A stretch of 36,028 nt of DNA from Methylococcaceae bacterium (GTDB lineage: Bacteria; Pseudomonadota; Gammaproteobacteria; Methylococcales; Methylomonadaceae), in the NCBI GenBank assembly GCA_013141155.1, contig JABFRM010000010.1, positions 1 through 36,028 of the forward strand, in the 5' to 3' direction. The translations under genes and the position numbers were made by a program. The notes beneath the pieces are model-generated. The model was not told the DNA's origin, made no database searches, and worked only from the letters and a program-made list of their open reading frames with translations. Of the stretch, positions 1 to 36,028 are shown piece after piece; position 1 is the stretch's first letter, and each line of letters starts with the position of its first letter.

Positions 1-405
1 GATTACAATCGGGATGCAACCTTAATGTATCCCTATCGAGGGTTTGACCAAGCCGAACCTGGTTATCGGGGCGTATGTCATATTGCACGGAATGTCAGTG
101 CACCATATCCTTTTTGCGTAGTGTTTCGGCGTGAAATCTGGGCGCAACTGGATGGGTTCGACCCAAGCTTATTAGGGCCATTGGCTTTGTTGGATTTTGC
201 CCTGCGTGCTTCAATGCTTGAATGGCGAAGTGTTATTGAGCCGCAATGGTGCTTTGTGGCGTCTGGCGGCGCGTTTGCCGCTGAACAATTTACGCAAGAT
301 CAACAGGTATTTAAACAACGTTGGCAGAGCAGATTCGAACACGGCGATGCTTATTACAACCCCAATTTAGCGGATTATAGTCCCGATATGGGGTTAGCTA
401 TTTAA
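1..405 (+). CDS. Glycosyltransferase family 2, C-terminal part (5' end outside window)
   Basis: The reading frame is open from base 1, so the ATG at 25 is probably internal and the gene begins outside the window. The 134 visible residues match the C-terminal half of family 2 (GT-A fold) glycosyltransferases: a hydrophobic strand, then 'FRREIWAQLDGFDPSL', the usual 'GFDE' acceptor-side loop, then 'LLDFALRAS', the counterpart of the D-x-x-LR motif. The tail contains 'DAYYNPNL', common at the end of GT2 proteins that work on O-antigen or surface glycans. It should transfer a sugar from a nucleotide donor in the cytoplasm. It ends 7 nt before the convergent stop of the next GT2 gene. The donor sugar cannot be told from this part. 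Confidence 0.75.
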   Translation, partial: DYNRDATLMYPYRGFDQAEPGYRGVCHIARNVSAPYPFCVVFRREIWAQLDGFDPSLLGPLALLDFALRASMLEWRSVIEPQWCFVASGGAFAAEQFTQDQQVFKQRWQSRFEHGDAYYNPNLADYSPDMGLAI

Positions 406-412
406 AGCGTCC

Positions 413-1819
413 CTAGTAGTTAAACAAATATCGCCAGATTTTTGGCAAAATGGCCTTAATCACTTGATAGCTTGGTTTGGGGCGGCGGCAATAGGTTTCA
501 TCATTAATAAAAATAATTTCACGCCCCAACCAAGACAACGGCAAAATCGCTTTATAATCCGATTGTAAAACCAGATCAAATTGATTGCGTAATTTAAAAT
601 ATTGCCAATAACGCTTAATGATATTTTTTGAAACGGCTATCGTAATTGCACCTGGAATTTGCATGGGCAAATGATTATGCGGTACTGATAAATAACACAC
701 GGTTAAATCTGGGCGTTGTTTCATGGCTTTAACCAATTGACTTTGCATCTGCGTTGCTTGGGTGTGGATGTTGCAAGAAACCAAAATGCGTTTAATGCGT
801 GGTTCAAAAAAGACTGGTTCCAGAGCATCAACGGGCTTGGTTATACCGGTTAAAGTAATTGCTTTTTTGCCTGTAATCCGTTTTTTATAATCTTCGATAC
901 TGTCTAAATGTAATTGCGCTAAATCTAATTTGCCGAGTAGCGCATAGTACAAGGCCTTTTTGGCAATCCATTTAACCGTATTATTCACCGCATGGCTATC
1001 GCTGTGTTTTTCTAACAGATATAACACATTGCGATTATCATAATACAAAATCCAACTGGGCACTTTTGCAGCCGCTGATAAATGCCAAATGAGTGAGTTG
1101 GCGGAAACCAAAATACGCTTTCCCATGTTGGCAATGCGTAAACACCATTCAACATCATCAAAATGAATGAAGAAATCCAGCCATAACCCTGATTGTTTGG
1201 CAATCGGCGCACGAATCAATAATGATGCCGCCGCAACATAATCAACATCCATCGTCGCTTGGCAATGTGTCAATATTTGGGTCAGATCGACCTCTTGGCT
1301 TAATAAGTCCCTCAATGGCTGCGCACGCCAACCAGGCACTTGTTCAAAATGGCGATTCAGCACCAACGTGCCACGACTCCGGTCAACAAATGCCCCCATT
1401 TCATTAATTTGCCACGGATAATCCAATTGCAACATAGTCGATCCGGCAACGGCGGCATCGGGATTATGCTCCAAGGCTTTAACCAATTCCGATAAAGCAT
1501 GTTTATGCACGACAACATCGTTATCCAATAACCATAGATACTCATATTGCCCGTCCGGTTGCGCAAATGCCCAAGCCAAACCGGTATTAAAACCACCGGT
1601 GCCGCCTAGGTTTTCAGTGTTACGAATAAGGGTGATGGCGGGGAACAATTTTTCCAAAGCGGCGACCGTTCCATCATCACTGGCATTGTCAACCACTAAA
1701 ATATCCAACAATTCAGCAGGATACATAATACCTGAGAGTGAGTTTAATAAGTCGATGACATAATCTTTTTTGTTCCAGGTGACTATGATTATCAGGATTT
1801 TTGCGCGAGGGGTAGACAT
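413..1819 (-). CDS. Glycosyltransferase family 2 with extra C-terminal domain
   Basis: A 468-residue protein. The first ~300 residues are a GT2 catalytic domain: 'IIIVTWNKKDYV' as the nucleotide-binding strand, 'LVVDNASDDGT' at about 41-51, the glycine-rich 'NTENLGGTGGFN' typical of rhamnosyltransferase-like GT2s, and the metal-binding D-x-D as D99-N-D101. Residues ~335-468 form an additional region opening with 'IKRILVSCNIHTQ'. It resembles the N-terminal half of a second glycosyltransferase-like Rossmann fold, but I cannot assign it. The gene lies 2 nt downstream of the GT2 gene at 1822-2712 on the same strand, so the two are almost certainly co-transcribed and probably act in the same surface polysaccharide pathway. 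Donor and acceptor are unknown. Confidence 0.85.
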   Translation of the reverse strand: MSTPRAKILIIIVTWNKKDYVIDLLNSLSGIMYPAELLDILVVDNASDDGTVAALEKLFPAITLIRNTENLGGTGGFNTGLAWAFAQPDGQYEYLWLLDNDVVVHKHALSELVKALEHNPDAAVAGSTMLQLDYPWQINEMGAFVDRSRGTLVLNRHFEQVPGWRAQPLRDLLSQEVDLTQILTHCQATMDVDYVAAASLLIRAPIAKQSGLWLDFFIHFDDVEWCLRIANMGKRILVSANSLIWHLSAAAKVPSWILYYDNRNVLYLLEKHSDSHAVNNTVKWIAKKALYYALLGKLDLAQLHLDSIEDYKKRITGKKAITLTGITKPVDALEPVFFEPRIKRILVSCNIHTQATQMQSQLVKAMKQRPDLTVCYLSVPHNHLPMQIPGAITIAVSKNIIKRYWQYFKLRNQFDLVLQSDYKAILPLSWLGREIIFINDETYCRRPKPSYQVIKAILPKIWRYLFNY

Positions 1820-1821
1820 CT

Positions 1822-2712
1822 TTAAGTGCGTTTAAAAAGTTGATGGAGAATACTGTTTTGTTTATAAAAAGGTAAAAAAATGTTGTGTAAATCTGCTGGT
1901 AACAGTGTTTTGTCAATCGGCTTCAGCAAGCCTTCACGTACCGCTTTAGCATAACAACCCAGTTGCCCAAACAGACTGGCGCTATATAAGCCGATCAAGA
2001 CCCGCGATAGCAACATATAACTGGCCTGGGGCTGTGGATAATAACAGCGGATTAACCACAGCGTATTACGCGTCGGAAAAAATACGCGTCGCCAGCCAGG
2101 CCGTTGATTAGGCGTGCCTCGGTGAATAATTACGCATTCGGGGTCGTAAATAATATCGTAGCCCTGTAATCGGACTTTAAAGCTCACGTCAATTTCATTT
2201 TGATACAGAAAAAAATCATCAGGATACCAGCCAATTGCCTTAAACAAAGCGCGTTTGATAATAAATCCGCAACCGATAAAAAAAGGCGAAGTGGCCAGCA
2301 CTTGCTGTTGCGGCAAATGCCAACTCCATTGCGGTTTACCATCTAAGCCTTGAATATGACAGGCGGTAATACCCAAGGCAAGATTTTGATCCATCCGTTT
2401 CATGGCTTGCTCAATCTTCGTCATATCAACCGGACAAGAGTCATCATCTAAGACTAAAATATAGTCACCCGCAGCCTGATTAAATCCGGCTTTATAACCT
2501 GCTATACCCAGATTATCGGCAAGTAAAATGGCGGTGATAGCCGATTGTCCGCTTAAAAATTCCGCAGTGCCATCACTGGAGCCATTATCAACGGCAATGA
2601 TTTCGATATTTGGGTAGTGTTTGCAGAGCTGACTAAGTTGAAGTGTGGTAGTTTGCGTTTCAGCCAAGCGATTAAAATTAAGATAGACAATGCTGAGTTT
2701 GGTGTGGTCCAT
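1822..2712 (-). CDS. Glycosyltransferase family 2
   Basis: A 296-residue GT2 protein of ordinary length. Visible motifs are 'LSIVYLNFNRL' at the N-terminus, 'IIAVDNGSSDGT' at 38-49, the 'DNLGIAGYKAGFNQA' loop, and the metal-binding triad D89-D90-D91 within 'ILVLDDDSCPVD'. Further on, 'FFIGCGFIIKRALFKAIGWYPDDFFLYQNEIDVSFKVRLQG' contains the acceptor loop and the E-x-D-x-S catalytic region of this family. The C-terminal third (from 'RPGWRRVFFPTRNTLWLI') is the amphipathic tail found in rhamnosyltransferase-like GT2s, which often sits on the inner membrane. It is the first gene of a two-gene minus-strand operon with the neighbouring GT2. The sugar specificity cannot be read from the sequence. 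Confidence 0.85.
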   Translation of the reverse strand: MDHTKLSIVYLNFNRLAETQTTTLQLSQLCKHYPNIEIIAVDNGSSDGTAEFLSGQSAITAILLADNLGIAGYKAGFNQAAGDYILVLDDDSCPVDMTKIEQAMKRMDQNLALGITACHIQGLDGKPQWSWHLPQQQVLATSPFFIGCGFIIKRALFKAIGWYPDDFFLYQNEIDVSFKVRLQGYDIIYDPECVIIHRGTPNQRPGWRRVFFPTRNTLWLIRCYYPQPQASYMLLSRVLIGLYSASLFGQLGCYAKAVREGLLKPIDKTLLPADLHNIFLPFYKQNSILHQLFKRT

Positions 2713-3035
2713 GAAGACTGATCTGTTTTTAAAATGCGCTAAGTGGCATGGGTTCGCTTTGACTGGCTAGTTTAACATTGCCTGTTGTTTGCTTTAAAGG
2801 TAATTTTCAGAATGGTAAGAAAAGTGATGACGGGTTATCGGTAGGGTATCTCGCGTCAAAACGCCAAAATATCGCGCCATTCTTTGCACGCCTTCATCTT
2901 TACGCATCGCATGGTCGAGATACTATGTCGGGTTAAAACCCGACTTCCAATCTGCGTAACATCAGTTAAGAAATATCCTAAACGCAACATTACTTGCTCG
3001 GCACCAACACAGTAAGCCACCTTATTTTTTAAGGA
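2713..3035. other. Gene-free spacer between Hsp70-like gene and glycosyltransferases
   Basis: A 323-nt stretch without a credible gene. It holds the upstream region of the minus-strand glycosyltransferase operon and the downstream region of the minus-strand Hsp70-like gene. The only structure I see is the palindrome at 2927-2944. Confidence 0.6.
2927..2944. repeat. Perfect 18-bp palindromic hairpin
   Basis: The sequence gtcgggttaaaacccgac folds into a 7-8 bp stem with a 2-4 nt loop. It lies ~91 nt downstream of the Hsp70-like stop codon. There is no T-run on either strand, so it looks more like a short extragenic palindromic (REP-like) element than a classical Rho-independent terminator. Confidence 0.5.
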
Positions 3036-5789
3036 TTACTTCAACAACTTCAACCCCGGCGGCAACGCTTCCCCAAACATTTGCTTGGCTTCCGCTTCAT
3101 CCAATTCCCGGTAAGCTTCCACCATTTCAACCCAAGCAGCAGGTGCTTTGCTGAGCTTTAATTTCTCAATAACCTGCACCCGCAGTGGCTCATCAATATC
3201 TCGCGCCCGATCGTTACTCATTCGTGCCATCAAAGTGGCGGCAAAACCGATCTGTGGTATTTTTTTCCAGTCTTCCGCTAATAAACTGGGCAGCCATTGC
3301 GACACTTCCTTAACTGTAATCACATTATGATTACTGCCATGAAACGGTACACGCGCGGCAACCCGTCCCACTGCCCACCAAGTTTGTGCGGGTTCGCTCG
3401 ATTTTTGCAAGCGGTTTAACAACCAGCTCACCAATTGGATCTTATCGCTAACCGGCAAGCGTTCCAGCACGGCTGCCAAACGCACCATGTCATCGTAGCC
3501 GCGGGTTTTGAGATGCTTGGCAACACTGGGTTGCCGCGCTGAGGCAGGATTAATGAACTTGGCAATATCGCCGAAAACTTGTTGTTGCGCTTCCGTACTT
3601 AAACCGCCTGCAACCCGCCGCCACAACGTCCACCACTCTGTCCAGTTCTGGGTTTCGTTGACGAATTGGATACTGTGTGGATACAGCTTCCAACTTTGTT
3701 CTACTCGCCAATCATCGAGAGGATACCCAAAACCTGGACGCAAACAAAAACCCACTAAGCTAAGCCACAGCCGTTCATGCTGTTCCGAGCGTCGCCGATA
3801 TTTGCCGCCCTCCAATAGCACTGCAAACAAGGCGCGTAATAAAGACGTTTCCCACTCAGCCCTTACGCCTAAAATTCTCTCAAGATCGGTACGTAAATTC
3901 TTCACTGCCGCCGGATTCACGTCTTTAGATTTAGAGCCGAAAACCGCCTGAATTTTTTCAGCAGCTTGGTTAAAGTTGGCTGGCAAAGCGGCGCTTAATG
4001 TTTGCACGCCAGATTTTTTGCGGATTTGAAATTCCACATTCCAGCGTTGTTTGCTGGCATCCACTGCGACACATTGAATTTTTAAGGTGCCCACTTCGGT
4101 TTGTGTCACCGCCAATTGCACGATTACTTCTTGGTTAGCGAGCGTGGCATCCTGCTCAAAAGCCACAGCCAACGGCGGCAAGGAATGAAAATGTTCGTCG
4201 GTAATCACTGCCAGATCGCCTGGTTGGTAAGCGGTATCCGTGGAAGTTGACGCTAAGTGGAAGCGCACTGGCAAACCTAAGCGCAAGGCAAATTCTCGAC
4301 ATGGCAATACCACCTCATCACCTTCATCACTGCCGCGCGGCAAGATGCACACACCTTGTTGCGGAGAGGAACTGTCCGCCGTCTCCACTAACAGAAAATA
4401 ACTGCGTGCTGCACCGCCACCAATTTTGAGCTTTTTATCGCGCCGCGCCAAAGCATAACTCACCGCACCTAAAGCGACGGATAGTTCTGGGTGTTTATTT
4501 TCCAGCAACAGCAACGGCCTATCTGACCAAGAACGGATTAAATCAATGGCACGTTGCGTAATCGGTTGGCTACGAAACACGCCGCCGTTTAACAATAACG
4601 CATCCGGCACGCAGCCTCGACCTTGTAGTGCGTCAGTGGCAACTTGTTGATGGTGTTTTAAAAACGCCGCGATGTGTTTAGAGATGGCAGGTTCTGCGGC
4701 GTACGGCAACCCAAATTCCACTACGCCGCTGCGTTTTCGATCCGGTAATTCATCCAAACCCGACAAGGGGAAAAAACCATCCAGCGCAATTTGCCGGACT
4801 TCTTCCCGCGCCAGGACAACTGAACGCGAACCGCCAATGAGCAGGGAACCGCCGCCCAACAAGGTCACGCGCAATTGCTCTGGAGCATCAGCGGCTAACA
4901 ATTGCTCTTTAACCAAGCGACATTGTTCAATCAAATGCGACAAGTCCGCCGCCGACAAGCGTTTCGTATCCGTCATCAAATGGCTTTCTGCCAGATGTGC
5001 CAAGGCTAAATCAATATTATCGCCACCCAGCATTAAATGGTCACCAACGCCGATACGCGTCAACTTTGGCTCATGTTCGCCCTGCTCCACTTTAATCAGG
5101 GTTAAATCGGTTGTGCCGCCGCCAACATCGCATACCAACAACAAATGCACGTCTTTTAAGGCTTGTTGAAGCTTATCACTATTGCAACGCAACCAGTCAT
5201 AACACACCGCCTGCGGTTCTTCCAGCAGGCGCACTTGCGTAAATCCCGCCAGTTTCGCCGCTTCCAGCGTCAAAGACCGCGCCGCCTCATCGAAAGATGC
5301 GGGTACGGTCAGGACAATGTCTTGTTGCTCTAGCGGCGCATCTGGGAATTTATGCCGCCACACGGTACGGATATGAATAAGGTAACTGGCACTGGCATCC
5401 AAGGGCGATACTTTCACCGTATCTGCATGACTGCCCCAAGGCAAAATGTCCGCTGTTGCATCGACGGCAGGATGCGATAACCAACTTTTCGCGCTGGTCA
5501 CCAAACGCCCTTGCGATTTAGCACCTAAAACCCGCGCCGCTTCGCCGATAATAGCAGTTTCACCTGCCGCTGAAAATAATCGGTCACTGTTTGCCAATTC
5601 CCCTTCTGCTGGGTGATAACGCACAGAAGGCAACAGCGGTTTAGCCGCCACCTCGCCAGGAGCGATAAGTTGTTCGATGGCAAACAGTTGAATGTTTTGT
5701 GCAGCTTGATCTTGCTGCACATAGGCGACAACGGTGTGCGTGGTGCCTAAGTCGATACCGACCAAATAATGGGAAGATGAATTTTTCAC
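3036..5789 (-). CDS. Large Hsp70-family protein with C-terminal extension
   Basis: A 917-residue protein of the actin/Hsp70 ATPase superfamily. The phosphate-1 loop is 'VGIDLGTTHTVVAYV' (residues 10-24), phosphate-2 is 'LLLVCDVGGGTTDLTLI' (216-232), and the adenosine motif is 'DALLLNGGVFRSQPI' (396-410). The likely catalytic lysine region is 'TSAKSWLSH' near residue 101. After the ATPase domain there is no DnaK-like substrate-binding domain or acidic EEVD-type tail. Instead there is a ~450-residue region rich in Trp and Arg, which matches the layout of bacterial Hsp70 proteins carrying a DUF3731 C-terminus. No DnaJ or GrpE partner is adjacent. It is probably a cytoplasmic ATP-dependent chaperone-like protein; its client is unknown. 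Confidence 0.85.
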   Translation of the reverse strand: MKNSSSHYLVGIDLGTTHTVVAYVQQDQAAQNIQLFAIEQLIAPGEVAAKPLLPSVRYHPAEGELANSDRLFSAAGETAIIGEAARVLGAKSQGRLVTSAKSWLSHPAVDATADILPWGSHADTVKVSPLDASASYLIHIRTVWRHKFPDAPLEQQDIVLTVPASFDEAARSLTLEAAKLAGFTQVRLLEEPQAVCYDWLRCNSDKLQQALKDVHLLLVCDVGGGTTDLTLIKVEQGEHEPKLTRIGVGDHLMLGGDNIDLALAHLAESHLMTDTKRLSAADLSHLIEQCRLVKEQLLAADAPEQLRVTLLGGGSLLIGGSRSVVLAREEVRQIALDGFFPLSGLDELPDRKRSGVVEFGLPYAAEPAISKHIAAFLKHHQQVATDALQGRGCVPDALLLNGGVFRSQPITQRAIDLIRSWSDRPLLLLENKHPELSVALGAVSYALARRDKKLKIGGGAARSYFLLVETADSSSPQQGVCILPRGSDEGDEVVLPCREFALRLGLPVRFHLASTSTDTAYQPGDLAVITDEHFHSLPPLAVAFEQDATLANQEVIVQLAVTQTEVGTLKIQCVAVDASKQRWNVEFQIRKKSGVQTLSAALPANFNQAAEKIQAVFGSKSKDVNPAAVKNLRTDLERILGVRAEWETSLLRALFAVLLEGGKYRRRSEQHERLWLSLVGFCLRPGFGYPLDDWRVEQSWKLYPHSIQFVNETQNWTEWWTLWRRVAGGLSTEAQQQVFGDIAKFINPASARQPSVAKHLKTRGYDDMVRLAAVLERLPVSDKIQLVSWLLNRLQKSSEPAQTWWAVGRVAARVPFHGSNHNVITVKEVSQWLPSLLAEDWKKIPQIGFAATLMARMSNDRARDIDEPLRVQVIEKLKLSKAPAAWVEMVEAYRELDEAEAKQMFGEALPPGLKLLK

Positions 5790-6134
5790 GACTGATGAAT
5801 ATGGGTTTAAAAAAATGGCGCTTATTGAAAGAATGCAATAACGATAAAGGCTATGGCAGTGTTCAAATAGACATTATCTACTAAACCAAAAGCTTTAAGT
5901 AGCGTAAAAACTGCATAGCCTTGGTTTATAAGCGGCAATGCTCTCTTGAGCGCATAAGCCCTCCTGATTATAAAGATGCTTCAGCTAAGCACCTGCAAAT
6001 TTAGTGATGCGTAGTGATATATTGATGCTTTGCCCTCGTTTTTATGGCGTTATTTGTAACCGCTATGACTAAATGAGTATCAATAGCCGTATAAATGCGT
6101 TGGCCGAACTTAAATAAAACGAAGGAATGGTGCG

Positions 6135-6155
6135 CATAATTTTATACAAATTATG
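6135..6155. promoter_or_regulatory. Possible operator palindrome
   Basis: An 8-bp perfect inverted repeat, cataattt / aaattatg, with a 5-nt spacer. It lies just upstream of the four-site array. It could be an operator or a simple AT-rich palindrome; there is no direct evidence of a regulator. Confidence 0.3.
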
Positions 6156-6161
6156 TTTTTA

Positions 6162-6293
6162 GGTTATTTGACACATTCAATGCGGCAAATAACGCAATAC
6201 ATTACGCCTATAATTCAAGGCATTGCTAATAAATATCCCTTAAATTACATTAAATGTGTCAAATAACACAAATTTAATGCGTTAAATAACACA
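6162..6293. promoter_or_regulatory. Array of four 16-bp dyad sites (candidate enhancer/UAS)
   Basis: Four related sites: 6162-6177 (reverse orientation, AATGTGTCAAATAACC), 6181-6196 (TGCGGCAAATAACGCA), 6255-6270 (TGTGTCAAATAACACA) and 6278-6293 (TGCGTTAAATAACACA). All share a CAAATAAC-like core flanked by TGYG / CRCA half-sites. The best copy fits TGT-N10-ACA, the pattern known for NifA-type enhancer sites. The sites form two close pairs, with centres 19 and 23 bp apart. They sit ~185-315 nt upstream of the predicted sigma-54 start, the usual distance for a bacterial enhancer-binding protein. The identity of the regulator is unknown. Confidence 0.6.
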
Positions 6294-6450
6294 GTTTAAT
6301 TAAATATGGCCGCGCATGATCGAATTTTTCACAACCAGCTCGACATAGAGACAAATACACCGCAACAAAAAAACCCTTAATACATTGAATTTATAATAGC
6401 TATTTATAGCCCCTTAAAATAAACGCGTTTTTTTAGCTTATTCGTACAAT

Positions 6451-6467
6451 TTGGCATAGAACATGCC
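6451..6467 (+). promoter_or_regulatory. Candidate sigma-54 (-24/-12) promoter
   Basis: TTGGCATAGAACATGCC has the invariant GG (6453-6454) and GC (6465-6466) exactly 10 nt apart and matches most of the YTGGCACG-N4-TTGCW consensus. Transcription would start near 6477, giving a ~70-nt leader before the ATG at 6549. The upstream dyad array strengthens the call. Confidence 0.55.
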
Positions 6468-6548
6468 TTATTAACAGTAACTATGGATGGCTAATATTAA
6501 GCAGCCATTAGTTAAACTTAACAATAATGAATGTTTTAGGAGAAATGT

Positions 6549-7526
6549 ATGACACGCTCAATAAAAATCAAAAGGACTGCGTTTAGTTCAATTTCAGCCG
6601 TAGTCGTGTTAGCGGCTAGCCAAGGTGCATTTGCGCATACGCGCCTAGAAACCGCCACGGTACCGGAAGCAACCAGAGTGCATAATGCGCTTAATGTGAG
6701 TCATGGCTGTGCTGATCCCACCGGTGCATTAGCGGGCGAAGGGGCTTTAAAAAATCAACCAACAAGAGGTACCACAGTAGTTTTCCCTAATGCTATTAGT
6801 TATTTACCTATCATTGGGGTTGACTCCACTTCTGACGGCAAAGGCACAGCAAAAGTTTATACCCCTAATAAAGCTGATGCGTACTATACGCCCTTGGCTG
6901 GCATAGGACAGTTGATCCATACCGGTGGGCCATGGGACTACACGAATATAAAAGTGGATGCTTTAAAAAACAAAGATGGCTTTTGGGCCGGTGGTGCGCC
7001 GTATGATCAAACCATTAGCACTTATGTGCAAGTCGCTTTTTATTCCGCCGCGGTTACGATTGCCCCGACTTCTTGCGCCCGTTCAGTTACTTTTGAACTT
7101 GCGGTTGCGGATATTTGCGATTTGACTGCCAAAAGCCCGAATATTGGTGATGCGCAAGCGTTATTTTGGTCACCGATCCCCAATTTTGAAGGTGTGCCAG
7201 GGCAGCCTTTTGGCGCCGGCGTGGGTGATCCGGCTCGTGCTAATAATCCCGTTCCGGTTGGCCCTAAATTTTCTAATTACGATGGCTGGTCAAACGGCGA
7301 CAAAGTGGGCATGGGCGCTGCCACAGCAAAAGCTGGCGATGGCTGGAATTCACCTGCCACTTTAAAAGTCACCCGCGATCTGGTTAAAAATCCGTTGCCT
7401 GCTAGCTGTACCGGCAATGCGGGCAAAGGCGACGATGTATATATTTATCCTTCTGCTGAGCAAATTAATAAAGAATTGCCGGTCTGGTCCAATCCTGATC
7501 AAACTGGCAGCAACTATTGGAAATAA
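6549..7526 (+). CDS. Exported protein with mature N-terminal His, YcnI/DUF1775-like N-region
   Basis: A 325-residue exported protein. It has a Sec signal peptide with cleavage predicted after 'GAFA' (residue 29), so the mature chain starts with His30. The segment 'AHTRLETATVPEATRVHNALNVSHGC' followed by 'PTRGTTVVFPNA' resembles the start of DUF1775/YcnI proteins, where the N-terminal His is a copper ligand and an 'HGC...PT' segment follows. The rest (Trp- and Gly-rich, with Cys54, a 'TSCARSV' Cys, a 'DICDL' Cys and a 'PASCTG' Cys) is longer than ordinary YcnI. AGGAG lies 6 nt before the ATG. It is monocistronic: its own terminator follows at 7596. A periplasmic copper-binding role is an inference; the family assignment is moderate. 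Confidence 0.7.
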   Translation: MTRSIKIKRTAFSSISAVVVLAASQGAFAHTRLETATVPEATRVHNALNVSHGCADPTGALAGEGALKNQPTRGTTVVFPNAISYLPIIGVDSTSDGKGTAKVYTPNKADAYYTPLAGIGQLIHTGGPWDYTNIKVDALKNKDGFWAGGAPYDQTISTYVQVAFYSAAVTIAPTSCARSVTFELAVADICDLTAKSPNIGDAQALFWSPIPNFEGVPGQPFGAGVGDPARANNPVPVGPKFSNYDGWSNGDKVGMGAATAKAGDGWNSPATLKVTRDLVKNPLPASCTGNAGKGDDVYIYPSAEQINKELPVWSNPDQTGSNYWK

Positions 7527-7595
7527 AAGTTGGATTATCGACGCTTAATTAAATCTATAGAGCGCCGACGCCTGAACTCAGTTAGTTATCATATT

Positions 7596-7626
7596 CAGCA
7601 CGCTTGCTTGTAAGCGTGCTGTTTTT
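7596..7626 (+). terminator. Rho-independent terminator
   Basis: A perfect 10-bp stem, cagcacgctt (7596-7605) and aagcgtgctg (7612-7621), with a 6-nt loop and followed by five T. It closes transcription of the YcnI-like gene 70 nt after its stop. Confidence 0.9.
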
Positions 7627-7766
7627 GTAAGGCTTAGCTGTGTTTTAGGATAAAATGTAGCAACGAAAGCAGTCAGTTCGTCTACTTAGGCTGACTATCT
7701 GAATCCAGAAGACCAACATTTTTAGCGTTGCCAAGCACTGGTACGCGAGCGACACGAGTTATTATT

Positions 7767-8216
7767 ATGAAAAATACAGTATTGAAAAAAATTTTACTAT
7801 CCACAGCAATCCTATTGAGCGCAGGGTTTTCGTCTATAACCTTAGCCCATTCAGGCGGCGCAACGCTTGGCGCTGATGCCAGCGCAACTGATTTGGCTTC
7901 TGTTACTTGTTATGACGATGGCAATGGTCCAGCGGATCATTTATTGATCGCGGTAGAAGATGGTTCCGCTCCCATCCCAGGCTTATTGGTGAATATGCAA
8001 GCCTTTAAAGATAACAAAATGACCAATGTCACTGATCCAGTTTCGGGCGATGGAAATTCTAGCCCAGAAGCAATGCTTCGAGGTGGCAATGGCGATTATC
8101 GTATCTCCGTGAACAAAACCAATACGGGTCTCAGAGATTTTGAGGTTACGTTTCATTGTGAAACCAGTAATAATATCCATACCGGTACGGATATTAATGT
8201 TTTACAAGTGCAATAA
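7767..8216 (+). CDS. Small exported protein with mature N-terminal His
   Basis: A 149-residue protein. I prefer the ATG at 7767 because it opens a clean signal peptide 'MKNTVLKKILLSTAILL', with cleavage after 'ITLA' (residue 27). The upstream in-frame TTG at 7728 would spoil this. The mature protein begins with His28, as in the preceding gene product. Two cysteines remain, C48 in 'SVTCYDDG' and C131 in 'TFHCET', well placed for one disulfide. The alternating polar/hydrophobic pattern suggests a small beta-sandwich. I do not recognise the family. The His start and the neighbours suggest a metal-binding periplasmic protein, by inference. No clear Shine-Dalgarno sequence precedes the start. Confidence 0.65.
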   Translation: MKNTVLKKILLSTAILLSAGFSSITLAHSGGATLGADASATDLASVTCYDDGNGPADHLLIAVEDGSAPIPGLLVNMQAFKDNKMTNVTDPVSGDGNSSPEAMLRGGNGDYRISVNKTNTGLRDFEVTFHCETSNNIHTGTDINVLQVQ

Positions 8217-8365
8217 TTGCCAGGATCACCGCGGTAAGCAATTTAAATTTATAGTATATATCTACAGAAAACACACGCTCAACCATTATTAACGGGTCTT
8301 TCAGTTATGCTGCTGAGCGATTTTGTCAAGCACCAGGAAAGCGATAGCAACGCACATAACCTTCG

Positions 8366-8389
8366 GGTGGCGTTGGCTATTGCGCCACC
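8366..8389. repeat. Hairpin upstream of tlpA-like gene
   Basis: A 7-bp stem, ggtggcg (8366-8372) and cgccacc (8383-8389), with a 10-nt loop, lying 21 nt before the tlpA-like start. There is no T-run. It may be a leader structure or an extragenic palindrome. Confidence 0.4.
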
Positions 8390-8409
8390 TCATTCAAAAA
8401 TATTCACGT

Positions 8410-8922
8410 ATGATTCAGCGATTATTAACCTTAATTTGCGCCTTACTGCTATACCTGATGTCAGGCCTAAGCTTCGCAGAAACCGAGCGCAAAGCCCCAA
8501 GTTGTGCATTAACTTCAATGGATACCCTGCAACGCTATGATTTGCAGAAATTTCAGGGCAAAGTTGTTTATGTGGATTTTTGGGCTTCCTGGTGTCCGCC
8601 TTGCGTAAAATCGTTTCCTTTTTTGAACGATCTTGAGCATGATTTTAAAGATCAAGGTTTGCAAGTTATTGCGATAAATTTGGATGAAGCGTTGCAAGAC
8701 GCAAAGGATTTCCTAGCAAAGCAGCCTGCCAACTTTACGCTAGCGCTGGATACCAGCAAACAATGCGCGCAAGCGTTTGGGGTTATGGCGATGCCGTCCT
8801 CTTATTTAATTGACCGCAAAGGCATTATACGGCACACCTCCCTAGGATTTCGGCCAGAAACTGCCAAAGCATTGCGGACTTTAACCCAGCAATTGTTAAA
8901 AGAATCTGGTGAGCAAAAGTAA
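8410..8922 (+). CDS. TlpA/ResA-like periplasmic thioredoxin
   Basis: A 170-residue protein from the ATG at 8410, which starts a signal peptide/anchor 'MIQRLLTLICALLLYL' ending in 'SFA' (residue 23). An upstream in-frame start at 8323 would put 29 polar residues before it and is less likely. The thioredoxin active site is 'WASWCPPC' (C62, C65), and the cis-proline loop is 'AMPSSYLID'. This is the membrane-anchored or periplasmic TlpA family, which reduces disulfides on exported proteins, often cytochromes or copper proteins. Its stop codon directly abuts the DUF4266 start (taaatg), so the two are translationally coupled. The order tlpA-DUF4266-DUF3570-apbE is a conserved arrangement I know from other proteobacteria, with no settled function. 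Confidence 0.85.
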   Translation: MIQRLLTLICALLLYLMSGLSFAETERKAPSCALTSMDTLQRYDLQKFQGKVVYVDFWASWCPPCVKSFPFLNDLEHDFKDQGLQVIAINLDEALQDAKDFLAKQPANFTLALDTSKQCAQAFGVMAMPSSYLIDRKGIIRHTSLGFRPETAKALRTLTQQLLKESGEQK

Positions 8923-9138
8923 ATGAACATAAGGTTATTTGCACTGTTAATTCTTTTTATGCAAGGCATTACAGGATGCGCTGCTGTTGCACCGTGGGAA
9001 CGCGGCACTTTAGCGAAGCCGCACATGGCGATGGATCCCCATCCCCTCCAGACTGTGATGCGTGCGCATAACTACAGCAGCCGCGAGGCAGCGGTAGGCG
9101 GCCATTCTTCAGGAGGCGGTGGCTGTGGCTGTTACTAA
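8923..9138 (+). CDS. DUF4266 small lipoprotein
   Basis: A 71-residue lipoprotein. The signal peptide ends in the lipobox 'ITGC', with acylated Cys19, so the mature part is only ~53 residues. The body carries the DUF4266 hallmarks 'PWERGTLA', 'SREAAVGGH' and a C-terminal glycine-cysteine tail 'GGGGCGCY' whose two cysteines could bind metal or be a TlpA substrate. The start codon abuts the tlpA-like stop, and the end overlaps the DUF3570 start. Within the tail codons lies AGGAGG (9111-9116), which serves as the ribosome-binding site of the next gene. The function is unknown. Confidence 0.85.
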   Translation: MNIRLFALLILFMQGITGCAAVAPWERGTLAKPHMAMDPHPLQTVMRAHNYSSREAAVGGHSSGGGGCGCY

Positions 9139-11827
9139 AGCTAAACTATCCCTGCTTGCAAAGTCTGCCACACAACGCTCTCTGCCAGTTAAAACGCCTA
9201 CAAGTACCCCCAAATCCAAATCGACCGCTATTGCCAACGCTTCGCTACACGCTTTGACTGCCGCAGCCTTGGCTTTGCCTGGCTTAACCCTGTCGCCAGT
9301 AGTCATGGGGAGCGATGATGAAGTCAGCTTTCAATATGGGCATTATCAAGAGGGTAAACGGGATCTTGCTAATATTCGTAGTAATTTAAAACCCATCGAA
9401 GTGGACAGTCTGCAAGGCAGCGCACGCGTATCCCTGACGGATCGGGTTAAATTTGCATTTAACTATCTTCAAGACACCTGGAGTGGCGCAACCCCCATCA
9501 GCACTGCGCCGCTTGCTTTCAGGGAAAACTATGTCAAATCGACAACCTCCGGCGCATCGCCCTATATAATGCCCTCAAACCTCACCCCTACCCGCCTTGA
9601 TGCACAGCTCAACCCTTTGATGCTTGATCCTGCCACAGGTAAATTTATTAAAAATACGCAATTGGTACATACACTGTCTTCTGCTTCGCCCGAGACCCGC
9701 AAACAAGGGGACTTCAAACTGGGTTATGAATGGGATGAAGCGGCGGTTGAGTTAGGCGGCGGCATTTCGCTTGAAAACGATTATGAATCGCGCTTTGGCA
9801 ATGTCGGTGGACGAATGGATTTTAACCAGAAGCTGACTACGCTCAATCTAAACTTAAGCTATACCAATAGCATTACCCAAGCCACGTTGGATCATGATGC
9901 CGCACCTTATATTTATGAATCGTCCAACCCGCTCGCCAGTTATAATTCAACCCATACCAGCAGCCAACTTGCAAATGTTGGCACGTCCTCATCGTTGGCA
10001 AAAGTACTGACGGGCAATCGAGAAGATTGGGCAACCGTTCTGGGATTAACGCAAGTTTTGAATAAACAGGCGATAATTGAAGCGAGTCTCGGTTATACGA
10101 ACAGCGCTGGCTATATGGCGAACCCTTATAAAACAGTCACCACTGTTTTTGTTGATCCCGCGCAAACACCTGGTGCTGGCGGCGTCTTAAATGGCACAGT
10201 ACTCGCCTTACTTGAAAAACGACCGAATGAACGCAACCAATGGTCAGCTAACTTTCGTTACGTGCAACAAATAGAATCCCTAAATGCAGCACTCCATGCC
10301 AGTTACCAACTTTTTCACGATGACTGGGGCATTACCGCCCACACTTTTGAGCTGGATTGGGCGCAACCTATGGGGGATAGCTGGATGGTTACACCTAGGA
10401 TTCGATACTATTCGCAAGATGCCGCTGATTTTTATGTACCCTATATGGTGTCCAAACAAGCAACACCGGGGGGGAGATTTTTAGTGCCGTTGAACACAAC
10501 CAAACTCCCTGCCAACTACTCTAGCGACCAGCGACTTTCCGCATTTGGCGCATTAAGCGGCGGCATCGCGATCAACAAGCAATTTGCCAAAGGTGTTAGC
10601 CTAGAAGTCGGTGCGGAATATTATACCCACGCCGGATCACTGATGTTGGGTGGTGCTGGCGAAGGCGCTTACGCTGATTTTAATTATTATATGGTTAATG
10701 CGGCGCTGAAAGTTGATTTATCGGCGCTATCATTGTCTAAGGGTAAATTTTTCAATCACAGTGAACATATAGATCATAGCGAACACGCTGGTCATTATCA
10801 GGACAGCGGAGATAAAAAGCAAAGCCAGCCGCACCATAATCATCACAACGCGCCTGCTGGCGTCATGTTTGACCACCTACTGGGTAATGCCGGTGATTTT
10901 ATGGTCGGTTATCGTTATATGTATGCTTTTCAGGGCGGCTCAATGCAGCACGGCGCCGATAACGTCAGTGATCGCGCCATTATTAATGCCGGCTGTAATG
11001 GCAAGCCGTGTTATGTAGCGCCAAATAGTATGAATATGCACATGCACATGCTGGATTTGATGTATGCGCCAACCGATTGGTTGACGCTAATGCTGATGCC
11101 GCAGTTTCTGGATATGAACATGGCCATGCAGCCTTTGGAAGGCGCACCGAATAGCACTGGCTTAACAAATGCCGCCGTGCAACATTCGCAACATCCCCAT
11201 AACACTGGTGGTATTGGCGACACCAGCCTGTATGCACTGTTTAAATTATTCGACCTCCCAGGACATCATTTTCACGCAACGCTGGGGATCAGCGCACCAA
11301 CGGGTGATGTGGGTATACAACTCCGTGATACCCACGGTGTCGCTATTGGTTTTATCCACTATGGCATGCAATTGGGTAGCGGTACTTGGGATTTTAAACC
11401 CAGCCTCACCTATACCGGCGAGTTGGATGAATGGTCATGGGGTGCGCAACTAAACGGCATTACACGGCTTGAAGATCGCAATTCTTCAGGATTTGCCTAT
11501 GGGGACATTTTTCAAGGCACGGCTTGGGGAAATTACCAATTGTCAAATTGGCTTTCAGCCTCCGTACGCGGCGTTTATACGCTTCAGGGTCAGAATACAG
11601 GCGCGTATAATGGCAAATATGCCCCCATCGGCCCTATGGACTACGCCAGCAGCTACGGCGGACGCTATTGGGATGTTGGATTTGGTCTAAGTGCCGCCGT
11701 ACCTTCTGGCGATTTGCAAGGCAACCGCTTGAGTTTTGAATGGCTACAACCAGTGCATGATGAGGTGAATGGTTATCAATTGCCTCGGGAAGGGGCGCTA
11801 TCGGCCACTTGGAATTATGGGTTTTGA
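9125..11827 (+). CDS. DUF3570 protein fused to a His/Met-rich outer-membrane barrel
   Basis: About 900 residues. I chose the GTG at 9125 because AGGAGG at 9111-9116 then has ideal 8-nt spacing; the GTG at 9119 would leave only 2 nt. An N-terminal signal region ('LHALTAAALALPGLTL', ~35-55) leads into a DUF3570 region rich in beta-strands ('VSFQYGHYQEGKRDL', 'VSLTDRVKFAFNYLQDTWSGATP') to ~residue 540. A linker at ~544-577 has nine His in ~32 residues. A second beta-barrel-like region follows (~580-900) with Met/His clusters 'MNMHMHMLDLMY' and 'MLMPQFLDMNMAMQ'; it ends in an aromatic-terminated strand 'TWNYGF' typical of outer-membrane proteins. In related clusters the second region is, to my knowledge, a separate transporter-like gene, so this looks like a gene fusion. 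Metal binding is an inference. Confidence 0.8.
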   Translation: MAVTKAKLSLLAKSATQRSLPVKTPTSTPKSKSTAIANASLHALTAAALALPGLTLSPVVMGSDDEVSFQYGHYQEGKRDLANIRSNLKPIEVDSLQGSARVSLTDRVKFAFNYLQDTWSGATPISTAPLAFRENYVKSTTSGASPYIMPSNLTPTRLDAQLNPLMLDPATGKFIKNTQLVHTLSSASPETRKQGDFKLGYEWDEAAVELGGGISLENDYESRFGNVGGRMDFNQKLTTLNLNLSYTNSITQATLDHDAAPYIYESSNPLASYNSTHTSSQLANVGTSSSLAKVLTGNREDWATVLGLTQVLNKQAIIEASLGYTNSAGYMANPYKTVTTVFVDPAQTPGAGGVLNGTVLALLEKRPNERNQWSANFRYVQQIESLNAALHASYQLFHDDWGITAHTFELDWAQPMGDSWMVTPRIRYYSQDAADFYVPYMVSKQATPGGRFLVPLNTTKLPANYSSDQRLSAFGALSGGIAINKQFAKGVSLEVGAEYYTHAGSLMLGGAGEGAYADFNYYMVNAALKVDLSALSLSKGKFFNHSEHIDHSEHAGHYQDSGDKKQSQPHHNHHNAPAGVMFDHLLGNAGDFMVGYRYMYAFQGGSMQHGADNVSDRAIINAGCNGKPCYVAPNSMNMHMHMLDLMYAPTDWLTLMLMPQFLDMNMAMQPLEGAPNSTGLTNAAVQHSQHPHNTGGIGDTSLYALFKLFDLPGHHFHATLGISAPTGDVGIQLRDTHGVAIGFIHYGMQLGSGTWDFKPSLTYTGELDEWSWGAQLNGITRLEDRNSSGFAYGDIFQGTAWGNYQLSNWLSASVRGVYTLQGQNTGAYNGKYAPIGPMDYASSYGGRYWDVGFGLSAAVPSGDLQGNRLSFEWLQPVHDEVNGYQLPREGALSATWNYGF

Positions 11828-11829
11828 GG

Positions 11830-11878
11830 GATAAAGTTTCAGGCTTTATCGTGTGGGCGCGAATGAGTCCGCACCCAC
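11830..11878. repeat. Two consecutive hairpins between DUF3570 and apbE genes
   Basis: The first is gataaag (11830-11836) with ctttatc (11844-11850). The second pairs gtggg (11853-11857) with cccac (11874-11878), extended by three more pairs past one mismatch. Neither has a T-run. They may weaken or modulate read-through into the apbE-like gene 90 nt further on. Confidence 0.4.
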
Positions 11879-11967
11879 AGCATCCGTTTAGCCTAACTTA
11901 ATGTTAATGCCATTTCTGAGTAGTAACAATATAAAGATTCAGCAACCATGACCGTACAGCATTTAGC

Positions 11968-12906
11968 GTGAAATTTTACCAACATGCTTTCAAAGCAATG
12001 GGTACGCCCTGCGAAATTCAACTTTATAGCCAAACACCAGCCAAAGCCACACAGGTTGTCAACAAAGTTATCGCCGAAATAGCGCGCCTAGAAACACGCT
12101 ACTCCCGTTATCGCAACGACAGCTTTCTCTCAAAAATCAATCAAATCGCCGCCCTTGGCGGCAGTATCAGTGTCGATGCGGAAACCGCTGGATTACTTAA
12201 CTATGCCGCGACCTGTCACATCCAAAGTGATGGCTTATTTGATATTACTTCGGGTATCTTGCGGCGTGCCTGGCGATTCGACCAAAACACCCTGCCCGAT
12301 CCACAGCACCTTGCCGCATTACTGGAAAAAGTAGGTTGGCACAATTGCCGCTGGCAATCACCCACCCTTAAATTTCTAATCCCTGGCATGGAACTTGATT
12401 TCGGCGGCATCGTTAAAGAATATGCCGCTGATCGGATTGCTGCCCTGTGCTGGACGGAAGGCGTGCAACATGGCTTAATCAATTTAGGTGGCGATATTAA
12501 AATTATCGGCGCGCAACCAGACGGGAACCCTTGGCGCATCGCCATTCGTGACCCTCGGCATCCCGATGGCCTATTACAAACCCTGTTGTTGCAACAGGGT
12601 GCCTTGGCGAGCAGCGGTGATTACGAACGTTGCATCACTATTGCAGGCGTGCGTTACGGGCACATACTTAATCCCAAAACTGGCTGGCCGGTACAGCATT
12701 TAGCCGCAGTCAGCGTAGCAGCAGATTTTTGTGTGGTTGCAGGCAGTGCGGCGACTATTGCAATGCTTAAAGCGCACAACGGCATTCAATGGCTGGAGGA
12801 TTTGAGCTTGGCACATTGCTGGGTTGATGTCACGGGCAAGACCGGTGGGTCGCCGGCGCATGGGAACGATAATCATAAACGCCCCCTCCTTGGAAAAAAG
12901 GGCTAG
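11968..12906 (+). CDS. ApbE-type FAD:protein FMN transferase
   Basis: A 312-residue protein starting at GTG; no upstream in-frame start precedes it. ApbE family members cleave FAD and attach FMN to a Ser/Thr of a target flavoprotein, or bind FAD. Motifs seen are 'KAMGTPCEIQLY' at the N-terminus, 'LETRYSRYRNDSFLSKIN', 'MELDFGGIVKEYAADRI' (the LDxGGIxKGYA flavin-binding motif, with Glu replacing the usual second Gly), 'GLINLGGDI' and 'HILNPKTGWPV' with the following 'VVAGSAATIAM' Mg-binding region. There is no signal peptide or lipobox, so it may act in the cytoplasm. No obvious FMN-acceptor protein lies in the cluster. The C-terminal ~25 residues are polar and non-conserved in appearance. Confidence 0.85.
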   Translation: MKFYQHAFKAMGTPCEIQLYSQTPAKATQVVNKVIAEIARLETRYSRYRNDSFLSKINQIAALGGSISVDAETAGLLNYAATCHIQSDGLFDITSGILRRAWRFDQNTLPDPQHLAALLEKVGWHNCRWQSPTLKFLIPGMELDFGGIVKEYAADRIAALCWTEGVQHGLINLGGDIKIIGAQPDGNPWRIAIRDPRHPDGLLQTLLLQQGALASSGDYERCITIAGVRYGHILNPKTGWPVQHLAAVSVAADFCVVAGSAATIAMLKAHNGIQWLEDLSLAHCWVDVTGKTGGSPAHGNDNHKRPLLGKKG

Positions 12907-13213
12907 CGGAGGTTTTATTTAAAATCCCCCTCATTTTTCACAGAAGCTGACCGGGGTTTGCAACCTGCCTTGAACCAACGCGAGGTATTTGAAGTATTTT
13001 TGAATTTTGCATTTGATGAAGGTGCTTTACCCACTGTATTTCACATAGGGCCATTTTTTAAAATACCCCGCCAAGCCCCATTTTAACAAGTCTTGGACAC
13101 CAAGCGGGGCAAGTGTGCTTGGTCGGCTTAATGGTGTTAAAATGACCCATTTTGACACCCGTACTTAACGTTGCTGATGCGTTGAGATGCCATTTTCCCC
13201 CAGCTTTATATAT

Positions 13214-14905
13214 ATGAAAACGCTTACCTTTGCCGCTTTGATTGTTTTATTGACCACAGTATTCGGCTATTTAAGTAACTTACCGCAAGCGGTAGGATTG
13301 GATATCCCAGAAGGGAAGCTCAATAGCTTATCGTTTGCACCGTTTCGCGAAGGACAAGGGCCTTTGGATGCCATCTTCCCCAGCGTTGCAGAAATGGAAG
13401 CAGATTTACAGTTAATGAGTAAAAAAACCCATACCATTAGGGTTTATGCCAGCTCTGAAGGCAATATGCCTGCCTTGCCACCGTTAGCTAAAAAATACGG
13501 CCTAACTATATTGCAAGGCGCATGGCTAGGGATGGGGCCTAAAGACAATCAATTAGAAATCAACGCTTTAATTAAAGCGGCAAATAATTATCCCGAGGTC
13601 ATTAAGCGCGTGATTGTCGGGAATGAGGTATTGTTGCGCGGAGATCTAAAACCGGAACAACTGATTGACTATATTCGCACAGTAAAACGTGCAGTTAAAC
13701 AGCCAGTCTCTTACGCAGACGTTTGGTCTATGTACATGAAATACCCACAACTGATCAAAGAAGTGGATTTTATCACTATCCATATTTTACCCTATTGGGA
13801 GGATGAACCCATTGCCGTTGAAATCGCACCTGCACATATTGCGCGGATTTATAAACAAGTGCAACAAGAAGCGAATGCGCAAGCACCTGGAATTCCTATC
13901 TTAATTGGCGAATCCGGTTGGCCGGGTGAGGGTCGGCAGCGAGGCCGTGCGATTCCCAGCGTAGTAAATGAGGCGAAATTTATCCGTGGCTTAATTAAAG
14001 TGGCCACCGACAATGGTTTTGACTACAACATCGTAGAAGCGATCAACCAATCCTGGAAAAGCGAGCTGGAAGGCGTGGTTGGTGCAAATTGGGGACTGTA
14101 TTCAGTGGATCGGCAAGAAGTCTTTCCCTTGACAGGTAAAGTTTATGAGAATCCCAGATGGCTACAGAACACCTTAACAACGATTGGTTTATTTTTATTA
14201 GTGGTCGGCATTTTCTGGAAACCGTTACAAACCTTATCATCCCTGCCCTTATTGGGTTTACTGACCTTTACACAACTGCTGTTGCTTTTAGGGGTGCATC
14301 AGCTTGAGTATCTCTGGTACACCAGTTATAGCGATTGGCAACGTTTGCAAACCGTATTTTTGTCCGCACTAAACCTGCTGTTAGGTGGCCTGATGGTGCG
14401 GCGACTTTATGAATTGTTAAGTAAAAACGCTATCAATCTGAATATTGGAATGTGGTTTAACGCGCTATATTGGCTGGTGATTGCGTACGCGCTGTATAAA
14501 ACCTACTGCTTAGCCACTTATAGTCGCTATGTCAGTTTCCCAACGGAAGCCACCGCGATTCCAGTCATGGGTATTATTGGATTAATATTGAGCTATTACT
14601 TAACTATCCAACCCAGATTCTGGCCTACTTTCAGCCTGTCGGCGTTACCGGGTGGATTTGAGTTTAAAACATCGTATCATCGACTTATAGGAATTACTTT
14701 GCTGAGCTTAGGCGTATTGATGATGGTTGAAGAAGTACGCGCTTTTGTCGAAAGCCGCGACTTTACTAATGATCACCCTGCACTGAGTGAACGGCTGCGT
14801 TTAGCCGTGACTTTTACTGTTGGTAATAAGCAATTGCTGGCTTGGTTATTCAGTATTGGTATATTGTCCATACCACTGCTACGGAGTAAACGCTTAGTTT
14901 TATAG
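13214..14905 (+). CDS. Membrane-bound GH17 (beta-1,3-glucan) enzyme
   Basis: About 563 residues from the ATG at 13214, which directly begins an N-terminal membrane segment (MKTLTFAALIVLLTTVFG); an in-frame ATG at 13187 would add nine residues. Residues ~35-310 form a glycoside hydrolase family 17 TIM barrel: 'LSFAPFREGQ', 'TIRVYASSEGN', the acid/base Glu138 in 'IVGNEVLLR', and the nucleophile Glu233 in 'LIGESGWPGEG'. The C-terminal ~240 residues carry about seven hydrophobic segments, so the enzyme is anchored in the inner membrane with its catalytic domain in the periplasm. Proteins of this build are related to NdvC-type enzymes that branch or remodel beta-1,3-glucans. No partner GT2 beta-glucan synthase is adjacent. 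Confidence 0.8.
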   Translation: MKTLTFAALIVLLTTVFGYLSNLPQAVGLDIPEGKLNSLSFAPFREGQGPLDAIFPSVAEMEADLQLMSKKTHTIRVYASSEGNMPALPPLAKKYGLTILQGAWLGMGPKDNQLEINALIKAANNYPEVIKRVIVGNEVLLRGDLKPEQLIDYIRTVKRAVKQPVSYADVWSMYMKYPQLIKEVDFITIHILPYWEDEPIAVEIAPAHIARIYKQVQQEANAQAPGIPILIGESGWPGEGRQRGRAIPSVVNEAKFIRGLIKVATDNGFDYNIVEAINQSWKSELEGVVGANWGLYSVDRQEVFPLTGKVYENPRWLQNTLTTIGLFLLVVGIFWKPLQTLSSLPLLGLLTFTQLLLLLGVHQLEYLWYTSYSDWQRLQTVFLSALNLLLGGLMVRRLYELLSKNAINLNIGMWFNALYWLVIAYALYKTYCLATYSRYVSFPTEATAIPVMGIIGLILSYYLTIQPRFWPTFSLSALPGGFEFKTSYHRLIGITLLSLGVLMMVEEVRAFVESRDFTNDHPALSERLRLAVTFTVGNKQLLAWLFSIGILSIPLLRSKRLVL

Positions 14906-14994
14906 CCAGTATAAACGCAAAAAATGCTTATCTTTTTGCAGTCGCGTATCCATTACCACTGCGTGCCTATCATTTATTAATTAGGAGCAAGGCT

Positions 14995-15204
14995 ATGTCA
15001 GAATCAGTCATATTAAATGTAACCGGGATGAAATGCGGCGGTTGCGAAACAAATGTCACGCTTAAGTTAAACGCATTAGACGGCGTTAAATCCGTTAAGG
15101 CAAGCCATAGAGAAAAACAGGTGACGGTAGAATTTGATGCCGATAAAACCAGCGTAGCGGCTATTACTCAGGCAATTATTGCTGCGGGTTATGTGGTCGC
15201 TTGA
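14995..15204 (+). CDS. copZ: CopZ-like heavy-metal-associated chaperone
   Basis: A 69-residue single HMA domain of normal length with a ferredoxin-like fold. The metal site is 'GMKCGGCETNV' with the two cysteines in M-x-C-x-x-C, followed by 'GYVVA' at the end. Such proteins bind Cu(I) in the cytoplasm and hand it to a P-type ATPase. AGGAG lies ~9 nt before the ATG. The CopA-type ATPase gene starts 82 nt downstream on the same strand, supporting a chaperone-pump pair. I see no CueR-type operator upstream. Zinc or mercury binding is possible but less likely given the neighbour. Confidence 0.85.
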   Translation: MSESVILNVTGMKCGGCETNVTLKLNALDGVKSVKASHREKQVTVEFDADKTSVAAITQAIIAAGYVVA

Positions 15205-15286
15205 TCATCTGCTTTTCATTCTACATTGCCAACATCAACGCCGTTGCGCGCGTTAATATCTTGCGCATATTACCTAGAGGTTCGCT

Positions 15287-17521
15287 ATGGACGCATCAAA
15301 AAATCCCCCTATGACTGAATTGCGTTTATCTATTTTAGGTATGCGTTGTGCGGGTTGTGTAAGTGCCGTCGAAGGTGCGTTGGCAAATGTGCCGGGCGTA
15401 ACTGCCGCGAGCGTTAATTTTGCCGACCACTCCGCCTTGGTGAAGGGTAATGCTGCACCTGAGCTGTTAAAAGCCGCGGTAAACGCAGCGGGTTATGATG
15501 CCGCCGTAATGGAAGGTTTGGAAGATCCTGAGCAGCAAGAACGACAGGAACTTGCCCGTTATCGGGAGTTATTAAAAAAGGCCAGTGTGGCTGCCGCTTT
15601 TGGTGTGCCATTGATGCTCGCGGAACACATGGCTTGGTTGCCGGAAATTGGAGTGGGTGCAGGGCTATGGTTTTGGCCCTTGGTGGCAATATTCACTTTT
15701 GGCATTTTAAAGTATTCCGGTGGGCATTTTTTTACTGGCGCACTTAAAACCCTCCAGTTACGCCAAGCGAATATGGATACGTTAATTGCCCTAGGCACTG
15801 GATCAGCTTGGTTGTACTCGTGTGTCATACTTGATTATTCGGCTAGTTTGCCCGCCATTGCCAAACACGCTTATTTTGAAGCGTCCATAATGATTTTGGC
15901 GTTTATCAATTTGGGTTCGGCATTAGAAACGCTGGCGCGAGGGAAAACCTCCAGCGCCATTCGGAAATTAATTGGCTTGCAGCCGCGCACTGCACGGGTT
16001 ATCCGTGAAGGCAAAGAAGTCGATATTCCTATTGAAGAAGTCGGGCTGGGCGAGACCTTAAGAGTCAGGCCAGGCGAAAAAATTGCGGTGGATGGTCAAC
16101 TCATTGAAGGCTATTCCGCTATTGATGAGTCCATGTTAACGGGTGAATCAATGCCAGTTGAAAAAACCGTCGGCGCAACCGTGGTGGCAGGCAGCATGAA
16201 TCAACAAGGCAGCTTTTTGTTCACCGCTACCCGCATTGGACGAGATACCGCCTTAGCACAGATTATCAACAGTGTCCGGCAGGCGCAAAGCAGCAAACCG
16301 GAAATTGCTAAATTGGCGGATAAAATCTCTGCGGTGTTCGTACCTACTGTGGTGGCTATTTCAACTTTAACTTTTTTGATTTGGTGGACATGGGGGCCAG
16401 ACCCTGCGGTGGGTTATGCGTTTGTCACTTCAATGACCGTGTTAGTGATTGCGTGTCCCTGCGCATTGGGTTTGGCGACGCCGATTTCCATTATGGTGGC
16501 AGTCGGGCGCGCAGCGCAGTCCGGTATTTTGATCCGCCAAGGGGAGGCATTACAAACCGCAGGAAAATTGACCTGTGTCATCCTGGATAAAACCGGCACG
16601 GTGACCGCAGGCAAACCCTCGGTGGTAAGTGTGCAACCAATCGGCAGCTATACCGAAAACGACATCTTAAGCTTTGCAGCGAGCATTGAATCTGGCTCCG
16701 AACACCCGCTGGCGGCGGCCATAATCGCCGCCGCCAGCACACAAAACATTAAACCTCAAAAAGTCACCGAATTTGCAGCGATTATGGGTCAGGGCGTAAC
16801 GGGGCAATTGGCCAAACAGTCGCTGGCATTTGGGAATCGTGCACTCATGGAAGCACAGGGGATTAAAATCACTCGACAGATCAAAAAACTGGAACAACTG
16901 GCAGGATTAGGACAAACGCCTATGCTACTTGCCGTCGATAAGAAAATTGCCGGTATTATTGCCGTTGCCGATCCGATCAAAAAAGATTCTGCCGAGGCCG
17001 TGCAACAGCTAAAACAAGCAGGTATCCGCGTGATTATGGTCACCGGTGACAATCAAATCACCGCCCATGCCATTGCCAGGCAAGCAGGCATTACCGAAAT
17101 TCGCGCGCAGGTGTTACCGCAAGACAAAGCCGCTATCGTTAAAGCGCTTCAGCAAGCCGGAGAAGTGGTCGGTATGGTCGGCGATGGTATCAATGATGCT
17201 CCGGCACTGGCGCAAGCAGATGTTGGTTTAGCGATTGGTAGCGGCACCGATGTTGCAATCGAAAGTGCGGATGTGGTCATTTTACAAGGCTCATTGTTAA
17301 AAGTACCGGAAGCGATAGCCTTATCGAAAGCAACGGTACTTAATATCAAACAAAACTTAGTGGGGGCGTTTTTTTATAACACCCTGAGTATTCCGGTGGC
17401 GGCAGGAGTGTTATATCCTGTGTTCGGCGTATTGTTAAACCCGATGATTGCAGGCTTGGCAATGGCGTTATCTTCACTTACAGTAATTGCGAATGCCAAC
17501 CGCTTACGTTGGGTGAAATGA
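15287..17521 (+). CDS. copA: CopA-type Cu(I)-exporting P1B ATPase
   Basis: A 744-residue inner-membrane pump that exports Cu(I) from the cytoplasm using ATP. It has one N-terminal HMA domain (GMRCAGC, C21 and C24), eight expected membrane segments, and the P1B-1 signature C390-P-C392 in '[12 protein letters not shown]'. The phosphorylated Asp434 is in 'DKTGTVT'. The actuator motif is '[10 protein letters not shown]', the nucleotide-binding His is in 'GSEHPLAAA', and the hinge is '[11 protein letters not shown]'. The last segments contain '[16 protein letters not shown]', the M-x-x-S-S site of copper-type pumps. It follows copZ with 82 nt between them. The length and all catalytic residues are normal. 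Confidence 0.95.
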
Positions 17522-17622
17522 ACGTCCTGGTAGGGTGTGACATCGCATACCATTTCTAAAACGTTTCGAGTGCACTTATCCCCAAAAGGTACTTACTACC
17601 TACCCTACGACTTAATAAGGTT

Positions 17623-18561
17623 ATGAAAAAACTAAAAACAGCCGTCATTGGCGCCGGTTACTTGGGTAAATTCCACGCGGAAAAATACGCATCCCTGCCG
17701 GATTGCGAACTGGTGGCGGTGGTGGATATTAACCCAGTTGCGGCACAAGAGGTCGCCGCAAAACATGGCGCACAAGCCTTAACCGATTACCAACCCTTGT
17801 TAGGGCAAGTGGATGCGGTCAGTATCGTGGTGCCGACCAGCTTACACCATGCCGTGTCGCGGGATTTTTTACAGCACGGTGCGCATGTACTGGTGGAAAA
17901 ACCCATCACGGTGACTTTAGCGGAAGCCGATGAATTGATTGCCATTGCTACAGCTAAGCAATTGATTCTCCAGGTTGGGCATTTAGAACGCTTTAATCCG
18001 GCGATATTGGCTTTAGACCAGCGCCACGAAAAACCGTTGTTTATCGAATCGCATCGACTGTCGCCGTTTAATCCGCGCGCCAATGATGTCAGCGTGGTGC
18101 TGGATTTAATGATCCACGACATTGATATTATCCTGGCGTTAGTGGATGACGACATTGAACGCATTGATGCCAGTGGCACGGCAGTATTAACCCAGGGAAC
18201 GGATATTGCCAATGCCCGCTTGACCTTTAAAAACGGTTGTGTAGCGAATGTCACGGCGAGCCGCATTAGTCTAAAAATGGAACGTAAAATGCGTTTATTT
18301 AGGCCGTCTTCGTATATTTCAGTAGATTTTCAAAATCGGGTGCTCACTAAGCATCGCACCGGCCCTAAGGAAATGTTCCCTGGCATTCCCGAAATTATTA
18401 CTGAAGAATCAGTATTTGAAGGCGGCGATGCTTTGCTGGAAGAAATTAAGCATTTTGTCTTGTGCATTCAAACGGGTCAAAATCCAACTGTGTCCGGTGA
18501 AGCGGGTCGCAGAGCTTTGGCGACCGCTATAGCAATCACTCAATTATTAACGCATGGATAG
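17623..18561 (+). CDS. Gfo/Idh/MocA-family NAD(P)-dependent oxidoreductase
   Basis: A 312-residue protein with an N-terminal Rossmann fold ('AVIGAGYLGKFHAEKYA', residues 7-23, GxGxxG-like) and a C-terminal alpha/beta domain. The EKP motif is 'VLVEKPITVT', and the second conserved block is 'LDLMIHDIDIILALV' with the catalytic-site His. These enzymes oxidise or reduce sugars, often as nucleotide-sugars. The closest group I can name is GnnA, which oxidises UDP-GlcNAc at C3 for diamino-sugar lipid A; the 'GYLG-FHAEKYA' start fits that group. However, no gnnB transaminase or lpx gene is adjacent, so this remains a suggestion. It appears to be transcribed alone. Confidence 0.8.
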   Translation: MKKLKTAVIGAGYLGKFHAEKYASLPDCELVAVVDINPVAAQEVAAKHGAQALTDYQPLLGQVDAVSIVVPTSLHHAVSRDFLQHGAHVLVEKPITVTLAEADELIAIATAKQLILQVGHLERFNPAILALDQRHEKPLFIESHRLSPFNPRANDVSVVLDLMIHDIDIILALVDDDIERIDASGTAVLTQGTDIANARLTFKNGCVANVTASRISLKMERKMRLFRPSSYISVDFQNRVLTKHRTGPKEMFPGIPEIITEESVFEGGDALLEEIKHFVLCIQTGQNPTVSGEAGRRALATAIAITQLLTHG

Positions 18562-18597
18562 ACTTAGAAATGAAAATTAAATAACTACCGCTCAGTG

Positions 18598-18626
18598 TAG
18601 CTTATTTTGTCGGTTAGCTATTTTTT
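18598..18626 (+). terminator. Possible weak terminator after Gfo/Idh gene
   Basis: A short stem, tagct (18598-18602) with agcta (18616-18620), is followed by six T (18621-18626). The stem is only 5-6 bp, so strength is doubtful. Confidence 0.35.
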
Positions 18627-18642
18627 AAAAACCATCCGTGGT

Positions 18643-18683
18643 GAGCTTGTCGAACCATGATCCACCGACCCTTCGACAAGCTC
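18643..18683. repeat. 12-bp inverted repeat within repeat-rich spacer
   Basis: gagcttgtcgaa (18643-18654) and ttcgacaagctc (18672-18683) are perfect inverted repeats with a 17-nt loop. They overlap the edge of the 83-bp dispersed repeat. The ttcgacaagctc motif is common in intergenic repeats of many bacterial genomes. Confidence 0.7.
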
Positions 18684-18750
18684 TCGGCAACCCCTCCTGC
18701 GTTGCCTTACCTCCTGCACCCATGCCGTCGAGGGCGAACGGCGAAGCCTG
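18668..18750 (-). repeat. Dispersed 83-bp repeat, copy 1
   Basis: The reverse complement of this stretch matches 26983-27065 at 76 of 83 positions without gaps. It lies between the convergent Gfo/Idh and FAH genes. It contains no ORF and probably belongs to a genome-wide extragenic repeat family. Confidence 0.85.
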
Positions 18751-18800
18751 CCCTGTTAGCCCTGAAAACTTATTGTTAAGGACTCTTAAAGTCTAAGCCC

Positions 18801-19670
18801 TTAAATACAAAAACCATCCGGTTCATTAATCACCGGATTGATTAACGCCCCCAAACCTGCAATGCTAATTTTAGCGCGTTGCCCTGCTTGCAAATAACCC
18901 CGTGGCTGCATTTTAACACCTACACCGCTGGGTGTGCCGGTGGAGATGACATCACCCGGCTCCAGGGTCATCACTTGCGATAAGTATGTAAGCAATTCAT
19001 AGCAGTTAAAAATCATCTGCCGCGTATTGGCGTGTTGACGCAGTTCCTCATTCACCCAAGTTTTCAGTTCCAGATCATGCGGATCAGCAATTTCATCAGC
19101 CGTCACCAACCAAGGACCCATCGGGCCGTGGGTATCAAAGGATTTCCCCAGTGTCCAGGTAGGCGTACGCTGTTGCCAATCGCGTACGGTGACATCATTG
19201 ACGATGGTATAGCCTGCAATCATCGAAGGGGCTTCTGACGCGGCAACATGCCGACAGCGCGTACCGATCACAAACGCCAGCTCGCCTTCATAATCCAGTT
19301 TATTTGACACTTTCGGCAAATGAATCGCATCGCCCATACCTATGACACAAGTGCTTTGTTTGGTGAAAATGGTAGGGAATTCCGGTTTGTCACGTCCGGT
19401 TTCCGTAATATGGTCAGCATAGTTAAGCCCTACGCCCAGAAATTTACCCGGTCTGGGAATCGGCGCTTCCAATTTAACTGCGGCTAAAGGCAAGCGAGAG
19501 TCGCCACTATCAATAAGCTGTTGCATAGCGGTTAAAGCCGTTGCGCCCGCGTTTAAAAATGCCAACATGTTAACAGGTATGGCCTGACTGCCTGCGCCAT
19601 CAACAATGGTATCATTAACGACAGCCCCAACACGGGTATGGTTTGCGTGGGTAAAGGTCACCAATTTCAT
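18801..19670 (-). CDS. Fumarylacetoacetate hydrolase (FAH) family protein
   Basis: A 289-residue member of the FAH superfamily, metal-dependent enzymes that hydrolyse, decarboxylate or isomerise 2-oxo acids from aromatic or sugar catabolism. Motifs include 'FLGVGLNYADHITETGRD', the metal site 'LDYEGELAFVIG' (the E-x-E pair), 'GYTIVNDVTVRDWQ' (a further Asp ligand) and 'LEPGDVISTGTPSGVG' near the end. The N-terminal small domain 'MKLVTFTHANHTRVGAV' is also typical. It is transcribed divergently from rpe, with 110 nt between starts. The substrate cannot be deduced; annotations such as ureidoglycolate lyase or 2-hydroxyhepta-2,4-diene-1,7-dioate isomerase are equally possible. Confidence 0.88.
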   Translation of the reverse strand: MKLVTFTHANHTRVGAVVNDTIVDGAGSQAIPVNMLAFLNAGATALTAMQQLIDSGDSRLPLAAVKLEAPIPRPGKFLGVGLNYADHITETGRDKPEFPTIFTKQSTCVIGMGDAIHLPKVSNKLDYEGELAFVIGTRCRHVAASEAPSMIAGYTIVNDVTVRDWQQRTPTWTLGKSFDTHGPMGPWLVTADEIADPHDLELKTWVNEELRQHANTRQMIFNCYELLTYLSQVMTLEPGDVISTGTPSGVGVKMQPRGYLQAGQRAKISIAGLGALINPVINEPDGFCI

Positions 19671-19780
19671 AAAGCAAATCTTCCTGGTTAAATTTTAAAG
19701 AGGTCTATTGTAAACGTTAAGAAACATTGCCCAAAAAAAGATATACTGAGCGTTTTATTTATTCACGAGGATTTAAGCTT

Positions 19781-20449
19781 ATGAACCCTAATTGGATTGC
19801 CCCTTCCATTCTTTCCGCTAACTTTGCAAAATTAGGGGAAGAAGTGGATAACGTCTTAGCCGCTGGTGCGGATATTGTGCATTTTGATGTGATGGATAAC
19901 CATTTTGTGCCTAATTTAACCATTGGGCCGTTGGTGTGTGAAGCGTTAAGAAAACATGGCGTAACGGCACCGATTGACGTGCATTTGATGGTTGAGCCAG
20001 TGGACCGTTTGATTCCTGATTTCGCTAAAGCCGGTGCAAGCATTATTACGTTTCATCCAGAAGCATCCGTGCATATTGACCGCACTTTGCAATTGATTAA
20101 AGATTCTGGCTGTAAAGCGGGCTTGGTGTTTAATCCTGGTACGCCATTGCATTACTTAGATTATGTAATGGACAAAATTGACATGATTTTATTGATGTCA
20201 GTCAATCCGGGTTTTGGCGGTCAATCGTTTATTCCTTCTGCTTTAGATAAACTCAAGCTGGTTAGAAAAAGAATTGACGACAGTGGCTTGAATATCCGTT
20301 TAGAAATTGATGGCGGCGTGAATGCGTCTAACATCCGTTCGATCAAAGCGGCGGGTGCTGATACGTTTGTCGCGGGTTCTGCTATTTTTGGCAAGCCTGA
20401 TTACAAAAAAATCATTGATGAGTTGCGTGCGGAAATGGCACTGGCGTAA
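19781..20449 (+). CDS. rpe: Ribulose-phosphate 3-epimerase
   Basis: A 222-residue TIM barrel that interconverts D-ribulose 5-phosphate and D-xylulose 5-phosphate in the pentose phosphate (or RuMP/Calvin) pathway. The start is the ATG at 19781, preceded by GAGG; the in-frame extension back to 19727 is not part of the family. Family motifs are '[16 protein letters not shown]', '[19 protein letters not shown]' (His and Asp metal/catalytic residues), '[11 protein letters not shown]', '[13 protein letters not shown]' and '[11 protein letters not shown]'. In many gammaproteobacteria rpe precedes gph and trpE. Here the gph position holds a vapBC pair instead. Confidence 0.96.
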
Positions 20450-20467
20450 CCCTTAAGCATCACATAG

Positions 20468-20493
20468 GTTGGGGTGAGGTGACGAACCCCAAC
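20468..20493. repeat. Hairpin after rpe
   Basis: gttggggt (20468-20475) pairs with accccaac (20486-20493), giving an 8-bp stem and 10-nt loop located 18 nt after the rpe stop. There is no T-run. It resembles widespread 'ttggggtgaggtgacgaacc' intergenic hairpins and may or may not act in termination. Confidence 0.5.
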
Positions 20494-20548
20494 AACACAG
20501 TTCAGTAATCCGTTTTTCGGTGCAGAATATCTTGTAGGAGAATTAGCC

Positions 20549-20755
20549 ATGAAAACCACGCTTGAGTTGCCTGATGAACTCATTCAAGAAGCAATGCAAT
20601 TGACTGATGTTAAGACCAAAGCGCAAGTAATTATTTTGGCATTGCAAGAACTGATTAAAAAAAATAAAGTGGCAGAATTGAAAGCGTTTAAAGGAAAAGT
20701 TGATCTCGATATGAATCTTGATGAACTTAGAAGTCGCAATGTACATCTTGGTTGA
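20549..20755 (+). CDS. vapB: VapB-family antitoxin
   Basis: A 68-residue protein with a short N-terminal ribbon-helix-helix-like segment, 'KTTLELPDELIQEAMQLT', followed by 'DVKTKAQVIILALQELIKK' and a C-terminal tail that would wrap the toxin. This is the VapB/DUF2191 build of type II antitoxins, which bind the PIN toxin and repress their own promoter. AGGAG lies ~9 nt before the ATG. Its last 17 nt overlap the vapC start. The stretch between rpe and this gene has a hairpin but no clear operator I can name. Confidence 0.88.
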   Translation: MKTTLELPDELIQEAMQLTDVKTKAQVIILALQELIKKNKVAELKAFKGKVDLDMNLDELRSRNVHLG

Positions 20756-21122
20756 TACCTCTATTTGGATTGATTATTTCAAAAGTGGTGCAAACTCTGC
20801 CAAATTGGATGACTTGCTTGAGGATAATTTAATTGCTATCAATGATATTATTTTGGCAGAACTTATTCCATTTTTGCAGATAAAAAAGCAAACTAAAATT
20901 ATTTCGTTATTACACAATATCCGCTTGTTGCCATTACAAATAGATTGGGCTGAAATTATTCAATGGCAAACCAATTGTTTGAATGAAGGCGTGAATGGTA
21001 TCGGCATTCCTGATTTGCTCATTGCCCAAAACGCCAAACAACAAACGTGTAAAATTTATTCCTTAGATAAACATTTCCGTCTTTTAAGCCAGATTACACA
21101 AGCAATAACACTCATCGAATAA
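20739..21122 (+). CDS. vapC: VapC-family PIN-domain toxin
   Basis: A 127-residue PIN-domain ribonuclease. I use the ATG at 20739, which gives 'MYILVDTSIWIDYF' as the family start; an in-frame TTG at 20718 and ATG at 20721 are further inside vapB. Acidic catalytic positions visible are the Asp in 'LVDTS', the Glu in 'ILAELIPF', the Asp in 'GIPDLLIA' and the Asp in 'YSLDKHF'. VapC toxins usually cleave tRNA or rRNA. The gene ends only 3 nt before trpE, so trpEG transcription may partly depend on the toxin-antitoxin promoter. All four acidic residues are intact, so the toxin should be active. Confidence 0.9.
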   Translation: MYILVDTSIWIDYFKSGANSAKLDDLLEDNLIAINDIILAELIPFLQIKKQTKIISLLHNIRLLPLQIDWAEIIQWQTNCLNEGVNGIGIPDLLIAQNAKQQTCKIYSLDKHFRLLSQITQAITLIE

Positions 21123-21125
21123 CCT

Positions 21126-22613
21126 ATGACCCCCGAACAATTCAAGCAACACGCCCAACAAGGCTACAACCGCATCCCCATCAGGCGTGAAATTCTCGCT
21201 GATTTAGATACGCCTTTAAGCGCTTATCTCAAATTAGCCGATGGCGCGTATTCATACCTGTTTGAATCCGTGCAAGGCGGCGAGCAATGGGGACGTTATT
21301 CGATTATTGGCTTGCCATGCAAAACCGTGGTTAAAATCACCGGCAATGAGATTGTGCTGGAACATGAAGGTGTGGTGCAGGAAACCTTCACACATGACAA
21401 CCCACTGGTTTGGATTGAAAGCTTTAAACAGCGTTATAAGGTGCTGGATATAGAAGGGATGCCGCGATTTAACGGCGGCTTGGTGGGTTACTTTGGTTAT
21501 GAAACTATCCATTATATTGAGCCGCGTCTTAAAAATTCGGACAAACCTGACCCTTTAGGCTGCCCTGATATTTTGTTGATGGTGTCTGAAGAAATGCTGG
21601 TGTTCGATAACCTGTCTGGTAAGTTGTTATTGATGACCCATGCCAACCCTGAACAACCCGATGCGTACAATTTGGCACATGAACGGCTCAACCAATTAGC
21701 CATTAACTTGCGCGAATTGCAAGCCAAGCCTGCCAAACATCCTCATCCTAAACAGGTCAAGGAAGCCGATTTTATTTCAGGCTTTACTGAGCAAGGCTTT
21801 AAGGATGCGGTCATCAAAGCCAAAGAATACATCACCGACGGCGATATTATGCAGGTGGTGTTGTCACAGCGTATGACCATTCCTTTCACCGCTGCACCGA
21901 TTAATCTGTATCGGGCGTTGCGTTGCTTGAACCCTTCGCCGTATATGTTTTATTTAAACTTAAGAGATTTTCATATTGTCGGCTCATCGCCAGAAATTTT
22001 GGTGCGGCTGGAAGACGATATGGTCACAGTGCGTCCGATTGCGGGTACGCGCAAACGGGGTGCAACGCCGGAACAAGATTTAGCCTTAGAACAAGAATTG
22101 TTGGCTGACCCCAAAGAGTTAGCCGAACACCTTATGTTGATTGATTTAGGTCGTAATGATGCCGGACGCGTGTCGGAGATTGGTACAGTGCAACTGACCG
22201 ATAAAATGATTGTCGAACGTTATTCACATGTGATGCACATCGTTTCTAACGTAACTGGGCAGTTGCAGGCGGGTAAAGATGCTTTTGATGTGTTGGCGGC
22301 GACTTTTCCGGCAGGCACGGTGAGTGGTGCACCTAAAATTCGCGCGATGGAAATCATTAACGAATTAGAACCCGTGAAACGCGGTATATACGCAGGTGCG
22401 GTTGGTTATATTGCGTGGTCTGGCAATTTGGATACGGCGATAGCAATCAGAACGGCAGTGATTAAAAACCAACAATTAACCATACAAGCGGGTGCAGGGA
22501 TTGTTTATGATTCCGTACCGCAGAGCGAATGGGATGAGACCATCAACAAGGCGCGCGCCATATTTCGTGCAGTGAGTATGGTTGAAGCAGGACTGGCAGG
22601 AGAGCAAATATGA
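21126..22613 (+). CDS. trpE: Anthranilate synthase component I
   Basis: A 495-residue enzyme that converts chorismate plus ammonia (from TrpG) to anthranilate, the first committed step to tryptophan. The N-terminal regulatory region has 'YLFESVQ' (45-51), matching the LLES tryptophan-feedback motif. The C-terminal chorismate-binding domain shows '[11 protein letters not shown]', 'SSPEILVR', '[10 protein letters not shown]', '[16 protein letters not shown]', '[16 protein letters not shown]' and '[20 protein letters not shown]', all as expected. The length is normal. It overlaps trpG by 4 nt (ATGA). No trp leader peptide or attenuator is visible upstream, because vapC ends 3 nt before it. Confidence 0.96.
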
Positions 22614-23200
22614 GCGGCGTAAAAGTGGTGATGATTGATAACTACGATTCTTTTACCTACAATCTCGTGCAATATTTTGGCGAACTCGGCGCAGATGTCA
22701 CTGTAGTGCGTAACGATCAAGTGACGGTGGAAGATATTGCACAGTTAGCGCCTGATAAAATCGTCATTTCACCCGGCCCTTGCACGCCAAAAGAAGCAGG
22801 GGTTTCAGTGGATACCATCTTAAAATTTGCCGGTAAGATTCCGATTTTAGGCGTTTGCTTAGGCCATCAAAGTATCGGCTATGCGTTTGGCGGTGATGTG
22901 ATTCACGCTAAACAAATTATGCACGGTAAAACGTCACAAGTTCACCATCATAATTTGGGTGTGTTTAAAGGCTTAAATAACCCTTTTACCGCCACGCGCT
23001 ATCATTCGTTGGTGATTGCTCAAAACACCTTGCCAGATTGTCTTGAAGTGACTGCTTGGACACAAGATGAAGCTGGCAAGCTTGACGAAATCATGGGCGT
23101 TAGGCATAAAACGCTGGATATTGAAGGCGTGCAATTTCATCCTGAGTCGATTTTGACGGAACATGGGCATGATTTGTTGCGGAATTTTCTGGAACGGTAA
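22610..23200 (+). CDS. trpG: Anthranilate synthase glutamine amidotransferase subunit
   Basis: A 196-residue class I glutamine amidotransferase. The catalytic triad is Cys83 in '[12 protein letters not shown]' and His177/Glu179 in '[10 protein letters not shown]'. The N-terminus '[22 protein letters not shown]' and the '[12 protein letters not shown]' block are characteristic of TrpG/PabA. It supplies ammonia to TrpE, and may also serve PabB for folate synthesis. It overlaps trpE by 4 nt, giving coupled translation. trpD and trpC, which often follow, are absent here; a convergent glycosyltransferase gene begins 66 nt later. Confidence 0.95.
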
Positions 23201-23266
23201 GCCAATCACAGTCAATGGAACTGGTGCTGCGATTCACGCCTTTCCCAACTCGGGTTCACGGCATGC

Positions 23267-24448
23267 CTATGTCAGCAACGTTAACAGTAACGCAACATTA
23301 TCTGACCATTGCCGCTCGCGTTCAATATAGCCACGCGCTTGTTTACCCACTTTAATGCGTTGCCCAGGGTCATTAAAGACCGCCATCACTTTATCTATGC
23401 AAGCTTGCTGGTCATCCACTGGAAACAGCCAACTGGTAACGCCATCGACCACCACCTCTTTTACCGGATCAGATGCCGGTAAAACCATGCCTTGCTCCAT
23501 AGCCATCGACTCAAATAACTTCATGGGCGAGCAATAAGCATTTAAGTCCGGTAATATGCCAAAATCCATTGCGGCAAGATATTTTGGTACTGCATCATGT
23601 TTAACCAAACCCGTTAATACAATTTGTTTTTCCATGCCAGCGTTGTTAATAACTTCGCGTACCTCATTAAAGGATGCCCCGTCACCAACGAGTAACAATC
23701 CAAAAGCCGGATGTTGCTTAATCATAGGAATTATCTTGGTTACAAACCAAACGATGCCATGCCATGCCCCAAAGCCGCCGGTGTAGCCACAGATCGTTTT
23801 ACCTGCCAAGCCTAATTCTTTTTTAATTGCTTCCTTATCATATTGCTTTAAATCAAATGTAGTCACGTCACCTGCATTAGGACAGATCACTGATTTTGAA
23901 AGGGTGCCAAACTCACTCTCGGCAAGGTCACGGAGATAAGTGGAAACAAACACAATACCCGTACAGTGCGTAAATACCCATTGCTCGACTTTTTTAGCCC
24001 AATATTTAAACACCAAAGGTCTTATGCGCGAGACCAGTGCCGAATCATTGACTTCTAAAATAATGGGGATCGATTTTTTATTCGCTACCCACACCCCTGC
24101 AAACATAAATAATGAATAACGCTCATAAATAAAGGCGGGCTTAACCGCATCAATTTCTTTATTTAAGCGTTTTGGAATCATTAAATTGTAGAGCATCTCA
24201 AACAGTTCAAATACAAATATTGGCGCATTCTTCGTTAATCCCGCCAACCATTGCAATAGCTTGAGATACCATTGTTTTGACACACCCGCAGTAGCCGGTT
24301 CAATTTTTACTTCTTTTTCAGGGTCAGCACCCGGAAAGGAAAGTACGCTAACCACATGTCCTTGCGCACGCAACGCGTCCACAATTGCTTTAATGTGTCG
24401 CCCTTCGGCACCTGCACCACGGGTTCTATGGTGGTAAACAATATTCAT
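23267..24448 (-). CDS. Glycosyltransferase family 4
   Basis: A 393-residue GT-B fold glycosyltransferase. The N-terminal domain starts 'MNIVYHHRTRGAGAEGRHIKAIVDAL' with the glycine-rich acceptor-side loop. The C-terminal domain has 'ICGYTGGFGAWHGI', 'LLLVGDGASFNEV', 'IVLTGLVKHDAVPKYLAAMDFGILP' and 'SPMKLFESMAMEQGMVLPASD', which is the E-x7-E type nucleotide-sugar site (with the later Glu in 'VKEVVVDG'). A hydrophobic patch near residues 65-90 may associate with the membrane. It stands alone on the minus strand, converging on trpG. Donor and acceptor are unknown; a lipid-linked or exopolysaccharide glycan is likely. Confidence 0.85.
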   Translation of the reverse strand: MNIVYHHRTRGAGAEGRHIKAIVDALRAQGHVVSVLSFPGADPEKEVKIEPATAGVSKQWYLKLLQWLAGLTKNAPIFVFELFEMLYNLMIPKRLNKEIDAVKPAFIYERYSLFMFAGVWVANKKSIPIILEVNDSALVSRIRPLVFKYWAKKVEQWVFTHCTGIVFVSTYLRDLAESEFGTLSKSVICPNAGDVTTFDLKQYDKEAIKKELGLAGKTICGYTGGFGAWHGIVWFVTKIIPMIKQHPAFGLLLVGDGASFNEVREVINNAGMEKQIVLTGLVKHDAVPKYLAAMDFGILPDLNAYCSPMKLFESMAMEQGMVLPASDPVKEVVVDGVTSWLFPVDDQQACIDKVMAVFNDPGQRIKVGKQARGYIERERQWSDNVALLLTLLT

Positions 24449-24720
24449 TTTTTATGCCTATACACTAAAGCGCTTTTCAATAACGCTTAAAAATTATCCA
24501 AAATAATTAACATTAAAACATCGTTGGTTCAATTGTCGAAATACACCCACCCTGTTTACATTGGAAAAACAAGTAACCAAACGCATCACGCTATTAACGA
24601 TATTGTTCCGTTGCAGACGAAAGATTACCGCACACGACCACAATCTATAAAATGAGCAGCGGAATATACATGACAGTAGAAGGCTACGGCAACTTGTTTT
24701 GCGTTTTCTGCGGTATTTCA

Positions 24721-26223
24721 CTACCCTCTGCGCCAAGCATGATAACGTCCAATCCATTGCAATAATCTCTGCGGCGCATGATTGCGTTTCCAAACCCCCG
24801 CAACGGATTTGTTGGCCTCTGCCAGAGTTGGATAAATGTGAATTGTGCCCAACACTTTATTCAAACCCAGATTATGCTTTATTGCCAACACAAATTCAGC
24901 TATCAAATCACCGGCATGCTCCCCCACGATGGTAACCCCTAAAATTTTGTCTTTATCCGGTTTGGTCAATACCTTAACAAAGCCATGCGCTTCACTATCA
25001 GTAATCGCCCGGTCTAAATCATCCAGATGAAAGGTACTGACTTCATAAGCGATGCCCTGCTCTTTCGCTTCTTGCTCATTCAAACCAACCCTAGCCACTT
25101 CAGGATCAACAAAAGTTGACCAAGGAATCACCGAATAATCAGTACGGAATCTTTTGAATTGCCCAAACAAGGCATTTACCGCAGCGTACCAAGCTTGATG
25201 CGCAGCAGTATGCGTGAATTGATACGGCCCTGCGACATCGCCACAAGCATAGATATTTGGGTAATTGGTTTCCTGAAAGGCATTAATTGCAATGGTTTTG
25301 CGCGGCGATAAGGTGATGCCCATTTCCTCAACCCCATAACCGGTCACATTGGCGGCACGACCGATAGCCAACAGCACTTGATCAAAACCGATACGCAGCT
25401 CTTGACCGTGATGCTCTGCGAGCAGATATTTTTCGCCGTTTTCAATCAAGAATTGTTTGGCGCTATGTGCCAACAATACGTTAATCCCTTCCTGTTGAAA
25501 TTTGGCCAGCACCAGCGCGGAAACCTCGACATCTTCACGCGCCATCAGTCTGGGTAACTGTTCAATTTGCGTAACCTGACAGCCTAACCGCGCAAACGCC
25601 TGCGCCAGCTCACAGCCAATAGGGCCACCCCCTAATACCAGCAAGCGCCTCGGCTGTTCACGCAACGCCCAAACGGTATCCGAGGTCAGATAACCCACAT
25701 CCGATAAACCAGGAATGGGCGGCACGAACGGCTTAGCACCAGCGGCAATCACCATGCTGCGCGTAGTGATTACGCGAGAGGTATCGCCGCTGGTAACTTC
25801 CACAGCCCACGGCGATATGATTTTGGCGGTGCCGCTAATAACTTCTACGCCTAACTGGGTATAACGCTCGATGGAATCATGCGGCGCAACAGTTTTGACT
25901 ATATTTTGTACCCGCTCCATCACTTCGGCAAAATCAAAAGCAACCGTGGCAGATTTGATGCCAAACTCTTTGGATCGACTGACGTGCGATAAAAATTTAG
26001 CGGATCTAATAAACGCTTTCGACGGTACACAACCCGTATTTAAACAATCGCCACCCATCAAATGTTTTTCGACCAAGGTCACTTTGGCTTTAACAGCAGC
26101 AGCAATATAAGCAGTCACTAATCCACCTGAGCCTGCGCCAATCACCACCAGATTGTTATCAAATTTTTTAGGCTTAAGCCAGTTTGCCTTACTTTTTGCC
26201 AGCACTGTAGGTTGCTTAGTCAT
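24721..26223 (-). CDS. FAD-dependent pyridine nucleotide-disulfide oxidoreductase
   Basis: A 500-residue flavoprotein of the dihydrolipoamide dehydrogenase/mercuric reductase family. It has the FAD-binding 'VVIGAGSGGLVTAYIAA' (27-43), redox disulfide C60/C65 in 'GGDCLNTGCVPSKA', NAD-binding 'LLVLGGGPIGCELAQAFARLG', the second FAD motif 'NIYACGDVAGPYQFTH' and the C-terminal 'HIYPTLAEANK' (one His position kept). The N-terminal HMA domain and C-terminal Cys pair of MerA are absent, so mercury reduction is unlikely. I start at 26223 because this ATG overlaps the TVP38 stop by 8 nt; the longer frame to 26280 would lie inside that gene. The TVP38-reductase pairing is common and probably links the enzyme to the membrane. 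Confidence 0.9.
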   Translation of the reverse strand: MTKQPTVLAKSKANWLKPKKFDNNLVVIGAGSGGLVTAYIAAAVKAKVTLVEKHLMGGDCLNTGCVPSKAFIRSAKFLSHVSRSKEFGIKSATVAFDFAEVMERVQNIVKTVAPHDSIERYTQLGVEVISGTAKIISPWAVEVTSGDTSRVITTRSMVIAAGAKPFVPPIPGLSDVGYLTSDTVWALREQPRRLLVLGGGPIGCELAQAFARLGCQVTQIEQLPRLMAREDVEVSALVLAKFQQEGINVLLAHSAKQFLIENGEKYLLAEHHGQELRIGFDQVLLAIGRAANVTGYGVEEMGITLSPRKTIAINAFQETNYPNIYACGDVAGPYQFTHTAAHQAWYAAVNALFGQFKRFRTDYSVIPWSTFVDPEVARVGLNEQEAKEQGIAYEVSTFHLDDLDRAITDSEAHGFVKVLTKPDKDKILGVTIVGEHAGDLIAEFVLAIKHNLGLNKVLGTIHIYPTLAEANKSVAGVWKRNHAPQRLLQWIGRYHAWRRG

Positions 26224-26890
26224 GGGGAAAATTTTCGACGAATTTCTTGGCAAGCAAGGGAAATAGGCCCAACAAGGCAAACGAACCGATTAAAGCGGGC
26301 GACAAAATATCAGACAACAATTCAATTTTAGCCAGTTGCGTACCGGCATTCACATACACCAGCGTACCCGCCAACATGCCTATTTGACTCACCCAATAAA
26401 ACGTGCGGGTTTGAAGCGTGGTTAAGCCCATTAACAAATTAATCAAAAAAAACGGAAACAGCGGCACCAGTCGCAAGGTAAATAAATAATACGCGCCATC
26501 ACGAGCAATACCGTCATTGATTGCCTGAAGACGTTCACCGAATTTGGCCTGAATGCTGTCTTTAAACAAAAAACGCGCCGCTAAAAAAGCTAAAGTTGCG
26601 CCGATAGTCGATGCAAACGACACCACCACCGTCCCCCAGAACAACCCAAACAGCGCACCGCCAGCTAAGGTTAATATGGTTGCACCCGGCAGTGACAAGC
26701 CTGTCACCGCAATATAAATCAGCCCATAAACAACAATCGCCAATATTACATGTTGATCACGAAAAGTGGCAATGCCAACCTGTTGTGACTTAAGCATAGC
26801 CAACGTCAGGTACTGCTGAACGCCAAAGTAAAAAAAAGCGGCTACTGCACAGGCGATAACGATGAGCAACATCAGACGTGATGTATTCAT
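26216..26890 (-). CDS. TVP38/TMEM64 (DedA-like, VTT) family membrane protein
   Basis: A 224-residue integral inner-membrane protein with about five to six hydrophobic segments. The family core is visible as 'LSLPGATILTLAGGALFGLFWGTVVVSFASTIGATLAFLAARFLF' followed by 'LRLVPLFPFFLINLLMGLT', the amphipathic re-entrant segments of the SNARE-associated/VTT domain. I take the ATG at 26890, since GGAG precedes it at 7 nt; a longer start at 26905 adds five residues. Related proteins are thought to move lipids or small solutes. It is translationally coupled to the downstream flavoprotein (8-nt overlap). Confidence 0.88.
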   Translation of the reverse strand: MNTSRLMLLIVIACAVAAFFYFGVQQYLTLAMLKSQQVGIATFRDQHVILAIVVYGLIYIAVTGLSLPGATILTLAGGALFGLFWGTVVVSFASTIGATLAFLAARFLFKDSIQAKFGERLQAINDGIARDGAYYLFTLRLVPLFPFFLINLLMGLTTLQTRTFYWVSQIGMLAGTLVYVNAGTQLAKIELLSDILSPALIGSFALLGLFPLLAKKFVENFPHD

Positions 26891-26982
26891 ATTTATACTC
26901 CACATTGTTAATAAAATTGATTACTTTCCACGCTTAATCTAACCATAAGTAATTAAACATAAGTTTTCAGCTATTAGCGGCA

Positions 26983-27065
26983 CAGGCTTAACCGTTCGCC
27001 CTCGACTGCATGGATGCAGGAGGTAGGGCAACGCAGGAGCGGTTGCCGAGAGCTTATCGAAGGGT
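26983..27065 (+). repeat. Dispersed 83-bp repeat, copy 2
   Basis: This copy is inverted relative to the one at 18668-18750 and identical at 76 of 83 positions. Its right end enters the peroxiredoxin gene and supplies the last three sense codons and the stop. The remainder fills the spacer between the peroxiredoxin gene and the TVP38 gene. Confidence 0.85.
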
Positions 27066-27656
27066 GGACGGTTCAGCCCCCCATTTACCTAACCACGCCA
27101 GTACTTCGTTAACATTTTGGTCAGGCGGAAATACCGGATAGTAGCATTTTTGGATAATCCCTTCTTTTACAATAAGCGTCACCCGTTTAAGCAGCCGCAT
27201 ACCAGCGCATTCAAACAACGGCAAGCCTAGAGCTTGGGCAAATTGCAATCCCGCATCACTCAATAAAGCAAAGGGCAGATGAAGGCGTTGCGCCGCTTCC
27301 AATTGATCTGCGGTGCTTTGGGTGCTAATCCCGAATACCTGCGTATTCAATGCCCGTAACTCGCGATAATGATCACGGAACGAACAAGCCTCTGGTGTGC
27401 AGCCAGCAGCACCGGGAATTTGCACCCACCCGTCGGGTATGCCACGTCCCGGCTGTCCGGTCATAGGGTAACAATAAATCACCAGCCAGCCGGATATTTT
27501 AGCTAGATTGATAGAATCACCCGTTGTTGCTAAAAGCCCTACCTCGGGCAACAATAGCCCGACCAAATGATCACATGCACCATCGTCTAACGGCACAGGC
27601 AGCTCATGAGGAATGGCGTGCAATAAATCCTGGGGCATGTCGTCAGCATTAAGCAT
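27054..27656 (-). CDS. Peroxiredoxin (AhpC/TSA, BCP-like)
   Basis: A 200-residue thiol peroxidase that reduces hydrogen peroxide and organic hydroperoxides. The peroxidatic Cys86 lies in 'IPGAAGCTPEACSFRDHY', with Cys91 five residues on as the resolving position used by BCP/PrxQ-type enzymes. Upstream is 'LVIYCYPMTGQPGRGIPDGW', where a Gly-Pro-rich insertion replaces the compact 'YFYPKDFTPGCT' of standard BCP. This variant build is familiar from proteobacterial peroxiredoxins. The last residues 'TLR' and the stop fall inside the 83-bp dispersed repeat, so the C-terminus appears to have been altered by the repeat. It is transcribed upstream of the TVP38-flavoprotein pair with a 163-nt gap. Confidence 0.9.
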   Translation of the reverse strand: MLNADDMPQDLLHAIPHELPVPLDDGACDHLVGLLLPEVGLLATTGDSINLAKISGWLVIYCYPMTGQPGRGIPDGWVQIPGAAGCTPEACSFRDHYRELRALNTQVFGISTQSTADQLEAAQRLHLPFALLSDAGLQFAQALGLPLFECAGMRLLKRVTLIVKEGIIQKCYYPVFPPDQNVNEVLAWLGKWGAEPSTLR

Positions 27657-27926
27657 TTTAGTGCACTGTTAAAAATTAAGTTTATAAAAAATCACGCCAC
27701 CCTGTTGAAGTTTTATATCAACAACCTTCAAGCAAGCCTTGATTGCTAAACAGTTTGATCAAATATCACTTGCGAAAAAAAGCAGCAAGGCTTAAAGTCA
27801 TAGCATGTTAAATGCGACGGATGTTGCTTGATATACTCTTGCTCCGCCTTAATGTAAAGAACCAAGCTTACGCCACTACGTCCAATAAGGGATGAATTTT
27901 CATTGCGACAGGATAACGGATCAAAC

Positions 27927-28556
27927 ATGATGATGGCTTCGCTTGCAAAACCAGCGCTACAAATCAGGTTTTCCCCACAGGAATTACAAACAATTAGCCA
28001 CCAAATACGGCAAGATTTTGCACCCTGCTTAAATTTGGCGGGCGTGTTATCTAGGTCAACCATCAAGCTGTCGCCACAAGCACTGCGCGATATTAGCGCC
28101 GAAATAAGCCGAGAATTTGCGCCCAAACATTCAATGGCAGAAGCAAAGCTGGTACTTTTGCCAGTCGATCCGCAGCATATACATGCTTATTGGACATTAA
28201 CCACACCACAAATGACAACCCTATCCAAAGCCACGAACAATAAAGCACTGACCTTAAGAATTTATTCGGAAACACCGACTATCCATGCCACGCCACAACC
28301 GGCCACATGGTTTGATGTTGCCATCCATGCTGAACCTACGCAACAAACCGTGCGTTTGCCGGACACACTGACCAACACCCCCAGCGCGCGCCTTTACGCC
28401 ACGGTCATCAACCAGGCGAATGCCGACAATAACATTACCCTGCATGTCCAATCCAACACGCTGGATTATGTTGGCGACCGCCATGCAACTGATTTATGCG
28501 AAGAATTTAAAAGCAGCTCATCCAGCCCCCATTACTCAGGTAAAACAGGCCTTTAA
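27927..28556 (+). CDS. DUF4912 protein
   Basis: About 209 residues from the ATG at 27927 (neighbouring ATG codons at 27930 and 27933 and a TTG at 27903 are alternatives). Residues ~75-200 look like DUF4912: 'KLVLLPVDPQHIHAYWTLT' through 'ALTLRIYSE', 'WFDVAIHAEPTQQTVRLPD' and 'ARLYATVINQ', a beta-rich carbohydrate-associated domain. The N-terminal part holds a duplicated helix motif: 'RFSPQELQTISHQIRQDFAP' (14-33) and 'KLSPQALRDISAEISREFAP' (47-66). The gene sits 22 nt before the GH57 branching enzyme, a neighbourhood typical of DUF4912. A role in glycogen metabolism is inferred from context only. Confidence 0.8.
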   Translation: MMMASLAKPALQIRFSPQELQTISHQIRQDFAPCLNLAGVLSRSTIKLSPQALRDISAEISREFAPKHSMAEAKLVLLPVDPQHIHAYWTLTTPQMTTLSKATNNKALTLRIYSETPTIHATPQPATWFDVAIHAEPTQQTVRLPDTLTNTPSARLYATVINQANADNNITLHVQSNTLDYVGDRHATDLCEEFKSSSSSPHYSGKTGL

Positions 28557-28578
28557 TCAGACATTACAACACGTCACT

Positions 28579-30177
28579 ATGACCCAAGGCTTTCTGAGCA
28601 TTATTCTACACGCACACTTACCCTTTGTACGCCACCCAGAACACGAGCGTTTCTTTGAAGAAAACTGGTTGTTTGAAGCGATCACCGAGTGTTATTTGCC
28701 TTTACTGGGCGTGCTGGAGCGATTGCAACGCGACAACGTTAATTATCGCCTAACGCTGTCCCTTTCACCGACATTAATTTCCATGTTGTGTGACCCGTTA
28801 TTGCAAGAACGCTACTTCCAGCACTTGCAGCGCTTGCTTAAACTGGCTGAGCGAGAAATTATCAGAACCCGCAAACAGCCAGAATTCCAGGTATTAGCCA
28901 GACTTTACCGGCGTTTTTTTGCACAATCCTTGGACACTTATCAAACTCGCTATCAGGGTGACTTGCTGGGCGCATTCAAAAAGCATCACACGACAGGGCA
29001 ACTTGAACTGATCACCACAGCAGCGACCCACGGTTTTTTACCGTTATTGAATGTCAGTGAAACCGCCGTCCGCAACCAGATTAACGTTGGCCTTGCCACC
29101 TTTGCCACACATTTTGGTGTTATGCCCACCGGCTTTTGGCTGCCGGAATGTGGTTATTATCCGGGCTTAGAACGATTATTGGGCGATGCGGGTGTGCAAT
29201 ATTTTTTTGTAGCGGCACACGGATTACGGCATGCCAATCCTCAACCGACAAACGGCGTTTATGCGCCACTGGATTGCGGCAATGGTGTTGCGGCTTTTGC
29301 GCGTGACCCTGAATCAGCAGAACAGGTGTGGAGTGCAGCCGTCGGTTATCCGGGCGATGTCGATTACCGCGAATATTACAGCGATATAGGCTTTGAACTT
29401 GATGAAGACTCTCTCGCGCCTTACTTGCCCGTTGGTAAAATTCGCCAAAATACCGGCATCAAATATCATCGCGTAACCGGCGGACAACAAGCCAAGGCAG
29501 TTTATCAACCCAGAGCCGCGTTAGCAAAAACCCGACAACACGCAGAGGATTTCATCTTTAAACGTCAACAGCAAATAGGCAGGCTCTGTTCACAATTACA
29601 GCAAGCACCGATTATCGTAGCGCCCTATGATGCTGAATTATTTGGGCATTGGTGGTTTGAAGGCCCATACTGGCTGGAATCTGTCTTAAGATTAGCCAGT
29701 GCTGTTGATTCAGGCATTCATTTAAGCAATTGCGGCGATTATTTAAAGCAAACACACGCCTTGCAAATCGCAACACCTGCCGCCTCAACTTGGGGTAATC
29801 AAGGCTATTCCAGTCACTGGATCAACGAAACCAATCATTGGATCTACCCGTTATTGCATAAGGCGGAAGAAGAACTGGAAAAATTAATTGTCGATTTACA
29901 GGGGTTAACGCTCAATGCTTTACAGACCCGCGCGATTAATCAAGCCGTCCGATCCCTATTGCTGGCACAAGCTTCCGATTGGCCGTTTATCTTAAAATCA
30001 GGAACGACCTTAGACTATGCCGAAAAAAGCATAACCGACCACTTGGCGCGCTTTAACTATTGCCACGACTGCATCCGTAAGAACAAAATCAACGAGCGTT
30101 ATCTCACCGCATTGGAACTTATGGACAATATTTTTCCTGACCTTGATTTTAGAAACTATTTCCCTTTAAAGAAATAA
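28579..30177 (+). CDS. GH57 1,4-alpha-glucan branching enzyme
   Basis: A 532-residue enzyme that makes alpha-1,6 branches in glycogen, with the usual length of the family (DUF1957 C-terminal part). The start is the ATG at 28579, giving 'MTQGFLSIILHAHLPFVRHPE', the first GH57 motif; the frame remains open upstream to 28420 but that overlaps the DUF4912 gene. The second motif is 'TTAATHGFLPLL'. The nucleophile is Glu190 in 'GFWLPECGYYPGLERLL' and the acid/base is Asp351 in 'PYDAELFGHWWFEGPYWLE'; both positions agree with characterised archaeal GH57 branching enzymes. No Shine-Dalgarno sequence is obvious, so it may be translated by coupling with DUF4912. Confidence 0.92.
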   Translation: MTQGFLSIILHAHLPFVRHPEHERFFEENWLFEAITECYLPLLGVLERLQRDNVNYRLTLSLSPTLISMLCDPLLQERYFQHLQRLLKLAEREIIRTRKQPEFQVLARLYRRFFAQSLDTYQTRYQGDLLGAFKKHHTTGQLELITTAATHGFLPLLNVSETAVRNQINVGLATFATHFGVMPTGFWLPECGYYPGLERLLGDAGVQYFFVAAHGLRHANPQPTNGVYAPLDCGNGVAAFARDPESAEQVWSAAVGYPGDVDYREYYSDIGFELDEDSLAPYLPVGKIRQNTGIKYHRVTGGQQAKAVYQPRAALAKTRQHAEDFIFKRQQQIGRLCSQLQQAPIIVAPYDAELFGHWWFEGPYWLESVLRLASAVDSGIHLSNCGDYLKQTHALQIATPAASTWGNQGYSSHWINETNHWIYPLLHKAEEELEKLIVDLQGLTLNALQTRAINQAVRSLLLAQASDWPFILKSGTTLDYAEKSITDHLARFNYCHDCIRKNKINERYLTALELMDNIFPDLDFRNYFPLKK

Positions 30178-30196
30178 CCTTTCAGAGGTAGCCCGA

Positions 30197-31702
30197 ATGC
30201 CCAACATTCAACTATTAAGCGTTGAAAATCTGATCACCCGAAAAAAAGGCAGCGTCGAGCAAACGCTGGAATTTTTTATGCTGGTCGATAATATCAACTA
30301 CGACAAGCAGGTGGAGGTGGTGTGGGCACGCGAGGACGGGGTGTGGCAAATCCTCACGGCGCATTTTTACGGCAAATCTGGACAAAATAAAGAGTATTGG
30401 CAAGCCAAAATCAAACAAATCTTTATGGCGGATAACGCACCATCAGGGCATATTCAGTTTGCGCTGCAATTTAAAACCCAGGGCGTTACTTATTGGGATA
30501 ACCAGCAGGGTTTAAATTATTCCAGCAAAGCTAACTCTGGCCTTAACTTGGCTAATGCCCTGCCATTACTGAATATTGATTTTTCCGGCACCTTAGCAGA
30601 TAAAGCGCCTTTTTTCCCAGTTACCATAGCGGTCGATGCCTCGCTGAATGCCGAACAGGTCTTTGTGCATTGGACGACCGACAATTGGCAACACACCACC
30701 ATAACCCCTTGCCATACCCGCAAACACGCGCATAACCGCAATTTACTTAGCCCTCCGAAACCTAATAAACGCCGGGGCACAGAGCGCTGGAAAGCCCGGC
30801 TCAACATCAAAGACGCATTCCGCCTGCAATACTGCATCTCCTTTGTTGCCCAAGGTAAAACCTATTGGGATAACAATTTAGGGCAGAATTATAGCGCCCA
30901 GCATGCGCCCTTAAAAATCATGATCCTTAACCTGCACTGCTATCAGGAAGATAATCAGGATCATAAATTCTCCCAGATTGCTAAAGCCATCAACGATTTG
31001 GCAGTAGACATTATCTGCCTGCAAGAGGTCGCAGAATATTGGAATAACGGCGAAGGTGACTGGCACTCCAATGCCGCCCGTATTATTAACGAACGCCTAA
31101 CCAACCCTTTCCACCTGCATACCGATTGGTCACATTTGGGGTTTGACCAGTATCGGGAAGGTGTTGCCATTTTAAGCCGCTTTCCCATTGTCAAACATGC
31201 CGCCCGCTATGTATCAGAAAGCCATGATCCGTATAGCATTAATTCCCGCAAAGTTGTTATGGCACAAATCCCAGTGCTCGGCGTAGGCTTAATCAACGTT
31301 TTTTCTGCGCATTTAAGCTGGTGGGAAGGCGGCTTTGCCGATCAATTCAAACAACTGGGCGCGTGGGCAGCGGACAACCATACCCAGAAAGTTAAAGCCA
31401 CCTTGTTATGCGGCGATTTTAATATCGCAGCTGGTTCTAAAGGCTATGATCTGGTCGTTAACCTCAACGAATATGATGACCAGTTTTTAGCCGCTAATTC
31501 CCAAGGCGTGTTCGATAAAATCTTTAAAGTTAACGATCCCTATTGGCATGATTATCTAAGTGATGATTACCGCATTGATTATATTTTTATGGATAAAGCC
31601 AGTAAGCTAAGGGTGACTTCCGGAATGGTGCTGTTTACCGATCAGGATTATGGGCGGGTTTCAGATCATTGCGGGTATTTGATGAGTTTTGAGCCGAAGT
31701 AA
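30197..31702 (+). CDS. Two starch-binding (CBM21/53-like) domains fused to EEP phosphatase/nuclease
   Basis: A 501-residue protein of unusual architecture. Residues ~20-108 and ~135-233 are two carbohydrate-binding modules, each ending in the CBM21/CBM53-type signature: 'YWDNQQGLNY' (99-108) and 'YWDNNLGQNY' (223-232). Residues 239-501 form an endonuclease/exonuclease/phosphatase domain with the DNase I-like residues Asn245 ('LNLHCY'), Glu277 ('CLQEVAE'), Asp407/Asn409 ('GDFNIAAGS'), 'RIDYIFMD' and Asp490/His491 ('VSDHCGY'). It lies 19 nt after the GH57 gene, so it is probably in the same operon. No signal peptide is seen, so it acts in the cytoplasm, where glycogen is. A glycogen-directed phosphatase is a reasonable hypothesis, but nuclease activity is not excluded. 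Confidence 0.85.
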   Translation: MPNIQLLSVENLITRKKGSVEQTLEFFMLVDNINYDKQVEVVWAREDGVWQILTAHFYGKSGQNKEYWQAKIKQIFMADNAPSGHIQFALQFKTQGVTYWDNQQGLNYSSKANSGLNLANALPLLNIDFSGTLADKAPFFPVTIAVDASLNAEQVFVHWTTDNWQHTTITPCHTRKHAHNRNLLSPPKPNKRRGTERWKARLNIKDAFRLQYCISFVAQGKTYWDNNLGQNYSAQHAPLKIMILNLHCYQEDNQDHKFSQIAKAINDLAVDIICLQEVAEYWNNGEGDWHSNAARIINERLTNPFHLHTDWSHLGFDQYREGVAILSRFPIVKHAARYVSESHDPYSINSRKVVMAQIPVLGVGLINVFSAHLSWWEGGFADQFKQLGAWAADNHTQKVKATLLCGDFNIAAGSKGYDLVVNLNEYDDQFLAANSQGVFDKIFKVNDPYWHDYLSDDYRIDYIFMDKASKLRVTSGMVLFTDQDYGRVSDHCGYLMSFEPK

Positions 31703-32228
31703 CATATGCTTGTTCGATGTGTCCCAACTGCGTATCTTAACCACAAACTAGCCAATCTACCCATATCTCACACTGAATGATAACTAAAGACAACCTACAT
31801 AACCTGTTACTGAGTTTGGGTTTTGAATAAAACGACCATCAATACCGCAAGCAATTCACTGATCCAGAAACCTACTTAAAAGTAGATTTTGACAAAAATT
31901 TACTCATATATACAGAAGAGCAAGGCTTATAAATCTGGAGACGGCAAGCCTGTAATTTTTCGATTAATAAACACCTTGTCGTGCTTAAGGGTGTGCATCT
32001 TCTGCTAGAAAAAGGTTGAACAAATGAATTTTCTTAATCTGGCGCTTACATGAAATATGACTGTTAGAATTATGACCAGTCTAATTTTTCGATTTCATTG
32101 TTTGGAGTGACTTTAAAGTTAAGTATGGTAAAAATGCTAAAGCCAGCCATAATGGTTTAATTTTATACGTTTTTTAGTAACGTTAAAGTAAAGCGTAATA
32201 TTTTTTTGCCTAAAATCCACATGAAATC
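31703..32228. other. 526-nt stretch without an intact gene
   Basis: It marks the change from housekeeping DNA to the AT-rich accessory region. The only coding trace is the methyltransferase-like pseudogene fragment at 31777-32019. The final ~200 nt before the PIN-GNAT gene are AT-rich and must hold its promoter, but I cannot pick out -35/-10 boxes with confidence. Confidence 0.6.
31777..32019 (+). pseudogene. N-terminal remnant of a restriction-modification-type DNA methyltransferase
   Basis: Reading one frame from the ATG at 31777 gives 'MITKDNLHNLLLSLGFE', stop (31828), 'NDHQYRKQFTDPETYLKVDF' then 'DKNLLIYTEEQGL', another stop, 'IWRRQACNFSINKHLVVL' and 'KGVHLLLEKG', stop (32017). Stop codons aside, the frame never shifts. 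The text resembles the N-terminus of large adenine-specific DNA methyltransferases of restriction-modification systems ('...NLLLxLGF', 'TYLKVDF', 'NFSxNExxVVxxCVHxLLEKGY'), recalled from family knowledge. Only ~80 codons remain; the catalytic NPPY part is absent. It appears to be a decayed stump of a former restriction system. Confidence 0.55.
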
Positions 32229-33713
32229 ATGCGTATTCTTTTAGACACCAATATCTTTATTCCACTTGAAGACTCATCTATTGACATAGATCATACCCTT
32301 GCGGAATTAAGCCGGATTTCATCAGGAAAACACCAGTTTCTAGTACATCCTGCTACCGTGGATGATATAAACAGAGATAAGGATGAAAATAGAAAACTAA
32401 AAATTCTTGCGCGGCTCAATAAATACCCAAAGCTAGAGTCACCTCCAGCATTCAAAAATGAAATGGAGGAGGAGCATTTATTCGGGGTGCAAAAAAAGGA
32501 TAATGACCGAGTAGACAATCTGATTTTGCTAGCAATTCATAACAATTGCGTACATTGGCTAATTACTCAAGATCAGGGGATACACAAGAAATCTAAAATC
32601 ATCGGTGAACAGGAACGAGTTTTAACTGTTGCACAAGCTATTGCTGCACTGTCGAAATTTAATTTGCAGGAATCAAAACTTTATCCAAGTATAAAAGATG
32701 TACCCTGCCATACATTGGATATTAAAAACGTATTTTTCGATTCTCTGCGCGAATCTTATAACTTTGATGATTGGTTCAATAATAAATGTGCAAAGACAGG
32801 TAGAAAAACGTGGATTTGTTCTGAAGGTAAAGAAATACATGCGATATGTATTTATAACTTGGAAGTTAACCCAATCATTACGCTTGAAAATAAAGGACTG
32901 CTAGGTAAGGCTCTCAAGCTTTGTACATTTAAGGTAGAAAAGCGTGGTTACAAGATTGGTGAATTGCTATTAAAACAAGCTTTTAGCTATGCAGTAGAAA
33001 ATAAAATTGATTATATTTACCTTACAATTGAACCTGGCAAGCATGGTTTATTAGAAGAACTATTTCTTGATTTCGGATTTCATTTATTTGGATTGGATGA
33101 TAAAGGCAGGGATAATGTTTTTGTAAAAGATTTTCCTAACACGTTCCCCCGTAATGATGATAAACCTTTGGAATACGCAATAAAATATTTTCCGAAGATA
33201 AAAATTTGTGAAAATTCCGTTTATCTTATTCCAATAAAACCTAAATACCACGAAATATTATTTCCTGAACTAGCAAAACAGAATGATATGTTTGTGGATG
33301 AAAACCCTTCAGCAGGAAATACAATAAAAAAAGCTTATCTATGTAATGCAAATAGCCGCTCTATAAAACCAGGGGACGTTATTTTTTTATATAGGAGTGA
33401 AGATTATCAAGCAATAACATCTTATGGCATTGTGGATCAATTTTATATAGAAAGTGATCCTGAAAAAATAATTCAATGGGTTTCAAAAAGAACTGTGTAC
33501 TCATATAAAGAAATTGAAAAAATGGCCGGGAAAGATATAAAAATAATACTTTTCAGGCTTGTTGCACATTTAATGAAACCTTTAGATTTGCATAGACTTA
33601 AGCAATTAGATGTTGTAAGCGGGGCAATTCAATCAATAACTAAAATAAATAAAACAAAAGCAAGATATATTATAAATGAAGCAGAACTTAATGATAGTGT
33701 TCTATCCGATTAA
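32229..33713 (+). CDS. PIN - GNAT - PUA/ASCH-like fusion protein
   Basis: A 494-residue three-part protein. Residues 1-150 are a PIN-type ribonuclease domain: 'MRILLDTNIFIPLE' (Asp6), 'HPATVDDINRD' (Asp45/46), 'DRVDNLILLA' (Asp93/96) and 'WLITQDQGI' (Asp115). Residues ~160-305 look like a GNAT acetyltransferase, with the acetyl-CoA loop 'VEKRGYKIGELLLKQAF' (236-252) and 'LFLDFGFHLFG'. Residues ~330-485 look like a PUA/ASCH/EVE-type nucleic-acid-binding domain: 'VYLIPIKPKYHEILF', 'IKPGDVIFLYRS', 'SYGIVDQFY', 'SKRTVYSYKEI'. The 'PIKPxYxxxIL' phrase recurs in the next gene. The gene is AT-rich with many ATA codons, unlike its left neighbours, suggesting transfer. It overlaps the ASCH gene by 23 nt. 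The biological role is unknown; an RNA-targeting toxin or defence effector is plausible. Confidence 0.75.
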   Translation: MRILLDTNIFIPLEDSSIDIDHTLAELSRISSGKHQFLVHPATVDDINRDKDENRKLKILARLNKYPKLESPPAFKNEMEEEHLFGVQKKDNDRVDNLILLAIHNNCVHWLITQDQGIHKKSKIIGEQERVLTVAQAIAALSKFNLQESKLYPSIKDVPCHTLDIKNVFFDSLRESYNFDDWFNNKCAKTGRKTWICSEGKEIHAICIYNLEVNPIITLENKGLLGKALKLCTFKVEKRGYKIGELLLKQAFSYAVENKIDYIYLTIEPGKHGLLEELFLDFGFHLFGLDDKGRDNVFVKDFPNTFPRNDDKPLEYAIKYFPKIKICENSVYLIPIKPKYHEILFPELAKQNDMFVDENPSAGNTIKKAYLCNANSRSIKPGDVIFLYRSEDYQAITSYGIVDQFYIESDPEKIIQWVSKRTVYSYKEIEKMAGKDIKIILFRLVAHLMKPLDLHRLKQLDVVSGAIQSITKINKTKARYIINEAELNDSVLSD

Positions 33714-34107
33714 GCCAGTTTACTCTAAAAAAATATTAGATGGCGAAAAGATATATGAATTAAGAAAGAGATTACCAAGTAAATATTTTGATTATGTTTT
33801 AATATATTCAACTACACCTGTCGCTAAAGTTGTGGCTTATGCCAAAGTGAAAGCTGTTCATAGAAAAAAAACTGATGAACTTTGGGAAATGGTTTCAACT
33901 TTTTCTGGAATTAATAAGGAGGATTATATGAGTTACTTTGATGGAAATGATTATGCTTGTGCCATTGAGTTGGAAGATATTAAGCGATTCAAAAGACCAT
34001 TTGATGTAAAGGAAATCAGTTTACTCTTTAAAGTTCCTCAGTCATTTTGTTACATAAATCGTAAAGATTTTAATAGATTAAAAAGAAGGAAAACAGAAAG
34101 TGTTTAA
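33691..34107 (+). CDS. ASCH-domain protein
   Basis: A 138-residue protein from the ATG at 33691; an ATG five codons upstream (33676) is an alternative. The N-terminal 'YPIKPVYSKKILDGEKIYEL' and following 'RKR' carry the ASCH signature G-x-K-x-x-E-x-R, and 'VLIYSTTPVAKVVAYAKVKAV' is the next core strand pair. ASCH domains belong to the PUA-like fold and bind RNA; one member, E. coli YqfB, hydrolyses N4-acetylcytidine. The gene starts inside the end of the PIN-GNAT gene (23-nt overlap), and its end overlaps the kinase-like gene by 8 nt, so the three are one operon. The C-terminus is Lys/Arg-rich ('RKDFNRLKRRK'), fitting nucleic-acid contact. Codon use is AT-rich, like its neighbours. Confidence 0.75.
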   Translation: MIVFYPIKPVYSKKILDGEKIYELRKRLPSKYFDYVLIYSTTPVAKVVAYAKVKAVHRKKTDELWEMVSTFSGINKEDYMSYFDGNDYACAIELEDIKRFKRPFDVKEISLLFKVPQSFCYINRKDFNRLKRRKTESV

Positions 34108-34621
34108 TTTCGACATTATTTTTGTTGCCGGAGCACATGGAGTGGGTAAAGGCTACTTTTGTTCAGAGATAGAGAAAGAAATCGGGTTACCGATATTTTC
34201 AGCATCAACACTTATTAAGGACGTAAAAAAATCAGCAGTTGACATTGGTAAGCGAGTTATTGATCCAGATCAAAATCAAGATTATTTAATCACTGCAATT
34301 AGCAATATAAATACACCATCCAAAACAATAATTTTAAATGGTCATTTTTGTTTGTATGATGGAAATAAAATAATTGAAGTTGAACTAAATGTTTTTAAGT
34401 CGATGCCCCTTAGTTCCATTATTATTTTATTTGATGACCCTCAAGTTTTATATGAAAGGTTGAAAGATAGGGATGGAAAATCGTTGGATATAGATATTAT
34501 TAACGCGTTACAAAATAAAGAACTTGAATTAGGTAAAATCACTGCTAACCAACTTAATATTCCGCTACTTATAAGTTCAAGCTCTCAATCTTCGGAAGTT
34601 CTTCATTGGATAGTACGGTAG
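34100..34621 (+). CDS. Adenylate-kinase-like P-loop NTPase/kinase
   Basis: A 173-residue protein starting at GTG with AAGGA ~9 nt upstream. The Walker A loop is 'VAGAHGVGKGYF' (9-20), with Gly after the Lys as in adenylate kinases (GKG) rather than the GKS/T of most ATPases. 'IILNGHFCLY' fits a Walker B-like strand, and 'LYERLKDRDGK' fits the Arg-containing lid. The size and layout are those of small nucleoside or nucleotide kinases (AAA_17/AAA_33-like). The substrate is not evident: a nucleotide, nucleoside, or a phosphorylated toxin target are all possible. It is the third gene of the PIN-GNAT/ASCH operon (8-nt overlap). Confidence 0.7.
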   Translation: MFNFDIIFVAGAHGVGKGYFCSEIEKEIGLPIFSASTLIKDVKKSAVDIGKRVIDPDQNQDYLITAISNINTPSKTIILNGHFCLYDGNKIIEVELNVFKSMPLSSIIILFDDPQVLYERLKDRDGKSLDIDIINALQNKELELGKITANQLNIPLLISSSSQSSEVLHWIVR

Positions 34622-34648
34622 TTTGGGCAGAGCGGTAGCGAAGCCCAA
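34618..34648. repeat. Hairpin repeat after kinase-like gene
   Basis: gtagtttgggcagagcg begins here, with ttgggc (34623-34628) pairing gcccaa (34643-34648). A near copy of the first 17 bases (16 of 17) recurs at 35941-35957. It overlaps the stop codon of the kinase-like gene. It belongs to a common type of extragenic palindrome and may aid termination. Confidence 0.5.
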
Positions 34649-34656
34649 GCCATAAT

Positions 34657-34715
34657 CGACGTAGCAGCCAGTAAGAAACGAGCCATTTTGAAGCAGTATT
34701 TATAGGAGAGCAACC
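34657..34715 (+). repeat. Duplicated toxin-antitoxin leader, copy 1
   Basis: This 59-nt leader matches 35241-35297 at roughly 47 of 59 aligned positions, with two single-base gaps. The 22 bases ending at the ribosome-binding site AGGAG are nearly identical. It leads directly into the broken DUF4160 gene. Confidence 0.65.
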
Positions 34716-34946
34716 ATGCCCGAAATAACCCGATTTTATTGAATTATTATCAAGCTCTTTTTTGGCGATCATCCGCCGCCCCACTTCCATGCGGTTTATG
34801 GTGAATATAACGCGCTGTTCAATATTGAAACCCTAGAAATGATGGAAGGTGATCTGCTGCATAGAGCTATGAAAATGGTCATCGAATGGGCGGGACAACA
34901 GCAAAATGAATTGTTGTTAATGTGGAAAAAATCAAGAATTTCATAA
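34716..34946 (+). pseudogene. DUF4160 gene interrupted by an in-frame TGA
   Basis: From the ATG at 34716 (AGGAG upstream) the frame reads 'MPEITRFY', TGA at 34740-34742, then an uninterrupted 'IIIKLFFGDHPPPHFHAVYG' continuing through 'ALFNIETLEMMEGDLLHRAM' to 'VIEWAGQQQNELLLMWKK' and a normal stop. The DUF4160 consensus has Gly (GGA) where the TGA stands, so a single G-to-T change explains it. Everything else, including 'GDHPPPHFH', is intact, so the loss is recent or the codon is read through. The gene pairs with DUF2442 26 nt downstream; these two families form a proposed type II toxin-antitoxin-like module. Confidence 0.8.
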
Positions 34947-34971
34947 ATTACCCCCCTTAAAATAAAGCACT

Positions 34972-35217
34972 ATGAACTGTCCAAAAATACACTGTACTAA
35001 AGCGGTTAATCACCATGTTTTAGCGATTGAATTTAATAATGGCGAAACAAAGCTGTATGACGTTAGCCCATTATTAAAAAATGAAATGTTTTTGCCGTTG
35101 CAAAATCCAGATTTTTTTAAGAATGTACAAGTAGAAACGGGGGGATATGCGGTTTTTTGGAATGAGGATATAGATATTAGCGAATATGAGTTATGGGTTC
35201 ATGGCACATGTCAATAA
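34972..35217 (+). CDS. DUF2442 protein
   Basis: An 81-residue protein with the DUF2442 pattern: 'VLAIEFNNGETKLYDVSPLL', 'FLPLQNPDFFKNVQVETGGY' and 'AVFWNEDIDISEYELWVHG'. The family is a small beta/alpha domain with a helix-turn-helix-like section, and its members usually sit directly next to DUF4160 genes, where they are thought to be the antitoxin or regulator partner. Here the partner gene upstream is broken, so this gene may be an orphan. No strong ribosome-binding site precedes the ATG. Confidence 0.85.
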   Translation: MNCPKIHCTKAVNHHVLAIEFNNGETKLYDVSPLLKNEMFLPLQNPDFFKNVQVETGGYAVFWNEDIDISEYELWVHGTCQ

Positions 35218-35240
35218 TCTTACCGCTACCCAAAAAAGTG

Positions 35241-35297
35241 CGACGCAGTTGCCAGCAAAAACAAGCTATCTTGAAACAGTATTTATAGGAGAAGACC
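35241..35297 (+). repeat. Duplicated toxin-antitoxin leader, copy 2
   Basis: This is the second copy of the leader at 34657-34715, ending in AGGAG before the VapB-like start at 35298. It suggests that both modules were mobilised or duplicated together with their promoter region. Confidence 0.65.
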
Positions 35298-35888
35298 ATG
35301 CAAGCGATAGAATTTGAAACGCATCTGGAAAATGGATTAATTCGCTTACCCGTTTCTCATCAACACTGGCAAGAAGGCAAACACGTTAAGGTCATTGTGT
35401 TAGTTGATGAAAGTATTGGTGACAATGCAGACCAGCAAAATCGGCAATCAATCAACCGACACGCTGGAAAAATCAGCCTGACACAAGACCCTTTAGATTT
35501 TCAAAAAAAATCCGAGATGAATGGGCATGAGTTTTGTTTTAGATACCAATACAATACTGTATTTTTAGCCGGGCGCTTAGCCGAACCACTACCAGAGGCT
35601 GATTTTTATGTGTCAGTGATTACCGAAATCGAATTACTATCCTATCCATTACTCAAGACGGAGGATGAGGCTGAAATCCGTGCATTTTTAAACGATATAA
35701 CGATTATTGATTTAACGGAAAACATTAAACAATCCGCGATTGCTTTTCGGCGCCAATATCGACTTAAATTACCCGATGCTTTGATTGTGGCAACTGCATA
35801 CAGTTTAAGTGCAGAGCTTTTTACCAATGATAATAAATTACTGGGGATAAGCGAATTATCTGTAAAATCTTTGTTACTAAAAGTGTAA
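35298..35888 (+). pseudogene. VapBC module fused by two single-base deletions
   Basis: The open frame of 196 codons is a chimera. Codons 1-~70 are an AbrB/VapB-like antitoxin ('MQAIEFETHLENGLIRLPVS'), and codons ~89-196 are a VapC PIN toxin ('FLAGRLAEPLPEADFYVSVITEIELLSYP'...'LPDALIVATAYS'). If one A is added to the A8 run at 35503-35510, the antitoxin ends normally as 'FQKKIRDEWA' with a stop overlapping the toxin ATG (35527). If one T is added to the T5 run at 35562-35566, the toxin reads 'MSFVLDTNTILYFLAGRLAE' without the premature TAG. As written, the toxin's catalytic 'LDTN' aspartate is lost from the fused frame. Either both genes have decayed or these are homopolymer sequencing errors. 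Confidence 0.75.
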
Positions 35889-36028
35889 GTGAAGCCTTTC
35901 TAAATCGAATAAAAAATAACTATAAAAAACCGTCAATAAAGTAGGTTGGGCAGAGCGATAAAAAGGCCATTATGCCCATGGTTACAACGTTTAAGGTTTC
36001 GGTGTGGTGGGTTTCATTATAGTCAAAC

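Follow-up and report, generated by a model that had tools for sequence, protein, structure and literature searches.

What controls the gene at 6549, which encodes an exported protein and stands behind what looks like an enhancer-dependent sigma-54 promoter, and does this arrangement belong to that gene alone? Switches of this type are usually linked to nitrogen or motility genes. The window, i.e., the whole stretch of 36,028 nucleotides analysed here, is contig C214 of a draft Methylococcaceae genome (3.55 Mb in 354 contigs, 92% complete). Overall, we consider it likely that 6160–6467 is a sigma-54 control region whose dyads are bound by an enhancer-binding protein (EBP), that it belongs to a family-wide regulon acting as a copper-scarcity switch, and that the EBP encoded on contig C95 is the activator.

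Paired dyads upstream of a sigma-54-type promoter

Four copies of a 16-bp dyad lie in two close pairs, starting at 6160, 6181, 6255, and 6278, between 174 and 292 bp upstream of a −24/−12 match, much as the first-pass annotation of this DNA had described them. The features of the region are as follows:

6160–6175, unstranded: distal dyad 1 (TAGGTTATTTGACACA), two mismatches to TGTGTCAAATAACACA, matrix score 18.3
6181–6196, unstranded: distal dyad 2 (TGCGGCAAATAACGCA), three mismatches to TGTGTCAAATAACACA, matrix score 14.4
6255–6270, unstranded: proximal dyad 1 (TGTGTCAAATAACACA), no mismatch, matrix score 23.1
6278–6293, unstranded: proximal dyad 2 (TGCGTTAAATAACACA), two mismatches to TGTGTCAAATAACACA, matrix score 21.9
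6452–6467, plus strand: sigma-54-type −24/−12 site TGGCATAGAACATGCC (GG-N10-GC), read from the sequence
6538–6542, plus strand: ribosome-binding-site-like AGGAG, read from the sequence

The two distal dyads are spaced 21 bp start to start and begin 292 and 271 bp upstream of the −24/−12 site, while the proximal dyads are spaced 23 bp and begin 197 and 174 bp upstream of it. Exactly 10 bases separate GG from GC in TGGCATAGAACATGCC, the spacing reported at first pass, and the site has the TGGCAY...TGC context; transcription would be expected to start about 12 bp downstream of it.

Dyads were scored with a matrix trained only on 17 dyad sites located before CorA-like genes of other genomes, which avoids circularity. 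The four dyads are the four top-scoring matrix sites in the 36 kb, and only two places elsewhere score at least 9 (12.2 and 9.6). Because the matrix finds four sites within 5790–6548, whereas first-order Markov resampling (2000 rounds) yields 0.05 on average and 2 at most, the dyads are beyond what chance would produce. Across genomes, the comparative dyad consensus is approximately TGTGTYAWWTRACACA, and outside the window's genus it is often TGTGTYATATRACACA.

The motif first proposed for these dyads, TGT-N10-ACA, had to be given up: it fits one copy of the four, and it occurs five times in the window against 9.3 expected, i.e., without enrichment. TGT-N10-ACA is the site of NifA, which works with sigma-54, and the dyad consensus does contain this pattern, with one exact copy among the four. 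That the dyads are NifA-type upstream activating sites is nevertheless very improbable, since three of the four do not fit the pattern, the regulon targets looked at (see below) are not nif genes, and the NifA cut-off was reached by none of the 10 EBPs scanned among the 12 strong ones of this 92%-complete genome (best 375.9 of 528.85; the C219 and C208 EBPs lay outside the scan).

Conservation of the control region before 6549 homologues

Both parts of the initial reading, enhancer-type paired sites and a sigma-54-type promoter, are conserved before orthologues. In counts that concern related sequences rather than independent trials, and that leave out L148 and L150, which lack upstream sequence, and L164, from Phycisphaerae, dyads were found within 450 bp upstream of 21 of the 26 Methylococcales homologues of 6549, window included, against 0.22 expected from resampling; the remaining five have none. 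A relaxed −24/−12 pattern, TGG[ACT]AY-N6-TG[CAT], chosen after the sites had been seen, occurs between −180 and −40 in 25 of these 26 upstream regions (0.27 expected), always 71–159 bp before the start codon. The strict form ending in TGC, which was added alongside it, occurs in the same interval in 18 of 26 (0.12 expected) and is missing from eight. Five homologues from lake MAGs carry the variant TGGCAY-N6-TGAT/TGTA at −12.

Spacing was compared among neighbouring dyads with scores of at least 12 and no more than 60 bp apart. Before 6549 homologues, 13 of the 16 pairs are 21–23 bp apart and the other three 30–31 bp, and at distinct CorA-like promoters the distance is 21–22 bp in five of six pairs and 32 bp in the sixth; all distinct pairs pooled, 18 of 22 are spaced 21–23 bp and four are spaced 30–32 bp. 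The proximal dyad begins 76–80 bp before the −24/−12 site in 13 of 20 cases and 100–102 bp before it in four, and it lies farther away in the window (174 bp), L134 (166 bp), and L156 (283 bp). An oligomeric EBP needs dimers placed two or three helical turns apart, and the putative control region presents paired dimer-type sites on the same helical face, upstream of the promoter, as is characteristic of an EBP enhancer.

An exported protein with a predicted YcnI-like fold

The gene behind this promoter heads a cluster of five:

6549–7526, plus strand: exported protein (signal peptide by eye) with a predicted YcnI-like fold; His30, His52, Cys54, and Trp207 invariant in 24 homologues
7767–8216, plus strand: small protein, second gene of the cluster, judged by eye to be exported (signal-like stretch followed by AHSGG); no match to a Pfam or NCBIfam family
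8323–8922, plus strand: TlpA/ResA-like thioredoxin-fold protein (family match)
9119–11827, plus strand: DUF3570 protein (family match)
11968–12906, plus strand: ApbE family protein (family match)

Protein 6549 had been called a His-brace-like exported protein, and the fold comparison agrees with this. It is 325 amino acids long, and the residue that follows the signal peptide (assigned by eye), His30, is invariant. An AlphaFold2 model built from the 24 homologues reached a mean pLDDT of 75, and a Foldseek search of this model against the PDB placed YcnI chains on top, with a best E of 1.5e-3 and none below 0.001. Structural alignment to YcnI (8um6_A) gave a Z of 9.8 and an rmsd of 2.8 with 128 of 129 residues aligned, model residues 30–277 corresponding to YcnI 27–155; the second structural match, an uncharacterised Nocardia protein (3esm), had a Z of 9.4, and the next rows a Z of 5.6. 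Protein 6549 is thus predicted to have the YcnI copper-chaperone fold. This assignment comes from the fold comparison alone: neither Pfam (E 0.001, DUF1775 profile included) nor NCBIfam gave a family match, and sequence profiles found no meaningful match in the PDB.

YcnI binds copper via His27, Glu50, and Trp137, and many proteobacterial members are described as being without the Glu (PMC8424229). Protein 6549 resembles the YcnI/DUF1775 chaperone of Bacillus subtilis in predicted fold, N-terminal His, and conserved Trp, with His30 and Trp207 invariant across 24 sequences, but it differs in being longer, in having no Pfam match, and in that no equivalent of Glu50 could be established. The invariant His52 may stand in for this Glu, and a brace formed by His30 and His52 would be a guess.

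Among named contigs, carriers of 6549 homologues are Methylococcales (Methylobacter, lake Methylococcaceae MAGs, and others), and more distant homologues occur in Nitrosomonas and a few other MAGs. The order of the genes that follow 6549 (7767–12906) is kept in many methanotroph and Nitrosomonas loci; the cluster is common to methane and ammonia oxidisers, and Pfam does not name its function. Farther on, an HMA-type P-type ATPase gene lies at 15287–17521, 8.7 kb downstream of 6549; no match to it was found in 45 homologous 6549 loci, many of which end short of 8.7 kb.

Upstream of Nitrosomonas-type homologues, we found no dyads (0/17) and no −24/−12 match at −180 to −40 (0/17); the relaxed pattern occurs somewhere in the 450 bp in three of 17, each time outside that interval. 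Since the cluster of 6549, small protein, TlpA-like, DUF3570, and ApbE genes is present in both groups, the promoter was gained or lost independently of the genes.

A family-wide set of genes behind the same sites

The first-pass annotation had envisaged an activator dedicated to 6549. Instead, these sites recur before an entire group of copper-associated genes. Its interpretation is thus partly supported, and its core reading stands, now widened from one gene to a regulon. The genome-wide search for dyads near other −24/−12 sites, which it had put forward, was productive: six of the 86 exact TGGCAY-N6-TGCW sites in this genome have a dyad 40–250 bp upstream, compared to 0.31 expected (Poisson P ~9e-7, a rough value because contig C194 alone carries three of the six), and none of the 86 has a dyad downstream. 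Five of the six face a gene on their contig. The products are a CorA-like protein, a TonB receptor, a 165-aa protein, and two exported proteins with His at the mature N-terminus, as judged by eye; the sixth site points off the end of C194. On C194, a MauG-like gene (weak Pfam match) lies further on from the CorA-like gene. Two proteins encoded behind the regulon promoter (L053 492–1616 and L057 5374–6183) are exported by eye, with a His after the signal-like stretch and a PEP-CTERM-like tail, also by eye, and belong to no Pfam family.

CorA-like genes are present in 17 of the 201 family genomes. Their 19 loci represent 17 distinct promoters (two pairs are identical; L186, with 7 bp upstream, and L195, with no match, were left out), and a strict −24/−12 site stands at 14 of these 17, against 0.04 expected; dyads at 13 of the 17 are circular, the matrix having been trained there, and are not counted as evidence. 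The sole PDB match of a CorA-like profile was CorA itself (4BZ4), a weak one (E 0.45) over GWTHHSNW, and the CorA-like protein of C194, searched as a single sequence, matched nothing in the PDB.

The pattern extends to other genomes. In 20 dyad-holding regions from 11 of them, a −24/−12 site with a score of at least 12 lies near 19 of 40 dyad clusters, compared to 0.6 expected. The other 21 clusters, including all six in G004, are without a −24/−12 site of score 12, and the dyads may thus also act without sigma-54. Genes behind the clusters include those for a MauG-like cytochrome, a 6549-like exported protein (by eye), TonB receptors, and ECF sigma factors, with Pfam support for two TonB receptors and for ECF sigma in two of the three scanned, and a further cluster precedes a peptide gene, the first of an operon that also encodes an HMA P-type ATPase and a DsbD_2 protein. 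Family-wide, the palindrome TGTGTNANNTNACACA was found at 215 sites in 95 of the 201 genomes, compared to 37 sites in 33 genomes for the reversed pattern.

A 16-bp palindrome is the usual site of a dimer, and a good −24/−12 match is missing from those 21 clusters as well as from seven of the eight dyad-bearing loci of the DsbD_2-EBP operon described below. Both observations would suit a repressor or a sigma-70-type regulator (a Fur/CRP-like dimer) bound to the dyads, with the −24/−12 match being incidental. We regard this explanation as improbable: the −24/−12 site is similarly placed before 25 (relaxed) or 18 (strict) of the 26 homologues of 6549, it accompanies 19 of 40 clusters when 0.6 would be expected, and its association with dyads in this genome is one-sided, upstream only, while EBP sites are typically paired two or three helical turns apart and remote from the promoter.

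Several other genes stand behind the same elements. ECF sigma genes (L248 4352–4867, L249 5584–6099, and L239 5729–6253; Pfam matches for L248 and L239) lie behind dyads and a −24/−12 site, and a cascade from sigma-54 to ECF sigma factors is possible. Two peptide genes (L244 5323–5538 and L238 5533–5754; 71 and 73 aa) lie behind a dyad and a −24/−12 site, with genes for an HMA P-type ATPase and a DsbD_2 protein after the one in L244; these peptides could be copper-related small proteins. In G195, a response regulator gene (L231 14302–15000; Response_reg and Trans_reg_C) lies behind two perfect dyads and a −24/−12-like site.

On sequence grounds, we infer that the dyad-plus-promoter unit before this copper-associated gene set marks a family-wide regulon of the copper-acquisition type. 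Copper is proposed as the signal because of the kinds of target genes and because of the published copper repression of CorA and CorB. ECF sigma and TonB receptor genes belong to iron uptake too, and a signal other than copper, e.g., redox state, iron, or methane supply, would accommodate them; we consider such a signal unlikely, as copper-type content recurs across the regulon in the YcnI fold, the CorA-like genes (weak match), the MauG-like neighbour on C194 (weak Pfam match), and the HMA P-type ATPase with DsbD_2, and as CorA/CorB repression by copper points the same way.

A candidate activator encoded next to DsbD_2

This genome holds 14 EBP matches (sigma-54 interaction domain), 12 of them strong. 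The search for an orphan enhancer-binding regulator suggested at first pass yielded a candidate among these, the C95 EBP, which has no sensory domain and whose gene directly follows that of a DsbD_2 membrane protein. C95-type EBPs are found below an E of 1e-100 in 189 of the 201 family genomes, and the best E in each of the other 12 is above 1e-80.

The loci compared are the 30 best matches, L236, and 36 hand-picked ones, and are not a random sample; these 67 EBP loci reduce to 65 distinct ones, and the 64 with a DsbD_2 neighbour to 62, as two pairs have identical EBP sequences, one being a single locus present twice and the other stemming from two genomes. Left out of the dyad counts were L317–L319, which are not EBP loci, and three EBP loci without a DsbD_2 neighbour. 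DsbD_2 adjoins the C95-type EBP in 62 of the 65 distinct loci. G[AS]FTGA occurs in all 65 distinct EBPs, and the HCxxMC motif in 60 of the 62 distinct DsbD_2 matches; in the remaining two, the alignment does not extend over the motif.

Dyads are present upstream of the DsbD_2-EBP operon itself in eight of 62 distinct loci, from five genera, while resampling gave a mean of 0.4 and a maximum of 3; the other 54 loci are without dyads, and none was seen upstream of this genome's own operon. For comparison, 71 loci from other EBP searches (237 kb, including five C95-type and two weak AAA matches, L307 and L311) gave a single matrix match of score at least 12. In seven of the eight positive loci the dyads lie at −77 to −102, and those seven are without a −24/−12 site, which suits autorepression, a known behaviour of EBPs, or another role. 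The eighth (G079, second copy) has two strong dyads and a −24/−12-like site at −106. This comparative evidence points to autoregulation and, through it, to the identity of the activator, the C95-type EBP being the most likely activator of the dyad regulon. G183 (99% complete) has dyads and a −24/−12 site before its 6549 homologue, yet no C95-type EBP below an E of 1e-80.

Control of an EBP without a sensory domain by a partner protein is familiar from PspF and PspA. The candidate resembles PspF in architecture, but its partner is a DsbD_2 membrane protein, and it missed the PspF cut-off (267.1 of 443.55).

A competing view, less probable but to be taken seriously, keeps the sigma-54 regulon as proposed and places another EBP on the dyads, i.e., a C219-type PAS-AAA protein, the sMMO regulator MmoR, or a two-component EBP. 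In G163, a C219-type PAS-EBP gene (L035 1369–3592, G163:C18) neighbours a distant 6549 homologue and points away from it, although this locus has no dyads. The C219 type is widespread: it is found in G058, G062, and G094, and its sensory part matches 106 of 201 genomes. The sensory domain is absent in G010, G058, and G076, but G058 keeps the AAA part (75% identical over 232 residues), so this absence does not count against the C219 type. Yet none of 30 C219-type loci has a dyad at up to three mismatches, and 29 of them gave one matrix match (L114). As for MmoR, this genome has sMMO genes with an adjoining EBP, possibly MmoR: a partial operon on C149 (L099, 293–7377) encodes a MmoB family protein, the hydroxylase gamma chain, a reductase, a Cpn60-like protein, and an EBP. 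We take this EBP beside the Cpn60-like gene to be MmoR-like, and the Cpn60-like protein to be MmoG-like. A search for mmoX (PF02332) gave no match in this genome and none in the controls either. A C208-type EBP is disfavoured by its distribution: it occurs in 47 of 201 genomes but is missing from genera g12 and g18, where some of the highest dyad counts lie. Among the EBP loci compared, apart from L114 and a two-mismatch site near an NtrC-type gene in G188 (L284), dyads were seen only at the DsbD_2-EBP operon.

Relation to known systems and proposed mechanism

The regulon recalls the copper-repressed surface proteins CorA/CorB of Methylomicrobium album BG8 and MopE/SACCP of Methylococcus capsulatus in that it contains, by sequence, CorA-like and MauG-like genes. 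Both CorA and CorB are repressed by copper in M. album BG8 (PMC3912023), and copper limitation induces CorA and MEALZ_0810-0811 in M. alcaliphilum (PMC11784148). The CorA-like gene of the regulon differs from CorA in its weak sequence similarity (E 0.45), and the available parts of these two reports name no promoter or activator for corA (PMC3912023, PMC11784148).

Other systems share individual components. The copper-responsive MCA0424 cytochrome operon of M. capsulatus has a copper response and a predicted sigma-54 promoter in common with the regulon, but the elements upstream of it were reported to be FUR and IHF sites, with no EBP dyads in the accessible portion of that report (PMC4831470). 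Control of sMMO by MmoR and sigma-54 likewise combines an EBP with sigma-54 in copper-tied methanotroph genes, but MmoR has another target and acts with MmoG, and its binding sites are not given in the part of the source at hand (PMC5874634). In Myxococcus xanthus, CorSR places a sigma-54-type response regulator over copper genes; it is, however, a two-component system for copper tolerance genes, while the candidate EBP here is without a receiver domain and has a DsbD_2 partner (PMC3707914). Among the literature matches listed (titles and abstract starts, with partial coverage), none described, for methanotrophs, copper genes under a sigma-54 regulon, the dyads found here, or a pairing of DsbD_2 with an EBP; the regulon and its proposed regulator are apparently undescribed.

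The mechanism we favour builds on what can be read directly, i.e., the sites, their conservation and helical phasing, their co-occurrence with −24/−12 matches, the gene contents, and the dyads before the DsbD_2-EBP operon (8/62). The 16-bp dyads would be paired EBP binding sites that hold two dimers two or three helical turns apart, and the bound EBP would drive RNA polymerase with sigma-54, presumably RpoN, at 6452–6467, leading to transcription of 6549 and probably of the cluster behind it. Such a site-plus-promoter unit would also control, across the family, genes for YcnI-fold exported proteins, CorA-like proteins, TonB receptors, and ECF sigma factors, as well as the copper P-type ATPase operon. 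As CorA/CorB are repressed by copper, the regulon would, by analogy, be switched on at copper scarcity, and the DsbD_2 protein with its conserved HCxxMC could report copper status to the C95 EBP, the probable activator. The copper signal and the named activator are, in our view, good hypotheses.

More tentatively, and with greater doubt than confidence, we propose that DsbD_2 (HCxxMC) and the EBP may form a two-gene copper-sensing master switch of copper acquisition in Methylococcales methanotrophs. The membrane protein would sense copper or pass it on and, at high copper, hold the EBP inactive; at scarcity, the freed EBP would act at helically phased TGTGTYAWWTRACACA pairs to switch on the sigma-54 regulon and would, in some genera, limit its own operon via those sites.

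Which methane monooxygenase a methanotroph makes, and how well it oxidises methane, depends on copper. The analysis defines an operator sequence, lists target genes, and singles out one candidate regulator operon, and thereby turns the control of this response into a testable question. If true, the proposed regulon would put sigma-54 to an unusual use, with an enhancer-binding protein sensing metal in a new way.
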